DNA of 64,000 bases, taken from assembly GCA_001464455.1 (NCBI GenBank), contig LNEI01000027.1, positions 62,001-126,000 on the forward strand, given 5' to 3'. The notes beneath the pieces were generated by a model, which worked only from the letters and a program-made list of their open reading frames with translations, did no database searches and was not told the origin of the DNA. A program made the translations under genes and the position numbers. This stretch comes from Acidobacteria bacterium Ga0077534. Its GTDB lineage: Bacteria > Acidobacteriota > Blastocatellia > Pyrinomonadales > Pyrinomonadaceae. Shown piece after piece: positions 1 through 64,000 of this stretch (its first letter is position 1; every line of letters starts with the position of its first letter).

Positions 1-28
1 GTCGTTTCCTCATCGCCCATGCGCTAGC

Positions 29-76
29 AGACAGTCTGCAGACAGTCTGCAGAAGCCCGCACGCAGTAAGGGCTCC
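29..76. repeat. Half copy of dispersed repeat family A, preceded by an 11-bp tandem duplication
   Basis: Bases 49-76 match one arm of a palindromic family seen complete at 60287-60417 and 48814-48915. One base differs within the core (CGCAGTAAGG here, CGAAGTAAGG there). Immediately before it the 11-mer AGACAGTCTGC occurs twice in tandem (29-39 and 40-50). No opposite arm is visible, so this is a solo or decayed copy. Confidence 0.7.
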
Positions 77-95
77 TGAACAATCGTAAGAAGCA

Positions 96-133
96 AAAAG
101 CCCGACGCAAAACACAAAATGCGTCGGGCTTTT
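96..133. terminator. Bidirectional Rho-independent terminator
   Basis: A perfect 14-bp stem is formed by 96-109 and 120-133 (core GCCCGACGCA / TGCGTCGGGC) around a 10-base A-rich loop. The stem is flanked by A-run and T-run ends on both strands. It presumably ends a plus-strand transcript entering from outside the window. No minus-strand gene runs into it from the right. Confidence 0.8.
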
Positions 134-398
134 CGTCTCATTCCATTCGAGATCTGTATCAGATCGACACAACTTGTGCCCCAGACAGCACCCGCCGCAC
201 CCTCAGTCACGATATTTCTTTCCCTTAGCGCCTTTTCTTTGCGAACTTTGCGTTAAATAGATCACGCTTGCAAGGCTTCACGGCCAAGAAGGACCTTTCA
301 GACCGCTTCCAATAAACATTCAAACTGATCACTACCGTCGCATTTGACACGTTACGCAACATTATGCTATCTATGAAACATAGCCGCAATACTGGCAG
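134..398. other. Intergenic region with a degenerate repeat arm
   Basis: I find no convincing gene here; the minus-strand reading frames are antisense or run through the terminator. Bases 222-255 (CTTAGCGCC ... TTTGCGTTAA) resemble one arm of the repeat at 17170-17253. The rest is AT-richer and presumably carries the promoter of the following gene, but no clear -35/-10 pair stands out. Confidence 0.5.
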
Positions 399-845
399 AT
401 GATAATGGAAACCACATCCCGACTCAGGTTCCCGCTCGACAGCAACTGGGAACGCCACCACGGCGGCCCTGACCGGCCTCCGCGCCATCGCATCCACGCG
501 ACCATCGGCCCCAAACGCCGCATCCTGATAAACGCCAAACTGTACGAAATGATCGGCTCGCCCACCGAGGTCCTGCTCTACTACAACCGCAAATCCTCAA
601 AGATCGCCATCGAACCAGTCGCACCCGGAGCCACCGGAGCCTTTCCCGTGATCTGCCGCCGCGGCAGCTACGAGATCCCCGCCGCCTCATTCTGCCGCAC
701 CCACCAGATCAAAGTCCGCGCCACCCACAAATTCCAAAACCCCCGCGTCACCCCCGACCACCGCCTCTTCCTCGACCTAAAACGCACAACGCCCGTTACG
801 AGACGGCGGCATCGGATGACAGCCAGCGCAGAGCAACCCGAATAG
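399..845 (+). CDS. Conserved hypothetical small basic protein
   Basis: 148 residues. Strong GC preference at third codon positions argues that it is translated. The middle (about residues 40-125) reads as a compact beta-rich domain: RILINAKLYEMIG, then LLYYNRKSSKIAIEPV, then AFPVICRRGSYEIPAASF. This layout reminds me of small DNA-binding-like proteins common in Acidobacteriota and Planctomycetota (a structural residue line followed by a beta-hairpin and a Pro-rich joint), but I cannot name the family. The C-terminal 30 residues are basic and probably disordered. A second ATG at 405 is an equally possible start; neither has a strong ribosome binding site. It lies 72 bp upstream of the restriction-modification gene on the same strand, so co-transcription is possible. 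Function unknown. Confidence 0.6.
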   Translation: MIMETTSRLRFPLDSNWERHHGGPDRPPRHRIHATIGPKRRILINAKLYEMIGSPTEVLLYYNRKSSKIAIEPVAPGATGAFPVICRRGSYEIPAASFCRTHQIKVRATHKFQNPRVTPDHRLFLDLKRTTPVTRRRHRMTASAEQPE

Positions 846-917
846 GTCAGAGCCGATATTGAGCGGCCCGCCAGATCTAAATGCATCAGATCTTGATTTC
901 TGCTATAACTTTTTGAG

Positions 918-3900
918 ATGAAGATCAGCTCGAAAACTCCCCAAGAGTCGCTAGACAAACAGTTGCTGCGCTTTCGGCCCAGAGAAGCGGATTTTGAACT
1001 GTTCAGGGTCGGCCTTACGGAACTCTTGTCCAAGATCGACGAGGCGGCACGCGAGGACAATCAGGAGATCCACGTCCAAAACTTCCTGCGCGATTCTTTT
1101 TACAAGGGTAAGAATGAGGTTAATAAAAAAGATCGCATCGATCTCGCGATCCATCTGACAGCCGACAAATCATCGCCGGTCGGCGTCATTATAGAATCAA
1201 AACGCCCGGGCAACCGATCTGAGATGCTGTCGGTGGCTAACCCGAACACAAAGGCCCTGCACGAACTAGTGCTCTATTTCATGCGGGAACGGATCGATGA
1301 GAAGAATGACGACCTGAAGTATCTCATCGCGACCAATATCAATGAATGGTTCATCTTTTCCGCCCAGGATTTTGAAAAGCTGTTTTATGAGAACACGAAG
1401 TTCCGGCGCGAATATGAGGCATGGCGCGACAAACTAAAGGTAAGTACGAATACCGATCATTTCTACAACGAGATCGTTAAGCCCTTCATTGCCGGGAGCG
1501 AGGCAGAGCTGAACTGCACACACTTTGACCTGCGCGACTGGGCGACGAGCGGAGCGCTGGAGGGCCAGTCTAAAAAGCTGATCGCACTTTACAAGCTGCT
1601 TTCGCCACATCATCTGCTCAGGACGAAGTTTCAGGATGACAGCAACACGCTGAACAGCAGGTTTTACGCCGAGCTGCTGCACATCATCGGGCTTGAGGAG
1701 TATAAGGAAAAGAGCAAGACCCTGATCCGTAAAAAAACGACCGACAACTCGGGGTCGCTGATGGAGATGGCGGTCACGAAGCTTGAGTCGAAGGACGTTT
1801 TGCCGAGGGTCGACGACCCGTCTCAGTATGGCGAAACACGCGAGCAGCGTTACGAGGCTATAGCACTGGAGCTGTGCATCACGTGGATCAACCGTATCCT
1901 ATTTCTAAAACTGCTCGAGGCTCAGCTCGTCGGCTATCACGAGGGCGATCGGGCATACAGATTTTTAAATCTCGCGATGGTGCGGGATTTTGATGATCTG
2001 TACACGCTCTTTCATGAGGTGCTGGCCAAGACCGCCGACGAGCGAAAGAGTGCGGTAAAGGCAAAATTTGCCCGGGTTCCGTATCTTAACAGTTCGCTCT
2101 TTGAGCCGACCGATCTCGAAAATCAGACGATGACGATCGAATCGTTGATGAATCACGAGGAACTGCCGCTGATCTCGACGAGCATCCTGAAAAAACTCGG
2201 TGAAAAAGCCCCGTCGCTGCGTTCGCTCGAATATCTGTTCCGTTTTCTCGACGCCTACGACTTTGCATCTGAGGGTAAAGAGGAAATACAGAGCGAGAAC
2301 CGTTCGCTGATAAACGCCTCGGTGCTGGGCAAGGTTTTCGAAAAGATCAACGGCTATAAGGACGGGTCGATCTACACGCCGGGCTTTATCACTATGTATA
2401 TGTGCCGTCAGGCGATACGCCTCGCGGTGGTGCAAAAGTTTAAGGACGAGACAGATTTTGACGGGGCGGATTTTGACGAGCTTACGAATTGGGTAAAATC
2501 GCGCAATTATCAGAAGGAAAATGTTCGCCGCTTCAATGAGATCATCGACAGCTTAAAGACATGCGATCCGGCGGTTGGGAGCGGACATTTTTTGGTTTCG
2601 GCTCTCAATGAAATACTGTCGATCAAATCGGAGCTTGGGATCTTTGCGGACGATCAGGCAAAAACCTTTGGTGATTACTCCGTCGCAATTGCCAACGACG
2701 AATTGATCATCACGGACCGCGAGAACAACCTGTTCGAATACAAGATTCGAAACGGTAAGCCGCTAACTGACGAGATGCAGCGACTACAGTCAACGCTGTT
2801 TCACGAAAAACAGCGGCTGATCGAAAACTGCCTATTCGGCGTGGACATCAACCCAAACTCGGTAAAGATATGCCGCCTCAGGCTCTGGATCGAGCTGCTA
2901 AAAAATGCGTACTACAAGCCGGACACAGCCGGGTCAGTACCACCTGCGGTAGCGGGTGGGGCCTCAAAAAACTCCCCTCCTTACGAAGGAGGGGTGGCAG
3001 CCGCTTCGGCTGACGGGGTGGTTCTCTCAGCCGCCGCGATGAATGATCAACCGAGAGCCGCACAAACCCCATCCACAGAGAACCACCCCGTCGGTGAAGC
3101 ACCGACACCCCTCCTTCGTAAGGAGGGGAGCCCGGAGTACGCCGACCTCGAAACGCTCCCCAATATCGACATCAATATCAAGGAAGGCAATTCGCTGATA
3201 TCCCGGTTTGCTCTGGACGCTGATCTCGCCGATGTTCTGAAACAGGTCAATTTTAACATTGACGAATACCGTGCTCTGGTCACCGGCTACAAAGAAACCC
3301 GCGACCGCGACGCAAAGCGTGGTTTCGAATCGCGGATCAAGCGCATAAAGGAAGATTTCAAAACCCAGCTTTTCCATTTTTCACCGGAACGGGTCAAGCG
3401 GCGCGAGCTTCGCGGCAGCCTCGATAAACTAAAAAATCAGCCGCGCATGTTCGAGGAAAGCGACGAGATAAACAAGAAAGAAGCCGCTGCAATCGCCAAA
3501 CTCGAAACCGATCTAGCCGTCGCAGACTCACGAATCAAGGCTGTCGAAGAAAATAAGATATACGAACGCGCGTTTGAATGGCGGTTCGAATTTCCTGAGG
3601 TGCTGGATGATGACGGATCGTTTCTAGGGTTTGATGTCGTAATCGGAAACCCTCCGTATATACGGCATGAGGGAATCGGACACTTAAAGGAATATCTCAA
3701 ACAGAACTATTCCGTTTATGCGGGTACGGCGGATATCCTTGTATTCTTTTACGAACTAGGCATTCGCATTCTAAAAGAACATGGTTCTTTCTCGTTCATT
3801 ACATCCAATAAATTTATAAAGGCAAATTATGGTGCTAACCTACGGCACTTTCTTTTGGGGTTCCAGCTTCGTGAATTGCTCGATTTTGGGGAGCTACCAG

Positions 3901-4943
3901 TATTTGATGAAGCGGCAACTTTTCCGATTATCGTTAATGTAGCCAAGTCGTCGCCAAAAATCGGCGTACTATTCACACAAGTTAAGACTTTACGTTTTGA
4001 GAACCTGAGTGATGTAGTTAGCTCATCTTCCTCAATGCTCGGGACTAACGCTTTTGACGGACAGAACTGGACTCTGGCTGATTCGAAATCTGTCGAGCTG
4101 GTTAACAAGATGAAGAAACAAGGTGTTCATCTTGTTGACTATTTAGTTGGAGAGATTCGTTACGGATTAAAAACGGGTCTAAATGAAGCCTTTGTTATTA
4201 GCGACGTTAAACGAGCCGAATTCATAGCGCAAGATCAGAAATATGCTGAAATTATCAAGCCTTTTGGAGTCGGCGATGAGATTCGAAAATGGATGCCGGA
4301 CAACATTAAATCGTGGCTAATTTATCTGCCATGGCATTTTCCGTTGCACGAAAGCGGACTTGAAGGGGCATCACGTTCCGCTGAAGAAGAGTTTAAGTCG
4401 CAATATCCTGCAATTTACAGTCACCTGGAGAATTTCAAACCAAAGCTTCTTGCGAGAAATCTCGCTGAAACCGGCATACGCTATGAATGGTATGCACTGC
4501 AACGATTTGGTTCGACTTACTGGAAAGACTTCGAGAAAGCTAAGATTGTGTATCCGGTTATCGCTAAGGAGCCCAGGTTTGCCCTTTCCGAATCAAGTCT
4601 CTACGTTAACGACAAGTGCTTCTTCATTGAAGGAAGAGACTTGTACTTACTTGGATACTTGAATTCAAAATTGGCTTGGTTTTATTTGAAAAATACTTGT
4701 TCCGTTTTGGGGGATCCTGAAAAGGGCGGACGGTTGGAGTTAAGATCAATTTACTTACAGACGTTACCGATTAAGAGGCTCTCTAACGAACAACAAACCC
4801 CTTTTATCACCCTCGTCGACCAGATCCTCGACCTAAAGAAATCCGGCGGCGACACGTCAGAACTCGAACGGCAGATCGATGAGATGGTCTATGAGCTGTA
4901 CGAGCTAACCCCAGACGAGATCGCGATAGTCGAGGGAAATTGA
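918..4943 (+). CDS. Type IIG-like restriction-modification enzyme (Eco57I-type fused nuclease/N6-adenine methyltransferase)
   Basis: A single 1341-residue polypeptide expected to cleave DNA and methylate adenine in the same target. Residues 72-95 show a PD-(D/E)xK nuclease layout (D75 in RIDLAI, then E93-S-K95). The methyltransferase core has the SAM-binding motif CDPAVGSGHFLV near residue 550 and the catalytic NPPY motif near 910-913 (IGNPPYIRHEG). The C-terminal ~400 residues fit a TaqI/Eco57I-type specificity domain. Residues ~672-740 are an extra low-complexity segment encoded by palindromic DNA (see repeats at 2931-3128). Codons 3' of the NPPY motif to about base 4790 are visibly AT-richer than the rest, suggesting that the recognition part was replaced by recombination. 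No separate specificity or restriction subunit lies nearby. Family assignment is firm; the target sequence is unknown. Confidence 0.9.
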   Translation: MKISSKTPQESLDKQLLRFRPREADFELFRVGLTELLSKIDEAAREDNQEIHVQNFLRDSFYKGKNEVNKKDRIDLAIHLTADKSSPVGVIIESKRPGNRSEMLSVANPNTKALHELVLYFMRERIDEKNDDLKYLIATNINEWFIFSAQDFEKLFYENTKFRREYEAWRDKLKVSTNTDHFYNEIVKPFIAGSEAELNCTHFDLRDWATSGALEGQSKKLIALYKLLSPHHLLRTKFQDDSNTLNSRFYAELLHIIGLEEYKEKSKTLIRKKTTDNSGSLMEMAVTKLESKDVLPRVDDPSQYGETREQRYEAIALELCITWINRILFLKLLEAQLVGYHEGDRAYRFLNLAMVRDFDDLYTLFHEVLAKTADERKSAVKAKFARVPYLNSSLFEPTDLENQTMTIESLMNHEELPLISTSILKKLGEKAPSLRSLEYLFRFLDAYDFASEGKEEIQSENRSLINASVLGKVFEKINGYKDGSIYTPGFITMYMCRQAIRLAVVQKFKDETDFDGADFDELTNWVKSRNYQKENVRRFNEIIDSLKTCDPAVGSGHFLVSALNEILSIKSELGIFADDQAKTFGDYSVAIANDELIITDRENNLFEYKIRNGKPLTDEMQRLQSTLFHEKQRLIENCLFGVDINPNSVKICRLRLWIELLKNAYYKPDTAGSVPPAVAGGASKNSPPYEGGVAAASADGVVLSAAAMNDQPRAAQTPSTENHPVGEAPTPLLRKEGSPEYADLETLPNIDINIKEGNSLISRFALDADLADVLKQVNFNIDEYRALVTGYKETRDRDAKRGFESRIKRIKEDFKTQLFHFSPERVKRRELRGSLDKLKNQPRMFEESDEINKKEAAAIAKLETDLAVADSRIKAVEENKIYERAFEWRFEFPEVLDDDGSFLGFDVVIGNPPYIRHEGIGHLKEYLKQNYSVYAGTADILVFFYELGIRILKEHGSFSFITSNKFIKANYGANLRHFLLGFQLRELLDFGELPVFDEAATFPIIVNVAKSSPKIGVLFTQVKTLRFENLSDVVSSSSSMLGTNAFDGQNWTLADSKSVELVNKMKKQGVHLVDYLVGEIRYGLKTGLNEAFVISDVKRAEFIAQDQKYAEIIKPFGVGDEIRKWMPDNIKSWLIYLPWHFPLHESGLEGASRSAEEEFKSQYPAIYSHLENFKPKLLARNLAETGIRYEWYALQRFGSTYWKDFEKAKIVYPVIAKEPRFALSESSLYVNDKCFFIEGRDLYLLGYLNSKLAWFYLKNTCSVLGDPEKGGRLELRSIYLQTLPIKRLSNEQQTPFITLVDQILDLKKSGGDTSELERQIDEMVYELYELTPDEIAIVEGN
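2931..2960 (+). repeat. 30-bp repeat, copy 1 (inside the restriction-modification gene)
   Basis: Bases 2931-2960 are the exact reverse complement of 4965-4994. The copy is read in frame as GSVPPAVAGG. It directly precedes the large palindromic element at 2974-3128, so both repeats appear to have landed in the same permissive site of the protein. Confidence 0.95.
2974..3128. repeat. Nested palindromic element inserted in frame in the restriction-modification gene
   Basis: Two ~52-bp arms (about 2974-3026 and 3077-3128) are inverted copies. Each arm starts with its own 21-bp palindrome (2974-2994 and 3108-3128, core CCTCCTT-AcG-AAGGAGG). Each also holds a second hairpin with a CTT loop whose stem differs between arms yet stays paired (CAGCCG/CGGCTG versus TCGGTG/CACCGA), a compensatory change. 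The element is read through without a stop, giving peptides such as SPPYEGGV and TPLLRKEG. No transposase is present. It resembles in principle the protein-embedded palindromic elements known from Rickettsia. Confidence 0.85.
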
Positions 4944-4964
4944 CACCTCTCGTGGCACCGAAGT

Positions 4965-4994
4965 CCCACCCGCTACCGCAGGTGGTACTGACCC
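4965..4994 (-). repeat. 30-bp repeat, copy 2 (downstream of the restriction-modification gene)
   Basis: Exact reverse complement of 2931-2960. It lies 22 bases after the stop codon of the restriction-modification gene. The two copies could base-pair in the transcript or recombine to invert the 2-kb segment between them. Confidence 0.95.
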
Positions 4995-5016
4995 GTACAT
5001 GCAATCCGTAATTGCT

Positions 5017-5052
5017 CTAGGGTGCAATGAGCGGTAGCGAGTGAAACCCTAG
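5017..5052. repeat. Short palindromic repeat
   Basis: CTAGGGT (5017-5023) pairs with ACCCTAG (5046-5052) around a core rich in alternating GAGCGGTAGCGAG. It is followed by no T-run, so it looks like a small intergenic palindromic repeat rather than a terminator, although it sits between two plus-strand genes. Confidence 0.6.
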
Positions 5053-5098
5053 GTTAGGCATCGATCATCTTTCAATATCAGTTGATTATTTTCTGTTT

Positions 5099-5899
5099 AT
5101 GCCCGAACTTCCTGAAGAGATCGAACAATACCGTGACCGGCTTTGGCGGCGGGAGGAGGCTTTGAAGATCGACTCTGTCAGTCAGGTTGAGGAGATGGTC
5201 GAGGATCTGGGGTTTTGTTTGGGGTTGACGGACGTGCGGAAGGATCTGCCTTCGGTATATATGGCGGTCTGCGGGCGGCGGGATGCTCATATGCCGCGGA
5301 ATGTGCAGAAGGACTTTGAGGCGAGCCGGGCCTGGGTTTTGAAGGACGAGGTCATTGCTCGCGGGAATGTTTACTACGGCAAACTGGTGAAGGGTAATTC
5401 GTGGTTCGTGTCGCGGCGGATGATACCGGTTTTTAATGCCATCTGGGGCGTTTCTCGTAAAAGTGAGAAAGAGGAGCTGTCGGCGAATGCTCAGATCGTT
5501 TTGAAAGTCCTGCGAAAGGAATGGGAGATGGCGACCGCCGACCTTCGCAGCGAATGCGGTTTTGAGAACAAGGCCGACCTGACCAAAGCGATCGACGAAC
5601 TTCAAAAACGTATGAAGGTCGTGCCGCAGGAGGTTCTTTACGTCCCAAAATTCACCTACATCTGGACGCTCGCGGAGGCTCGGTTTCCCGAGGAAATGGC
5701 GGTGAAAATACCCCGAGATGAGGCGGTGCTCGAGCTGGCACGGGTATTTTTACGGATGCACGGGCTGACGCCGCTGGGCGACCTGTCGCGAAAGTTCGGC
5801 TTTTATCGTTGGGAGTCCGGCCGGGCGAATCATCAGCTCGTCGATGAAGGGTTTGCCGAACGGCTCGGAACCGGTGTTTACAAACTGGCAAGCCTGTGA
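5099..5899 (+). CDS. Winged-helix protein, possibly AlkZ/YcaQ-related
   Basis: 266 residues, no signal peptide or membrane segment. The central part (about residues 125-175) reads as a winged helix (SANAQIVLKVLRKEWEMATADLR, then a second helix pair and a basic wing). The C-terminal 80 residues (ARVFLRMHGLTPLGDLSRKFGF) resemble the helical part of YcaQ/AlkZ-type proteins, a family that includes interstrand crosslink DNA glycosylases. The catalytic QxQ motif of AlkZ is not recognisable, so a glycosylase activity cannot be claimed. It is separated from the restriction-modification gene by 155 bp of repeats, so shared function with it is only positional. Start ATG at 5099 is the first in the frame; no strong ribosome binding site. 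Confidence 0.5.
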   Translation: MPELPEEIEQYRDRLWRREEALKIDSVSQVEEMVEDLGFCLGLTDVRKDLPSVYMAVCGRRDAHMPRNVQKDFEASRAWVLKDEVIARGNVYYGKLVKGNSWFVSRRMIPVFNAIWGVSRKSEKEELSANAQIVLKVLRKEWEMATADLRSECGFENKADLTKAIDELQKRMKVVPQEVLYVPKFTYIWTLAEARFPEEMAVKIPRDEAVLELARVFLRMHGLTPLGDLSRKFGFYRWESGRANHQLVDEGFAERLGTGVYKLASL

Positions 5900-5985
5900 C
5901 ACCCTAGCAGAAAGAGAAACAAAACCTTATCCACGCCCGTATTACCGGGGAGTTAATAAAACCATTTTCAGGAGTTAAAGATCGT

Positions 5986-7821
5986 ATGTTTGGAAGGAAA
6001 AGTGTAGTAACAATGATTTTCGCGGGTTTGCTGACCCCGGGAATGGCATTCGGGCAGGCCGCCGGTGCATCGGCGGACTCAGTCAGCAAGATCATCGACG
6101 AAGGAACGAACCGTTCGCAGGCGATGGCGACGATCCGTTACCTTACGGACGTCATCGGGCCGCGTCTCACAAATTCGCCGGGGCAGCGTCGTGCAAACCA
6201 GTGGACCAAGCAGCAGCTCGAAAAATGGGGCATGCAGAACGCCAAGGTCGATCCGTGGGGCGAATTTGGCCGCGGATGGGAGATGAAGCACTTTTCCGGC
6301 ACCATGACCGCTAATGAGCAGACGACCACGCTCCGTGCTTACCCGAAAGCCTGGTCGCCATCGACAAACGGCGCGATCACCGCTCCTGTCGTTTACGTCG
6401 ACGCGACGGATGACGCGGGACTCGAAAAGTACAAAGGCAAGCTGAAGGGGGCGATCATTCTGACCCAAGCTGAGCGGCCGGTCAATGATATGTTCAAGGC
6501 ACCAGCGACGAGACAGTCCGACGAGGCACTCACCACGATGGAGAATGCCAAACCGACAACTCCGGGCGGCGGTGGTCCGGGTGGACCAGGCGGCCCAGGT
6601 GGTCCGGGCGGCAATTTTGCGGCTCAGATGCAGTTCAATCAAAAGAAAATGCGTATGTACTTCGAGGAAGGTGCTGCCGCGTTGTTTGATTCGGGAAGCG
6701 GCGTTGATGCGGGAACGATCCGAGTGATGGGTGCAAGCCTTCCTCCGGCTCCTGCGAGCTCGACGCCGGGAACACCGAATCCGCTTGCCGGTGCCCGCGT
6801 TTATTCGAAGGGTGCACCTGCAACCATTCCTCAGTTTGTGGTCGAGGTCGAGCAGTACAACCGTCTCGTTCGCCTCGCAAAAGCAGGCGTTGCGACGACG
6901 GTGAACATGGATCTTCAGGTCAAGTTTTACGATGACGATCTGATGGGATACAACACGATCGCCGAAATTCCTGGCACTGACCCTGCACTAAAGGACGAAG
7001 TAGTAATGGTCGGCGGCCATCTCGATTCGTGGCATGCTGGAACCGGAGCTACTGACAATGGTGCCGGTGTGACCGTTTCGATGGAAGCTCTACGCATCAT
7101 TCAGGCATCGGGCCTCAAGCCGCGTCGCACGATCCGCATCGGGCTTTGGACAGGTGAAGAGCAGGGACTGCTCGGTGCTCGTGGTTATGTCGCTAAGAAT
7201 TTGGGTGAACTCGGCCCCGGACAGGGACCGAACCGCTCGATCATGAAGAAGCCGGGACACGATAAGTTCGCTGCTTACTATAACCTCGACAATGGAACCG
7301 GACAGATCCGCGGCATTTATCTGCAGGGCAACGAGCAGCTTCGCTCGACCTTTAAGCAGTGGCTGACGCCGTTCAAGGATTGGAAGGCGACGACGGTGAC
7401 CATCAATAACACCGGCGGTACGGACCATCTCGCGTTTGACGGCGTTGGACTTCCGGGATTCCAGTTCATTCAGGACCCGATCGAATACCAGACCCGCTCG
7501 TGGCACACCACGCAGGACGTTTCCGACAGAATTCTGGAAGAAGATCTCAAGCGTTCGGCAGTGATCATGGCTGTTTTTGCTTACAGCACCGCGATGATGG
7601 ACGAAAGGCTTCCTCGCAAGCCGACCCAGCCGACCGGACTCGCTGGCCTCTATTACGGCCTCGATGTTCGTGGAATGCTCGAAGATGCCAGCTTCCGCGG
7701 TTCGGGCCTTGACTTCGCGATCTGCGGCCACTCGATCGACGAGCAGGACATCCCGCAGAGCTTCCCGAAGGTGTTTGCCCTTCAGCCGATAGCTCATGAC
7801 CACTCGAACCATGCAGAGTGA
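5986..7821 (+). CDS. Secreted M28-family zinc peptidase
   Basis: 611 residues with a signal peptide (VVTMIFAGLLTPGMAFGQA, about residues 5-24), so exported. The M28 two-zinc site is intact: H345 (GGHLDSW), D357 (ATDNGAG), the E391-E392 pair (WTGEEQG), D435 (YYNLDNG) and H481 (GGTDHLAF). A PA-like insert domain precedes the catalytic domain. A Gly/Pro-rich stretch near residues 190-205 (GGGGPGGPGGPGG) splits that insert and is probably a flexible linker. It likely removes N-terminal residues from peptides outside the cytoplasm. The start is supported by an AGGAG ribosome binding site (about 5971-5976). It is a single-gene unit ended by the hairpin at 7848-7873. Confidence 0.9.
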   Translation: MFGRKSVVTMIFAGLLTPGMAFGQAAGASADSVSKIIDEGTNRSQAMATIRYLTDVIGPRLTNSPGQRRANQWTKQQLEKWGMQNAKVDPWGEFGRGWEMKHFSGTMTANEQTTTLRAYPKAWSPSTNGAITAPVVYVDATDDAGLEKYKGKLKGAIILTQAERPVNDMFKAPATRQSDEALTTMENAKPTTPGGGGPGGPGGPGGPGGNFAAQMQFNQKKMRMYFEEGAAALFDSGSGVDAGTIRVMGASLPPAPASSTPGTPNPLAGARVYSKGAPATIPQFVVEVEQYNRLVRLAKAGVATTVNMDLQVKFYDDDLMGYNTIAEIPGTDPALKDEVVMVGGHLDSWHAGTGATDNGAGVTVSMEALRIIQASGLKPRRTIRIGLWTGEEQGLLGARGYVAKNLGELGPGQGPNRSIMKKPGHDKFAAYYNLDNGTGQIRGIYLQGNEQLRSTFKQWLTPFKDWKATTVTINNTGGTDHLAFDGVGLPGFQFIQDPIEYQTRSWHTTQDVSDRILEEDLKRSAVIMAVFAYSTAMMDERLPRKPTQPTGLAGLYYGLDVRGMLEDASFRGSGLDFAICGHSIDEQDIPQSFPKVFALQPIAHDHSNHAE

Positions 7822-7847
7822 TCTTTTTGAGTTATTACGATAGACGC

Positions 7848-7873
7848 AAGGCCATCGGGAAATCGGTGGCCTT
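7848..7873. terminator. Hairpin terminator between convergent genes
   Basis: AAGGCCA (7848-7854) pairs with TGGCCTT (7867-7873), followed by a T-rich tail. It sits between the converging M28 (plus) and M20 (minus) genes and could serve both. Confidence 0.65.
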
Positions 7874-7875
7874 TC

Positions 7876-9411
7876 TTATTTCATTGTCATCAGGCTCGCA
7901 AAGATCTCGATCCCGTCCCAGAGATTCTGCAGCCTGATGTTTTCATTCTCGGCGTGCTGATTGTTGTCGTGATTCGCGATGGGAACCGATATCGTCGGAA
8001 CGCCATCAAGTGTTTCCGTAATGATCGAAAGCGGAAGGCTGCCGCCTAAGCTCGGCATCCGGACCACAGGTTCGGCAGACGCAGCCTCGACGGCTTTGAT
8101 CACGGACAGCGAGATGGGCAGGTCCATTTTTGTTCGCTGGGCGTTGTAGCTGCCGGGGATGTGAATGAACTTGGCGATCAGCGGATGTTTTAGCCTTTCG
8201 TCCGGCGTCGGGTCGCGGTCGATGACGTAGAAACCCTGAGACTCGATATGACGGCGGAGCTTCGCAACCTGCCTTATATGGTCATTGCCCTTGACGAGCC
8301 GCAGGTCGAGAACAGTGGTTGCCGTGGTTGGGATCACATTACGTGCCTGCTCGCCGACGTCGCCGCTTTTAAAGCCGTTGATATTGAGCGATGGCAGGTT
8401 TATGAGGTCAAGCAGCGACTTACCTGAGCCTTCCGTACGAGCGATGCCTAGCTGCTTTTTGATCTCCTCATCATATCGCGGAGCCTCGCGGATGGCGGCT
8501 ATTTCGACCGGGCCGAGCGGCTCGACATCGTCGTTCCAGCCTTTGATGGTGACGTTGCCGTCGGCGTCCTTCATCGATGCAAGAAGCCGAGCGAGCGTCA
8601 TCGCGGGATTTGGTGACCAGTTTCCGTAATGCCCACTGTGAAGCGGCCTAACCGCTCCGTAAACCGTTAGATCGACGTTAACATCGCCCCGAACCCCAAA
8701 AACGACCTGCTTCCGCCCCGACTGATGCACCGGCCCGTCGCAGACGATAAAAGCATCAGCCTTAAGCAGTTCTTTGTGCTTGGTTAATATTTCCCGCAGG
8801 TTCGGCGAACCAGCCTCTTCCTCGCCCTCAAAAAAGAACTTGATATTGACCGTCGGTTTGATGCCCTTGGCGATCAAAGCATCAAAAGCCGACAGTATCG
8901 CAAAAACCCCGGCTTTATCATCCGAAGCCGACCGAGCATATATCCGCCATTCAGGGTCGATCTTCTCCCCCGCTTTTGGAAACGGTATGATCTTCCCCCC
9001 CTTCTCCAGTGAAGCCGTCCTCAAAACCGGCTCCCAAGGTTTGCTCCCCGACCAATCCGCCGCCTCGGTCGGCTGCCCGTCGTAATGTGCGTAAAAAATA
9101 ACGGTTTTTGTCGCTCCGGGCGTGATCCATTCACCGTAAACGACAGGCGGTACTTTGTTGTCAGCCGCCTCGAGCAGTTGCGGTTTTAACCCTCGCTTTT
9201 GCATCTCGGCAACAAGATGATCGGCATTTCTCCGAATATTCACCGTGTCGGACGCTACGTTGGGCATGGCTAGAAACCGGACGAAATCGGAAAGAAGTCG
9301 GTGCTCGCTTTGGGTACGGAAATCTCGGACGGGGCCGACCGCTCCCGTTTGGGCAAGCGCCAAGTTGCAAACCAGTAGGACCGCGGCAAACGCCAAACCA
9401 GAACGTTTCAT
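7876..9411 (-). CDS. Secreted M20-family dipeptidase/carboxypeptidase
   Basis: About 511 residues from the ATG at 9411. That start is chosen because GGAG lies 6 bases upstream and the protein then begins with a clean signal peptide (MKRSGLAFAAVLLVCNLALAQ). The long in-frame extension further upstream is antisense to the next gene. M20 metal-site motifs are present: YAHYDGQP, SASDDKAG, FEGEEEAGS and a C-terminal HDNNQHAENE, with the dimerisation lid between. It probably hydrolyses di- or short peptides in the periplasm. It is convergent with the M28 peptidase, so the pair may share the task of peptide scavenging. Confidence 0.9.
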   Translation of the reverse strand: MKRSGLAFAAVLLVCNLALAQTGAVGPVRDFRTQSEHRLLSDFVRFLAMPNVASDTVNIRRNADHLVAEMQKRGLKPQLLEAADNKVPPVVYGEWITPGATKTVIFYAHYDGQPTEAADWSGSKPWEPVLRTASLEKGGKIIPFPKAGEKIDPEWRIYARSASDDKAGVFAILSAFDALIAKGIKPTVNIKFFFEGEEEAGSPNLREILTKHKELLKADAFIVCDGPVHQSGRKQVVFGVRGDVNVDLTVYGAVRPLHSGHYGNWSPNPAMTLARLLASMKDADGNVTIKGWNDDVEPLGPVEIAAIREAPRYDEEIKKQLGIARTEGSGKSLLDLINLPSLNINGFKSGDVGEQARNVIPTTATTVLDLRLVKGNDHIRQVAKLRRHIESQGFYVIDRDPTPDERLKHPLIAKFIHIPGSYNAQRTKMDLPISLSVIKAVEAASAEPVVRMPSLGGSLPLSIITETLDGVPTISVPIANHDNNQHAENENIRLQNLWDGIEIFASLMTMK

Positions 9412-9485
9412 ATGCATCTCCGATCTATTCTTGAATGGTAAGGATACAACACTCTTGGAGGAGCGCGAACGCGAGAATGATGGGC

Positions 9486-10133
9486 TTAAGAAATACGCGT
9501 AATGAACATATGCACCGCACGCTCGCCCGGCACCATTTTCCCGACCTGGTAACCAAGCTCGCGTAGATCGAGGCCCGCAAAAAGCGGTTCGCCGCGGCCG
9601 AGGATGACCGGGCGAAGGGCAAGGTGCATTTCGTCGATCAGGCCTGCTTCGAGAAACTGCCGAATGGTTGCTGCACCGCCGCCGATGCGGATGTCTTTGT
9701 AGCCTGCTGCCGCCCTTGCCTGTTGGAGCGCAGAGTGGATGCCGTCGGTCACAAAATGGAAGGTTGTGCCGCCCTTCATCTCGATCGGTTCTCTCGCATG
9801 GTGCGTCAGAACAAACGTCGGAACGTGATAAGGCGGTTCGCCACCCCACCAACCTTTCCATTCGTCGTCAGGCCACGGCCCACGAACTGGCCCGAACATA
9901 TTTCGCCCAAGGATCCAGGCACCTTTTCCCGACATGCTCTCAGCCGCAAACCCGTCGTCGATCCCGGTTTCACCACCCTCGCCGCCGTGCTGCTCAATAA
10001 ACGTTTTCGTCGGAAAAAACCATTCCATCAACTCCGGCCCAAGAACGCCGAGCGGGTTTTCAAGAGACTGATCCGTCCCGGCGGCGAAGCCGTCGAGCGA
10101 TAGGCCGATTGATTGAACGACGACTTTTGACAT
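9486..10133 (-). CDS. Dihydrofolate reductase-family protein (RibD C-terminal-like)
   Basis: 215 residues with the RibD/YyaP-type reductase fold: SIGLSLDGFAAG at the N-terminus, LGRNMFGP in the middle and the nucleotide-binding IRIGGGAATIRQFLEAGLIDEMHL. Such stand-alone proteins are annotated as DHFR-family or RibD-like reductases of uncertain substrate. The true FolA of this window is at 48924, so this is not the folate enzyme. It lies just upstream of the M20 peptidase gene on the same strand with a 74-bp gap. Confidence 0.85.
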   Translation of the reverse strand: MSKVVVQSIGLSLDGFAAGTDQSLENPLGVLGPELMEWFFPTKTFIEQHGGEGGETGIDDGFAAESMSGKGAWILGRNMFGPVRGPWPDDEWKGWWGGEPPYHVPTFVLTHHAREPIEMKGGTTFHFVTDGIHSALQQARAAAGYKDIRIGGGAATIRQFLEAGLIDEMHLALRPVILGRGEPLFAGLDLRELGYQVGKMVPGERAVHMFITRIS

Positions 10134-10203
10134 TAACTGGTAACTGGGGAATACGGAGCACTATCGTGCAGACAACGGCATATAGTCGTCTTAAGATGAG
10201 ATT

Positions 10204-10491
10204 TCAGGATGCCACCTCGATTTTGACTCTCAGCCCCAAAGCTCTGGCTACCTTTGAAACCGTAGCAAAACTTGGATTACCTTCCGGAGACAGAGCCTTG
10301 TATAGCCCAGCCCTTGTCATTCCTGCAGACCTTGCCAGTTCGGTCATATTTCGCGCGCGGGCGATGTCGCCGAGCGCGGCGGCAAGCAATGCGGGGTCCC
10401 CGTCTTCCTGACATGCCTCCAGATAATGTCGGATATCTTCTTCCGTCTCAAGATAGTCGGCGGTATCGTAGCGGCTAAACTTCTCGGTCAT
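10204..10491 (-). CDS. HigA-type antitoxin with helix-turn-helix
   Basis: 95 residues from the ATG at 10491. The C-terminal half is a helix-turn-helix of the 'putative addiction module antidote' type (ARARNMTELARSAGMTRAGLYKALS), and the N-terminus (YDTADYLETEEDIRHYL) is typical of the same family. The ATG lies 2 bases after the toxin stop, so the two are translationally coupled in the toxin-first order usual for HigBA. It is expected to neutralise the upstream toxin and repress their shared promoter. Confidence 0.9.
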   Translation of the reverse strand: MTEKFSRYDTADYLETEEDIRHYLEACQEDGDPALLAAALGDIARARNMTELARSAGMTRAGLYKALSPEGNPSFATVSKVARALGLRVKIEVAS

Positions 10492-10493
10492 AA

Positions 10494-10790
10494 TCAATCG
10501 TTCCAGTCCTCGGCAATTCTCTTAGCGTTCTCAATGTCTTTTTTTTGGGTGCGTTTATCACCGCCACAGAGCAATATCACCAGTATGACGCCCTTTTGAA
10601 GGTAATAGACTCGATAACCCGGACCATAATCGATTCTCATCTCGCTCAGTCCGTCGCCTATTGGTTTAACATCGCCCGCGTTTCCCAGTCCAAGCCGACG
10701 AATTCGCATTTCGATGCGAGCCTTGGCCTGTGGGTCTTGTAGTTTCCGCAACCAACGATCGAAAGTATCGCTCTTAATAATTTCAACCAT
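10494..10790 (-). CDS. RelE/ParE-superfamily toxin (HigB-like)
   Basis: 98 residues with the family pattern: FDRWLRKLQDPQAKARIEMRIRRL at the N-terminus, then GLSEMRIDYGPGYRVYYLQKG, then VILLCGGDKRTQKKDIENAKRIAEDW. Relatives are small ribonucleases that cut mRNA on the ribosome. The antitoxin follows with a 2-base gap. A GTTA-N6-TAAC palindrome at 10803-10816 just before the gene is a possible operator. Confidence 0.9.
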   Translation of the reverse strand: MVEIIKSDTFDRWLRKLQDPQAKARIEMRIRRLGLGNAGDVKPIGDGLSEMRIDYGPGYRVYYLQKGVILVILLCGGDKRTQKKDIENAKRIAEDWND

Positions 10791-10880
10791 GTGTATACTA
10801 CGGTTAACGCACTAACGTGTCAACCAGGGTTTGCGCAGCCGAGATCCCCCGAAGCAGTAGAAAGATCGACTAGGCGTCGA

Positions 10881-11231
10881 TCACTTTTCCTCCGGAGTTG
10901 GCTTTCTAACGTGCGGTAGGCGTTTAGGATGCGATGCTCCGATTTCGTTGAAGTTTTTGCGCGCTTCACTTAGACTTAAGTATCCATTCGGTCCGCCGCG
11001 AACAGTATCGGCATCCGAATCGTCTTGACCATCATCCTCCCAAAAACAAACTGGACAGATGTCGTAGCCTCCGCGTTCATCCAGAGTTCTATAATTACAA
11101 CACGGACATCGGTATAGAATTCCTTCAACTTTTTCCTCGCGAACGGATCTATGCCTTAGAGCATCCACGTAGCCGTTAAACCACGTTAACTCTTGTTCAA
11201 TCTCTTCGGGTGTTCGTTTCAGGTCAGCCAT
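10881..11231 (-). CDS. CPCC-family cysteine-rich protein
   Basis: 116 residues. The centre has two CxxC-type zinc knuckles (RCPCCNYRTL and ICPVCFWEDDGQ) as in the Cys_rich_CPCC family. That family is of unknown function and is often found next to toxin-antitoxin or polymorphic-toxin genes. The C-terminus GPNGYLSLSEARKNF is also conserved in it. The gene starts 10 bases after the stop of the E1 gene only in the opposite sense: reading on the minus strand, E1 lies downstream (start codon of this gene at 11231, E1 stop at 11242 is upstream). So it is the last gene of the E1 transcript. Confidence 0.85.
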   Translation of the reverse strand: MADLKRTPEEIEQELTWFNGYVDALRHRSVREEKVEGILYRCPCCNYRTLDERGGYDICPVCFWEDDGQDDSDADTVRGGPNGYLSLSEARKNFNEIGASHPKRLPHVRKPTPEEK

Positions 11232-11241
11232 TTTGGCCCGT

Positions 11242-13515
11242 TTAATACTTCATCAACTCCACCACCGCTTTCTCTACATCATCGCTTTGCGGAAGGATGA
11301 AATCTTCGAGTTGCGGGGCGTAGCCGACGAAGGTGTCGGTGGCGCCGACGCGTTTTACGGGGGCGTCGAGGTATTCGAAGAGTTCGTCCGAGATGCGGGC
11401 CGCTAGTTCGGCACCGTAGCCGTACGAGATCGGGTCTTCGTGGGCGACGATGACGCGGCTGGTCTTTTTGACCGACTCGGCGACGGCTTCCCAGTCGTAG
11501 GGGACGAGCGTGCGGAGGTCGATGAGGTCGACCGTTATCCCCTGCTGTTCGAGACGTTTGCAAGCCTGGTTTGAACGTTCGACGAGGGCGCCGTAGGTGA
11601 CTATCGTAACGTCAGAGCCTTCGCGGACCTTTTTGGCCTTGCCGAACGGGATCAGGAATTCGCTCGATGGGTATTGCGATTTGTTATAGACCTGTCGGTA
11701 GAGATGCTTGTGTTCCAGAAACATCACCGGGTCGTCGCAGCGGATCGCGGTGCGGAGCAAACCGTTCGCGTCGAGAGCCGTTGACGGATAGACGATCATC
11801 AGGCCCGGCGTGTGTGCAAAAAGCGTCGTGCCGGACTGCGAGTGATATACAGCCCCGCCCTTCAAATAACCGCCGACCGGAACGCGAAGGACCATCGGAG
11901 CTTTCGATTCGCCGTCCGAACGCCAACGCATCGTGGCCAGCTCATTCCGGATCTGGTGCATCGCCGGGAAGATGTAATCGAAAAACTGGATCTCGACCAC
12001 CGGCTTTAAATTTCGCAGAGCCATACCGACGCCGCGGCCGACGATATTTGCCTCGGCCAGAGGTGAATTGAACACGCGGGCCGAGCCGAATTTTCGTTGG
12101 AGATTGGCGGTGACCTTGAACACGCCGCCTTTGCCTTTGACCTGATCTAGATACTCTTCGCGAGAAACGTCGGCGACGTCTTCGCCGAACACGACGATGC
12201 GTTCGTCACGCTCCATCTCCTCGTGCATGCAGCGGTTGATCAGGTCGACCATCGTACCGGCGTTGCCGCTCAGTTCGGCACCGTCCTCGGTGTCGAAGAT
12301 GCGGCGATCAGTCGGGTCGACATCGGGAGAAAATACGTTGCGAAGCGCGGTTTCGGGTGCCGGTTGTGGCGTCTCGATCGCGATATCTGCCGCCTTATTG
12401 ACCTCGGCATCAACCTCTTTTCTAAGCGCTTCGAGCTGCTCGGAACTTGCAATGCCATCGGTCATCAGCAGTTCGCCAAATTTCTTGATCGGGTCGGTTG
12501 CTGCGTCGGCCTCGATCTCTTCGGCAGGGCGATAGAGCTTTTCGTCGTCGGAAAGCGAGTGGGAATATGGCCGGACGACCTTAGCGTGAATAAAAGCCGG
12601 GCCTTTGCGTTCGCGGCAGTATTCGACGGCCTTTTTGAACGTCGCGTAGCTCTCGAGCACGTCCGTTCCGTCACATTTTTGTATGAAAAGATCAGGAAAA
12701 CCGGAAACGAGTTTTGAAATATCACCGCCCGCTACACCAACCTCGACCGGCGTCGAGATCGCATACCCATTGTCTTCGACAAGGAAAATGACTGGCAGCT
12801 TAAGATTTGAGGCTGAGTTAAGTGATTCCCACCATTCGCCCTCGCTCGTTGTACCGTCGCCGACGGACATGTAGACGACCTGGTCCTCATGGAAATCGGT
12901 GACTTTGTCGCGAAGGCCTTCGAGCAAAGTAGCTTTGATCGTCGCCTCAGCCGCACCGACCGCATGCAACGCCTGCGAACCGGTACAAGATGATTGTGAA
13001 GGAACATTCAGCCGCGTGCAGCCCCAGTGCGACGGCATCTGACGGCCATGCGAATTTGGATCGGGCTCGGCCCCGACCGATGACCAGAGCATTTCCTGCG
13101 CCGTCATCCCCAGCCCGAGCATCAATGCACGGTCGCGATAATATGGGAAAAACCAGTCGTACGCGGGCTTTAGCGACAAAGCTGCGGCGGCGAGAATTCC
13201 TTCGTGCCCCGCACCCGAGATCTGGAAAAATATCTTGTTCTGCCCCTTAAGCTGGATCTCTTTGTCGTCGATCCGGCGGGACATGTACATCGTGCGATAC
13301 AGCCCGATCATGGTCTCGGCATCGAGCCCGTGATAATTCGCGGCCTTTTTCGCGGCCGGTTTTGCGGTCTTCGCGGTCACGGCCTTTGCCGTTTTCTGTG
13401 TCTTGGTATTTTCAATAAAACCGTCCGCTTCGGTCGTCTTAGCCTTCTCAGCCACCACGACCTTGCCCGTCTTCGACCCCGCTTTTGTATTCGCTTTCTT
13501 AGTTGCAGTCGCCAT
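11242..13515 (-). CDS. Fused E1 alpha/beta component of a branched-chain (or pyruvate-like) 2-oxo-acid dehydrogenase
   Basis: 757 residues joining both E1 subunits. Residues ~60-400 are E1 alpha, with the thiamine-diphosphate motif [17 protein letters not shown] ending in EDNGYA. Residues ~425-757 are E1 beta ([32 protein letters not shown]). It would decarboxylate a 2-oxo acid and hand the acyl group to an E2 lipoamide carrier, probably 2-oxoisovalerate. The E2 and E3 genes are not in this window. The first ~58 residues are Lys/Ala/Thr rich, histone-tail-like, and absent from ordinary E1 alpha; their role is unknown. No frameshift or internal start suggests that the fusion is an artefact. 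Confidence 0.9.
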
Positions 13516-13711
13516 TCTATAAATCCCTTTTATAACAATTATTAATAGATAGGTAACTAACTACGATAGCAAATCGCGGGATTGTGGGCAATTTTGGATG
13601 GAGTTGAACCCCGGGACCAGAAGCCCCTAATCGTCCAAAAGCTCTGCGACAACATCCTTGTATTCCTTGAGTAAACTAAAGACCCGAGATGGTTTGAAAG
13701 CAATAAAATTA

Positions 13712-15376
13712 CTATTGAGCCTTCAAAACCCACCCTTTCGGATCAATATTCGGAAGTGAACCAGAGTATTTAACTGTAGCTTTCCCGTCTTTCATCTCAA
13801 CTCGCTGGATCTTGCCATCGATCTCGACATCGATAGGCATTGGGAAATTCATATTATTGGGCGTTTCCCAGCTTAGATTCATCACACCTGATGAACCCGC
13901 TCCTGATCCGGAAGTGCCAAGTCTAGGCAGCTGCGGCTGCCTCAGATAGACCTCAAAAAACCAGTCTAAATCCATCTTCGATTCCTGCTCGGCGATGGCG
14001 AGGAAATCGTCGGTATTGACGAGCCTTGTTTGGCGGCCGTCGGTGAGGGCTTCCATTTCTTTGGTCGGGTATGCCATTCGGCGAAGTGAGCGGAAGAAGG
14101 CGTCGTCGCCGATCAGGTAGCGGAGCGTGTGGAGCACGACGGCGCCTTTGCCGTAGATGTCGCCGTCGCTTTGGATATAATCGGGCCCTCGCAAGTAGAC
14201 CTGATAGGAGAACTTCGCTTCGCGAGGTGCGACGGGCTGCATATTTCGCGTCGCTTTGGCACGGCCCTTCATCGCGGCGAAATACGCATCTTTTTTACCG
14301 AGATGTTCGAGGTAAAGTGTGTCCATAAACGACTGGAATCCTTCGTGGATCCAGAAGTCGCGCCAGTCCGTTGCGGTGACCAGATTGGCCCACCATTCGT
14401 GGCCGAACTCGTGGAGCTGCAGCCAGTCAAAACCGTGTTCGTTGTACTGGAATTTATTGCCGTAGGCCAGATGTGTCGAATGTTCCATGCCGAGATGCGG
14501 CGTTTCGACGATGCCTAGTTTTTGCGAGCGAAACGGAAATGGACCGAGATATTTCTCGTAAAAAGCGTTGTATTTCTTGGTTTCCTCGATCAACTTCGGC
14601 CCTTTCTCAACGCTTTCGGGCAGGATATAGAACTCGATCGGGATGTCCTCGCCAGTAATGCTTTTGGCAGAATCCTTGATGAGCCGGTACGGAGCAGCGT
14701 CGAATACTAGCGAATAGTTCGGGATCGGGTTGGTCATTCGCCAACTGAACGTCGTCGTGCCATCCGCGTTCTTCTTCGTTCCAGCCGCCCTACCGGGGCC
14801 GACGCCAATTAGTGGGTCAGGAACGGTAATGTTCATCGTCGCGGTCGAAGGTTTATCGGATGGATGGTCCTTGCACGGGAATAGAAGATCGGCCCCATCA
14901 TTCTGCAATGCGACCGAAACCCAGTCCGCCCCGCTCGGCGTTCTTGACCACATAAAACCACCGACCCACGGCGGATTCGGAGCGACACGCGGCGTGCCAG
15001 CATATTTGACCGATACCTTTATTTCATCACCGACCTGTTTCGTTGCGTGGAACCATATCCAGATCTCGTCGTCCTTTCGCTCGTATTTGAGAGCGTTCTT
15101 GCCATCGGTAACGCTTTCGATCGTGTATGGCGTGTCGAGGTCGAGAAGTATGACGTTTGTGGGAATGACCGTCCGCGCGGTCATTTCTGTCGTGCCGGAG
15201 ATCGATTTGGTCGAGGGCATAACATTCAGGTTGACCTCATAATCGAGCACGTCAAAAACGGCTTGTTCGAACCGAAGCGGACCGCCGGTTTCGGTCGGGC
15301 GAGTGCCTACCTGGCGTTGGCCAAAAGCTGAGACGGCTAGGATAACGACATTGATGAGAATGATTAGCTTTTTCAT
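13712..15376 (-). CDS. Secreted M1-family metallopeptidase
   Basis: 554 residues with a signal peptide (MKKLIILINVVILAVSAFGQ). The gluzincin site is intact: H322-E-F-G-H326 and E345, i.e. HExxH-18-E in HEFGHEWWAN ... IHEGFQ. The substrate-anchoring GAMEN motif of classical aminopeptidase N is replaced by LGMEHST. At 554 residues it lacks the long C-terminal helical domain of full-size M1 enzymes. The C-terminal ~70 residues form a beta-sandwich. It presumably cleaves N-terminal residues from peptides in the periplasm. It is transcribed alone. Confidence 0.9.
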   Translation of the reverse strand: MKKLIILINVVILAVSAFGQRQVGTRPTETGGPLRFEQAVFDVLDYEVNLNVMPSTKSISGTTEMTARTVIPTNVILLDLDTPYTIESVTDGKNALKYERKDDEIWIWFHATKQVGDEIKVSVKYAGTPRVAPNPPWVGGFMWSRTPSGADWVSVALQNDGADLLFPCKDHPSDKPSTATMNITVPDPLIGVGPGRAAGTKKNADGTTTFSWRMTNPIPNYSLVFDAAPYRLIKDSAKSITGEDIPIEFYILPESVEKGPKLIEETKKYNAFYEKYLGPFPFRSQKLGIVETPHLGMEHSTHLAYGNKFQYNEHGFDWLQLHEFGHEWWANLVTATDWRDFWIHEGFQSFMDTLYLEHLGKKDAYFAAMKGRAKATRNMQPVAPREAKFSYQVYLRGPDYIQSDGDIYGKGAVVLHTLRYLIGDDAFFRSLRRMAYPTKEMEALTDGRQTRLVNTDDFLAIAEQESKMDLDWFFEVYLRQPQLPRLGTSGSGAGSSGVMNLSWETPNNMNFPMPIDVEIDGKIQRVEMKDGKATVKYSGSLPNIDPKGWVLKAQ

Positions 15377-15434
15377 AGATGTGGTACCGATAAATTCACT
15401 TTACACCCGTCACGGTTTCACGGAAAATGGAGCG

Positions 15435-16115
15435 ATGACGAAACGTGCGACCATCCTTATGATAGCAGTGCTTTCGGCCCTGGCTTACACGGCGAACGGG
15501 CAGGCGACGCCACAGCCAACCGCCACGCCGGCCGAACCCGCAAAAACGAACGTCCGTCCCGCTCCGCCTGCCGCCGCCGAACCATTCGACAAGGCGGATA
15601 TCAAAACAATGGCTGCGAAGTGTGTGAAGTTCGAAACGGAGGCAGGCGATATCGAAGCCGAGATGTACCCGGAGAGTGCTCCTGAGACCGTCCGCAACTT
15701 TCTTAATCTGGTTGCAACGGGTCTTTTAGATACGACGACCTTCAGCCGTGTTGTGCCGGGTTTTGTCGTTCAAGGAGGGAATATTTGGACTCGGATCGGC
15801 GGTGTCAGCCTCGCTCTCGGAGCGCGGGCAAGACGAACGATCCCAGACGAACCGAACAAGATCCTCCACGAAAGAGGCGTCCTCTCGATGGCGCGAGCCG
15901 ACGAGCCCAATACTGCGACGACTAACTTCTTCATCCTCGTCAGCAGCGGGTCGCATCTCGACGGGAAGTTTGCCGCATTCGGCCGAGTATTGAAAGGGAT
16001 CGAGGTCGCGGATTCGATAAACAAGGCTCCGGTCACGGAGGAGAAACCAGAAAAGCCCGTGCGAATAAAGAAGGCTTCGATTCAGGCCTGTCCGGCGCCG
16101 TCAGTTCAGCCCTAA
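15435..16115 (+). CDS. Secreted cyclophilin-type peptidyl-prolyl isomerase
   Basis: 226 residues from ATG 15435. The longer frame upstream overlaps the divergent M1 gene. A signal peptide (ILMIAVLSALAYTANGQA) is followed by a Pro/Ala-rich linker to about residue 50 and then a small bacterial cyclophilin domain: FETEAGDIEAEMYPESAPETV, FSRVVPGFVVQGGN, LSMARADEPNTATTNFFI, LDGKFAAFGRVLKG. It should speed proline isomerisation during folding of exported proteins. The usual catalytic Arg is present in FSRVVPGF. Confidence 0.9.
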   Translation: MTKRATILMIAVLSALAYTANGQATPQPTATPAEPAKTNVRPAPPAAAEPFDKADIKTMAAKCVKFETEAGDIEAEMYPESAPETVRNFLNLVATGLLDTTTFSRVVPGFVVQGGNIWTRIGGVSLALGARARRTIPDEPNKILHERGVLSMARADEPNTATTNFFILVSSGSHLDGKFAAFGRVLKGIEVADSINKAPVTEEKPEKPVRIKKASIQACPAPSVQP

Positions 16116-16376
16116 ATGCGTTTTTCAACCAGCCGGCCGGCCGATGGCGATCATTATCAGTCCGAAGAATATTGGCTCCATATAGATCTGGCGGCTCACA
16201 AGGTCTTTCTCGAGAAAACCCTCGTTAGGTACGGTCCGGGCGACGATTTCCAGAAGGTCGTCGACCTCGAGATCAGTTTCGAGGAATTTCGTACCAACCT
16301 TGAGAGCCAGAATATGGTCGCCGATTGGTTTGGTGAACAAGCTCTGCAAAACGTCCTCCGCGAGCTCGAACGCTAA
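16116..16376 (+). CDS. Hypothetical small acidic protein
   Basis: 86 residues. The ATG follows directly on the TAA of the cyclophilin gene, so translation is probably coupled. The sequence is a plausible compact soluble domain (YWLHIDLAAHKVFLEKTLVRYG, then EISFEEFRTNLESQNMVADWF) with no signal peptide. I do not recognise the family. Its stop region (16360-16388) carries CGCTAAGAACGCAAAG, loosely like the repeat at 17170. It lies 12 bp upstream of the membrane protein gene and likely forms an operon with it. Confidence 0.6.
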   Translation: MRFSTSRPADGDHYQSEEYWLHIDLAAHKVFLEKTLVRYGPGDDFQKVVDLEISFEEFRTNLESQNMVADWFGEQALQNVLRELER

Positions 16377-16388
16377 GAACGCAAAGCG

Positions 16389-16844
16389 ATGAAACGGATC
16401 ATCGATCTATTAAAAGATATATTTTACGCTTTCTTCTTTGGCGTGATCGGCAGTCTCGTCCTCGGTATCGCGGCGGCACTTGCGGTTGCGTCTTTCATTC
16501 AGACCCCTATCTATACATTGCTTGTCACGGCGTTCTTCGTCCCTTTCAACTTCACAGACATGAAGAATGCCATCGCCGAGCGCCAGTGGCTCGCGTTTGC
16601 CGGACGGGCTATTTCGCTATTAGCGATATCCGGGTTCATCTTTGGGCTGATAAGATTTTCGAGTGGTTACGGGTATTTTGCGCCGTACATCGGCTGGGTC
16701 TTGATCGTACTCGTACCGATCCTGTTCATCACGATCACGACTTACGGGCTGTGCGCCGTTCTGCTGCCGAAGGATTCGGACTTTCAACCAACCCTGGACC
16801 GCATAGCCGAACGCTTCAAAGTTGCGCTCAATTTGCGGTTCTAG
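16389..16844 (+). CDS. Hypothetical four-helix membrane protein
   Basis: 151 residues with about four hydrophobic segments (residues ~10-35, 40-55, 70-90, 97-120) and charged ends, suggesting an inner-membrane protein. No motif allows a function. It is the third gene of the cyclophilin operon and converges with the TPR gene, the two stops overlapping by 4 bases. Confidence 0.65.
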   Translation: MKRIIDLLKDIFYAFFFGVIGSLVLGIAAALAVASFIQTPIYTLLVTAFFVPFNFTDMKNAIAERQWLAFAGRAISLLAISGFIFGLIRFSSGYGYFAPYIGWVLIVLVPILFITITTYGLCAVLLPKDSDFQPTLDRIAERFKVALNLRF

Positions 16845-17158
16845 TCAGCCAGATCGATATCGAGCGTCATACGATACTCACTTGCCATCGAGGGATGGCC
16901 GTGCGCCATCGAGACATCGATTCCCTTGCGGTACGTCTCGATCGCTTTCTCGCGGTTGCCGCTCTTGAGGTAGGCGTTTGCGAGCACTCCGTAGGCATTG
17001 CCTTCGTCGTCAAAATTCGCTAGGTACTTTTCGAGCAGTTCGATCACTTTCGCATGATCGTCAAGCTTCTCGTATTCCTTGGCAAGGCCAAACATCACCA
17101 TCGAATTCGACGGATCAGCGGCTAGCATTTGTTCAAAAACTTCGATGCGATTCTGCAT
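16841..17158 (-). CDS. Small tetratricopeptide-repeat protein
   Basis: 105 residues from the ATG at 17158. A longer reading upstream would translate the repeat at 17170-17253 and is rejected. Two to three TPR units are clear: PSNSMVMFGLAKEYEKLDDHAKVIELLEKYL, then GNAYGVLANAYLKSGNREKAIETYRKGI. These form a helical scaffold for protein contacts. The partner is not evident from the context. Confidence 0.8.
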   Translation of the reverse strand: MQNRIEVFEQMLAADPSNSMVMFGLAKEYEKLDDHAKVIELLEKYLANFDDEGNAYGVLANAYLKSGNREKAIETYRKGIDVSMAHGHPSMASEYRMTLDIDLAD

Positions 17159-17169
17159 AAAAGTTATCT

Positions 17170-17253
17170 TAACGCAAAGACGCAAAGGTGCTAAGACGCA
17201 ACGAAGAACCAAGGATCTTTCCGTCCTTTGCGACTTAGCGTCTTTGCGTTAAA
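17170..17253. repeat. Palindromic repeat (family with TTAACGCAAAGACGC ends)
   Basis: The 15-mer at 17170-17184 is the exact reverse complement of 17239-17253. Inside, a second set of the words CGCAAAG and GCTAAG occurs on both arms. Its right end covers the stop codon of the radical SAM gene. Similar half copies occur at 222-255. This GCAAAG/GCTAAG type is familiar from many bacterial genomes. Here it may also act as the terminator of the SPL gene. Confidence 0.75.
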
Positions 17254-18262
17254 AAAGCCGTTGTTGGATTGGCATCGCGGCGGTTTCCGGTTCGGCCGGT
17301 TTCTCATGCTGCTTAAATCCAAGCCTCTTTGCGTGAAAATCAAAGAGCTTTGTCGTCACTTCCCACTGCTCTGTCTTACCGGTCATGCGATCTTTGTAGG
17401 TGGCATGGCGAAGTGAACCGCCGCGTTCGCGTTTCATGGTGTTGATGATCTTGGTGACGCGAGTCGGCGGCAGGCGTTCGTGCATTTTTTCCACGAAATA
17501 CGCCTCTATCGAGTCGGTATCGAGGTGAAGCATCGACATAAATGCCCGGTTCGCCCCCGCTTCCTTCGCACGCTCGAGCAGACCGGGAATGTCGGATTCG
17601 TTGTAGCCGGGGATGACCGGAGCGATGCCGATACCCGTCGTAATGCCTTCGTCCGAGAGCATCTTCATGGCTCGAAAACGTGCATCAGGAACCGGTGTGT
17701 ACGGTTCAAAAGGATTGGACTTCTCTTTGGTCAAAAACGGCAGCGAAAAAAAGACGGAGACTTTTTTTAATCTTTTCAACAGATCGATGTCGCGAGTCAC
17801 AAGTGGCGCCTTTGTAATTACACCGACAGGAACCTGAAAATCAACGCACACCTCGAGGCATTTGCGCGTCAGCTCATAGCTCGCCTCAAGCGGTAGATAC
17901 GGATCCGTCGCAAACGAGAAATCCAGATGCGGCATCTTGTCGCGAGTCTTCTTTAGTTCTTGTCTTAGCAGATCCGGAGCGTTAGGTTTTACGACGATCT
18001 TTGTTTCAAAGTCGGTGCCGGCCCCGTAGCCCAAATATTCGTGATACTGCCGCGCAAAACAATACGTGCAGCCGTGAACGCAGCCTCGATAGCAATTGAC
18101 CGTATATCGCCAACCGCCTTCCCATTCAGACGCGAACGCCTTTGTGATCACCTTCTTGGTCGCCAACTCCTCAAAGATCTCAAGCTTTGTCGGCGGCGGT
18201 TCGCCTACGTATTCGGCAGTGTATTTGTTGTATGGGTTAGGAGGGTTCGTGATTTGTCGCAC
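17249..18262 (-). CDS. SPL-family (Rv2578c-like) radical SAM protein
   Basis: 337 residues. The radical SAM cluster motif is C61-x3-C65-x2-C68 in NCYRGCVHGCTYCFARQYH. The rest follows the spore-photoproduct-lyase-like family (FATDPYLPLEASYELTRKCLEV, GIAPVIPGYNESDIPGLLERAKEAGA). These proteins bind a 4Fe-4S cluster and cleave SAM; the substrate of the Rv2578c-like branch is unknown. The start is GTG at 18262 with no clear ribosome binding site. It is the last gene of the minus-strand run that begins with VapB at 20808, separated from YcxB by 27 bp. Confidence 0.9.
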   Translation of the reverse strand: MRQITNPPNPYNKYTAEYVGEPPPTKLEIFEELATKKVITKAFASEWEGGWRYTVNCYRGCVHGCTYCFARQYHEYLGYGAGTDFETKIVVKPNAPDLLRQELKKTRDKMPHLDFSFATDPYLPLEASYELTRKCLEVCVDFQVPVGVITKAPLVTRDIDLLKRLKKVSVFFSLPFLTKEKSNPFEPYTPVPDARFRAMKMLSDEGITTGIGIAPVIPGYNESDIPGLLERAKEAGANRAFMSMLHLDTDSIEAYFVEKMHERLPPTRVTKIINTMKRERGGSLRHATYKDRMTGKTEQWEVTTKLFDFHAKRLGFKQHEKPAEPETAAMPIQQRLF

Positions 18263-18289
18263 AATTGCAACAATACATCAGTTATAGGA

Positions 18290-18844
18290 TTAAGGCAACA
18301 GACTAGCTTTGTCTCCAAATCGAGAAAGAACAATATCTCTCAAAAGCTGCTTGTCCTCTTCGCTTTGGAATGCGTGTTTTGGAATGAACTGAGCAAAAGC
18401 CTTAGCGGTGAAGAAAAAGAAAATATCCTCCGTTTCTACGACCTCGATGATGGCGTCCCACCTTATTTGTCCCGAGCCTAGACTTTGCCGCGATGAAATA
18501 CCATTTTCATCGATGACCAGTTCCTGGGCCTCGCCCATAGCCGGAGATGAATCGATCTGATCCTGAAAGCGTTTCCGCACTGATCTATAAGATCTTTTCT
18601 TGCTGTTGTAGTAGCCGGCGATTCCAATAAACACTGTAACAAGGACCACGATCAACAGATTTCTACTCAACGCAGATCGACCACTCTCATTGGCCAGCAT
18701 CATCGCAAAGCCATACGTGATCCACATGGTCGCAACAGGAATCGCATAGAGATATCGGACGTACCACTTTCGACGAGCCATGAATAATGCTCCGCGGGCA
18801 TAATCCTCGGCTGTGTACTTTATGTCGATGATGATCGGCGTCAT
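18290..18844 (-). CDS. YcxB-family membrane protein
   Basis: 184 residues with two adjacent hydrophobic helices (about residues 30-52 and 62-80). They are followed by a soluble beta-rich tail (ELVIDENGISSRQSLGSGQIRWDAIIEVVETEDIFFFF) typical of the YcxB-like family, whose function is unknown. Its ATG overlaps the stop of the GNAT gene by 4 bases (ATGA), so the two are co-translated. Confidence 0.75.
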   Translation of the reverse strand: MTPIIIDIKYTAEDYARGALFMARRKWYVRYLYAIPVATMWITYGFAMMLANESGRSALSRNLLIVVLVTVFIGIAGYYNSKKRSYRSVRKRFQDQIDSSPAMGEAQELVIDENGISSRQSLGSGQIRWDAIIEVVETEDIFFFFTAKAFAQFIPKHAFQSEEDKQLLRDIVLSRFGDKASLLP

Positions 18845-19371
18845 AACGATCTCTGCATCAGCAGATCCGTCTGTGGGTCAGAACCGAGTTGGAAGGTATG
18901 CCTACCGACAATTTCAAATCCATTCTTTTCATAGAACCGCTGTGCCCGTGGGTTGTATTCCCAGACGCCGAGCCACATTACGTCATGGCTGTTAGCCTTC
19001 GCAAAATCAAAACACGCGTCCATCAGATTTTGCCCAACGCCTTTTCCCAGGAATTCCTGATGCGAATATAGTCGCGACAGCTCGATCGGCCGTTCGGCTG
19101 TTGTTCCGGGCTCGATGCTTCCGACGATGAGCTTTGCATAGCCCGCGGGCTTTCCGTCGATCTCGGCGATGAGGAAAATATTTGTCTCATCAGCCAACTC
19201 TGCCTCGATCTGTTCCAGATTGAAAGCCTGCCGCATGTAGTGGTTGAGGTCGTCCGGGGCATTCTTAGGGTGATGTGCAAAGGCATCCCAGAATGTCGTA
19301 TAAGCGAGATCGGTCAGCGGCTGAGCATCTTCCGGCGTAGCCGGGCGAATGTTGATGGTCGTCTGTTGCAT
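18841..19371 (-). CDS. GNAT-family N-acetyltransferase
   Basis: 176 residues. Acetyl-CoA-binding motif A is visible (LSRLYSHQEFLGKGVGQNLMDACFDFA), with motif B (MWLGVWEYNPRAQRFYEKNGFEIVGRHTF) behind it. This is the common RimI-like layout for acetylating small molecules or protein N-termini; the substrate cannot be told. The start lies 3 bases after the stop of the 19375-19728 gene. Confidence 0.9.
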   Translation of the reverse strand: MQQTTINIRPATPEDAQPLTDLAYTTFWDAFAHHPKNAPDDLNHYMRQAFNLEQIEAELADETNIFLIAEIDGKPAGYAKLIVGSIEPGTTAERPIELSRLYSHQEFLGKGVGQNLMDACFDFAKANSHDVMWLGVWEYNPRAQRFYEKNGFEIVGRHTFQLGSDPQTDLLMQRSL

Positions 19372-19374
19372 TGC

Positions 19375-19728
19375 TCAAACTCTGAAAAGAAAGTTATCCC
19401 AAACAAATATATTTCGCAGTCGCAGGCGAACCGGACTTTCGACGATGGCTATCGCCTTTATGCCCTCGTTGTTCGATAGAAATGACGGCTCGCCGCACGG
19501 CGGTACCTCACGAACCCAGGAAGGTATCTCCAGTCCAAGTTCGTCGCACAACGTTTCAATGACCCCGGCAAGTACGGCGTCCTTCTCTTCGTCGCCGATC
19601 TCAAAAGGCTCCGCGATCATCGCGAGATCCTTGTAGTATCGTAGATCGTCCACGAAGTCCATTAAAGCGATCTTCCACCATTGCGGGTCGCTCAGAAATC
19701 TTTGTTTTGTTGCGGCTGCAGTGTTCAT
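19375..19728 (-). CDS. Unknown partner of a DUF6036-type nucleotidyltransferase
   Basis: 117 residues from the ATG at 19728, which overlaps the nucleotidyltransferase stop by one base (TAATG). The N-terminal half is helical (WWKIALMDFVDDLRYYKDL). The C-terminus reads AIVESPVRLRLRNIFVWDNF, a tail I recall as a hallmark of small proteins paired with this class of nucleotidyltransferase. There is not one histidine in the protein, so it cannot be an R-x4-6-H HEPN toxin like those paired with MNT antitoxins. Likely the second half of a toxin-antitoxin-like module, function unknown. Confidence 0.65.
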   Translation of the reverse strand: MNTAAATKQRFLSDPQWWKIALMDFVDDLRYYKDLAMIAEPFEIGDEEKDAVLAGVIETLCDELGLEIPSWVREVPPCGEPSFLSNNEGIKAIAIVESPVRLRLRNIFVWDNFLFRV

Positions 19729-20228
19729 TAATCGAAGAAATCTTCGAGCCACAGCAAAAGGCCCGGCTTTACCTCCTTGTTCGGATAGAAGCCTCTTACC
19801 AGTTCGATCGCCTGATCACGGCTTTTGATCCCTAGCTTTCCGATCAGAAAAGTCGCGTCGCTCTCATCTTCAGTATTGGGCCGGAGGGCGAGTAATTTCA
19901 TCGCGAGAAGGTATTTGGCATCTGGGATAGTGACAATAAGGTTTGAGAACTCAAACAGCACTTCACGAGGGTGCTCGACGACGACCATCTTTTCTGCGAG
20001 ATTCAACCAGTCGAGCCTTAAATTGTGACGTTCGGCGATTCGGTGTGACGCGTTTCTTATTTCTTTGATCGGCTCAAAGATCGCGTCGACATCCCGCGTT
20101 GCCGGCCTAGTTTTGAACGCAAGTACCATCACCGCTCCGCCATAAAGCGAAACTTCGCCCTTTAAATCCATCAGGCGAAGTTCGTCGTTTAGCTCGGTCA
20201 GGTATTGTGTGATCTCTTCGGCGGTCAT
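19728..20228 (-). CDS. DUF6036-like nucleotidyltransferase-fold protein
   Basis: 166 residues with the minimal nucleotidyltransferase signature: a Gly-Gly turn (SLYGGAVMVLAF) followed by the acidic pair in RPATRDVDAIFEP. The rest (VTIPDAKYLLAMKLLALR) is typical of AbiEii/DUF6036-type proteins, some of which serve as toxins or antitoxins that transfer nucleotides. The ATG overlaps the VapC stop by one base (TGATG), and its own stop overlaps the next ATG. This places it inside a four-gene coupled cassette. Confidence 0.8.
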   Translation of the reverse strand: MTAEEITQYLTELNDELRLMDLKGEVSLYGGAVMVLAFKTRPATRDVDAIFEPIKEIRNASHRIAERHNLRLDWLNLAEKMVVVEHPREVLFEFSNLIVTIPDAKYLLAMKLLALRPNTEDESDATFLIGKLGIKSRDQAIELVRGFYPNKEVKPGLLLWLEDFFD

Positions 20229-20608
20229 CAGATCAACTTGAGCCCGTAATCTGCAAAGACTTGGTCGTTGGTCATCACATCCAAAAATTCAGCCTGAGCC
20301 TGGGCTACAAGCATTCGGTCGAACGGATCGCGATGATGAAAGGGTAAGGTAGCGACAGCTAGCGTGTGTACCGGTTCCGTCAGAAGCAAGATACTGCTTG
20401 AGGCTGCAACCTCATCCAGAATATCGTTTAATGATTTTGATATCGATAGCTTACCAATGCTGGTTTTGATGGCAATCTCCCAATAGCTAACTACGCTGAC
20501 AAAAACCTCGCTCCCCGGGTCGGAGATGAACCCTCTCCGCAGATCTGAAAGTTGCGGATCGCCTTCGAGCATCCAGATCAAAATATGCGTGTCGATCAAA
20601 AAACGCAT
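20228..20608 (-). CDS. vapC: VapC toxin, PIN-domain ribonuclease
   Basis: About 126 residues from the ATG at 20608, whose first base is the last base of the VapB stop (TGATG). A GTG three bases earlier is also possible. The PIN active-site acids are in order: D6 (FLIDTHILIWML), E in SYWEIAIK, D in RDPFDRMLVAQA and D in VMTNDQVF. It is expected to cleave tRNA or other RNA when free from its antitoxin. Confidence 0.9.
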   Translation of the reverse strand: MRFLIDTHILIWMLEGDPQLSDLRRGFISDPGSEVFVSVVSYWEIAIKTSIGKLSISKSLNDILDEVAASSSILLLTEPVHTLAVATLPFHHRDPFDRMLVAQAQAEFLDVMTNDQVFADYGLKLI

Positions 20609-20808
20609 CACATATAATCTTTGAAGTCTTCTAAAGGAGCATTAAAGTCATCAGCCATGTGAATAACCAGCCCTTTCATGCTGCCAAACTGTAGAGGTTT
20701 CTTCCTTCGCTTGTCGGGCTTCTCGATCTTGATCCGCTTCTGGCTTTCCATTTTGTGCAGCTCCGCCTCAACATTAGGATCTAAAATTGTGACGGTAATG
20801 GTGTCCAT
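20608..20808 (-). CDS. vapB: VapB-type antitoxin
   Basis: 66 residues. The C-terminal tail (FGSMKGLVIHMADDFNAPLEDFKDYM in part) is the classic toxin-wrapping end of DUF2281/Phd-like antitoxins that pair with DTHxLLW-type PIN toxins. The N-terminus (TITVTILDPNVEAELHKM) is probably the dimerising DNA-binding part. It is the first gene of the cassette and presumably represses it. TATCGGCATATTACC just upstream could hold the promoter or operator, but no clear palindrome is seen. Confidence 0.85.
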   Translation of the reverse strand: MDTITVTILDPNVEAELHKMESQKRIKIEKPDKRRKKPLQFGSMKGLVIHMADDFNAPLEDFKDYM

Positions 20809-20830
20809 ATCGGCATATTACCACAAGAGT

Positions 20831-20858
20831 GGCGAAGAAATTGATATATTTCTTCGCC
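20831..20858. terminator. Hairpin downstream of acyl-CoA dehydrogenase gene
   Basis: A perfect 11-bp stem is formed by GGCGAAGAAAT (20831-20841) and ATTTCTTCGCC (20848-20858). It lies 21 bases after the stop of the acyl-CoA dehydrogenase gene on the minus strand and separates it from the VapB cassette. The T-run is weak, so Rho-independent action is likely but not certain. Confidence 0.6.
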
Positions 20859-20878
20859 GCAAATCCATGAAAATAAGC

Positions 20879-22054
20879 CTATTTAGTGATCAACTTCGCG
20901 ATCGTCTGCAGCTGCATGTTAGACGTACCCTCGTAGATAGCACCGATCTTGCTGTCGCGCCAGAATTTTTCGACCGGGTAGTCTTTGACGTAACCATAGC
21001 CTCCGAAAAGCTCGATGGCTTTGGACGAGACTGCCTCGGCGCAGCGGGATGAGTAGAGCTTGGCCATCGCGGCTTCTTTTAGGAACGGCTTGCCCGCGTC
21101 CTTCAGACGGGCGGCGTTGTAGACGAGCAGGCGTGTGGCTTCGATCTCGAGAGCCATTTCTGCAAGTTGGAACTGCACTGCCTGAAAATTGCCGATCGCC
21201 TGGCCGAACTGCTCGCGTTCCTTTGTGTATTTGACAGCGGCTTCGAAAGCTCCCTGAGCGATGCCGAGCATCTGGGCTCCAATGCCGACGCGGCCTTCGT
21301 TGAGGGTCTCGATCGAGATCTTGTATCCCTTCCCGACCTCGCCGAGGACGTTCTCTTTTGGCACTTTGCAGCCGTCGAGGATGAGTTCAGTTGTGGACGA
21401 AGCGCGGATGCCGAGCTTGTCTTCCTTTTTACCGACCGAAAAGCCTTCGAAACCTTTCTCTACGATGAACGCTGTAATGCCCTTGTATCCGGCTTCAGGG
21501 TCGATTGTCGCGAAAACGATGAAGATCTCGGCTTCGTTTCCATTCGTGATCCAGAGTTTCTGTCCGTTGAGTTCGTAATGATCGCCTTTATCAACGGCAC
21601 GGGTTTTTAACGCAAATGCGTCCGAACCTGAACCAGCCTCGGAAAGAGCGAACGCGCCCACCTTCGACTCGGCCATTTGGCTGAGGTATTTCTTTTTCAG
21701 ATCGTCGTTTCCCCAACGCATAAAGGCGTTGGTCACGAGGGTGTTATGCACATCAACGAACACGGATAGCGAGGCATCAACACGGGCGATCTCTTCGATG
21801 GCGAGAATGGCGTTGAAGATCGTCGAACCCGCTCCGCCGTATTCCTCGGGCGATTCGATCGCCATCAAACCGAGTTCGAAGCATTGCTTGATCAGATCGG
21901 CGTCGAGTTTCGAGGCGTGCTCCATCTGCTCGACACGCGGTCGAACCTCGCCCTCGGCGAACTCACGCACCGATGCGCGAAATAATTCCTCTTCTTCAGA
22001 AAGTGTTGTTAAACCGTTGATAATTGCCGCGTGTGCGACTGAGGCAGATTGCAT
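20879..22054 (-). CDS. Acyl-CoA dehydrogenase
   Basis: 391 residues, the usual length. It carries the FAD-binding signatures ALSEAGSGSDAFALKT and WITNGNEAEIFIVFAT, and the C-terminal IYEGTSNMQLQTIAKL; SKAIELFGGYGYVKDYPVEKFWRD is the second family signature. It would oxidise an acyl-CoA to the 2-enoyl-CoA with electrons to ETF, probably a short- or branched-chain substrate, consistent with the branched-chain E1 at 11242, though the two are not linked. The catalytic base (Glu in the YEGTS region) is present. GGGG lies before the ATG at 22054. Confidence 0.93.
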   Translation of the reverse strand: MQSASVAHAAIINGLTTLSEEEELFRASVREFAEGEVRPRVEQMEHASKLDADLIKQCFELGLMAIESPEEYGGAGSTIFNAILAIEEIARVDASLSVFVDVHNTLVTNAFMRWGNDDLKKKYLSQMAESKVGAFALSEAGSGSDAFALKTRAVDKGDHYELNGQKLWITNGNEAEIFIVFATIDPEAGYKGITAFIVEKGFEGFSVGKKEDKLGIRASSTTELILDGCKVPKENVLGEVGKGYKISIETLNEGRVGIGAQMLGIAQGAFEAAVKYTKEREQFGQAIGNFQAVQFQLAEMALEIEATRLLVYNAARLKDAGKPFLKEAAMAKLYSSRCAEAVSSKAIELFGGYGYVKDYPVEKFWRDSKIGAIYEGTSNMQLQTIAKLITK

Positions 22055-22254
22055 GTTTATAAAACCCCTTTAATAAATATCTATATCCACAGGGCCGATT
22101 TTACAACAAATGACTGTAAATCTCATTCGTCCAGAGCCGTGGTGATCCCAAGAAAACAACCTCCGGAATGAATCCGGAGCCGGTTTCTGCAATAATAGGC
22201 GTATTCAACACATCAGCGAGTTTGTCTTGCACCGATCGAAAAAGGACCGGATCT

Positions 22255-22905
22255 ATGACCACGTCTCCGACGGAAAATAGCTCATCGAAAAGAACGCTCA
22301 TCATCATTCTCGCGATCGTGGGCGTGCTGATACTTATCGGGGTGTTAATAATTGTCGTGATAGCCGTCGGCATTTTTCTCTTCAAAAGCGGCCCGCCGCA
22401 ACGCGACTATGATCCGCCACGGCCCACCAACCAAAGGCCCATCAGCACAAACCGGAGCGGAAATAATTCGGTGAACTCGTTCAATAAGACAGACGCTCTT
22501 GTGCTGAGAATGGAGGAAAAGACTAATGTCGGTGCCTTCAAGCTAGAGAATGTGATCCGTTCAGATTCTGATCGCACGTTTAGGCATTCGTGGGCCGAGG
22601 TAAAAGGACTGTATGCTGCGGACGGCCAGAAGGTGTCTCATCTCGTTGCGCAATATGACTCGTCGGCCCGGGCGACGCTCGAATTTGGGCGAATGGTCGG
22701 CCGTGCCCGCAGCGAAGGTGCAACTGTAACTGTGCCGATAAAGGTGAGTGGAAAAATGATCAACGCGGAGTTTGTTACGAAGGCAACGCGTCACGTTGCG
22801 TTCTGCGATTGGAACGACAAGGCAGCGGTCCTCTGCAATCTGATCGAATCTAATGACCCGGACGCGATCGATAAGTTTAGAGCGGGTTTGAAGTCAAGAC
22901 AATAA
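22255..22905 (+). CDS. Hypothetical membrane-anchored protein
   Basis: 216 residues from ATG 22255, chosen for the AAGGA ribosome binding site about 9 bases upstream; the frame is open further 5'. A short polar N-terminus is followed by one long hydrophobic helix (LIIILAIVGVLILIGVLIIV) and a Pro/Asn-rich linker. The ~130-residue extracytoplasmic or cytoplasmic domain (VGAFKLENVIRSDSDRTFRHSW) is of unknown family. No enzymatic motif is seen. The gene is followed by a hairpin at 22932-22961. Confidence 0.65.
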   Translation: MTTSPTENSSSKRTLIIILAIVGVLILIGVLIIVVIAVGIFLFKSGPPQRDYDPPRPTNQRPISTNRSGNNSVNSFNKTDALVLRMEEKTNVGAFKLENVIRSDSDRTFRHSWAEVKGLYAADGQKVSHLVAQYDSSARATLEFGRMVGRARSEGATVTVPIKVSGKMINAEFVTKATRHVAFCDWNDKAAVLCNLIESNDPDAIDKFRAGLKSRQ

Positions 22906-22931
22906 GTAGCGTAGGTTTTCAAAGACGAATC

Positions 22932-22961
22932 AGCCGGCGGTCTTTTGAAGAACCGCCGGCT
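22932..22961 (+). terminator. Hairpin terminator
   Basis: AGCCGGCGGT (22932-22941) pairs perfectly with ACCGCCGGCT (22952-22961) and is followed by CTTATATTT. It lies 27 bases after the stop of the preceding membrane protein gene. Confidence 0.65.
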
Positions 22962-23012
22962 CTTATATTTGTATTTGCCGAACATCTTCCAAACCGTTAG
23001 CATCAACATTTT

Positions 23013-24104
23013 ATGTCGCGGGCTGCGGCACTAAAGCAGGTGATGTTGCGAGAAGACGAGATAGACCGGCCAACCAGGTCAGGAGGCAAGAACAGGCTAG
23101 CAATTGCCGCCGTCATTCTGACGTTGCTCGGCATTAGCCTGTTCGCTTATCTTGTTTATTCGGTTGGCTTTAGGGAGATATACGATGGCATCGTGCGGTT
23201 TGGCCTTGCCGGGTTTGCGGTAATACTGTCGATCTATTTTGTTCGTATCTGTTTGCGTTCGCTCGCGTGGAAGCTCTCCGTCCACGAACCCTTCAAACTA
23301 AGTCTGAAAGACACCATCCCCGCCGTGATGATCGGCGAGGCGATGAGCAATACGATCCCGCTCGGGATCCTGATCAGCGGGACTTCGAAAGCGGTTGCGG
23401 TCAGGGGGCGCATTCCCCTCGTTGCGGGCCTTTCGTCCGTGGCGACCGAGAATCTGTTTTACAGCCTCGTGACAGGCCTTTATTTGATCGCGGGAGCGGC
23501 TTTGATGCTGAGCTTCACGGCGGTCGATGACAATCTGGTGCTGAGTATCGCCGTAATGATCGGCGCCCTTGTGACGCTTATTAGCCTCGGGCTCCTGATG
23601 GTGATCCGTCAGTGGCATTTTGCGAGCTGGCTCTGCGACTGGGTGTATCGCCGGGGGTTTCTCAGACGGATCCTTGAAAACGGACGCGGCCACGTTCGCA
23701 CATTCGAAGATCTTATCTACGGCTTCTATCGGCACCATCCCCGCCGATTCGTTCCCATTTGCCTTCTGGAGGCGAGCTATCACCTTCTCGGGGTTACTGA
23801 GGTCTTTATCATCCTCTTTCGCATTACCGAGAACACGCCGAGCTTTGCTGCGGCGTTCCTGCTCGAATCAATCAGCCGCCTCGTCACCGTCGTCTTCAAG
23901 CTGATCCCCTTCAACATAGGCGTCGACGAGGCCGGTGCCCAGTTCGTCGGCGAAGCCTTATCCCTCGCCGCCGGCGTCGGCGTCACCCTCGCGATCATCC
24001 GAAAGGGCCGCATCCTCTTCTGGACCGCCGTCGGCTGGGCCCTGATCGCAAAACGCGGGTTGTCGATTAGCTCGCTAATGAGGCACGACAACAATAAGAA
24101 TTGA
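23013..24104 (+). CDS. Flippase-like membrane protein (lysylphosphatidylglycerol synthase TM domain, UPF0104)
   Basis: 363 residues with about eight membrane segments. The pattern matches the LPG synthase transmembrane/flippase-like family: VRICLRSLAWKLSV after the second helix, then IGEAMSNTIPLGILISGTSKA, and FIILFRITENTPSF near the end. Stand-alone members are thought to move or handle lipids in the inner membrane; there is no aminoacyl-transferase domain here. A second ATG at 23043 preceded by AGG is an alternative start, giving a protein shorter by 10 residues. Confidence 0.8.
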   Translation: MSRAAALKQVMLREDEIDRPTRSGGKNRLAIAAVILTLLGISLFAYLVYSVGFREIYDGIVRFGLAGFAVILSIYFVRICLRSLAWKLSVHEPFKLSLKDTIPAVMIGEAMSNTIPLGILISGTSKAVAVRGRIPLVAGLSSVATENLFYSLVTGLYLIAGAALMLSFTAVDDNLVLSIAVMIGALVTLISLGLLMVIRQWHFASWLCDWVYRRGFLRRILENGRGHVRTFEDLIYGFYRHHPRRFVPICLLEASYHLLGVTEVFIILFRITENTPSFAAAFLLESISRLVTVVFKLIPFNIGVDEAGAQFVGEALSLAAGVGVTLAIIRKGRILFWTAVGWALIAKRGLSISSLMRHDNNKN

Positions 24105-24240
24105 TCGCCCTCCAAGAGGTCGAGCCAGGCTTGACATAGGTGCGATCAACGAGTCGGGCGTTCCACATGCCGGCATGGGCGACCAGTTTTGGCGAAGTGC
24201 GGGTTTTGCTTAGCGGGCTTTTCAGGCAAACTAGTTATTT

Positions 24241-25743
24241 ATGACTACTCGCGTAAGATTCGCACCTTCACCAACCGGATACCTTCACATCGGCTCGGCC
24301 CGCACGGCGCTTTTTAATTATCTTTATGCCCGGAATACAGGCGGAAAGTTCCTGCTTCGGATCGAGGACACCGATCTTGCCCGCTCGACCGAGGAGTCAA
24401 CTCAGTCGATCCTTCAGGGTCTCGCATGGTTGGGCTTTGCACCGGACGAGGAGATCGTGTTCCAGTCGAACAACGCTGACAAGCACCGCGAGACGGCGCG
24501 AAAACTGCTCGCTGAGGGTAAGGCGTATCGCGATTTTACGCCAAAGGCCGAGCCGACCGATGCAAACGTAAAAGACACGATCAAGGACCGTGCCCGTGCA
24601 AACCAAGGCGAAAAGAACATGCGCGACAACCCGTATCGCGACATCTCTGCCGAAGAAAGCGATGCCCGAGCCGCGGCCGGGGAGCCTTTTGCGATCAGGT
24701 TGAAGGTAGCGGAAACAGGGAAAACCTCGTTCGAGGATGCTGTCTATGGCCTGCAAGAACGCGATTACACGGAAACCGAGGACCTCGTATTGCTTCGTTC
24801 CGACGGCCATCCGCTCTACAATCTCGCCGTCGTTTGCGACGACATCGAAATGGAGATAACCCACGTCATCCGCGGACAGGATCATCTGACGAATACTCAC
24901 AAACAGGTCCTGATCTACGAAGCCCTCGGCGTCACGCCGCCCGTTTTCGCACACTTGCCGCTGATCATGGCTCCGAACAAGGGCAAGCTCTCGAAGCGCA
25001 AACATGGCGAGGTCGTTTCGATGACGACCTATCGCGACGCGGGATTTTTGGCAGAAGCATTTCGTAATTTCCTGGCGCTGCTCGGCTGGTCAGCTAGCGA
25101 GGAACAGGAGATTTACTCACTCGACGAGCTCGTCGCAAAGTTCTCGCTCGAAGGCATACACCGCTCGAACGCCGTCTTTAATTTCAGCCCGGACGACCCG
25201 CGTAAATGGACTGATGACAAGGCCCAATGGATGAACGCCGAATACATCCGGACCATGCCCCTCGACCGTCTGCTGCCGCACGTGAAGGCCGAGCTTAAAG
25301 CCGCAAAACTATGGCGTGACGAGTACGAGGACGATGATAAAGCGTGGTTCGACAACACCCTAAACCTGATTCGCCAGCGGTTCTTTACTCTTAAAGACTT
25401 CTCGTCGCAGGGCCGTGCCTATTTCAGCGAGGATTTTGACTTCGACCCGGCGGCAATCGAGAAGAATCTGAACAAGTTTCCTGATCTCAAAACCTGGCTG
25501 CCGGAGTTGGCCGATCGTTTTGAACGGGAATTCGAAGGGCTTGCTTACACCGAAGAGAACATTGAGATGGTCGTCAAAGCCTTCACCGAAGAAAAGGGCA
25601 CCAAACTCGGCGTGATCATGAACGGAGCCAGAACAATGCTCACGGGTGTCGCGGTAGGCCCTTCAATGTTGTCGGTTTTCGAAACTATCGGTCTCGAAAA
25701 GACGCTGCTCCGTTTGCGTAGCCAACTTGCTTGGGGGAGTTAG
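24241..25743 (+). CDS. gltX: Glutamate--tRNA ligase
   Basis: 500 residues, normal length. It has class I synthetase signatures: the HIGH motif (APSPTGYLHIGSARTA, residues ~9-24), LLRIEDTDLARS, and the KMSKS equivalent KLSKRKHG at about residue 249. The C-terminal anticodon-binding helical domain is intact. It charges tRNA-Glu (and in organisms lacking GlnRS also tRNA-Gln). The ATG at 24241 is the first residue of the conserved start. It stands as a single gene. Confidence 0.97.
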   Translation: MTTRVRFAPSPTGYLHIGSARTALFNYLYARNTGGKFLLRIEDTDLARSTEESTQSILQGLAWLGFAPDEEIVFQSNNADKHRETARKLLAEGKAYRDFTPKAEPTDANVKDTIKDRARANQGEKNMRDNPYRDISAEESDARAAAGEPFAIRLKVAETGKTSFEDAVYGLQERDYTETEDLVLLRSDGHPLYNLAVVCDDIEMEITHVIRGQDHLTNTHKQVLIYEALGVTPPVFAHLPLIMAPNKGKLSKRKHGEVVSMTTYRDAGFLAEAFRNFLALLGWSASEEQEIYSLDELVAKFSLEGIHRSNAVFNFSPDDPRKWTDDKAQWMNAEYIRTMPLDRLLPHVKAELKAAKLWRDEYEDDDKAWFDNTLNLIRQRFFTLKDFSSQGRAYFSEDFDFDPAAIEKNLNKFPDLKTWLPELADRFEREFEGLAYTEENIEMVVKAFTEEKGTKLGVIMNGARTMLTGVAVGPSMLSVFETIGLEKTLLRLRSQLAWGS

Positions 25744-25818
25744 TAAGTCTATATGTATTCTTCGTGACGTTATTTTGATCGAACGCGGTTTAATCTAGAG
25801 GTCGATAATCACAAAATT

Positions 25819-26247
25819 ATGAAAGGATACAAAGCAAACATCGAAAAAGAGACGCTGAAGAATAAGAACTTTCGCAAAGTTCTCTATACAGGTGCGTACA
25901 GTCAGTTGGTTCTCATGAGTCTCAAGCCTAAGGAAGAGATCGGTTCAGAGGTTCATGAGGAGAATGATCAGTTCCTGCGTTTCGAAGGCGGAACGGGCCG
26001 TGTGGTTATCGACGACAGTAAATACACTGTCAAGGATGGCGATGCTGTAGTCATTCCGGCTGGTGCCCGCCACAATGTCATCAATACCTCGGCGACCGAG
26101 ACCCTAAATCTTTACACGATCTATTCGCCGCCTCACCATAAAGACGGGATCGTTCGAAAGACCAAGGAAGAAGCCGAGGCTAACGACGAAGAGTTTGATG
26201 GCAAGATGACCGAAAAGCGGTCACGAAAAGCGATCCCGAAGATATAG
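25819..26247 (+). CDS. Cupin-domain protein
   Basis: 142 residues. A single cupin barrel carries motif 1 (EIGSEVHEENDQFLRFEGGTGRV; the metal ligands H and E are visible in EVHEENDQF) and motif 2 (DAVVIPAGARHNVIN, ligand His). The tail is Lys/Arg-rich (FDGKMTEKRSRKAIPKI). Relatives bind a metal ion; substrate unknown. It converges with the DUF2277 gene with abutting stops. Confidence 0.9.
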   Translation: MKGYKANIEKETLKNKNFRKVLYTGAYSQLVLMSLKPKEEIGSEVHEENDQFLRFEGGTGRVVIDDSKYTVKDGDAVVIPAGARHNVINTSATETLNLYTIYSPPHHKDGIVRKTKEEAEANDEEFDGKMTEKRSRKAIPKI

Positions 26248-26523
26248 CTACGCCACTCTTCCAAAGCGCAAGGCAGACCGTTCGCGGGCACGTTTTGCTT
26301 CCGTTTCGCGGTCGCGTGGCGAAGCCGTCGTGATCAGGGTGTTTAGCATCTCCTGAGCGGCGGCCGCGACGCGCTCGACAGCGAGGTCAAAGGTCTCCTC
26401 GTTGGCCTTTGAGGGCTTGTTCATCCCTGATAGCTTTCTTACGAACTGCAAGGCCGAGGCGTTTACCTCGTCCGTCGTCGCCGGCGGGTCAAAATTGTAG
26501 AGTGTTTTGATGTTGCGGCACAT
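26248..26523 (-). CDS. DUF2277-family protein
   Basis: 91 residues from ATG 26523. It begins MCRNIKTLYNFDPPATTDEV, the invariant opening of the DUF2277 family, followed by ALQFVRKLSGMNKPS. Conserved across many bacteria, function unknown. It lies downstream of isocitrate dehydrogenase, separated by a hairpin. Confidence 0.9.
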   Translation of the reverse strand: MCRNIKTLYNFDPPATTDEVNASALQFVRKLSGMNKPSKANEETFDLAVERVAAAAQEMLNTLITTASPRDRETEAKRARERSALRFGRVA

Positions 26524-26542
26524 ACTTATCAATTAGATCTAA

Positions 26543-26575
26543 GCGGAACCACCGGACGTTTTCCAGTGGTTCCGC
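26543..26575 (-). terminator. Hairpin after isocitrate dehydrogenase gene
   Basis: GCGGAACCAC (26543-26552) pairs perfectly with GTGGTTCCGC (26566-26575). It lies just past the stop of the isocitrate dehydrogenase gene at 26584 on the minus strand. Confidence 0.65.
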
Positions 26576-26583
26576 GGCGGATC

Positions 26584-28053
26584 TTACTGCCCCTGCCCGA
26601 GGCTGTAACCCGGCTGACCGTCGAAGTTATACAGATGCTCGGTCTTGATAAAGTCGAGCCCCGCCTCGTTAAATCGGCTGAGCAGGTCAATGACCTGAGC
26701 ATGGGTGATGGTCGAACCTTGGTCGTCCGCCATGAAGCGGCAACGCCAGTGGTCAACGCAGAAGGTGTCAGACATCCCACTCGGATAGACCTTGGTACCG
26801 CGGTTCGATACCATGACAAGTTTCAGCCCGTCACCATTCACTTTTTCGATGATCGGACCGAGGTCGTTTCCGGCACCGTAGAAGTTGCCGTTCCACCAGT
26901 TGATGAAGACGTCGACGCCTACGAGATCCTTCTTTTGAGGTTCGCGGATCGAGTAGATCGGTTTGCGGTCGGCCTCGGCGATCACTTCCGGCTTTTTGTA
27001 CTCTACAGCCTTGAGCGTTTCCGGCTTTTGGCCGAGACGGTCGACCACGGCCTGTGCAAACTCCTTGGTTCCGACCTTTTCTTTCGAAACGCCTTCCTTA
27101 AAGATATCGTACGTGTGCACGCCGTCCTCGACTGCACGAAGCCACGCATTGTGGGCGAGTTCCGCGATGTCCGGCTGGCCGATGTGAACCATCATCATGA
27201 TCGATCCGAGGAAGAGGCCTGACGGATTGGCCAGATTCTGCCCCGCACGACGCGGTGCCGAACCGTGTATCGCCTCGAACATCGAGATGTTCTCGCCAAT
27301 ATTTGCCGAGCCTGCCAGACCTACCGAACCCGCGATCTGTGCCGCTACGTCCGAGAGGATGTCGCCGTACAGATTGGGCATTACGATGACGTCAAAGTTC
27401 TCCGGCGTGTCGGCCATCTTGGCAGCACCGATGTCGACGATCCAGTGATCGGCCTCGATCGAAGGGTACTCTGCCGCGATCTCGTCGAAGACCTTATGAA
27501 ACAAACCGTCGGTCTGCTTCATAATGTTGTCCTTGATGAAGCAGGTGATCTTTTTGCGGTTATTCGTGATCGCGTATTCGAAAGCATATCGCACGATCTT
27601 TTCGCAGCCGGGACGCGAGATCAGCTTCAGACACTGCTCGACCATGTCGCTCTGGCGGTATTCGATGCCGGCGTAGGTGTCTTCCTCATTCTCACGAACG
27701 ATGACGACATCCATGACTGGGTGTTTCGTGTCGATAAAGGGATGATACGAAACGCACGGGCGAATATTGGCGTACAGCCCCAGCGTTTTGCGGACCGTTA
27801 CGTTCAGCGATTTGTAACCGCCACCCTGCGGCGTCGTGATCGGAGCTTTAAGAAATACTTTGGTCCGACGGAGCGAATCCCAGCTTTCGGGTGCGATTCC
27901 GGCCGAATTCCCGCTCAAATAGACCTTCTCGCCGATGTCGATAGTATCGATGTCGATGCGGGCTCCGGCTTCCTTCAAAATGTGCAAGGTCGCCTCCATG
28001 ATCTCCGGCCCGATGCCGTCTCCGTGTGCGACTGTAATAGGTACGTTAGACAT
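26584..28053 (-). CDS. icd: Isocitrate dehydrogenase (NADP-type with C-terminal extension)
   Basis: 489 residues. The first ~330 residues carry the isopropylmalate/isocitrate dehydrogenase fold: HGDGIGPEI, VIVRENEEDTYAGIEYR, the metal-site NLYGDILSDVAAQI and FEAIHGSAPRRAG. The extra ~150 C-terminal residues (VGVDVFINWWNG ... FCVDHWRCRF) match the longer Thermus-type isocitrate dehydrogenases. It oxidises isocitrate to 2-oxoglutarate and CO2 in the TCA cycle. Cofactor (NADP versus NAD) is not proven by eye. A possible promoter and GGGACA palindromes lie upstream. Confidence 0.93.
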   Translation of the reverse strand: MSNVPITVAHGDGIGPEIMEATLHILKEAGARIDIDTIDIGEKVYLSGNSAGIAPESWDSLRRTKVFLKAPITTPQGGGYKSLNVTVRKTLGLYANIRPCVSYHPFIDTKHPVMDVVIVRENEEDTYAGIEYRQSDMVEQCLKLISRPGCEKIVRYAFEYAITNNRKKITCFIKDNIMKQTDGLFHKVFDEIAAEYPSIEADHWIVDIGAAKMADTPENFDVIVMPNLYGDILSDVAAQIAGSVGLAGSANIGENISMFEAIHGSAPRRAGQNLANPSGLFLGSIMMMVHIGQPDIAELAHNAWLRAVEDGVHTYDIFKEGVSKEKVGTKEFAQAVVDRLGQKPETLKAVEYKKPEVIAEADRKPIYSIREPQKKDLVGVDVFINWWNGNFYGAGNDLGPIIEKVNGDGLKLVMVSNRGTKVYPSGMSDTFCVDHWRCRFMADDQGSTITHAQVIDLLSRFNEAGLDFIKTEHLYNFDGQPGYSLGQGQ

Positions 28054-28100
28054 AATCGTGTTGAATATCCTTTATAAGTATTGCGTTTCGTGAACCTCTG

Positions 28101-28130
28101 ATATTACCGCACAGTCCACACTGTTCGCAA
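28101..28130 (-). promoter_or_regulatory. Possible sigma-70-type promoter of icd
   Basis: On the minus strand TTGCGA (28130-28125) is followed after 18 bases by TAATAT (28106-28101). It points towards the icd start at 28053. This is a by-eye match only. Confidence 0.35.
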
Positions 28131-28170
28131 TTTCAACCACCTCCTCCGTCATCGAATGGCCTTGTCTCTC

Positions 28171-28276
28171 TTGTCCCGCGTGGGACAATAACAGGACACA
28201 TCTGCACACCCGTAACTAATTATCAAAGAACCATTTAGCGGCGTCCCGCTGGCTTGTCCCGCTGTCCTGGGACCAA
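28171..28276. promoter_or_regulatory. GGGACA-type palindromes upstream of icd
   Basis: TTGTCCCGCGTGGGACAA (28171-28188) is a perfect palindrome with 7-bp arms. A looser relative, TTGTCCC-N8-GGGACCAA, lies at 28254-28276. They sit about 40 and 125 bp upstream of the proposed -35 of icd and have the shape of a dimeric regulator site. The rest of 28054-28344 shows no gene. Confidence 0.45.
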
Positions 28277-28344
28277 CATTTTTACTGACAACAGCCCGTT
28301 CATAGTTAGACTTAGACCCCTTTGTATTTCCCCCGAAAGCGGAT

Positions 28345-28752
28345 CTAGCTTTTTCCGCTTAGTTTCCAACCGAGGTACGTCATCGGAACGTAGGCTAACA
28401 GTAGATCGACGGCACGGTACCACATTGGGGCCGGGATCAGGATGTTTGCGGCGATGCCTCCGGCGAGGAAGATGCAGCCGAGGACGACCGCGATCACTTT
28501 ATGGCCGCTTGCCGCGATGAACATGGCGGCCAGGACGCCGACCAGCGGGCCCGCTGCGTGGGCGAGGAATGGCACGATGAAATCGATCGGCTGAAGTAGG
28601 TGGATGGTCGATGCGACGCCCTCCATGCTAGTCCCGTCAAAGCCTGCGGGCGGCGGCATGATGGCGTGGCCGGCGGCGATGATCGCCATATTTACGATGT
28701 TTCCAAGGATGAGGCCGATGATCACGGCCAGTACGTTTCTAACGATAGTCAT
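28345..28752 (-). CDS. Hypothetical membrane protein (last of three-gene operon)
   Basis: 135 residues from ATG 28752, which overlaps the previous stop by 4 bases (ATGA). About four hydrophobic helices are visible (VLAVIIGLILGNIVNMAII, then FIVPFLAHAAGPLVGVLAAMF, VIAVVLGCIFLAGGIAANIL, and a short last one). Family not recognised with certainty. Confidence 0.7.
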   Translation of the reverse strand: MTIVRNVLAVIIGLILGNIVNMAIIAAGHAIMPPPAGFDGTSMEGVASTIHLLQPIDFIVPFLAHAAGPLVGVLAAMFIAASGHKVIAVVLGCIFLAGGIAANILIPAPMWYRAVDLLLAYVPMTYLGWKLSGKS

Positions 28753-29174
28753 TGTTGTTCTCCTTTTTTGGCGGCGGTTCGGGCACCCAGGACCACTGCG
28801 ATCAGCTTTGTGGTAAATGAAGTCAAGACCAGCGGAAGTATGCTCAAGAGAATTCCGCTTGCGGCGACGATGGCAATATCGACTACGAAATAGATAGCCC
28901 AAACGGCGATCGCACCCCTGATGGCAAGGTCCGGGCCGAGGCGTTTGGCGATCCAGCGTCCGGCAAGAAACATCAATGGAATGCCGCCGATTATGCTGGC
29001 GATCGGCCCGAAGCGGCTCGCCGCCGCCTGATAAAAGCTCTCATCGTGTCCTGGCTCGAGGACATAACTGTATAGAACCATGAACAGAAAGAACAGAAAA
29101 ACGTTCAGAACGCCGACGATCACAGCGGTCGGCAGTGCGATCCAAAGCCTCGCTAACGATGGGCTTTCGCTCAT
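28749..29174 (-). CDS. Hypothetical membrane protein (middle of three-gene operon)
   Basis: 141 residues with four membrane segments (LWIALPTAVIVGVLNVFLFF, then IASIIGGIPLMFLAGRWI, AIRGAIAVWAIYFVVDIAIV, GILLSILPLVLTSFTTKLI). The start codon overlaps the DUF4199 stop (TAATG) and its stop overlaps the next ATG, so all three proteins are made together and may form a complex. No known function. Confidence 0.7.
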   Translation of the reverse strand: MSESPSLARLWIALPTAVIVGVLNVFLFFLFMVLYSYVLEPGHDESFYQAAASRFGPIASIIGGIPLMFLAGRWIAKRLGPDLAIRGAIAVWAIYFVVDIAIVAASGILLSILPLVLTSFTTKLIAVVLGARTAAKKGEQQ

Positions 29175-29713
29175 TACCGCACCTCCTGCGCCGGCAGCAG
29201 CTCGCGTTTTCGAAGCAGCGCTGCGCTAACGAGCGTAACGATGACGCCGACCGGCAGTATCTCTATCAATGAGAAACCGAAGCGTATGAAAAAGTTTCTG
29301 TACATTTCCATAAACTTCTCGCTCTCGACCCGAGCGGTCTCGATCTCGTCGTCAGATGATCCTTCCTTTTTCATCTTATCTAGATAATAGGCCGTGTACT
29401 TCTGCATAAATTCGTCGCCGACCTTTGGATAATATATCTCCCAGCTCGCCGCGTAGCAGACCGCCGAGATAATGCTGATCAGGATGCCAACCTGCAGGCC
29501 TTTGAAAAACGAGATGTGGCCACCGTGGTTGTCGCGGTACGATTTGATCCCAAAGAACACCATCGACAACGCGATGATCATCGTCGCATAGCCCCATAGG
29601 ATGCCGTTGTCGACATTGATCGCGTCGGAATTTACCGATCCCATCAATAGCCACATCAGAACCCCAGCGATCGCACCGGAAAGCAACCCAAATATAAGAA
29701 CGATCTTTGCCAT
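29174..29713 (-). CDS. DUF4199-family membrane protein
   Basis: 179 residues with four membrane helices. The DUF4199 pattern is clear: GILWGYATMIIALSMVFFGIKSYRD, then HISFFKGLQVGILISIISAVCYA, a long charged helix (about residues 105-140) and a final pair of helices. The function of the family is unknown. An AAGGAG-like site precedes the ATG (GGAGAC near 29717-29722). Confidence 0.85.
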   Translation of the reverse strand: MAKIVLIFGLLSGAIAGVLMWLLMGSVNSDAINVDNGILWGYATMIIALSMVFFGIKSYRDNHGGHISFFKGLQVGILISIISAVCYAASWEIYYPKVGDEFMQKYTAYYLDKMKKEGSSDDEIETARVESEKFMEMYRNFFIRFGFSLIEILPVGVIVTLVSAALLRKRELLPAQEVR

Positions 29714-29816
29714 AACGTCTCCTTGCGTATGACCACAAATGTACCGTCAAACGCGACAAGCGCACATCGGCCAAAAGTATGAATTTCGCTTTTTTATTGA
29801 TTTTCAGCCGAAAGTG

Positions 29817-30239
29817 CTAGGGAATTATACGCATTTTCTTGGCATTGGCGATCGCCTCGGTGCGGCGGCTGGCGTCGAGTTTGGCGAGGACGCTTGAGAC
29901 GTGTGTCTTGATGGTCGAGTTCGAGACGAAGAGGCGGGCGGCGATCTCCTGATTTGAAAGTCCGGCGGCAATAAGTTCGAGTACCTCGTACTCTCTTTTG
30001 CTTATGCCTGTTTCTTTAAGGTTTGTTTCATTCCGCTCAAACGGTCCGGAGATCTCGATCACCTTTGGCCGCGTCAGCCGCAGCCCGGCCCAAACACCAA
30101 GCGCGGTAAACATAACCGCGACCGAGCCAATGTAGAACTCAAGCGGGATATCGCGAATTACGAACTTGTACTCCACGAACTTCAACAGTCCGATGAGGGC
30201 CGCCATGGCGATGCCGTAGATTATGATCGTTCGCCGCAT
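29817..30239 (-). CDS. Membrane-anchored LuxR-type transcription regulator
   Basis: 140 residues. Two N-terminal membrane helices (IIIYGIAMAALIGLLKFVEY and FYIGSVAVMFTALGVWAGLRL) are joined to a cytoplasmic GerE/LuxR helix-turn-helix (ISKREYEVLELIAAGLSNQEIAARLFVSNSTIKTHVSSVL). There is no receiver domain. It lies 103 bp upstream of the DUF4199 operon on the same strand and probably controls it in response to a membrane signal. It is a small one-component design; the signal is unknown. Confidence 0.85.
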   Translation of the reverse strand: MRRTIIIYGIAMAALIGLLKFVEYKFVIRDIPLEFYIGSVAVMFTALGVWAGLRLTRPKVIEISGPFERNETNLKETGISKREYEVLELIAAGLSNQEIAARLFVSNSTIKTHVSSVLAKLDASRRTEAIANAKKMRIIP

Positions 30240-30241
30240 AA

Positions 30242-30346
30242 CAGTGGCCAGTGGGCGGTGGTCAGTGGTCAGACAAAGAAAAGCCGGTTATCAAAGGTCG
30301 GCCTCAGAGGTTACTCTGACCACCGACCACTGATAACCGGCCACTG
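30242..30346. repeat. Imperfect inverted repeat (CAGTGGTC family)
   Basis: Two arms (about 30242-30272 and 30315-30346) share CAGTGGCC and GGTGGTCAG words in inverted order. It lies between the LuxR-type gene and the tRNA. Such GTGGTCAG-rich copies are commonly dispersed in genomes of this kind; only this one is seen here. Confidence 0.55.
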
Positions 30347-30353
30347 ATATTGA

Positions 30354-30444
30354 TGGCGGAGACGACAGGATTCGAACCTGTGGTAGTCTTTTGGACTACA
30401 ACGATTTAGCAAACCGCCGCTTTCAGCCGCTCAGCCACGTCTCC
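30354..30444 (-). tRNA. tRNA-Ser (anticodon GCU)
   Basis: 91 nt with the CCA end encoded (30354-30356). The acceptor stem GGAGACG pairs with CGTCTCC. The anticodon loop TTTGCTAAA carries GCT. There is a long variable arm (GTAGTCC...GGACTAC-type stem) as in serine tRNAs. The T loop GGTTCGAATCC is canonical. It reads AGC/AGU serine codons. It is not a selenocysteine tRNA. Confidence 0.95.
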
Positions 30445-30540
30445 ATCTGCCACTAACGACAGACCTTAATTCTAGCCGAAGGGCAAACTTTGTCAAGTTT
30501 CATCGCATCGTAGTTAACGCGAAACAGAACTTACCACGGC

Positions 30541-30569
30541 TTGACAGGTTTGATTTTTGCAAACAAAAT
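30541..30569 (+). promoter_or_regulatory. Possible promoter of the outer-membrane protein gene
   Basis: TTGACA (30541-30546) is a perfect -35. The hexamer CAAAAT follows after 17 bases (30564-30569), a 4-of-6 match to -10. It is well placed 29 bases ahead of the ATG at 30598. The bases between the tRNA and here (30445-30540) hold no other feature I can see. Confidence 0.5.
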
Positions 30570-30597
30570 ACCTACGTTAACGGTATTGCCTCTGCAT

Positions 30598-32352
30598 ATG
30601 GGTTATTCGTCAAAGAAAATGCGACTCTCAGTAGCATTTTTTGGCGCGCTGATGCTTGCTGCGGCAGGTTCGGTATTCGCTGATACGACGAACCGGTCCA
30701 TGTCCTCCATCGAGATCGAAAGTGACAGCTCAGCCGGCGTCGTTCGCGGTGTCGTGCGAGATAGTGCCGGAAGCCCAATACCTGATGCCTCGGTAGCGGT
30801 GTTCTTTTCGGGTACAACGAAACTCCTAAAGCAGGTTACCTCGGCGAAGGACGGCAGTTTTGTTGCCCGCATCATTCCGGGCACCTATACGATACTCGCC
30901 GTTGCTTACGGGTTTAACCCTTCTTATGTTTTTGGCGTCGATGTGGGCCGCTCGGCCGAGGTCAGCTATGGGTTCAAGCTCGAGCGAGCGGGCAGCGGAA
31001 ATACTCTTCCTGAAAAACGTCTCGACCGTAACAGCTCAAAATGGCGCATCCGTGCCGCGCAGATGCAGCGGGCGATCTACCAGAACCGGGAAGGCAAGGT
31101 AGTTGTCGAGGATGAGGAGGCGTTGGCTTCCGCAATGATCGATGATGCCGACGCTGAACGCGGAAGCGGCCGTAAAACACAGACAGTTTTTGAGACCTAT
31201 TTTTCGGGTACAGAATCCGGCGCGGCCGGCGGGGTCAATTTTGCTACGATGCTGCCGGTCGGCGAGGCTACGACATTTGTCGTCGCCGGCCAGACAGGCA
31301 GCGGAAACCGATCGCCGCAGAGGATCGAGGCGGGCGTAAAGCTCGACCAGATCGACGGCCATCAGCTTCGGTTCAACACATCGATCGCACGGATAGGTTC
31401 GGCGGTAGAAGGAAACGAAACCAGACCGCTAGGGCAGGTATCTTTCCAGGCCTTTGACGAGTGGAAGGTCCGCGAAGGCATTATCGTTGTCTACGGTTTG
31501 GATTATTCGCGATTTATCGGTGCCGGTAATGACGATTCTCTCGCCCCAAGGCTGGGATTGCAGTTTGATCTAAATGCAAAGACCCGCCTGCGAACCGCTC
31601 TGACCACGCAAACTGAGGCAAGAACTTGGGCCAGGTCCATCGATCTCGAAGGGCAATCGATAGCTTTTGTTGAGCCGGTCGCAGTCGAAGATCTGGTGAT
31701 GCGGGAAGGCAAACCGCTTTTGAACAGGACGCGACGGCTGGAATTTGGCATTGAACGTATCATCGATAACCGTTCGAGCGTCGAGGCAAATGCTTTTTTT
31801 GATACGACGTTCGGACGCGGTGTCGGGCTAAACAGCTTTTCATTCGACAACCTGGGCCGCGACGGATTTGGTGAGTTTGTCGCTGATCAGCAGGGCCGTG
31901 CTCAGGGCGTTAGGGTCGTCTATTCCCGTCGTCATAACGATATTCTTTCATCATCGGCCGGTTATTCATTTGGCTTGGGGCAAAAGTTGTCTGCGGCAGG
32001 GCTTTCCGACCCGGGCAGTGTGTTCGAGAATGATTTCTTTCATTCGTTTTTTGCACAGGTCGCCGCCGACTTGAAGACCGGCACAAGCATCCAGACGATC
32101 TATCGACTTTCACCCCGAGCAACGGTTTTTGCGGTCGATCCTTTCAAGGGCCGGCTTGCGATCTACGACCCCGGCCTGAGTATTTTTGTCACCCAGTCGA
32201 TCCCAACGCTCGGGCTTCCATTCCGTGCTCAGGCTATAGTTGACGCGAGAAATATCTTCGATTTTCAGTCAGGAGTTGCCGGTGAAGAGGGTGGATTCTC
32301 GGTCACTTCAAATCGCCGGATGTTCCGCGGCGGGATCCAGGTTCGCTTCTAG
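30598..32352 (+). CDS. Outer-membrane beta-barrel protein with carboxypeptidase-regulatory-like domain
   Basis: About 584 residues from ATG 30598 (ATG 30619 also possible). The signal peptide (LSVAFFGALMLAAAGSVFA) is followed by a CarboxypepD_reg-like fold (VVRGVVRDSAGSPIPDASVAV ... DGSFVARIIPGTYTILAVA, residues ~45-125). The rest (~400 residues) alternates short amphipathic strands and ends in an aromatic-terminated strand (RMFRGGIQVRF), as outer-membrane barrels do. There is no TonB plug domain, so it is not a standard TonB-dependent receptor. In acidobacteria such proteins are numerous; cargo unknown. Confidence 0.75.
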   Translation: MGYSSKKMRLSVAFFGALMLAAAGSVFADTTNRSMSSIEIESDSSAGVVRGVVRDSAGSPIPDASVAVFFSGTTKLLKQVTSAKDGSFVARIIPGTYTILAVAYGFNPSYVFGVDVGRSAEVSYGFKLERAGSGNTLPEKRLDRNSSKWRIRAAQMQRAIYQNREGKVVVEDEEALASAMIDDADAERGSGRKTQTVFETYFSGTESGAAGGVNFATMLPVGEATTFVVAGQTGSGNRSPQRIEAGVKLDQIDGHQLRFNTSIARIGSAVEGNETRPLGQVSFQAFDEWKVREGIIVVYGLDYSRFIGAGNDDSLAPRLGLQFDLNAKTRLRTALTTQTEARTWARSIDLEGQSIAFVEPVAVEDLVMREGKPLLNRTRRLEFGIERIIDNRSSVEANAFFDTTFGRGVGLNSFSFDNLGRDGFGEFVADQQGRAQGVRVVYSRRHNDILSSSAGYSFGLGQKLSAAGLSDPGSVFENDFFHSFFAQVAADLKTGTSIQTIYRLSPRATVFAVDPFKGRLAIYDPGLSIFVTQSIPTLGLPFRAQAIVDARNIFDFQSGVAGEEGGFSVTSNRRMFRGGIQVRF

Positions 32353-32456
32353 TTTCGCCGTCCATTGCTGCTTCCTCTGATCCGACGCGATGTTTTGGCA
32401 CCGACCCTTTCTCCAAATAATTGGATTGACCAGCAAATTACTGAATATTGCAGCGG

Positions 32457-32482
32457 CGGAAACGTCACTCGGAAACGTCACA
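32457..32482. promoter_or_regulatory. Tandem 13-bp direct repeat upstream of the histidine kinase
   Basis: CGGAAACGTCACT (32457-32469) is followed at once by CGGAAACGTCACA (32470-32482), identical in 12 of 13 positions. Two adjacent copies 13 bp apart look like a tandem binding site for a transcription factor. It lies 111 bp before the kinase ATG. I see nothing else in 32353-32592. Confidence 0.4.
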
Positions 32483-32592
32483 ACTACGCGATTTTTCCTG
32501 CATAAACGGGATTTTCGAGCGATACTGCATTAGGCCGCATCTGGAACGTATCTTGCGTTCTGTATTTGATGGCTTAGTTTGCTCTCTTCGGG

Positions 32593-35580
32593 ATGAAAGA
32601 AAAGTTCTTTACAAGCTGGAGCCTGGTTTGGCTGCTCGCCACCGTGTTATTCGTAACGGTGGGTGCTCTGAACCTGTCTCAGCGGGCTTTTCAAAACATG
32701 CCGCCGACAGACGGGGTGCTCTGGAGCCAACGAGCCGACGGAATTTATGCCGAGAGGGTAACGCCCGAGCTTGCGGGTTCGCGAGCCGGGATCCCCGTCG
32801 GGGCAAAGCTAACGGCGATCGGCCTTGACAGCGACAATCTCGAGGAGATCACCTCTGTCGCGGACGTGGCTATGTTCCTCGACGCGGCAGGCGTCGGCGG
32901 CAGTCTCACCTATTCGTTTCAAAAGCCCTTTTACGCGACCGCGAACAAAGACTATTTCGCCGACCTCAAAAATATCGACGCTGTCGAGCGTTGGACGCCA
33001 TCGGTGATCTTTCTCTCGATCGTCGGTTTAGTTTGGCTGGGCGTCGGGCTATTTGTGCTCTTTAAGCAGGGAAGCACGTCGCCTTTCGTCCTTCATTTCG
33101 CGATGGTGTGCCTTGCGGCATTCGTTTTCCATAGCTACCGATCGATCGGCGTGGGGCGTGATTTCGACCTTGCGATCGATCTGCTTGATAACATCGCTCT
33201 CGCGTTTTTCGCCCCGCTATTTCTCCACTTCTGTATTCGATATCCGGTCCGCAGCGATGTCTTTTCCGCAGAACGTTGGAAAACGTACTGTCTCTACATT
33301 CCAGCCGTACTTGTCAGCTCTGGCTTGATCTTTCTTTCGCTGATCCCGCAGTTTTGGCCGGAATCTAGAGTTGCGTCGTGGATGGCCTCGGCCACGGACG
33401 GTTTCAATCTGTTCGGATCGTTTTACCGGGCCAATTTTTACCATTTTGTTGCCGGTGTTTCGTCCGGTGCTGCCTTGCTTGTCTGGCGTTTCTTTAAGAG
33501 CGGTAATACCGTCGTGAGGCAGCGGCTAAAATGGGCGATGTGGGGAACAATAGTCGCGATCATTCCCGTCGTACTCTTACAGTTGATCGAAAGGGTTGGC
33601 TTTCAGATACCGAACGACAATTTCACCACCGCCGTCACAACACTTCCTCTGGCCCTTATCCCGCTGAGTTTTGGACACTCAGTGGTGCGATATCGGTTGA
33701 TGGACGTAGACGTGGTGGTCCGGCGCGCTCTGGTCTATGCGATAACGACCGTTGCGATCGCAATGATGGTCGGTGCAGTCGCTCTCGGACTCGTTTTTCT
33801 AGCGGTAGGAAACAACTTGTCGACGACCGAGATCACGCTTCGAGCGATCATCGCCATCGTCGCGATGGGTGCGATAATCCTGCTGAGCGAACCGCTCAAG
33901 AAGTTTTTGCAGGAGCGTGCGGATAGATTTTTCTACGGCGAGAGGTATGACCTTCGCCGCGGGCTTTTGGATTTTGGTAAGACGCTGTCTGCAACGACGG
34001 CCCTTGATCCGCTTCTCGACGGCCTCGCCGATCGCCTTCGGCAGGTACTCGATGTTCAAAAGATCGCGATCTTTGTCGAAGATGCCCGCGAAATAGAACA
34101 TTACCGCCTCGCGAAAGCCTTTGGACTGAGTGAGGATTATCGTATCCCGCAAGGCTTCCGGGCGATGATCCGTGAAAAATCGGCAGCCAAAGGGATCGTT
34201 CGTGCAGACGAATTCGATTCGGTCGAAATGGATATTACGATCTCGGCCGATAGATCCAATGGCAATGGAAATGGTTTTTCAAAAACAGTCGTACGTCAGG
34301 AGCTTCACTACTACGTTCCATGCGTTGCCGGTGGGCAGATGGTGGCTGTTATCGGGCTGGGACGGGCGAGCGACGGCTCGTTGCTTTCGTCAGAAGACCT
34401 GGACATCCTCAAAACCGTTTCCGGCTACATCGCCGTAGCGATCGAGAACAGCCGCCTGTACGAACAGCAAAAACAGCATACCGAAGAAGTCGCCCTCCTC
34501 AAGGAGTTCAATGAATCGATCGTCGAATCCGTCAACGTCGGGCTTATCGCCGTGGATGAGGACGGTCGCATCATTCGATGTAATTCGCCGTTCGAGGAAA
34601 TGATCGGCATGGATCGCGAACAGGCGGTCGGTCGGCAGGTCGAAGATGTTTTTGACAAAGATTTTGCCCTGAATCTGGAGAGCATTCTCGGAAAATCGAA
34701 GTGGCATCTGACCGAGATCCGCAACGCCTACAAGCTGCACACCTTCGATAAAGCGGGTAAATCATTGATCCTCAACGTCGCTGTCGCACCCCTGCGTTCG
34801 GTGTCGAATCAACATACGGGTGCCATTGTCATACTTGAAAATGTATCGTCGAGGGTCAAGCTGGAAGAGACGCTCCAGCAAAGCGAAAAACTGTCCAGCA
34901 TTGGATTACTAGCCGCGGGTGTCGCCCACGAGGTAAATACGCCCCTGACCGGGGTCTCGAGCTACACTCAGATGCTCCTGGGCATGATCCCGGAAACTGA
35001 TCCGAAACACGCTCTTCTCCAGAAAATGCAGCGTCAGACCGACCGTGCTTCGAACATCGTCGGCAATTTGCTCAATTTTTCGAGAACCGGCGGACCGGCG
35101 GACTTTTCCGAGATCGAAGTAAATAAGCTCTTGAATGATACGCTTCAACTGCTCGAACCGCAGTTAAGAAAGTCTGAGGTTTCGATCGTCAAGGACTATA
35201 CCGAAGATCTGCCCAAGATATTTGGTAGCGGCGGTAAGCTGCAGCAGGTAATGACAAACCTGATCCTCAACGCCCGCGACGCGATGATCGGTGCGGGAAC
35301 GATCACGCTCAGGACGCGATCTACTGATGAAAATGTAGTTATCGAGGTCTCTGACGATGGAGCCGGCATTCCGCCCGAGAATCTAAAGAAGGTCTTTGAC
35401 CCGTTCTTCACTACGAAGGGTGTCGGAAATGGAACAGGTCTCGGTCTCGCGGTTTCGTACGGGATCGTTCAGGAGCATTCGGGTGAGATCGTGGTTCAGA
35501 GTTCTGAAGGTGAGGGAACCACGTTCCAGATCACATTTCCCATCGCCAACGAAGAAACCCGCCAGATCGCGGTGAGCTAG
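32593..35580 (+). CDS. Large membrane sensor histidine kinase (NtrB-like)
   Basis: 995 residues. The N-terminal helix is followed by a PDZ-like periplasmic segment ([24 protein letters not shown]). About seven to eight more membrane helices follow (residues ~135-430), then a GAF domain (~460-640), a PAS domain ([30 protein letters not shown]), and the kinase core. H779 lies in [20 protein letters not shown], and the ATPase N, G1 and G2 boxes are [29 protein letters not shown] and [12 protein letters not shown]. There is no receiver domain and no adjacent response regulator, so it is an orphan. Its type usually partners sigma-54 activators. The stop overlaps the stop of the MFS gene by 4 bases. 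Confidence 0.9.
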
Positions 35581-36815
35581 GAAGTTAACCGTTCTGCTTT
35601 AGAGATACGTGCGAAGTATACTGACGTAATTAGTGCTACGCACATAATACCGGCCGCAGTCCAAAAAGTTCTCTGCAGGGTACTATCGTCCACCTCCTGC
35701 ATCGCGTTGTTCAGCAAAACTCCGCAAAGAAGCGGGCCGATAACGCGGGCTAGGCTCGCGGATGATTGCAGGATGCCGAGTGCCTGTCCTTGCTCCGACT
35801 CGCTCGTGATCTTAGACGCGAGGCTCGTCAAAGCGGGCGAGGCGATCGAATTGCCAACCGCAAAAGAACCGATCCCGATCAGAAGGAAAACCAGGCCACC
35901 GCTTGCTGCGCTAACGAATGGAACTGCAAACAGGCTGAGCACCAGGATAACGCACCCGGCAATCACCAGCCGTGCTTCGCCAAAGTGCTTTGTCAGCACA
36001 CCAAACGCCCCGCCCTGTACAACCGCCGCGATAAGCCCGACGAACCCGAGCAAATATCCCGTCTCTGCCGCATTGTAGCCAAACTTGACCAGCGTGAAAT
36101 ACGCGAAAGCCGTCGTCATCATCGAGAATGCGGTAACGATCAGGAAATAGTCGATCGTAATGGTCGCAAACCGCTTGTCCTTAAGCGATGCAAGGAGCAT
36201 CGATAAGCGACCGCGGTCAGTACGGGGCGGCCTATTTCCCGGTTTCCTGGATTCCGGAAGGATGAAGAGCAGCAGGAAGGTGTTGACTAAACTGAGCCCG
36301 GCCGCAAAAAGAAAGGGAACGTGCATGCCAAATTTGCTCAGAACGCCCGCAAGTGCGGGCCCAAGTATAAAACCAAGACCAAACGCCATGCCAAAAAGCC
36401 CCATACCGCGGGCTCTGTTTTCCCGCGTCGTCACGTCGGCAATATACGCCTGGGCCGCAGCGAGATTGCCGCCCGTTATCCCCGCTAGGATCCGGCCAAA
36501 ATAGATCATCGCCAGGCTGCCGGCGAAGCCGAGGATCAAATAGCCGATACTCGACCCGAGAATGGTTATAAATAATATCGGCTTGCGACCGAAGCGGTCA
36601 GACAAATTTCCCCATATCGGCGAAAATATGAATTGCATCAGCGAATATGACGACACCAAAAGCCCGACATCCAGCGGGGTGGCATTATATTCCTCAGCGT
36701 AGAAAGTGAGCAGCGGGATAACGATGCCAAACCCGACCAGATCAATAAAGATCGTGAAGAAAATGACGAGCAGCGGCCCGGTTAAAAACTTTTCCTCGGT
36801 CTTGTCGGTCTGCAT
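35577..36815 (-). CDS. Major facilitator drug exporter (TetA-like)
   Basis: 412 residues with 12 membrane helices. Motif A of drug:proton antiporters is seen after helix 2 (WGNLSDRFGRKPILFITILG) and motif C-like GFILGPALAGVLSKFG near helix 5. It resembles the DHA1/TetA(C)-like group and probably expels a drug or small metabolite in exchange for protons; no resistance can be claimed. It converges with the histidine kinase gene. Confidence 0.88.
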   Translation of the reverse strand: MQTDKTEEKFLTGPLLVIFFTIFIDLVGFGIVIPLLTFYAEEYNATPLDVGLLVSSYSLMQFIFSPIWGNLSDRFGRKPILFITILGSSIGYLILGFAGSLAMIYFGRILAGITGGNLAAAQAYIADVTTRENRARGMGLFGMAFGLGFILGPALAGVLSKFGMHVPFLFAAGLSLVNTFLLLFILPESRKPGNRPPRTDRGRLSMLLASLKDKRFATITIDYFLIVTAFSMMTTAFAYFTLVKFGYNAAETGYLLGFVGLIAAVVQGGAFGVLTKHFGEARLVIAGCVILVLSLFAVPFVSAASGGLVFLLIGIGSFAVGNSIASPALTSLASKITSESEQGQALGILQSSASLARVIGPLLCGVLLNNAMQEVDDSTLQRTFWTAAGIMCVALITSVYFARISKAERLTS

Positions 36816-36959
36816 TCTTATCTGCGAGCCAGTCGGCTAAAGGAGGTCTGCATATTGGTTGATGGCACCGCAAAAGTTTAGCAAAAAAAGGTTTCATAGT
36901 AGAATTGAGGTTGAAATCAAAAGCCGCCGGAAAACCATCGCCGGAAGTCCATTGACCGC

Positions 36960-38807
36960 ATGCTAAAAACAACTCTTTTTCTAACCGTTTTTCTATCGAT
37001 CTTTTTTTCTATGAATCAGGATATCCCTGCGCAGAGAAGACCGGCGAAGCCCACGCCGACGCCGGAGATGAAGGCTGTCCCGCCCGAGATAGCCTATACC
37101 GTCTCGATGCCGAAGCCCTGGACGCATCTGCTCGAAGTCGAAATGAACGTCAAATGGGAACAGATGCCGGAGAAGGCGGATCTGAAAATGCCGGTCTGGA
37201 CGCCGGGCAGCTATCTGGTAAGAGAATATGCACGCCACGTGCAGAATTTTTCCGTACGTGACGCGAGCGGCACTGAACTGCCCTGGACGAAAACAAGCAA
37301 GAATACCTGGACCGTTGAGAGCAAGGGCAGCAAACAGATAACAGCAAAGTATCAGGTTTACTCGAACGAGTTGACCGTGAGAACGAACGAACTGAACGAC
37401 GAGCACGCTTTCTGGAACAACACCGCGACACTTTTTTTCATAAAGGGCCAGCTCAATGTTCCTTCAACTATCAAAGTAGTTCCATACGGTAATTGGAAGG
37501 TCGCCACGGGGCTGCCGCCGGTCGCCGGACAGGAAAATACTTTCAAGGCGGAGAATTTCGATATTCTCTACGACGCGCCGTTCGAGGTGAGCGACTTCAA
37601 GGAATTCAAGTTCGATGTTCTCGGCAAACCGCACCGTTTTATCATCTCGGGTGAAGGAAACTACGACCTGCCCAAGCTTGCGGCTGATACGAAAAAGATC
37701 TGCGAAGTAACGCACGCGATCTTTGGCGAGTTCGATTTCAATGATTACACCTTCATCGTTAATCTTCGCGGCGGCGGCGGGCTCGAGCACCTAAACTCGA
37801 CCGCGTTGCAGATAAACCGTTTCGGCTTCAAGCCGGACTCCAGATATAAGGGTTTCTTAAGTTTGATCGCTCACGAGTATTTCCACGCCTGGAACGTAAA
37901 ACGAATGCGGCCCGATGTCCTGGGTCCGTTCGATTATGAGAATGAGAACTACACTCGCCTGCTGTGGGTAGCCGAGGGCGGAACCGAATATTACTCAAAT
38001 CTGCTGCTTGTGCGTGCCGGGTTGATAACCGACAAAGAGTTTTTGAGACAGAGAGCGGCGGGAATTCAGGCCTTGCAAAATCGTCCTGGCCGTTTTGAGA
38101 CAAGCCTTGAATCGGCGAGCTTTGATGCGTGGATCAAGTATTATCGTCAAGACGAGAACTCCATCAATAATCAGATCTCGTATTACGACAAGGGCGAGAT
38201 CGTTCATATGATGCTTGATATGGCGATCCGTTCGGCATCATCAGGGACCAAGTCGCTCGATGACGTGATGCGATACCTTTGGACCGAGTTCTATAAAAAA
38301 GGTAAGAACTTCTCGCCGGCGGACTATCAGAAAGCTTGTGAACTGGCGGCCGGCAAGAGTCTCGATGATTTCTTTGCTAAATATGTCCGAGGCGTTGCGG
38401 AGATCGACTACAACGCGTATGCAAATCCTTTCGGCCTGAACCTTAACGTCAAGACTCCCAATACCGGTCGGGCCTATATCGGAGCTGACACGACGGAGGC
38501 AGACGGACGGCTGACGATCAGGGCACTCGCCGCCGGAACACCGGCCTACGAACAGGGCTTGAACACGGGCGATCAGATCGTCGCTATCGACGGCTACCGG
38601 GCGTCAACAGCTTTTCTTGCGAGCTACCTTAACGATAAAAAGCCGAACGACAAGGTGCGTTTGACCGTATTCCGGTTTGATAAGCTTCGAGATTTTGATT
38701 TCACACTCGGCAGCGACACTAGAAAGGACGTTGATTTTTCACCAGTTTCCGGGCCGACCGAGGAGCAGAAAAAACTCTACAAGCAGTTATTGAATGCCGA
38801 ATTATAG
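36960..38807 (+). CDS. Secreted M61-family peptidase with PDZ domain
   Basis: 615 residues. Signal peptide (LFLTVFLSIFFSMNQDIPAQ). An N-terminal beta domain (~40-190) is followed by the zinc site H305-E-Y-F-H309 (LIAHEYFHAWNVKRMRP) with the downstream Glu in WVAEGGTEYYSN. The C-terminal ~90 residues form a PDZ domain (RAYIGADTTEADGRLTIRALAAGTPAYEQGL). This is the glycyl-aminopeptidase family; it acts in the periplasm. Its last 14 bases overlap the next gene. Confidence 0.9.
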   Translation: MLKTTLFLTVFLSIFFSMNQDIPAQRRPAKPTPTPEMKAVPPEIAYTVSMPKPWTHLLEVEMNVKWEQMPEKADLKMPVWTPGSYLVREYARHVQNFSVRDASGTELPWTKTSKNTWTVESKGSKQITAKYQVYSNELTVRTNELNDEHAFWNNTATLFFIKGQLNVPSTIKVVPYGNWKVATGLPPVAGQENTFKAENFDILYDAPFEVSDFKEFKFDVLGKPHRFIISGEGNYDLPKLAADTKKICEVTHAIFGEFDFNDYTFIVNLRGGGGLEHLNSTALQINRFGFKPDSRYKGFLSLIAHEYFHAWNVKRMRPDVLGPFDYENENYTRLLWVAEGGTEYYSNLLLVRAGLITDKEFLRQRAAGIQALQNRPGRFETSLESASFDAWIKYYRQDENSINNQISYYDKGEIVHMMLDMAIRSASSGTKSLDDVMRYLWTEFYKKGKNFSPADYQKACELAAGKSLDDFFAKYVRGVAEIDYNAYANPFGLNLNVKTPNTGRAYIGADTTEADGRLTIRALAAGTPAYEQGLNTGDQIVAIDGYRASTAFLASYLNDKKPNDKVRLTVFRFDKLRDFDFTLGSDTRKDVDFSPVSGPTEEQKKLYKQLLNAEL

Positions 38808-40095
38808 TTGCACACGCACATCCGTTTCCCTCTTATTGCTGCCGCTCCTGCTTCTCGCGGGGTGCGAGAGCCAGATCTTTCAGGGACAAAAGCTGCAGCC
38901 TGTCACCATCGGCAGCGTCCCGGCTGTGAGGCTCAATTTCCGTTACGAGCCCGATGTTCCGCCGCCGGCAGCGGATCCGAACCAGCAGGTCGTCGAGACC
39001 CGAAACGAGGCTGTCCAGGCGGATTTTGATAACTCGAGACCACAGGAAATACTGGACAAAACGATACCGTCGCCAGACAAGAAAAGGATCGCTGTTGTTT
39101 ACCACAAAGTAACGGACTATAGCTCGGAATACCGGCTCGACATGTACAGCAGCGACGGCAAACTGCTGCGCAAGATGACGTCGGATGCTATGGCGGTGCA
39201 TTTTCCGGACACGATCGTATGGTCGCCGGATTCGTCGTCCATCGCGTTCGTGGCAATGCTCCGCGTCTTTGCTCCCGATCTGGGGATCACGGCCGCTCCA
39301 ACGCCTGAAGTTCCTGCCGATACCGCTGCGACGCCTGCGGAAGGCGAGGTAATCGCTACGCCGACGCCCGCCGTTCCGGTTGCTGCGGCACCGACCGGTA
39401 TTTTGACGTATAGAAGCGAACAGATCTATACGGCGAACGCGGACGGTGAAGGTGTTAAGGCGTTGACGCAGAACGAGGGATTGATCTACTTCTATTACGC
39501 CTGGTCGCCGGACAGCACTATGCTGCTGGCACTCGCGGCTACAACTCGTGAATGGAAATATCTCGAAGCGATCTCCGCCGGGAAGGGGGAAGCAATGATA
39601 CCGCAGGGAAGGATGCGGATAATTGAGAAAAATGGCCGCGAACGCCGTCTCGATGATAATCTGACTGCCGTTCGTCCGGTGTGGTCGACCGATTCGACCA
39701 AGGTCGCGGCGGCTTACGATACGCAGATACGGATCTATGACGCAGCCGGCGTAAACCCGACCCAAGCTGCGATTCCGCTTAGAAATCAACTCCTGATCTC
39801 GTCGCAGGCGTATGATCGCGAACAGCAGCGTATCGCTCAGGCCGCAAACGCCGACCCAAGTGCTCAACCCACTGAACAGCCGACACCTGAGCAATTATCA
39901 ACGCTGCCCGATGAAAAGCTGCTCGTTTCCTATAATCCGATCGTTGAGATCGCGTGGACGGCGGACGATCTGCTTTATTTTCAGACAGCATACCTTAAGA
40001 GAATGAAGAACGAGGCAGACAGTGTCCGAAGCTTTTCACGCTGGCACCGCCTTGTTTTTTCGGCCCAACCAACAACGATCGCGAACAAACCATGA
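38794..40095 (+). CDS. TolB-like beta-propeller lipoprotein
   Basis: 433 residues. A lipoprotein signal ends in LLLLAGC (lipobox Cys about residue 24). The rest has TolB/WD40-like blades with WSPDS-type turns (IVWSPDSSSIAFVAML, YAWSPDSTMLLALAA, PVWSTDSTKVAAAYD). A Pro/Thr/Ala-rich linker of about 40 residues interrupts a blade near residue 165-205. It probably sits on the outer or inner membrane and binds proteins. It overlaps the M61 gene by 14 bases and the DinB gene by 4. Confidence 0.8.
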   Translation: MPNYSCTRTSVSLLLLPLLLLAGCESQIFQGQKLQPVTIGSVPAVRLNFRYEPDVPPPAADPNQQVVETRNEAVQADFDNSRPQEILDKTIPSPDKKRIAVVYHKVTDYSSEYRLDMYSSDGKLLRKMTSDAMAVHFPDTIVWSPDSSSIAFVAMLRVFAPDLGITAAPTPEVPADTAATPAEGEVIATPTPAVPVAAAPTGILTYRSEQIYTANADGEGVKALTQNEGLIYFYYAWSPDSTMLLALAATTREWKYLEAISAGKGEAMIPQGRMRIIEKNGRERRLDDNLTAVRPVWSTDSTKVAAAYDTQIRIYDAAGVNPTQAAIPLRNQLLISSQAYDREQQRIAQAANADPSAQPTEQPTPEQLSTLPDEKLLVSYNPIVEIAWTADDLLYFQTAYLKRMKNEADSVRSFSRWHRLVFSAQPTTIANKP

Positions 40096-40631
40096 GATAC
40101 GAATCAATTTCAGACGTTTATTCTGCCAACGCGAAATTTCGCGAGGGATTCCTTGCCGTTCTCGGTGATATTACTCCGGCCGAAGCCGCAGCTGTTCCCG
40201 AAGGCGAAAAATGGAGTATTCAGCAGATCGTCGAGCACGTCGGCATCGTCAACTCCGGAATGAGCCGCATTTGCGCAAAGCTTCTTGCCGCTTCGGTCGC
40301 GGATGGCAAAGCCTCGGACGGCAGCTTTTCGCTTTCTGAGAGATTCGAAAAAGGTATCTCTATGATGGGCGAACGAAAGGCAGAGGCACCTGAGCGTGTT
40401 CTGCCGACTGGCGAGGTGCCGATCCAGACAACGCTCGATGGTTTTCCCGCGATCGACGCAGAATATGCGGCGCTCAAGCCCGATATAGAAAGGTTTGACC
40501 TGACAGAGCATACCTTTCCGCATCCCTTCTTTGGCCCCTTGAATGCAGGTGAGTGGCTCGTCATGCAAGGCCTTCACGAAGGCCGTCATACACAACAGAT
40601 AGCAAAACTTTTAGAAAAGATCAGGCAATAA
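40092..40631 (+). CDS. DinB-superfamily protein
   Basis: 179 residues. Four-helix DinB/YfiT-like fold with the three-His metal set: QQIVEHVGIVNSG, then EWLVMQGLHEGRHTQQIAKLLEKI. Related enzymes are thiol-dependent transferases (bacillithiol or mycothiol S-transferases), but substrate and thiol here are unknown. The ATG overlaps the previous stop by 4 bases. Confidence 0.85.
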   Translation: MRYESISDVYSANAKFREGFLAVLGDITPAEAAAVPEGEKWSIQQIVEHVGIVNSGMSRICAKLLAASVADGKASDGSFSLSERFEKGISMMGERKAEAPERVLPTGEVPIQTTLDGFPAIDAEYAALKPDIERFDLTEHTFPHPFFGPLNAGEWLVMQGLHEGRHTQQIAKLLEKIRQ

Positions 40632-40633
40632 AA

Positions 40634-40667
40634 TACCCGGCTGAAAGGAGGGTTATCCAGCCGGGTA
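40634..40667 (+). terminator. Hairpin terminator after DinB
   Basis: TACCCGGCTG (40634-40643) pairs perfectly with CAGCCGGGTA (40658-40667). The loop is 14 bases and the following sequence has only a weak T-run, so action is likely but not certain. From here to 40880 I see no gene on the plus strand; the minus-strand frame is antisense to murA. Confidence 0.6.
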
Positions 40668-40880
40668 AGACTTCAAACTATCATCATTAGCGAACAGACT
40701 ATCGGCACGTCTGAAGTCATTTCTTGGATGAATATGGTTTTCGGAATGGTTGCCGATTAGTTTTGCCCATCGCGCATAAAAATTTTGCAGACAATACGAG
40801 ACTTCAGAATACGTTTGTGATAACGTTTTCTTTTCGCTTCCATAAGCATTGCTTAAGGGGCGGTTTTTGTTTAGACCACT

Positions 40881-42170
40881 ATGGACAAGTTCAGGATTCG
40901 AGGTGGAAAGCCTCTCAGAGGAAAAGTCGAGATCGGCGGAGCGAAAAATTCGGCCCTTCCGTGTCTTGCCGCAACTCTTTTGACAGCCGAGACCGTTACC
41001 CTTCATAACGTCCCCTACGTCAAGGATCTGATCACGCAGCGACGCTTGCTTGAGGATCTCGGGGCGACGGTATTGACACCGGAACTGCGGACTCACAAAG
41101 TTACCGCAGGGAACATCGAGGTTTTCGAGGCCCCTTACGAGCTTGTCAAGACAATGCGCGCAAGCGTTTTGGCGTTGGGTCCGCTGCTTGGTCGTTTTGG
41201 GCAGGCGAAAGTTAGCTTGCCTGGAGGCTGCGCGATCGGAACGCGTCCTATCGATCTGCATCTAAAGGCATTTGAGCAACTCGGAGCGAGCGTTTCGCTG
41301 GAATCGGGAGATGTAGTTGCCCGCGCTCCAAATGGACGACTAGTCGGCGCCGAGATCGATTTTGAGAAGGTCACGGTCACCGGCACCGAGAACGTAATGA
41401 TGGCCGCCGCTCTCGCGAAAGGTAAAACGACGATAAAAAACGCGGCTGAGGAACCCGAGATCGAGGACCTCGCCGAGTTGCTCAACAAAATGGGAGCGCG
41501 GATCAAGGGCGCCGGAACATCGGTCATCGAGATCGAAGGCGTTGAGTCGCTGGGCGGTGCGCAGCACACCATCATTCCCGACCGCATCGAGACAGGAACG
41601 TTTATGGTGGCGGCCGCTATCACCGGCGGTGAGATCGAGATCAAAAGCTGCCGTCCGGACCATCTGACCGCGGTTATCGCAAAGCTTCGCGAAGCCGGGG
41701 TCGAGATCGAGGAACTAAATTCGAGTACGCTGCTCGTCAGGCGCTCCGCGGGCGGCCTCAAGGCCAAAGATGTCACGACCGAGCCCCATCCGCATTTCCC
41801 GACGGATATGCAGGCTCAGTACATGGCCTTGATGACACAGGCGGAGGGCGAAGCGAACGTTGTCGAGACCATCTTTGAAAACCGCTTTATGCATGCGTCC
41901 GAACTTATCAGAATGGGTGCCGACATCTCTATTAATGGCAATACGGCGACCGTTCGTGGAAGGTCACAGCTAATGGGGGCACGCATCATCGCTTCTGATC
42001 TACGTGCTTCAGCGTCGCTCGTGCTCGCAGCTCTCTGTGCGGAAGGCGAGACGATCATAGATCGTGTGTACCACATTGACCGCGGATACGAGACGATCGT
42101 CCGAAAATTGGGGAATCTCGGAGCCGATATTGAGCGTCTAACAGATGGTCTGGCAGTCGGTGCGGAATAG
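40881..42170 (+). CDS. murA: UDP-N-acetylglucosamine 1-carboxyvinyltransferase
   Basis: 429 residues. First committed step of peptidoglycan synthesis: PEP is added to UDP-GlcNAc. Two inverse alpha/beta barrels; the loop bearing the catalytic Cys is present as LPGGCAIGTRPIDLHL (C117), so the enzyme is of the Cys type sensitive to fosfomycin. GGAKNSALPCLAATLLTAE is the N-terminal signature. The HIT protein gene follows 50 bp later. Confidence 0.96.
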   Translation: MDKFRIRGGKPLRGKVEIGGAKNSALPCLAATLLTAETVTLHNVPYVKDLITQRRLLEDLGATVLTPELRTHKVTAGNIEVFEAPYELVKTMRASVLALGPLLGRFGQAKVSLPGGCAIGTRPIDLHLKAFEQLGASVSLESGDVVARAPNGRLVGAEIDFEKVTVTGTENVMMAAALAKGKTTIKNAAEEPEIEDLAELLNKMGARIKGAGTSVIEIEGVESLGGAQHTIIPDRIETGTFMVAAAITGGEIEIKSCRPDHLTAVIAKLREAGVEIEELNSSTLLVRRSAGGLKAKDVTTEPHPHFPTDMQAQYMALMTQAEGEANVVETIFENRFMHASELIRMGADISINGNTATVRGRSQLMGARIIASDLRASASLVLAALCAEGETIIDRVYHIDRGYETIVRKLGNLGADIERLTDGLAVGAE

Positions 42171-42220
42171 AAGAAAAGTCGTTTTTCGCCCATCGATGTG
42201 CTTTAATAGGCAAATAGCGT

Positions 42221-42571
42221 ATGGGTAGCGAAGACTGTATTTTTTGCAAGATTGCCGACGGACGCATACCTTCGACCTTCGTTCACGAGGATGAAACATG
42301 CGTCGCATTCAATGATCTGAGCCCGCAGGCTCCGACGCATATCCTTATAATTCCACGCAAACATATAGACTCACTGGCCCAAACCGAGCCGGATCACGCG
42401 GTGACACTTGGACAAATGCTCGTCACCGCGGCTGAAATAGCCAAAAATAAAGGTTTCTCGGATGACGGGTATCGTGTGGTGATCAACACTAACTCTGACG
42501 GCGGTCAAACCGTCTTTCATCTACACATGCACCTTTTGGCGGGTCGCCAGTTTGTTTTCCCACCGGGCTAA
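42221..42571 (+). CDS. HIT-family (HINT-like) nucleotide-binding protein
   Basis: 116 residues. It begins with the HINT signature ED-CIFCKIADGRIP and carries the histidine triad HLHMHLLAGR near the end. Members hydrolyse AMP-phosphoramidates. Cytosolic. The stop lies 20 bases before the next ATG at 42591. Confidence 0.93.
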   Translation: MGSEDCIFCKIADGRIPSTFVHEDETCVAFNDLSPQAPTHILIIPRKHIDSLAQTEPDHAVTLGQMLVTAAEIAKNKGFSDDGYRVVINTNSDGGQTVFHLHMHLLAGRQFVFPPG

Positions 42572-42590
42572 GCCAGGTATCCCTAAGTTT

Positions 42591-43505
42591 ATGAAACGAG
42601 CAGTTCTTTCCATTGGAATAATGTCGCTTGCCCTAGCGGGTTGTGGCGGGTCCGCCGATCCGGCGAACGTCCCGGTGAACACCAATGTTTCCACGACGAC
42701 CGCAGGAGCGTCCGAATTTACCGAAGCTACCGCAGCTCTTTCAGAAGGTAAGCGACTGATGGACGAGAACCTGACCGAGCAGGCGATCGCTGCCCTGAAG
42801 AGAGCTGTTGAGATCGATCCCGACCTCGCCGAAGCATATTTCCACCTCGGTATCGCTTATGACCTCCTGGACATGCAAAACGAGCGAGAGGGTATCGTTG
42901 TGACGCAAGAACCGGCTCCGAACTCGAACTCAAAGAAGGCTGAGCCAAAGAAGACGCAGTCTGAGCTAGCATTTGAACAGGCCGTGAAGGCCTATGAAAA
43001 ATGGATCAAAGCAAATCCTAAGGACGACACCGCTCATTATTACCTCGGCCGAACCTATGCCAAGCTGATGAAAGACGAAGAGGCTGAGGAGGCGTTTCAG
43101 GAGGCGGTAAAGCTAAAGCCCGATGACACTGAATATCAAACCGAATTAGGAGCTATCCTCATCAAGCTCGCCCAGTACCGCGAGGCGATCAAACCGCTCA
43201 AGAAAGCTATTGAGCTAGATCAGGCAAACGGCCGTGCTATCGACCTCTTAGAAGATGCGGAGGCCGGACGGAGTCGCGTTGACTACGTAAGTGCGAACAA
43301 GAACGCGAATACCGCAGGTCGTAATGCAAACGCGAATACGTCGAATTCGAATACAAGCTCAAACTCTAATACATCATCGCCGACAGGTCCTAAGCCGCCA
43401 GAAAAACCCGACCCGTCACGATCTAAAACTCCAAATCCAGCACCAAAGGGTAAGAAAGGCGACTCCCAGGACGGCCGGCCGCGAACGGTTCCGAATAAGC
43501 CCTAA
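42591..43505 (+). CDS. TPR-containing lipoprotein
   Basis: 304 residues from ATG 42591. The lipobox LALAGCGG puts Cys near residue 17. It is followed by an Asn/Thr/Ser-rich linker, four TPR units (TEQAIAALKRAVEIDPDLAEAYFHLG ... DTAHYYLGRTYAKLMKDEEAEEAF ... EYQTELGAILIKLAQYREAIKPL), and a tail full of NANT/SNTSS and Pro/Lys repeats (residues ~230-304) likely to be disordered. It probably organises an envelope protein complex. Such Asn-rich lipoproteins are a common style in Blastocatellia, in my experience. Confidence 0.85.
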   Translation: MKRAVLSIGIMSLALAGCGGSADPANVPVNTNVSTTTAGASEFTEATAALSEGKRLMDENLTEQAIAALKRAVEIDPDLAEAYFHLGIAYDLLDMQNEREGIVVTQEPAPNSNSKKAEPKKTQSELAFEQAVKAYEKWIKANPKDDTAHYYLGRTYAKLMKDEEAEEAFQEAVKLKPDDTEYQTELGAILIKLAQYREAIKPLKKAIELDQANGRAIDLLEDAEAGRSRVDYVSANKNANTAGRNANANTSNSNTSSNSNTSSPTGPKPPEKPDPSRSKTPNPAPKGKKGDSQDGRPRTVPNKP

Positions 43506-43609
43506 TCTAATTTTATCTGCGTCGATTTAACACAAGCGACGCGTGTGGTGGGTCAACTTGACATTGGGTGTGACAAAGCGACACAGTATCGGTGTATCGT
43601 GAAGTACTA

Positions 43610-45709
43610 ATGAGCGATGGTTCGGAACAATTTCTTTCGATCGAACGCAGGCTGAGCATGTCTGAGGCTCGCGAGGCGATCATCGACCGACTTGCCCGCG
43701 ACCTGCCCACCCAGATCAACCTAGAACGCTTTCTTAATGCCGTCGTTTCTGAGATCGGCCGAATGCTCGAAGCAGACCGCTGTGACCTGCTTCAGTTGAA
43801 TGAGGGCCAGGATCTCGTCATCAGTCACGAATGGAGAAAAGACCGCTCGGTACCCAAGAGCCAGGGCACGACCATTCCTTTCGACGTCGGGAAACTTGCC
43901 GAGCGCTTCGATATCACAAAGCCGATCCGAATCAACGACACGTCGCTCTCGAAGGACGCTACGCTGAAGTTTTTCGCTAAAGCACTCGACACGCGATCGC
44001 TCCTGGTGATCCCGATCATGCTCGATGGCAGCGTGCTCGGCCTGCTAGGCCTGCACGATACTAGGAAGCCGAGAGTATGGCTCGACGAGGAGGTGACTTT
44101 CCTCGAATCCATCGCCCGCCAGCTTGCCGTTGGATATCAGTACACGCGGCTATATGTAACGCAGGAGCAGGAGACGCGTAGGACCAACGCTCTGCTCGAG
44201 ATCGCCAATACACTAAATTCACATTCTGATTTCAAGGAAGTCTCTGAGCGGGTTATGGAGCGAGCGATAAACCTGGTCGGGGCGGATTACGGGGCTCTCG
44301 GCGTACTCGACCAGAGCGAGCAAAGGATCTCGCTTGCTACTTTCAAATCTGCCGAGGGTATCAAGCTCGGCAAGATACTGCGAATGATCGAGCAGCATAA
44401 CAAGTCGCTTGCGGTCGATTCGTTTGCGAAGCTCGGCGAACTGCTTCGCGAAGGGAAGACGCTGAAGCTAGCCGATACCGAATTGCCGTTTGCGATCCGG
44501 CTGTTTTTTAACACGCAGCTTCGCGGCAAGGCTGCTCTGGTTACGCCGGTCAATGTTGCAGGGCGAGCGTTTGGGCTGCTGGGGTTTGTTTGGAGCAAGC
44601 AGAGCAAATTTGAAGATCACGACATAGCCCTGATCGAAGGCATCGCGGACCAGATCGGCACGGCTCTCGAACGCGACCAGCTTTCGACCGAGGTCATGCG
44701 GCTGCGAAGTGAACTGCATCAGAAGCAGAGCGAGATAGTCGGACAGGCGGAAGGGATCCGGCGTGCGATCGAGTTGGGGCTGACAGTTGCCGACACCAGC
44801 ACGACCGTTTTAGTGCTTGGCGAATCAGGTACCGGCAAAGAGTTGATGGCAAACCTTATCCACTACAACTCAGGCCGAGAAGACAAGCCTTTCGTCAAGA
44901 TCAACTGCGGGGCGATCCCCGAAACGCTGCTCGAATCAGAGCTGTTCGGTCACGAAAAAGGAGCTTTTACCGACGCCCGATCGCAGAGGCAAGGGCGATT
45001 TGAAGAGGCGAACGGCGGCACGCTCTTTCTCGACGAGATCGGCGAAATGTCGCAGCAGGCACAGGTGCGGCTGCTTCGCGTGCTGCAGGACGGCGAGTTC
45101 ACTCGTGTCGGCGGGAAACATGTTTTGAAGACCGACGTCCGCGTCATCGCGGCGACAAATGTCGATCTCGAAACTGCTATCGAGAATGGCTCCTTTCGGC
45201 GAGACCTCTATTATCGGCTCTCGGTTTTCCCTATTTCTCTGCCGCCGCTTCGCGAACGCGTCGAGGACATTCATCTGCTGGTCTTTCATTTTCTGGAAGA
45301 GTACAAGCAAAAATCCAAGCGCTTTGTTTCGGGCATTTCTGACGAGGCAATGCGAGCCTTTATCAACTACGAGTGGCCGGGCAACGTCCGCGAACTCGAG
45401 AATGCTATCGAACGCGCCATCATAATCGCCGCCGGGCGACAGATCGAGATCGGCGACCTGCCGGAGGCGATCGCGCGAAGCGCGGGACACTCGTATGCAC
45501 ACGCGCGCTTTGCACGCGTTAATTCGCCCGACGGCCGCACCTTGAATATCACTTTCCCAGCCACACTGGAGGAGATCGAAAAGCAAGTTATCGACGCCAC
45601 GCTCGAGTACACAGACAACGATAAATCGCAGGCTGCGAGGCTGCTGAATATCGGACGTAAAACGCTTTACCGCAAGCTGGACGTTCAAGAGGAAAGTCCG
45701 GATAACTAA
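43610..45709 (+). CDS. Sigma-54-dependent activator with two GAF domains
   Basis: 699 residues from ATG 43610 (GTG at 43592 possible). Two GAF sensor domains (~25-190 and ~200-370) precede the AAA+ core: Walker A GESGTGKE at ~404, GHEKGAFTDARSQRQGRFEEA, Walker B GTLFLDEIGEM and the arginine-finger region. The sigma-54-contacting loop reads GAFTDA (D455) instead of GAFTGA. The C-terminal Fis-type helix-turn-helix is DKSQAARLLNIGRKTLYRKL. There is no receiver domain; it probably senses a small molecule through GAF. It is a candidate partner for the orphan kinase at 32593, but nothing links them directly. Confidence 0.92.
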   Translation: MSDGSEQFLSIERRLSMSEAREAIIDRLARDLPTQINLERFLNAVVSEIGRMLEADRCDLLQLNEGQDLVISHEWRKDRSVPKSQGTTIPFDVGKLAERFDITKPIRINDTSLSKDATLKFFAKALDTRSLLVIPIMLDGSVLGLLGLHDTRKPRVWLDEEVTFLESIARQLAVGYQYTRLYVTQEQETRRTNALLEIANTLNSHSDFKEVSERVMERAINLVGADYGALGVLDQSEQRISLATFKSAEGIKLGKILRMIEQHNKSLAVDSFAKLGELLREGKTLKLADTELPFAIRLFFNTQLRGKAALVTPVNVAGRAFGLLGFVWSKQSKFEDHDIALIEGIADQIGTALERDQLSTEVMRLRSELHQKQSEIVGQAEGIRRAIELGLTVADTSTTVLVLGESGTGKELMANLIHYNSGREDKPFVKINCGAIPETLLESELFGHEKGAFTDARSQRQGRFEEANGGTLFLDEIGEMSQQAQVRLLRVLQDGEFTRVGGKHVLKTDVRVIAATNVDLETAIENGSFRRDLYYRLSVFPISLPPLRERVEDIHLLVFHFLEEYKQKSKRFVSGISDEAMRAFINYEWPGNVRELENAIERAIIIAAGRQIEIGDLPEAIARSAGHSYAHARFARVNSPDGRTLNITFPATLEEIEKQVIDATLEYTDNDKSQAARLLNIGRKTLYRKLDVQEESPDN

Positions 45710-45729
45710 CACAACATAGGGGGCTGTCT

Positions 45730-46176
45730 ATGTCGGCTACGACGCTAGAATGGTTGGTCATTGTGGTCTTCTTAATACTTTTCGTTGCTGTAATGGTTGG
45801 CGAGATCGTGTGGCTCGTCATGAAAAAGTGGACGACCGTGGGCCGTGCGGCCGCCCTCGTCCTAACCAGCAACATTGTCAGTCTGGTCATTGGCTCAGTT
45901 CTCGTCGGCGTCATCATGTTCATCATGTTTATGATGGTCATGGGTCCGCAAGGCACCGGCAGCGACGTACCGGAAAGCGTGTATATTATTGGGATCGCGA
46001 TCGCGGCTGTTCTTCCGCCTATCCTGCTGCTGATAGCAAAACGTATCATGCTGGCCGCATTCAAAATTAGGTCGGGAGGTTCGGCCTGGCTATATTCGGC
46101 GGTTTCGACAATGCTAGCGTTTTTGATCACACTCGTACCGACTTTTCTCTTCGCTTACTTTATTACCCGACGGTGA
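45730..46176 (+). CDS. Hypothetical membrane protein
   Basis: 148 residues. Four hydrophobic segments (about residues 8-28, 40-75, 83-103, 115-145). A strong ribosome binding site AGGGGG lies 6 bases before the ATG. No known family. It stands 20 bp after the sigma-54 activator and 25 bp before selB. Confidence 0.65.
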   Translation: MSATTLEWLVIVVFLILFVAVMVGEIVWLVMKKWTTVGRAAALVLTSNIVSLVIGSVLVGVIMFIMFMMVMGPQGTGSDVPESVYIIGIAIAAVLPPILLLIAKRIMLAAFKIRSGGSAWLYSAVSTMLAFLITLVPTFLFAYFITRR

Positions 46177-46201
46177 GCGCTCGATCATCGGTCTCAATGC
46201 T

Positions 46202-48118
46202 ATGGACATAATTGTAGGCACCGCCGGGCATATCGATCATGGCAAAACAGCGCTCATTAAGGCATTGACCGGGATCGATGCGGACAGACTGCCCGAAGAA
46301 AAACGACGCGGAATTACCGTCGATCTGGGCTTTGCCGAGATGTCGGTCGGCGACGTCCATTTCGGATTTGTCGACGTTCCGGGGCATGAGCGTTTCGTAA
46401 AGAATATGCTCGCCGGTGCGAGCGGCATCGATCTGGTCATGCTGGTGATCGCCGCAGACGAGGGCGTGATGCCGCAGACGCGTGAACATTTTGATATCTG
46501 TCGGCTTCTGGGAGTAAGAGCGGGCATTGTCGTTCTGACGAAGGCTGATCTTGCGGACGATGAGACTCTCGAACTCGCAGAACTAGACGCGTCGGAACTG
46601 GTCGCCGGTTCTTTTTTGGAAAATGCTCCAAAGATCACAGTTAGCGCCAGATCCGGCAGCGGGATCGCCGAACTAAAAGATAATTTGGTTAGGATCGCTC
46701 AAGGCCTGCCGACACGCACCGACCAATTGATCGCCCGCCTTCCGATCGACCGAAGTTTTTCAGTGAAGGGTTTTGGTGCGGTGGTAACCGGAACTCTCGC
46801 GTCGGGAACGCTGACCGAGGGCGAGGAGTTTGAGCTTCTACCGTTAAAGGCGAAGGTTCGCATCCGCGGTATTCAAACCCATGGAGAGAGCGTGAAAAAC
46901 GTTTCCGCCGGACGACGGGTCGCGGTCAATCTGGGCGGCATCGATCACTCAAGAGTCGAGCGGGGAATGCTCCTGGCCGAACCGGGTGTGCTAACCCCCA
47001 CTCAGGCAATGGATGCGGAGGTCGAAGTAGTCGCGGAAGCGGCAAAACCGCTTCGATCCCGTCAGCGAATCCGCCTGCATATCGGGACGGTCGAGGCTCT
47101 CGCGAGAGTTCAGGTGCTGAACGAAGCGGGTGCTATCGAGCCGGGTGAACGCGGCTTTGTGCAGCTTCGGCTCGAGATTCCCGCTGCCGCCATTCCCGGC
47201 GAACGCTTTATCATTCGCCGATATTCGCCGCCGCTAACGATCGCAGGCGGTGTCGTGATAGACAACAGTCCGGTCAGGCACCGCAAGCGTGATCTGGCAG
47301 CCGTTTGTGATCTGCTCACTGTCCTTCGCGACGCCGCGAAACCCGAAGAAATGGCTTTGATCCTCATTGCCGCCGCGGGAACTTCGGGCATGAGCAATTT
47401 AGACCTTCGTTCCCGCACGGGATGGGACAACGCAGTCACGGTTAACGCCATAAGGCGTCCGATAGCTGCCGGTAAGGTTCGTGACGCCGGCGGGCGATAT
47501 TTGAAGGCGGAAGTGTTTGACAAGCTCGCGAGTTCGGCCGAACAGGCGATCGCTGAATTTCATAAGACGGAACCGCTTGCCAAGGGCATCAGCCGAGCGG
47601 CCCTTCGGGAAACCGCTTTTGCTTATGTGCCCGACGAGATCTTTCAGTCTGTGATAGCGGAACTCGCAGCTACCGAGAGGATAGTTCTTGATCGCGAGTC
47701 CATTCGATCGAGTGCGTATCGCATCGAGTTTTCGCCTGAAGAAGAGGTTTTGCGGACACGCATTTTATCTGTTTTCAAAGACTCGGGCCTCGAAGTTCCG
47801 AAATTTCCTGAGCTACTGGCCGAAGTCGTCTCGGGCTCGTCGTTCAGCGTTCAGGATGGTCGGAAATTTTTCCAAATGTTCCTAGATTCCGGCGAAATTG
47901 TTAAAGTTAGTGAGGAATTTTATTTTTACAAACCGGTGATCGAACAACTGGTTGAACAGCTCAAGGCGTTTGCGGCAGCCACGTCAGACCGGACGATCGA
48001 CATGGCGAAGTTTAAAGACCTGGCGGGCGTTTCGCGCAAATACGCAGTACCGCTACTCGAATATTTTGACCGTGAACGCATCACCGTTCGCCGCGGCGAC
48101 CAGCGTTTTATAATCTAG
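46202..48118 (+). CDS. selB: Selenocysteine-specific elongation factor SelB
   Basis: 638 residues, typical for bacterial SelB. The GTPase domain has G1 GHIDHGKT (residues 9-16), the SelB-typical [19 protein letters not shown]3 DVPGHE and G4 TKAD. The EF-Tu-like domains II and III follow, then the C-terminal winged-helix repeats (residues ~400-638, e.g. [42 protein letters not shown]) that bind the SECIS hairpin. It delivers selenocysteinyl-tRNA to UGA codons. No selA, selC or selD is in the window. Confidence 0.95.
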
Positions 48119-48835
48119 ATGCAAAAGTTCCTGACAGCCCGCTGGAAAGACCTGATAATGGCCAACTACGAGGTCGATCCTTCGCTTCTCGCTCCGCGTC
48201 TGCCAGTCGGGACCGATCTGGATCTGCATGACGGGAAATGCTTTGTCAGCCTGGTCGGATTTATGTTTCTCGAGACCCGAGTGTTAGGCATACCTGTGCC
48301 GTTCCATATCAACTTTGAAGAGGTCAATCTTCGCTTCTACAACAAACGCGAGGTGGAGGGCGAGCCGCGGCGGGCCGTGTGTTTTGTAAAGGAAATAGTA
48401 CCGCGTTTTGCCATCGCAACCGTCGCCCGCGTGCTCTACGGTGAGCCTTACGAGTGCTGGTCGATGGACCACGAACGAACAGATCAATCGGTCTCATATT
48501 CATGGTCGAAGGGCGGACATCGCAATCGGCTTAGTGTAGAGATCGACGAAAGCGTTGGCGTTCCGGCGGAAGGGTCACACGGTGAGTTCATTATCGAACA
48601 CTATTGGGGCTACACGAACCGCGGAAATGGCCGTGTCGATGAATATAAGGTCGAGCACCCAAAATGGGAACTGTTTTCGGTCAAGAATGAAGTGATCGAC
48701 GTCGATTTCGGCGAAACGTACGGTGACCAATTCGCATTTCTCGCAACGGAGACGCCGTATTCGGTGTTGCTGGCGAAAGGTTCTGAAGTCGCAGTTTATA
48801 AGGGGAAGACGCTTGCAGAGGCCCGCACGAAGTAA
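48119..48835 (+). CDS. DUF2071 (YqjF-like) protein ending in a repeat
   Basis: 238 residues, start directly after the selB TAG (TAGATG), so co-translated. Family signature: MQKFLTARWKDLIMANYEVDP at the start, then DGKCFVSLVGFMFLETRVLGIPVPFHINFEEVNLRFY and EVDEY-type centre. Function unknown. The last residues AEARTK and the stop codon are supplied by the left arm of repeat family A (48814-48840), so the natural C-terminus has been rewritten. Confidence 0.85.
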   Translation: MQKFLTARWKDLIMANYEVDPSLLAPRLPVGTDLDLHDGKCFVSLVGFMFLETRVLGIPVPFHINFEEVNLRFYNKREVEGEPRRAVCFVKEIVPRFAIATVARVLYGEPYECWSMDHERTDQSVSYSWSKGGHRNRLSVEIDESVGVPAEGSHGEFIIEHYWGYTNRGNGRVDEYKVEHPKWELFSVKNEVIDVDFGETYGDQFAFLATETPYSVLLAKGSEVAVYKGKTLAEARTK

Positions 48836-48915
48836 GGGCTCTCTATCGAGTACTACTTCTCGATAACCACCGTTTTCTTTACCCACACAGCCCTTACTTC
48901 GTGGGGGCTTTTGCA
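48814..48915. repeat. Repeat family A, complete palindromic copy
   Basis: Left arm 48814-48840 and right arm 48889-48915 are inverted with 24 of 27 positions paired (core CCCGCACGAAGTAAGGGCT). A small hairpin ATCGAG/CTCGAT lies inside (48845-48864). The left arm contains the stop codon of the DUF2071 gene. The right end is 8 bases from the folA ATG region, so it may also act on transcription between them. Confidence 0.8.
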
Positions 48916-48923
48916 AATACATT

Positions 48924-49400
48924 ATGATCATCGGCATCGTAGCCATTTCAAAAAACTATGCTATCGGCAAGGACGGAAAGTTGCCGTGGCACTATAGTGC
49001 CGATCTTAAGTTTTTTAAGGAAACGACGACCGGAAACGCCGTTGTAATGGGAGCAAATACCTGGCGGTCGATTGGCAAGCCTTTGCCAAACCGCCTCAAC
49101 ATCGTCCTCTCACGCAGTGGCAAGTTCGACGCGCCGCCATCGGTGATGAGGCTCAGCTCAAAAGGCGAGGTCATGGAGCTTGCCAAATATCTGAACCGCG
49201 ATGTTTTTATCATCGGCGGAGCTCAAACCTATGAAGATTTTGCCGACGTTATCGAACAGTGGATCGTGACGTTTATCCCTGCCGACATCGAGGACGCCGA
49301 TACTTTTATGCCGGCGGACTTTCTTGGCAATTTCAGCGAGTCGGAATCCATCGATCTCGCCGATCGCCTGACGGTGAAAAAGTATTTAAGAATCGAATAG
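48924..49400 (+). CDS. folA: Dihydrofolate reductase
   Basis: 158 residues. Signature: IGIVAISKNYAIGKDGKLPWHYSADLKFFK (folate/NADPH site at the start), VVMGANTWRSIGKPLPNRLNIVLSR and VFIIGGAQTYEDF. The acid usually at position 27-30 appears as SADLKFF (D). It reduces dihydrofolate to tetrahydrofolate. It sits right after a repeat A copy, which probably separates it from the selB transcript. Confidence 0.94.
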   Translation: MIIGIVAISKNYAIGKDGKLPWHYSADLKFFKETTTGNAVVMGANTWRSIGKPLPNRLNIVLSRSGKFDAPPSVMRLSSKGEVMELAKYLNRDVFIIGGAQTYEDFADVIEQWIVTFIPADIEDADTFMPADFLGNFSESESIDLADRLTVKKYLRIE

Positions 49401-49428
49401 ATGATGGTATGATTCCGGCTACGACAGT

Positions 49429-49602
49429 ATGCAGCGGAAACGGTTCGAACTCGAACAGCCCAGTATCTTTCGCGACCTTATCTACACTGTGGTCGGCGGG
49501 ATCATTGGCTTTATCGTTATCGATTATCTGTTCTCCGGTACGGCAGCATTTCTTGGCTTTATTGTATTTGCGGGCATCGTTTATATTTTGTCACGGAGGT
49601 AA
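49429..49602 (+). CDS. Small hydrophobic protein (57 residues)
   Basis: A short gene in the gap between folA and the Mpo1-like gene. It begins MQRKRFELEQPSIFRDLIY, followed by two hydrophobic stretches (VVGGIIGFIVIDYLF and FLGFIVFAGIVYILSRR) and a basic end. This is the layout of a small inner-membrane protein. Its last codons contain GGAGGT, which is the ribosome binding site of the next gene, so they are coupled. A longer ORF in another frame over the same bases is rejected because its product is not protein-like. Confidence 0.6.
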   Translation: MQRKRFELEQPSIFRDLIYTVVGGIIGFIVIDYLFSGTAAFLGFIVFAGIVYILSRR

Positions 49603-49607
49603 CGTTT

Positions 49608-49904
49608 ATGATGGGCGGTAGAAGCTGGGATGAATGGATCGACGAATATTCTGAGTCGCACCAGCATCCGATAAACCAATTGACGCACAAGTTCGGTATT
49701 CCGATGATAATTCTGTCGATCTTGCTGGTCATACCTTCGTTTTTCATCGGCGGATTGTGGCGGTTCTCGCTCGGTCTCTTTGTTTTTGGCTGGATACTCC
49801 AGTTCATCGGCCACTATTTCGAAGGCAAGCCCCCGGAATTTATGAAAGACTACCGCTTTCTTTTCGTTGGCGCCCGTTGGTGGATGAAAAAGACTTTCGG
49901 ATGA
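49608..49904 (+). CDS. Mpo1-like (DUF962) membrane protein
   Basis: 98 residues. Family signature: SWDEWIDEYSESHQHPINQLTHKFGIPMI at the start and FGWILQFIGHYFEGKPPEF in the second half, with His residues that bind iron in yeast Mpo1 (a 2-hydroxy fatty acid alpha-dioxygenase). Two to three membrane helices. The GGAGGT ribosome binding site lies 7 bases upstream, inside the preceding small gene. A lipid role is plausible; activity unproven. Confidence 0.85.
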   Translation: MMGGRSWDEWIDEYSESHQHPINQLTHKFGIPMIILSILLVIPSFFIGGLWRFSLGLFVFGWILQFIGHYFEGKPPEFMKDYRFLFVGARWWMKKTFG

Positions 49905-49907
49905 CCC

Positions 49908-49944
49908 TTAGCTAATAGCTGGTTAGCTAAGCGCTATTAGCTAA
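49908..49944 (+). terminator. TTAGCTAA-rich hairpin after the Mpo1-like gene
   Basis: TTAGCTAATAGC (49908-49919) pairs perfectly with GCTATTAGCTAA (49933-49944). The loop contains a further TTAGCTAA palindrome (49923-49930). A T-rich tail (ATTTCTTT) follows, so it fits a Rho-independent terminator, though the repeated TTAGCTAA could also be an operator for the kinase gene that starts 20 bases later. Confidence 0.65.
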
Positions 49945-49964
49945 ATTTCTTTCAACGATTCACA

Positions 49965-51302
49965 TTGATCCTCGCTCTCGATATTGGTTCTTCCTCGGTC
50001 CGCGCCGCGTTGTACGACGGCGAGGCTAACCAAATTCCAAACGCCTCCATAAAGATCGAACGAGCTCTGACCCTTACAACCGACGGCGGAGCCGAGATCG
50101 ATGCCGACGAAGCCTTTGCACAGGTCGTCGGCGCTATCGATGCTTTGCTCGCAAAAACCGCGAATATTAAGGGCGAGATCACGCATGTTGCCTCGTGCTC
50201 CTTCTGGCACAGCCTTTTAGGCATCGACGCAAAGGGTAAACCGACGACGAAGGTCCTGACCTGGGCAGACCGAAGAAGTCGTGAATATTCCGCGGTCCTA
50301 AAACATAAACTTGACGAGAAAGAAACTCATCAGCGGACGGGTGCTATGTTTCATTCCAGCTTTTGGCCCGCGAAGCTATTGTGGATCAGGAACGAATTTC
50401 CCGAGGTTTTTGCTAAGACGACGCGTTGGCTATCGCTTAGCGATTACATCGCTTTACAGCTTTTCGGAACGGCGGTGACGAGTGTTTCGATGGCTTCGGG
50501 AACGGGTATTTTCGATATTCGAAAGTGCGTTTGGGATAAAAAGTTTCTCAAGTTTCTAAAGATCGACAAAGACAAACTCGCTCAGATCTCCAATGATCCG
50601 GCAACGTTTCGTCTCAGTGCGAAATATCAGAAACGCTGGCCCCGGCTTGCGGCGTCGGGGTGGTTTACAACCTTGGCTGATGGTGCGGCCGACAATATTG
50701 GTTCGGGTTGCGACACTAAGAAGAAGGCCGCGTTGATGATCGGCACGTCCGCGGCGATGCGTGTGGTATACGCGGGCGAGCCACCGAAGCGGATCCCTAA
50801 GGGACTATGGTGCTATCGCGTCGACCGCAAACGCGTGATCGTCGGTGGAGCGCTTTCTGACGGCGGAAATCTTCACGCGCTGATCTGCGAACGCTTCAAC
50901 CTTCCCGCAAATGCGGATGAACTGGTCGCGCAACGCGAACCCGCCGACGGTCTCGTCGTCATTCCATTCTTCTTCGGCGAACGCAGCACCGGCTACGACG
51001 AAAACGCCTCCGGTGCGATCATCGGCATGACCGCTGCCCACGACGGCATCGACGTCCTGCGTGCAGCGATGGAAGGCGTTGCCTTTCGACTCGAAGATAT
51101 TTTCGTCCGCCTTCAGAAGGTCGTAAAAATAGAAGATATCGTCGCATCAGGCGGAGCGCTTCGCGAATCGCCCGAATGGACTAAGATAATCTCAGATGTT
51201 CTCGGCCGCGATCTTACGCTAAGCGGCGTGGGCGAAGCATCAATGCGCGGAGCGGTTTTGCTTGCGATGGAAAGTCTTGGCAAAATAGAGGAGATCAAAT
51301 AA
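49965..51302 (+). CDS. FGGY-family sugar kinase (gluconokinase-like)
   Basis: 445 residues. Start TTG at 49965 (an unusual start, chosen because [19 protein letters not shown] is the family N-terminus and no ATG or GTG is available). Two actin-like domains: the phosphate-binding loop [29 protein letters not shown], the catalytic Asp in [11 protein letters not shown], and [13 protein letters not shown] kinases phosphorylate sugars such as gluconate, xylulose or ribulose; gluconate is my best guess. It lies 59 bp before transketolase, consistent with pentose phosphate flow. Confidence 0.85.
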
Positions 51303-51361
51303 TTCTCGTTTCACACAGACTTTTTGCCGACCTGAAGAGGCGCGCAGCTCCAATCACCAAA

Positions 51362-53395
51362 ATGGCAATGGCAACCAAACCAACCAAAACCGCAGACATC
51401 GATCAGCTTTGTATCAACACCATCCGTACGCTTTCGCTTGACGCGATCCAGAAGGCGAATTCGGGACATCCGGGATTGCCGCTAGGGATGGCCCCGACTG
51501 CTTATGTGCTGTGGACTAAGTTTCTTCGTCACAATCCTAGAAACCCGAAATGGTTTGGGCGTGACCGGTTTTTGCTGTCGGGCGGGCATGGGTCAATGCT
51601 GATCTATTCACTCCTGCATCTGACGGGCTACGACCTGTCGATGGACGAGATCAAGCGTTTTCGCCAGCTTCACTCGAAGACGCCGGGGCATCCGGAGAAC
51701 GTTTTGACGCCGGGCGTCGAGATCACGACCGGGCCGCTGGGGCAGGGCTTTGCGAACGGCGTTGGAATGGGCATAGCTGAGGCTCATCTTGCTGCAAGAT
51801 TCAATCAGAAAGGCTTCGATGTGGTCGACAATTACATCTACTGCATCTGCTCGGACGGCGACCTGATGGAGGGCGTCAGCTACGAGGCCGCTTCGCTCGC
51901 CGGACATCTGAAGCTCGGAAATCTGATCTATCTGTACGACGACAACAAGATCACGATCGACGGTTCGACGGACCTTGCGTTTACTGAAGATGCTACCAAA
52001 CGGTTCGAAGCCGCCGGCTGGCACGTGCTCGATGTCGCGGACGGCAACGATTTGAAAGCTATCGAAAAGGCGATCAAAGACGCTCAAAAGGTCAAAAATA
52101 AGCCTTCGCTGATACGCATTCACACGATCATCGGCTATGGAATGCCGAAGCAGGGCACGTCAAAAGCTCACTCCGACGCTCCCGGCGAAGATGCCGTAAA
52201 GGAGACGAAACGAAACCTCGGAATGCCCGAGGACAAGAGTTTTTACGTGCCGAAGGAAGTCTCCGCTCATTTCCGGCAGGCCGTTAAGAACGGTGCGGCG
52301 ATGGAAAAAGAATGGAACGCTCTTGTCAAGAAATACGAGAAGGCGTTTCCCGAACTTGGGGCCGCGTTCCATAGCATTCGTCTGGACGAATTGCCCGCTG
52401 GTTGGGAAAAGTCTTTGCCGAAATTCGACGGCGTTGACGCGAAAGCGACGCGTGCTTACAGCGGCGAGGTGATAAATGCGATCGCCGATTCGCTCCCCGG
52501 CCTTGTCGGCGGTTCCGCTGACCTGAAGCCTTCGAACAATACCTACATCAACTCGTCCGCCGATATTCAAGCCGGAAAGTACGAGAACCGCAACATCCAT
52601 TACGGCATCCGCGAACACGCGATGGGCTCGGCAATGAATGGCATGGCTTTGTACGGCAGCGTCATTCCATTCGCAGGAACTTTTCAGACGTTCTCGGATT
52701 ATATGCGGCCGGCGATCCGGCTCGCGGCTTTGTCTGATGTCCAGGCGATCTACGTGTTTACACACGACTCGATCGGCCTCGGTGAAGACGGCCCGACGCA
52801 TCAGTCGGTCGAACACCTCGCCGCCCTGCGTGCTATCCCAAATCTCGCTTTGATCCGCCCGTGCGATGCCCATGAAACCCGCGAAGCGTGGCGGGCGGCG
52901 ATCAAACGCCAAAAAGCCCCGACCGCCTTAGCTTTCTCACGACAAAAGGTTGCTCTCATCGACCGCAAAATATACGCCGACGCCAAAGGCCTGCACAAAG
53001 GCGCCTACATCCTAGCCGAAGCCGAAACCAAAGCCGGTAAGGAAACCACGCCGAAGCTCATCATCATCGCCACTGGCTCCGAAGTCGGCCTCGCTATGGA
53101 AGCCCGCGAACGCCTGAACGCCGAAGGTACACCTACTCGCGTCGTCTCGATGCCCTGCTGGGAGTTCTTCGACGCCCAGCCGCAAAAATATCGCGACGAA
53201 GTCCTGCCGCCAAAAGTCACCGCCCGCCTCGCCATCGAAGCCGGCGTCTCAATGGGCTGGCACAAATACGTCGGCGATAAAGGAGACACCTTATGCGTCG
53301 ACAAATTCGGTACGTCTGCACCGGCCGAGGATGTGTTTAGGGATTATGGGTTTACGGTCGAGAATGTCGTCTCAAGAGCCGGCAAATTGATCTAG
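51362..53395 (+). CDS. tkt: Transketolase
   Basis: 677 residues, full length. Thiamine-diphosphate motif [39 protein letters not shown]-terminal [22 protein letters not shown] and [18 protein letters not shown], and the second domain [18 protein letters not shown] ... [21 protein letters not shown]. It moves two-carbon units between sugar phosphates in the pentose phosphate pathway. Both domains are intact. Confidence 0.96.
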
Positions 53396-53430
53396 TAAAT
53401 CAACAAAAAAGCTTGATTTCACACACAGCT

Positions 53431-53450
53431 ATGTGTAAAAATGTACACAT
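53431..53450. promoter_or_regulatory. VapB operator palindrome over the vapB start
   Basis: ATGTGTA (53431-53437) is inverted as TACACAT (53444-53450) around 6 bases. The palindrome covers the vapB start codon at 53449. This is the shape and place expected for an autoregulatory site of a VapBC module. Confidence 0.65.
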
Positions 53451-53649
53451 GGCGACTAACCTTGCAATTGATGATCGTCTTCTCGAACAGGCACGAATAG
53501 CGGGTGGACATCGGACAAAAAAAGCGACGGTAACTGAAGCTTTGGAGGAATATATCCAACGGCGTAAGCAGGCCAAGATCGTTCGTCTTTTTGGCACTAT
53601 CGACTTCGACGAGAATTACGATCACAAAGTGCAGCGTCGACGCGTATGA
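53449..53649 (+). CDS. vapB: VapB-type antitoxin
   Basis: 66 residues from ATG 53449. N-terminal LAIDDRLLEQARIAGGHRTKKATVTEALEEYIQRRKQ is the ribbon-helix-helix of VapB antitoxins (DUF2191-like). The C-terminal tail (GTIDFDENYDHKVQRRR) would wrap the toxin. Its stop overlaps the vapC start (ATGA). The ATG at 53413-53433 region in the same frame adds no recognisable sequence. Confidence 0.88.
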   Translation: MATNLAIDDRLLEQARIAGGHRTKKATVTEALEEYIQRRKQAKIVRLFGTIDFDENYDHKVQRRRV

Positions 53650-54056
53650 AGGTACTTGTTGACACTTCTGTCTGGTCGCTTGCCCTTCGTCGTTCCAAAG
53701 AGCACGAGCATCCTGTGACTCTTCTCTTAAAAAGCCTCGTCGGCGATGGTCGAGCCGCAATGTTTGGCCCGATCCGGCAGGAGATCTTGTCGGGGATCAA
53801 ATCAAAAGAGCAATTCATCTCTTTGCGAGATCACCTTAAAGCTTTTCCGGATATAGTTTTAACGACGGAAGATTATGAGGAAGCAGCTCGCTTCTTTAAT
53901 CTTTGCCGCGCGAACGGCATCCAGGGTTCGAACACGGACTTTCTGATCTGCGCAACCGCGTCACGTCGTGACATGCCAATACTTACGACCGATAAAGACT
54001 TCGCAGAATTTGCGAAAGTACTACCGATCGAGATCTATCCTGAGGAAGGCAGATGA
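53646..54056 (+). CDS. vapC: VapC toxin, PIN-domain ribonuclease
   Basis: 136 residues. PIN acids: D6 (KVLVDTSVWSLALR), E in RQEILSGI, D in NTDFLICATA and D in LTTDKDFAEF. It overlaps vapB by 4 bases and the next gene by 4 bases (ATGA), so a metabolic enzyme is translationally coupled to the toxin. Confidence 0.92.
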   Translation: MKVLVDTSVWSLALRRSKEHEHPVTLLLKSLVGDGRAAMFGPIRQEILSGIKSKEQFISLRDHLKAFPDIVLTTEDYEEAARFFNLCRANGIQGSNTDFLICATASRRDMPILTTDKDFAEFAKVLPIEIYPEEGR

Positions 54057-55180
54057 ATAGATCGCTGAAAGAAATTAAGACCCCCTCACTTATTCTCGAA
54101 CTTGGCCGGGTGCGTTCGAATGCCGCTCGAATCAAAAATGTTGCGCATAGTAACAAAACGCGACTCCGCCCGCATATCAAGACCCACAAATGCATCCAGG
54201 TCGCTCGTATTCAGACCGAGGGGTTTGATGGGGCGATAACGGTTTCGACTTTGGCTGAGGCTAGAGCTTTTGCGGCGAATGGGTTCAGTGATATCACTTA
54301 CGCGGTGCCGATCGAGCCCGGCAAATTCTCGACGGCGAGTGAGATCTTTCGGAGCGGTGTAAAGCTGAATTTGCTGACCGACGATCTCGCGACCGCGAAG
54401 GCTTTGGACGAAGCCGCGGGAACGGCGGGAACCCCGTTCGATGTTTTTGTAAAGATCGACTGCGGGACGCATCGCGTCGGTGTCGAACCGGACTCGGAAA
54501 TGGCGATCATGATCCCGCGTTTCATTTCGGACGCGAAAAATATCAATTTTGCCGGAATTCTCACTCATGCCGGGCATTCGTACGATGCAAAAACAGTCGA
54601 AGAGATCAAGGCGGTCGCACGACATGAGCGGGACGTTATGGTCGAGCACGCCGCGAAATTGAGGGGCATGGGTATCGAAGTTCCGACCGTCAGTATCGGC
54701 TCGACGCCGACGATGAATCACATCGACCACCTCGAGGGTATAGACGAGATCCGGCCCGGAAATTACATATTTTTCGACAATTTTCAGGCAACGCTCGGAA
54801 GCTGTTCGTTCGAAGACACAGCCCTGACCGTACTTTCAGCAGTCATTCATCGCGACATCACCCACAGAAAGATCGTCATCGACGCGGGCGGCATCGCGAT
54901 GTCAAAGGACCGCGGACCAGTCGGGCTTGATCCGACTTGCGGCTACGGGCGCGTCCTCGATCTTGAGGGTAACGACACCGGAATGCGGCTGACGTCGCTA
55001 TCGCAGGAACACGGCGTCATTACCGATGAAGATGATGGGTGGCTCAATAAGTTAAAGGTCGGCGACCGATTGCGAATCCTTGCCAATCATTCCTGCATGA
55101 CCGCGGCTCAGCATACTCATTATAATGTGTTGGAAAACGGCGAGATCGTTGATCGCTGGGAAATACACAGAGGCTGGTAA
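54053..55180 (+). CDS. D-threonine aldolase-like PLP enzyme (DSD1 family)
   Basis: 375 residues. Alanine-racemase-type barrel with the PLP lysine K43 in LRPHIKTHKCIQVA. The C-terminal metal-binding domain has the Zn ligands in LANHSCMTAAQHTHYNV (His and Cys). Members split D-threonine (or D-serine) to glycine and an aldehyde, or act as D-serine dehydratase. It is the fourth gene in the VapBC unit with a 4-base overlap, and DinB follows 3 bases later. Confidence 0.88.
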   Translation: MNRSLKEIKTPSLILELGRVRSNAARIKNVAHSNKTRLRPHIKTHKCIQVARIQTEGFDGAITVSTLAEARAFAANGFSDITYAVPIEPGKFSTASEIFRSGVKLNLLTDDLATAKALDEAAGTAGTPFDVFVKIDCGTHRVGVEPDSEMAIMIPRFISDAKNINFAGILTHAGHSYDAKTVEEIKAVARHERDVMVEHAAKLRGMGIEVPTVSIGSTPTMNHIDHLEGIDEIRPGNYIFFDNFQATLGSCSFEDTALTVLSAVIHRDITHRKIVIDAGGIAMSKDRGPVGLDPTCGYGRVLDLEGNDTGMRLTSLSQEHGVITDEDDGWLNKLKVGDRLRILANHSCMTAAQHTHYNVLENGEIVDRWEIHRGW

Positions 55181-55183
55181 GAA

Positions 55184-55675
55184 ATGATCAAAGAGATCCT
55201 TTTGCAGCAGTATGATCGCTGCTATAACGAAAATGGCTGGTTTGTCGCGGCAAGGAATGCTATCGAGGGACTAAACGTCGAACAAGCCGCGTGGAAGCCG
55301 GTTGACGATGTCAATTGCATCTGGGAAACGCTCTCACATCTGACCTACTATAACCACGCTTATTTGCAGCGTTTTCAGGGTGTAGCCTATGAATACGACG
55401 TCTCGTCGAATGACGAAACGTTCAGTACCGGCGAATACGACGAATCCCATTGGCAGGCCGATGTGGATAGATTCGACGCCGTTATGAAAGACTGGCGTGA
55501 GCTAATAGCAACTGCCGACGAGAGCAAATTTGCCGAGCGGGTCTCGGATGAAAACCCTGCATCATGGGCAGAGTTGATCGCAAACGTGAACGCGCACAAC
55601 GCTTATCACGCCGGCCAAATTTTGCTGCTGCGAAAGATGCAGGGCAGTTGGGACCGCGAAAAGGGTGTTTCTTAA
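55184..55675 (+). CDS. DinB-superfamily protein
   Basis: 163 residues. Start 3 bases after the previous stop. DinB fold: LLQQYDRCYNENGWFVAARNAIEGL, ETLSHLTYYNHAYLQRF and NAHNAYHAGQILLLRKMQG, with His residues placed as in the metal-binding members. Substrate unknown. It converges with the cystatin-like gene, the stops overlapping by 4 bases. Confidence 0.85.
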   Translation: MIKEILLQQYDRCYNENGWFVAARNAIEGLNVEQAAWKPVDDVNCIWETLSHLTYYNHAYLQRFQGVAYEYDVSSNDETFSTGEYDESHWQADVDRFDAVMKDWRELIATADESKFAERVSDENPASWAELIANVNAHNAYHAGQILLLRKMQGSWDREKGVS

Positions 55676-56064
55676 CCGTCCTCTTCTTCCTCGCCACAGT
55701 CGGACGCTTCGTAGCTCAAGAGTTTGTAGTTTCCCTTTGGATCGACGTTTACCACGACCTTGACGAACACCTCAGCTTCGTCCTGTCCTTCCGCACCGGG
55801 ATCGCTGACTTTGAGGCACATTCGGTAATTCGTGCCCGCTACGACCTGCCGCTCGGCTTTGATGACCGATATGAACTCGAGCTCTTTATCGGTCCGCTTC
55901 CCCTCGGTCGAGGCCGCGAACCGAGCCGCCTTGAGTACGACTGCGTCCGTTTTCGACATTTCCTTAAATCCGCCGAGAACCGGCCGGCCCTGCGCCGATA
56001 CTTCGCTAACGGCAAACAAGGCGAATAACGCGATCGCAAAAAATACGATAGTTTCTTTTTTCAT
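55672..56064 (-). CDS. Secreted cystatin-like protein
   Basis: 130 residues from ATG 56064, supported by GGAG 6 bases upstream. The signal peptide is KKETIVFFAIALFALFAVSEVSAQ. The mature part resembles a type-1/plant cystatin: a Gly near the start (VLGGFKEM), a long helix, the inhibitory loop RQVVAGTNYRMCLKV (the QxVxG motif of cystatins), and later strands. Cystatins inhibit papain-like cysteine proteases. The tail is very acidic (GEEEEDG). A rare type in bacteria; inhibition is inferred, not shown. Confidence 0.7.
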   Translation of the reverse strand: MKKETIVFFAIALFALFAVSEVSAQGRPVLGGFKEMSKTDAVVLKAARFAASTEGKRTDKELEFISVIKAERQVVAGTNYRMCLKVSDPGAEGQDEAEVFVKVVVNVDPKGNYKLLSYEASDCGEEEEDG

Positions 56065-56101
56065 ACTCTTCTCCATAAGATCAGTAAAAAGTTCTAAGTT
56101 T

Positions 56102-57283
56102 CTAGCGAAATAAGACTCGGGCCGCGTCACGCAATTTACGAAGCGGATCCTGGTCACGCGTCGCATTTGCAGGCGGGATAACGTTTGTGTTGAAGACGAG
56201 TATCGACCCGCGCTTCTTCGCCGGGTCGAGATCGATATAGCTTACAAAGCCATTTTGGTCACCGCTGTGGCCAATGTGGGTCTTTGATAATCGTTCATCG
56301 ATGAAGAACGTCAGGCCGATGTGCGTCGTAAAGCCGAGATTTCCATTCGCATCCGCGTCGGTCGGCAGCTGCGGCCGCCACATTTCCTCGAGCGATGAGC
56401 GTTTAAGGATGCCGTCATGCTTCTCTTTTGAAGCGGCGTCGCCCATAAGAAAGCGCAGATACTTAGCCATATCCGAGACGGGAGAATTCAGCCCGCCATT
56501 CGAAACCGTGATCCCGGTATTCGCGTCAAACCGCCCTTCGGTGCGTTTGCCATTTTCGATGTAGTACGAATGCGAGCGATGCTTCAGCAGGTGGTATGGC
56601 GTGGCGTCGAAATATGTTCGATGCATTTCGAGGGGCTTAAGAATGTTCTTGTCGATGTAGACCTCGTAGTCATCACCGGTTAGCTTTTCAATGATGCGGC
56701 CGAGAAATATTATCCCTGGATTTGAATAGCTAAATTTGCTACCGGGCTTGAACAATATCTCGGTAAACGGCAACATCGCGACGATCTGCGAATATTCGGT
56801 CGGTTCAAATGGTTCCCACGCTTTGCCCTTGTCCCACGGCCAAGTACTTCCTCGGAATCCCGCCGAGTGGGTCAGCAGATGCCTTATCGTAATCTCGCTC
56901 ATCTCACCGAACGGATTATGAACTGCCGCGAGTTCCGGGAGATATTTGATGACGGGATCGTCGAGTTTCAAAAGCCCTCTGTCACGGAGCTGCATGATCG
57001 CGATACCTGTAAACGGCTTTGTATTCGAAGCCCAGTGATAGATCGTGCTGTCATCAACGATCTGGTTCTTCTCTGCATTAGCGAGACCGTGTCTCACGTC
57101 GGCTGCGACCTTGCCATCCACCAAAAACAAAAAACTGCTGCCGACTATGCCAGATCGCTTTAACTCGGCCTGGTAGAGCCCGTTGAAGTCATCGAGTTGC
57201 TTTTGGGTCTGTGAGCTCATTGTAATTACACATGCGAAAACAAGCATAAGGACACTGGTCGCAAAGGCTCGTATTCTACACAT
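56102..57283 (-). CDS. Beta-lactamase-fold serine hydrolase
   Basis: About 393 residues from ATG 57283; a GTG at 57304 is possible. N-terminal signal helix (FATSVLMLVFACVITMSS). Class C-like catalytic residues: SxxK as ASNTKPFTGIA, YxN as FSYSNPGIIF, and a final HIGHSGD. Family S12-like hydrolases act on D-amino-acid peptides or esters; true beta-lactamase activity is not implied. It acts outside the cytoplasm. Confidence 0.85.
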   Translation of the reverse strand: MCRIRAFATSVLMLVFACVITMSSQTQKQLDDFNGLYQAELKRSGIVGSSFLFLVDGKVAADVRHGLANAEKNQIVDDSTIYHWASNTKPFTGIAIMQLRDRGLLKLDDPVIKYLPELAAVHNPFGEMSEITIRHLLTHSAGFRGSTWPWDKGKAWEPFEPTEYSQIVAMLPFTEILFKPGSKFSYSNPGIIFLGRIIEKLTGDDYEVYIDKNILKPLEMHRTYFDATPYHLLKHRSHSYYIENGKRTEGRFDANTGITVSNGGLNSPVSDMAKYLRFLMGDAASKEKHDGILKRSSLEEMWRPQLPTDADANGNLGFTTHIGLTFFIDERLSKTHIGHSGDQNGFVSYIDLDPAKKRGSILVFNTNVIPPANATRDQDPLRKLRDAARVLFR

Positions 57284-57372
57284 CGATAAGGATACCTCGG
57301 TCACTAGAATGAACCTGAAAATGATAGTTACGAACGCATGGAATTACAAGCCAAAAATCAGATAATCAAAAA

Positions 57373-57408
57373 GGCACGAGACGAACCCACCTGAGTTCGC
57401 TTCGTGCC
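57373..57408 (-). terminator. Rho-independent terminator of msrB
   Basis: Read on the minus strand, GGCACGAAGCGAAC (57408-57395) pairs with GTTCGTCTCGTGCC (57386-57373) in 12 of 14 positions and is followed by TTTTTGATT. It lies 26 bases after the msrB stop at 57434. Confidence 0.75.
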
Positions 57409-57433
57409 GTTGTAGAGCGATCTAGTTGTTCTT

Positions 57434-58003
57434 TTACTTTGTCTGCTTGAACCGGAGGGCTGCGGAATTGATGCAATAGCGAAGCCCGGTTGGTTCAGGC
57501 CCGTCGTCGAATACGTGGCCGAGATGTCCGCCGCATCGTGCACATTCGATCTCGGTACGTTCTTCTTCGGGAAGAGACTTGTCCGGCTTCTCCGTCACGT
57601 TCTTCTTATAGATCGGCTGATAGAAGGCAGGCCAGCCCGTGTCGCTGTCGTACTTATGGGCGGAAGAGAAAACAGCCAGACCGCAGGCGGCACAGTGATA
57701 AGTGCCTTTCTTTTTGTTATTGAGGAGCGAACCTGTGTACGACCGTTCAGTTCCTTCTTTGCGGAGAATGTAAAACTCGGTCTCCGAGAGGAGCTTTTTC
57801 CATTCAGCGTCCGTTCGGATCAGTTGAACTCCGTCAAATTCCCCTTCGACAAAGGTTATATCGCGAACGGTCTTTGTAGTCGGCGTTCTTTCTGGAATCG
57901 GGCCGCCGACCGCGGCGGAAATTTTAGAGCTGGTTAGCGAGCCGAAGCCGAGGATTCCCGCGGCTACGATAAGTGCAGTAAAAACGGCGATTATTGATCT
58001 CAT
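57434..58003 (-). CDS. msrB: Exported methionine-R-sulfoxide reductase MsrB
   Basis: 189 residues with an N-terminal membrane or signal segment (AVFTALIVAAGILGFGSLTS), so probably periplasmic. The MsrB domain has two zinc CxxC knuckles (CAACG, CARCGGHLGHVFDDGP) and the catalytic Cys in GLRYCINSAALRF. It repairs methionine R-sulfoxide in exported proteins. The catalytic residue is a normal Cys codon, not the UGA some MsrB genes use, which matters because SelB is present. Confidence 0.93.
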   Translation of the reverse strand: MRSIIAVFTALIVAAGILGFGSLTSSKISAAVGGPIPERTPTTKTVRDITFVEGEFDGVQLIRTDAEWKKLLSETEFYILRKEGTERSYTGSLLNNKKKGTYHCAACGLAVFSSAHKYDSDTGWPAFYQPIYKKNVTEKPDKSLPEEERTEIECARCGGHLGHVFDDGPEPTGLRYCINSAALRFKQTK

Positions 58004-58129
58004 AAGGCCCCCACATTGAAATGCTGGAAATGAGCCTCACTATTCCCTTCGCAGAATGGTGAGAATGAAGATTATAAATGAATCTGAGAAAGAGAAAGAG
58101 TGGTGGGCGAGCGAAAAGTGAGGGGTCGT

Positions 58130-58222
58130 CCGATGATCGAGGGTCTTCCCATCCGTTTGCCTTCGTACCCCTCCAGAAACGCGGCTCTCGGAAACCTTGA
58201 AAATTGTGCCCTCGATCATCGG
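58130..58222. repeat. Widely spaced 14-bp inverted repeat
   Basis: CCGATGATCGAGGG (58130-58143) is exactly the reverse complement of 58209-58222. The spacer is 65 bases. It lies between msrB and the fasciclin gene and may be the terminator of the latter or a small mobile repeat. No gene is seen in 58004-58237. Confidence 0.5.
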
Positions 58223-58237
58223 GCGAAAAAATGCCTA

Positions 58238-58813
58238 CTAGTTTGGAAGAACGACCGAGTCGATCACGTGGATGACGCCGTTTGATTGCTTAACGTCAGC
58301 GATCGTGACCGTCGACCTTCCGCCTTTCTCATCTGTAAGAATAACCGAGCTACCTTCGAGGCTCGCCGTGAGCTTGCCGCCCGCAACGGTTGTGAGTTCA
58401 GCTTTGCCGTTACCCTTCTTGATCGCGCCCAGAACGTCTTTGGCCATGAACTTGCCCGCCACAACGTGGTAGGTAAGGATCTTGGTGAGCGTACCCTTGT
58501 TTTCAGGCTTGAGCAGCGTTTCGACAGTTCCTGCCGGCAGCTTTTCAAATGCACTGTTGACCGGTGCGAAGACCGTGAACGGGCCTTTGCTCGAAAGTGT
58601 TTCGACGAGACCGGCAGCCTTGACAGCGGCAACGAGCGTGGTATGGTCAGCCGAATTGACGGCGTTCTCGACGATGTTCTTTTCCTTGTACATCGCGGCT
58701 CCGCCGACCATTGGGTTATCCGACTTCTTGTCAGCCTTCATCTGGGCCGAAACTGTTGTTGATCCAAATCCGACGCCGAGCGTAAGAACGATTAGTGCGA
58801 TTATTGATTTCAT
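58238..58813 (-). CDS. Secreted fasciclin-domain protein (copy 1)
   Basis: 191 residues. Signal peptide (MKSIIALIVLTLGVGFGSTTVSAQ). One FAS1 domain with both conserved blocks: GPFTVFAPVNSAFEKLPAGTVETLL and the ILTYHVVAGKFMAKDVL, ending NGVIHVIDSVVLPN. FAS1 proteins are adhesion-type extracellular proteins. It is a close paralogue of the next fasciclin gene, sharing long identical runs in the FAS1 core. Confidence 0.9.
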   Translation of the reverse strand: MKSIIALIVLTLGVGFGSTTVSAQMKADKKSDNPMVGGAAMYKEKNIVENAVNSADHTTLVAAVKAAGLVETLSSKGPFTVFAPVNSAFEKLPAGTVETLLKPENKGTLTKILTYHVVAGKFMAKDVLGAIKKGNGKAELTTVAGGKLTASLEGSSVILTDEKGGRSTVTIADVKQSNGVIHVIDSVVLPN

Positions 58814-58965
58814 AATTTATTTCCCCTTGGTCTTTTTGACGCTAGAAATTTGTGTAAAAGGCCTGATAACCTGCTTGGCTACGAATTCGCGGTTGCCGCA
58901 AATTCAGATTCAAGGCTTATTCCTAAAGCTCATCAGAATTTTGTTCAACCTCGATCGTCGAAGAG

Positions 58966-58994
58966 AACGGCCGTATCTTATCGAGACGGCCGTT
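58966..58994 (-). terminator. Hairpin between the two fasciclin genes
   Basis: AACGGCCGT (58966-58974) pairs with ACGGCCGTT (58986-58994). It lies 28 bases after the stop of the upstream fasciclin gene. No T-run follows, so the terminator role is tentative. Confidence 0.5.
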
Positions 58995-59022
58995 CATCAG
59001 AATAACGACCTTGTCGGCTAAC

Positions 59023-59547
59023 CTAGTTAGGCAGAACCACCGTGTCGATAACGTGGATCACACCGTTGCTTCCCTTGAGGTCTACAGCAGTAATAGTTGA
59101 CTTACCACCTTTCTCATCCGTCAGAACGACGTTCTTGCCATCCAATGACGCAACGAGTTTGCCGCCGGAAACAGTGGTCAACTCTACCTTGCCGTTGCCC
59201 TTCTTGATCGCTGCGGCCACTGCCTTGGAATCTAACTTTCCTGCGACCACGTGATACGTGAGGATCTTTGCGAGCGTTGCTTTGTTCTCCGGCTTGAGGA
59301 GCGTTGCAACCGTTCCTGCAGGCAGTTTGTCAAATGCACCGTTAACTGGAGCGAAAACCGTAAACGGCCCCGCACCCTGAAGCGTAGTGACGAGGTCGGC
59401 TGCCTTAACGGCTGCAACCAACGTCGTATGATCCGGCGAACCAACTGCGATATCTACGATCGACTTTTCCTGTGCCGAAACAGCCGACGAGCCAACAAAA
59501 ACGCTAAGTGCTAAAACAACTAGTCCAAAAAATGATTTCATATTCAT
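59023..59547 (-). CDS. Secreted fasciclin-domain protein (copy 2)
   Basis: 174 residues from ATG 59547, preceded by GGGAG 5 bases upstream. The longer upstream frame is not protein-like. Signal peptide (FFGLVVLALSVFVGSSAVSAQ). FAS1 domain as in copy 1, without that copy's extra segment between the signal and the domain. The two genes are a tandem duplication. Confidence 0.9.
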   Translation of the reverse strand: MNMKSFFGLVVLALSVFVGSSAVSAQEKSIVDIAVGSPDHTTLVAAVKAADLVTTLQGAGPFTVFAPVNGAFDKLPAGTVATLLKPENKATLAKILTYHVVAGKLDSKAVAAAIKKGNGKVELTTVSGGKLVASLDGKNVVLTDEKGGKSTITAVDLKGSNGVIHVIDTVVLPN

Positions 59548-59683
59548 ACTTCTCCCTTGATCTTTTGAAAATTTAGAAAAGGTTGTTAAGTTCCTTTGCC
59601 TCTTTTTTCGCGGTGGGCAAAAGTTTAGATTCAATTTTTTTTCTGAAGCTTTCAGCTGGGGTGCGAAAGAACGTGTGTGATGG

Positions 59684-60229
59684 TCATTCGTCGCTGACAC
59701 CCTCATCAAAGCGGATTTGCGTAAGGTCGGACATTTTTTCGCGGATAAGATCAAAGCCAAATCCCTGGCGGGCTAGGAAGGCGTAGAATTTTTGCGTGTC
59801 TTCGCGTGTATCGGGTTTGCCCTTTAGACGAAGGCGTTTTGCGATCGCCTTATCGATCTGGTCAGACTCGGGTATTTCATCAAAGGCCTCGGCGATCGCA
59901 TTATCGACCACATCGCGGTCCAGCCTCTTGTTTGCCATAGCTTGCTGCAGGCGGCGTTTGCCTTGGGGCCTTTGGCGTAGTTTTGAGAAAGCGACCTCGC
60001 GGGCGTACTGCTCGTCGTCGAGATATTTATAACCCTTGAGTTTTTCGATCACCTCGTCAACGATCGCGGCGTCTGTCCACGGCTTTTCCAGAAGGCGTTC
60101 GCGAAGTTCCCGAACGGAGCGAGCTTTTGCGGCTAGCAGATTGCCGGCTCGCTTCATCGTCCTTTCACGTGAACGCTCGGTTATCACACGCTCCTCGTCC
60201 TTTATTGGTTGGCGTCGCCGCTGTCGCAT
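59684..60229 (-). CDS. recX: RecX-family regulatory protein
   Basis: 181 residues from ATG 60229; the longer upstream reading crosses a repeat A copy and is rejected. Three-helix repeats typical of RecX (ARSVRELRERLLEKPWTDAAIVDEVIEKLKGYKYLDDEQYAREVA), then two further repeats. RecX usually damps RecA filaments. recA is not in the window. Confidence 0.85.
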   Translation of the reverse strand: MRQRRRQPIKDEERVITERSRERTMKRAGNLLAAKARSVRELRERLLEKPWTDAAIVDEVIEKLKGYKYLDDEQYAREVAFSKLRQRPQGKRRLQQAMANKRLDRDVVDNAIAEAFDEIPESDQIDKAIAKRLRLKGKPDTREDTQKFYAFLARQGFGFDLIREKMSDLTQIRFDEGVSDE

Positions 60230-60286
60230 AGAGGATATTTTGGTGCAGAACCCAGCAAGGAGCAAGGATCTAATGCGAAAGCCGGG

Positions 60287-60417
60287 TGCAGAAGCCCGCA
60301 CGAAGTAAGGGCTCTTGTAACAATCATTCAATATCAGTAAGCAAAAAACCGGCAGCGTCTGTTTACATCTATCGCCGTGAACTGTGAGAGAGCCCTTACT
60401 TCGTGCGGGCTTCTGCA
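60287..60417. repeat. Repeat family A, perfect palindromic copy
   Basis: Arms 60287-60315 and 60389-60417 are exact reverse complements over 29 bases, with a 73-base spacer. The core is CCCGCACGAAGTAAGGGCT. Read in one frame the left arm gives AEARTK-stop, as in DUF2071 at 48835. A similar single-arm word occurs at 60243-60250. Confidence 0.95.
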
Positions 60418-60454
60418 ATTAACGCTTCTGCGAGGCATCGCTTAGACTTAGACC

Positions 60455-61357
60455 GTGAACGGAATATTGATCATAGACAAGCCATCTGGCATTACGTCAC
60501 ACGACGTTGTGTACAAGGTTCGGCGCATTCTGAAGACAAAACGCGTTGGCCACACCGGAACGCTCGACCCATTTGCGACGGGTGTCATGGTTGTTCTCGT
60601 AGGTCAGGCGACGCGGTTAGCTCAGTTTCTGGACAAAGACGAGAAGGAATATAAGGCGACTGTCAGGTTTGGGTTTGAGACAGATACGGGCGATCTGACA
60701 GGAAGCCCCACGACCCAAGTCTCAGGTCACACGAGGATCAGTATCGATGATGTCGCCGCGACCCTTGACAGTTTTCGCGGCCGGATCGAACAGGTTCCGC
60801 CGATGTATTCGGCAAAAAAGGTTGATGGTAAAAAGCTTTATGAGCTCGCACGGAAAGGTGAAACGATCGAGCGACAGCCGGTTTCTGTCAACATATCAAA
60901 ACTCGAGATCGGTGAGAAGCCCACGCAGAACGATCTGGAACCTGGAACTTGGGAGTTGGGACTGACAGTCGCCTGTTCGGCAGGAACATACATCCGAACA
61001 CTTGCCGAAGGCATAGGTAGAAAGATCGGAGTCGGGGCCCATTTGACCGAACTTCGGCGGACTGCGGCCGGGAAGTTTAGCATCACGGAAGCGGTCACCC
61101 TCGAACATCTGGCGGCAAAGGACGATCCAGTGCAAACGCTCATTCCTATGGAAACTGCCGTGCTGCATCTTCCCAAGATCGTTCTGAACGAGGAGCGGGC
61201 CGCGAAAACACGGAACGGGCTTTCGACGCGGGTTTTTGAAACGGGATTTACCGACGGCGAGCCGATAAGGATGCTCGACGAAGGCGAAAAGCTCATCGCC
61301 ATAGGATATTTCAACGCGGCTGAAAATGTTGTTCAGCCAAAGGTGGTTTTGGTATAG
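60455..61357 (+). CDS. truB: tRNA pseudouridine-55 synthase
   Basis: 300 residues, GTG start at 60455. Family signature ILIIDKPSGITSHDVVYKVRR, with the catalytic Asp in HTGTLDPFATGVMVVLVG. It makes pseudouridine 55 in the T loop of tRNAs. The C-terminal PUA-like part is normal. It begins directly after repeat A. Confidence 0.95.
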   Translation: MNGILIIDKPSGITSHDVVYKVRRILKTKRVGHTGTLDPFATGVMVVLVGQATRLAQFLDKDEKEYKATVRFGFETDTGDLTGSPTTQVSGHTRISIDDVAATLDSFRGRIEQVPPMYSAKKVDGKKLYELARKGETIERQPVSVNISKLEIGEKPTQNDLEPGTWELGLTVACSAGTYIRTLAEGIGRKIGVGAHLTELRRTAAGKFSITEAVTLEHLAAKDDPVQTLIPMETAVLHLPKIVLNEERAAKTRNGLSTRVFETGFTDGEPIRMLDEGEKLIAIGYFNAAENVVQPKVVLV

Positions 61358-61367
61358 ACTGCATCTA

Positions 61368-61449
61368 TGCAGAAGCCTCGCGTGTTCAGGCATGGACGTT
61401 TTCTGACCACCTTGAGCGTATCGCCCTTGCTTACGCGCGGGCTTGTGCA
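61368..61449. repeat. Repeat family A, decayed copy
   Basis: Left word TGCAGAAGCCTCGCGTG (61368-61384) and right word CTTACGCGCGGGCTTGTGCA (61430-61449) keep the family ends but have drifted from the perfect copy at 60287-60417. It lies between truB and the hydrolase gene. Confidence 0.65.
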
Positions 61450-61458
61450 AGAGAAAAG

Positions 61459-62460
61459 ATGAAGAAACGAAATATCGCAATCGCGGCGGGTAGTGCGGTC
61501 GGGGCGGCTCTTTTAGTGAAATTGTTGATGCGTGCGGACACGGTCAAATGGGAAATGGTCGCTGACCACGTTCCGCATTCCGAAAGGTCGCATTTCGTCA
61601 ACGTCGACGGTGCTCGCGTGCATTATCAGGAATTTGGAGACCGTACGGCTCCGCCGATGATCCTGATCCACGGTTACACGGCCTCGGTCTACGTCTGGAA
61701 AACGGTTGCACCGATGCTCGCGGACGCCGGGTTTCGGGTTATCGCGGTCGATCTGCTTGGGTTTGGTTATTCGGAAAAGCCTTCGTGGTTTGATTACACG
61801 ATCGATTCGCAGGCGAGAATGATCTCGCGGTTTATGGACACGCTCGGGATCGGACGGGCAACCATCGTCGGCAGTTCTTACGGTGGGGCCGTTACGCTGA
61901 CCCTTGCACTCGACTATCCTGAACGAGCCGAGAAAATCGTGCTCGTCGACGCCGTCTGCAACGACGAGGTAAAGAATCACCCGATCCTGCGGCTCGCCTC
62001 GCTGCGAGGCATCGGCGAAGCGATGACCCCATTTTTACTGGATTCAAAGACTTTCCTTCGGTTTCGCATGCAGAGTACGCTCGCCGGGGCGAATCATCAC
62101 TTGATAACAGACGACCGCATAGAATCGATCCGCCGCCCGCTCCACGCCGCAGACGGCCACCGCTCGGTCCTCGCCACATCGCGAAACTGGCACGCCGACC
62201 GCCTCGAACAAGACGCGCACCTCATCAAACAGCCGACGCTGATAATCTGGGGCGACCAGGACACCGTCATCGATATCAAAAACGGCCACACGCTCCACCG
62301 CGAGATCCTGAATTCCCGCTTCGTCATCTTCAAAGACTGCGGCCACGTCCCGCAGGAAGAAAGAAGCGAACTCTTCACCGAACTCGTCAGCGAATTCGCC
62401 CATGACAAGAAAGGCAGGATCGAGGCAAGAGAAGGGGATGATGTGCGGTTGGAGATATGA
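61459..62460 (+). CDS. Membrane-anchored alpha/beta-hydrolase
   Basis: 333 residues. N-terminal helix IAIAAGSAVGAALLVKLLM anchors it. Catalytic triad: nucleophile Ser in VGSSYGGAVTL, Asp in IWGDQDTVIDI and His in CGHVPQEER. Oxyanion HGYTAS is conserved. It hydrolyses esters or epoxides of unknown nature. The stop overlaps the next ATG by 4 bases. Confidence 0.9.
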   Translation: MKKRNIAIAAGSAVGAALLVKLLMRADTVKWEMVADHVPHSERSHFVNVDGARVHYQEFGDRTAPPMILIHGYTASVYVWKTVAPMLADAGFRVIAVDLLGFGYSEKPSWFDYTIDSQARMISRFMDTLGIGRATIVGSSYGGAVTLTLALDYPERAEKIVLVDAVCNDEVKNHPILRLASLRGIGEAMTPFLLDSKTFLRFRMQSTLAGANHHLITDDRIESIRRPLHAADGHRSVLATSRNWHADRLEQDAHLIKQPTLIIWGDQDTVIDIKNGHTLHREILNSRFVIFKDCGHVPQEERSELFTELVSEFAHDKKGRIEAREGDDVRLEI

Positions 62461-62915
62461 CTGATCAGATGCACATAGCCATACGGATTGTCGGAGGGTT
62501 TGTTGGCATTACATACGCCGCCATCTTCTTTTTCCTTTCCATGATCTCCTTTGGCGGAGGTCATGGAACTGGGTTTTTCCTTTTGATGTGGTTGCCGTTC
62601 CCATTTGGCCTACTGTTTTTTCCGGTGATAGCTGTTGTAGCAGCTGATTTGAGAACGAAACAGGCACGAATCTTGTTTTTAATTGTTCAAGGTGTCCATT
62701 TCATTCTGGTTATGTGCGGATTTGCTCTCTACCTGCTTGGTAAAGGACAGAGTCTGTCGACCGTTTGGCCAATTGTTGGGGGCGAAATTTGCATTCTTTT
62801 TGGGATGTATATTGTTGGTCAAATAGGGCTATGGTACACATTCGCGAAGTTTTATAACGGGGGCTTGAATAAACGTTTAAAATCTGCGAGCGGTTTTCTA
62901 TCTATTGAATTGTGA
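62457..62915 (+). CDS. Hypothetical four-helix membrane protein
   Basis: 152 residues. Start overlaps the hydrolase stop (ATGA). Four hydrophobic helices (IRIVGGFVGITYAAIFFFLS, LMWLPFPFGLLFFPVIAVVAA, ILFLIVQGVHFILVMCGFAL, IVGGEICILFGMYIVGQIG). Base composition is AT-richer than the neighbour's, perhaps recently acquired. No known family. Confidence 0.65.
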   Translation: MTDQMHIAIRIVGGFVGITYAAIFFFLSMISFGGGHGTGFFLLMWLPFPFGLLFFPVIAVVAADLRTKQARILFLIVQGVHFILVMCGFALYLLGKGQSLSTVWPIVGGEICILFGMYIVGQIGLWYTFAKFYNGGLNKRLKSASGFLSIEL

Positions 62916-62932
62916 CCTTGGTTTCTGATTTC

Positions 62933-63153
62933 CGGTCGCTGAAGGCGACAAAGATAATAGCCTGGGGTGAAGCGAAGCTTTGCGAGCGTAACCCCAGGTA
63001 AATTAATGAAATGATCTTCCGACGCTGAAGGCGTCGAACAAAACGAGTGGAGGCGTTGCTCGCTTTCAGCGAGCGAATCTGGGCGTGATCCGAGTCCTGG
63101 GGTTCCGCAAAGCCTTCACCCCAGGCTATTATCTTAGTCGCCTTCAGCGACCG
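62933..63153. repeat. Composite palindromic element (REP/BIME-like)
   Basis: Outer arms 62933-62972 and 63114-63153 are inverted with 39 of 40 positions matching. Inside lie further hairpins: GACGCTGAAGGCGTC (around 63021-63035), GCTCGCTTTCAGCGAGC (63058-63074), and two with a CCTGGGG/CCCCAGG stem. The hairpins share the core CGCTGAAGGCG or CGCTGAAAGCG with stems that changed on both sides together. No ORF is contained. It fills the gap before the aminotransferase. Confidence 0.9.
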
Positions 63154-63181
63154 ATAACCACAAGTCTATCTCCGAGAGCTG

Positions 63182-63943
63182 ATGGATAATCGCAAAAACT
63201 TCAAACTTTACGGCTCGGGGATATTTTCAACTATCGCGGTCAGCGAAGGCAGGCCTCTTCAATGGGAAAAGCACTGGAAACGGCTTCAGGCGAATGCTGC
63301 AACGGTCGGTATCGATATGCAGGCCTTCCAGCCTGACGCCGTACTCGCGAAACTCACCACGGCGATCAACGACAAAGGGTTGACCGATGGAAAAGCCCGG
63401 CTTACCTTTTACGATAACCGCGCCAGCGAGATCTGGCCGGACGATGCGGCGCCGGATGGTAGAACGGCTTTGGATATTCTGATCGGGGAACGCCGATCCT
63501 TGCCAAAAGACTTCCGGCTTTCCGTTTCTCCTTACCCGATCAATTCCCGCTCACCGCTCGTGGGGGTTAAATCCTGCAACTACCTCGAACCGATCCTGTC
63601 GCTCGAAGAAGCGAAGAAGCGCGGGTTTCATGAGTCGATAAGACTCAACGAACGCGGGCACGTGACGAGTGCTTGTATGGCGAATGTGTTTTGGGAAAAG
63701 GGCGGCGAGATATTTACGCCTGCCCTGTCGACCGGCTGCCTGGCGGGAACGACGCGGGAATATGTTCTCGAGAATATCGACTGCCGCGAGGTGGAGGCAG
63801 CGATCGGTGAGATCGAGTCGGCCGATGCGGTTTTTTTGACCTCGGCCGGGCTAGGCATAGTTCGCGTCGCTGAATTGAACTGCCGGAAACTGTCCGGACA
63901 ATCTCACCCGGTACTAGATCTCTGGCCGCCGAAGACGCTCTAG
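63182..63943 (+). CDS. Class IV aminotransferase (PabC/branched-chain-like)
   Basis: 253 residues, shorter than branched-chain aminotransferases (~300) and like aminodeoxychorismate lyase. PLP lysine in VGVKSCNYLEPIL. NERGHVTSACMANVFW is the class IV loop, and STGCLAGTTREYVLE the phosphate-binding end. It may make p-aminobenzoate (lyase) or transaminate branched-chain acids. The context gives no decision. Confidence 0.85.
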   Translation: MDNRKNFKLYGSGIFSTIAVSEGRPLQWEKHWKRLQANAATVGIDMQAFQPDAVLAKLTTAINDKGLTDGKARLTFYDNRASEIWPDDAAPDGRTALDILIGERRSLPKDFRLSVSPYPINSRSPLVGVKSCNYLEPILSLEEAKKRGFHESIRLNERGHVTSACMANVFWEKGGEIFTPALSTGCLAGTTREYVLENIDCREVEAAIGEIESADAVFLTSAGLGIVRVAELNCRKLSGQSHPVLDLWPPKTL

Positions 63944-64000
63944 CGCTATCCATCAAAGCCACTACCAAGCGTCTCGTCGACTTGACATTTGTGCAAATGT

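Follow-up and report, generated by a model that had tools for sequence, protein, structure and literature searches.

In-frame and intragenic palindromes are already known from the palindromic repeats of Rickettsia (RPEs) and from intragenic REPs (PMC3733652). According to a passage of that article citing Ogata 2002, RPEs lie in frame in many unrelated genes, and the encoded proteins tolerate them. Here we describe a palindromic element within a restriction-modification (RM) gene of Acidobacteria bacterium Ga0077534, located in a stretch of 64,000 nucleotides of contig LNEI01000027.1 (hereafter the window). The original prediction, made from the letters alone, knew of no protein-embedded palindrome in this setting, and this novelty is in part lost, since descriptions of intragenic REPs and Rickettsia RPEs exist from several species (PMC3733652). 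Like RPEs, the window family is inserted in frame in numerous unrelated genes. RPE sequences are different as far as known, and no nuclease partner of RPEs has been reported, whereas the window family has pairs of inverted two-hairpin arms and a form carrying a DUF559 gene.

With GTAG- and CGTC-type REPs and REPIN-RAYT systems, the window family shares short, dispersed palindromes that mostly form head-to-head pairs whose stems are unlike, and intragenic copies of such REPs are known from several species. In REPIN-RAYT systems a hairpin of 20-40 bp has a GTAG tag at its base, and the cognate RAYT is flanked by the same repeats, whereas the window arms are 54-57 bp long with two hairpins each, have the tail GGGGTGGTTCTCT and no GTAG, and arms of this type adjoin a Vsr-like endonuclease instead. 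CGTC-type REPs, which reportedly have no dedicated transposase (PMC3733652), are characterized by a CGTC tag, a stem starting with AT and a CCA tail; in the window arms CCCCGTC lies 5' and GCCAC 3' of the inner hairpin, and the stem begins with bases other than AT. DUF559 has been termed Vsr-like (PMC12907096), and the DUF559 protein of the window's genome shares its fold and sequence family with I-Bth0305I and with the DUF559 proteins 3hrl and Caulobacter VsrA. I-Bth0305I is a mobile intron protein, whereas nothing indicates an intron or intein for the DUF559 genes described here, which are flanked by palindromic arms. No link between DUF559 and palindromic elements was found in the literature naming DUF559, judged mostly by title.

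Palindromic repeats within the RM gene

The host gene (918-4943, forward strand; ORF and Pfam) encodes an Eco57I-type RM protein of 1341 aa with the domain order DUF7149-DUF7814-Eco57I-TaqI_C. Two palindromic repeats are placed between its SAM-binding region (LLKNAYYK) and LETLPNIDINIK, forming a loop of 77 aa compared to 5-8 aa in short homologues. The larger one, at 2971-3130 on the forward strand, reads SPPYEGGVAAASADGVVLS...ENHPVGEAPTPLLRKEGS in frame and consists of two inverted arms, each with an outer hairpin (CCCCTCC..GGAGGGG), a variable inner hairpin and a GACGGGGTGGTTCTCT tail. The left arm (2971-3027, forward) contains the outer hairpin CCCCTCC-TTACGAA-GGAGGGG (2974-2994), the inner hairpin CAGCCG-CTT-CGGCTG (2998-3012) and the tail GACGGGGTGGTTCTCT (3012-3027), all on the forward strand. 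A 49-bp spacer (3028-3076, forward), where the DUF559 gene sits in the gene-bearing form of relatives, separates it from the right arm on the reverse strand (3077-3130), which comprises a tail (3077-3092), the inner hairpin TCGGTG-AAG-CACCGA (3091-3105) and an outer hairpin (3108-3128). The arms form a perfect 25-bp inverted pair (2972-2996/3106-3130) and an inner 16-bp inverted pair (3012-3027/3077-3092), and the RNA fold of the element has an energy of -104.5 kcal/mol, with z = -12.2 relative to 200 shuffled sequences.

The second repeat, a GTAG-type REP of 33 bp (GGTCAGTACCACCTGCGGTAGCGGGTGG; 2930-2962, forward) with about 55 genome copies, is likewise in frame and encodes SVPPAVAGG. Its GTAG sets it apart from the window arms, and a further exact copy lies just past the RM stop codon on the reverse strand (4965-4994).

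The element had been predicted at 2974-3128, which is correct to within 2-3 bases, and the reading frame indeed stays open from 918 to 4943 without a stop or frameshift across it. That the two inner stems differ while both remain paired was also borne out. The predicted addition of about 50 residues stands as an insertion but not in its size, because the second repeat is also in frame in the 77-aa loop. This prediction did not include the second repeat, nor the DUF559 gene located between like arms elsewhere, the marked bias towards one frame or the use of the same loop in further phyla (see below).

Distribution of the arms and pairing of the inner hairpin

As the original prediction had expected, the element has many further copies in its own genome, where searches and retrieved stretches gave 83 BLAST matches to the element and 84 exact matches to the arm pattern, with none in the reversed control. 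Two subfamilies were distinguished: A, with a TACGA loop and a tail ending in ..GGTTCTCT, is dispersed, and B, with a GGACA loop and a tail ending in ..GGTTGA, is often arrayed, repeating about every 195 bp. Such arrays, made up of B-type doublets, were observed at L107 (C31:20000-33000) and L106 (C25:191000-197000), the latter enclosing the DUF559 gene of this genome (L198). Within the genus the arm pattern occurs in 23 of 25 genomes, the window's own included, and it is absent from 15 relatives of the class. Genomes with the nuclease contain on average 25.6 arms and those without it 4.8 (p = 0.0004, a count across genomes, many of them MAGs, that ignores kinship), and arms also occur in some genomes lacking a strong DUF559 match, e.g. 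G005 (19 arms, 85% complete).

The inner segments occur in 56 different versions, 10-30 nt long, and their stems average 5.3 bp compared to 2.4 bp in shuffled segments. Among 20 inner variants of equal length, both sides had changed at four of six pairs, and the covariation score was 0.356 as against 0.080 +/- 0.028 in shuffles. The pairing of the variable inner hairpin is thus maintained via compensatory changes, and folding, copy number and covariation together rule out chance or plain duplication as the origin of the element. The predicted selection on structure is upheld with regard to maintained pairing but not with regard to selection itself: the pairing could be kept by selection or, without any selection, by hairpin-templated correction.

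Gene-embedded copies and the RM loop in homologues

Recognizable genes enclose about 12 of 22 A loci; among them are those for RluD, PurH, CoaBC, an NnrD/E-like protein, HsdM, AtuA, AsnB and the RM protein. Eleven of 12 gene-embedded A copies use a single frame (SPPYEGGVAAASADGVVLS; SPPYEGG...ADGVVLS; p = 7e-7), although three to four frames are open. The corresponding RluD loop is empty in G008 (a Chloracidobacterium MAG within the genus) and G007, filled by an A arm in G010 and G002, and occupied elsewhere by another repeat-like peptide of the PPAVAGG type; PurH shows a similar pattern of filled and empty loops. No target-site duplication was seen across empty and filled loops of RluD, PurH and RM, whose sequences are too diverged to reveal one. 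Not all A copies are harmless, as the translation of an AMP-binding (acyl-CoA synthetase-like) gene (L104:1458-3101) contains an apparent frameshift just past an A doublet. An extreme repeat load was observed in an M1 aminopeptidase of the window's genome (L096:439-3624), in which REP-like peptides such as PPAVAGG and PPASAGG occur about nine times.

A protein search yielded 79 RM homologues, of which 21 have a loop of only 5-8 aa from which the segment is absent. Longer loops are mostly unrelated between hosts and rich in palindromes: perfectly paired stems of 8 bp or more are present in 47% of them, compared to 5% of control windows of the same length (p = 1e-18, for homologues lacking phylogenetic independence). 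The homologue of G008, which is the closest (approximately 75% identity), contains a different palindrome at the same place. Short loops and unrelated, often palindromic, inserts in homologues rule out an ancestral protein segment. Neither homologues sharing the segment without palindromic DNA nor a lack of other genome copies, either of which would have contradicted the original prediction, was observed. In a Bacteroidales genome (L181), the RM loop is 182 aa long and encloses an entire DUF559 domain, with palindromes of the same family as the window element on either side, in an in-frame arm-nuclease-arm arrangement. This nuclease groups with DUF559 of the window's genus in the tree.

A DUF559 endonuclease between the arms

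A search within the genus identified 20 strong DUF559 loci, 18 of which have long inverted repeats in their 300-bp flanks, compared to 0.2-2.8% of control positions. These repeats are A- or B-type arms, and weaker DUF559 relatives are without them. Because ten of the 20 loci share one site after pntB, about ten sites are independent. Arm type tracks nuclease sequence both in the whole set (Mantel r = 0.58, p = 5e-5, all 19) and when restricted to 10 independent sites (r = 0.39, p = 0.009). A second sample, of 26 genomes (two of Cyanobacteria, the majority of Bacteroidota), was drawn by way of RM homologues and is therefore biased towards carriers of the RM gene; here, clear host-specific inverted arms were found at 10 of 28 DUF559 loci at the same threshold. 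Dispersed copies of an arm that belongs to another DUF559 clade were found in 5 of these 26 genomes, including all four carriers of the clade, and in none of the controls.

The predicted structure of the DUF559 protein from the window's genome (pLDDT 81) matches 3hrl and the homing endonuclease I-Bth0305I (3r3p), as does its sequence profile. Residues of catalytic type are invariant, and differences by codon position (0.32/0.23/0.64) indicate purifying selection. Assignment as a defence gene was rejected, with only weak matches in PADLOC.

Terminal inverted arms are common to the window element and the gene-bearing DUF559 form. The insert is probably a MITE-like, non-autonomous version of a mobile palindromic element whose complete form carries a single small gene, for a DUF559/Vsr-like PD-(D/E)XK endonuclease, between inverted arms. 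As no intact A-type nuclease was found in the window's own genome, the A copies may be relics. A possible old age of the A copies, together with the intragenic REPs described in several species (PMC3733652), would also suit a reading in which relic palindromes are tolerated in coding sequence, as in the known REP/RPE phenomenon, and DUF559 is unlinked to them; this is highly improbable, as the association of DUF559 with arms is far above controls and arm copy number correlates with nuclease presence.

The inverted doublets resemble REPINs, and the window's genome contains ten Y1_Tnp genes, as would be expected if the arms were REPs of an ordinary REPIN system, moved in trans by a RAYT (Y1 tyrosine transposase) with DUF559 as a passenger. 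A/B arms as inverted repeats flank 0 of these 10 genes, whereas the DUF559 genes are arm-flanked and co-vary with the arms, which makes this system a quite unlikely source of the element. Mobilization by RAYT was rejected for the window's genome, where no RAYT is arm-flanked. Inverted repeats of other families, unrelated to the window arms, were observed around or near the RAYT genes L097, L098, L101 and L102.

In-frame nucleases in enzymes

DUF559 domains were identified by Pfam in frame within MetH (three domains, two of them in one gene), LeuRS, PurL, methylmalonyl-CoA mutase, HsdR (two, from two phyla) and the RM protein. The 26-genome sample contains nine DUF559 domains in frames of more than 1000 aa, and one clade unites seven in-frame nucleases (support 98/94). 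Those of Bacteroidota mostly have palindromes of their own, and the LeuRS, MetH and methylmalonyl-CoA mutase copies each consist of arm, nuclease and arm as a single in-frame unit. Inteins with homing endonucleases likewise place an endonuclease in frame in essential proteins, whereas no splicing (Hint) domain was detected by Pfam in the DUF559 host proteins, which rules out an intein.

DUF559 might instead be an independent homing gene entering pre-existing host palindromes, with the arms as its target and not its ends. The position of the gene between two arms, and within an arm array in the window's genome, would agree with this, and IS elements are known to target REPs, according to an excerpt of PMC1525189. 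We nevertheless consider it unlikely, as arm type follows nuclease lineage, also across phyla (L247), and as the in-frame units in L181 and in the three enzymes above comprise arms and nuclease as one.

For a mobile element that carries DUF559 between its own arms, we infer both the mobility and the role of the enzyme by analogy with homing endonucleases, so that DUF559 would be the mover. The nuclease may act on the hairpin arms, cut a target, or both, and host break repair would then copy the element to new places in the manner of homing endonucleases. Copies in genes would persist only where the frame is kept, the added Pro/Gly/Ala-rich peptide is soluble and the surface loop is tolerant. 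Survival restricted to in-frame copies in tolerant loops would explain both the use of a single frame and the repeated invasion of the RM loop.

The DUF559 partner suggests that several bacterial phyla share a mobile element of a kind that is little known. We lean towards regarding DUF559 elements as a distinct class, consisting of palindromic arms around a single Vsr-like endonuclease gene, occurring in Acidobacteriota, Bacteroidota and Cyanobacteria, and entering essential genes as a translated, unspliced in-frame insert, the arms of which seed host-specific families of protein-embedded palindromes. DUF559 is therewith a candidate for the partner enzyme of palindromic repeats to which none has been assigned, and a role as mobile-element endonucleases is suggested for some DUF559 proteins. 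LeuRS, MetH and PurL are enzymes that bear an embedded nuclease without a splicing domain.

The in-frame DUF559 domains of the two HsdR proteins (L190 in G007 and L232 in G077) seemingly occupy the same place in hosts of two phyla and are sisters in the tree, possibly reflecting horizontal homing. Furthermore, L300 (G071) contains a C-terminal in-frame fusion of DUF559 to a Fer4/Pyr_redox oxidoreductase.
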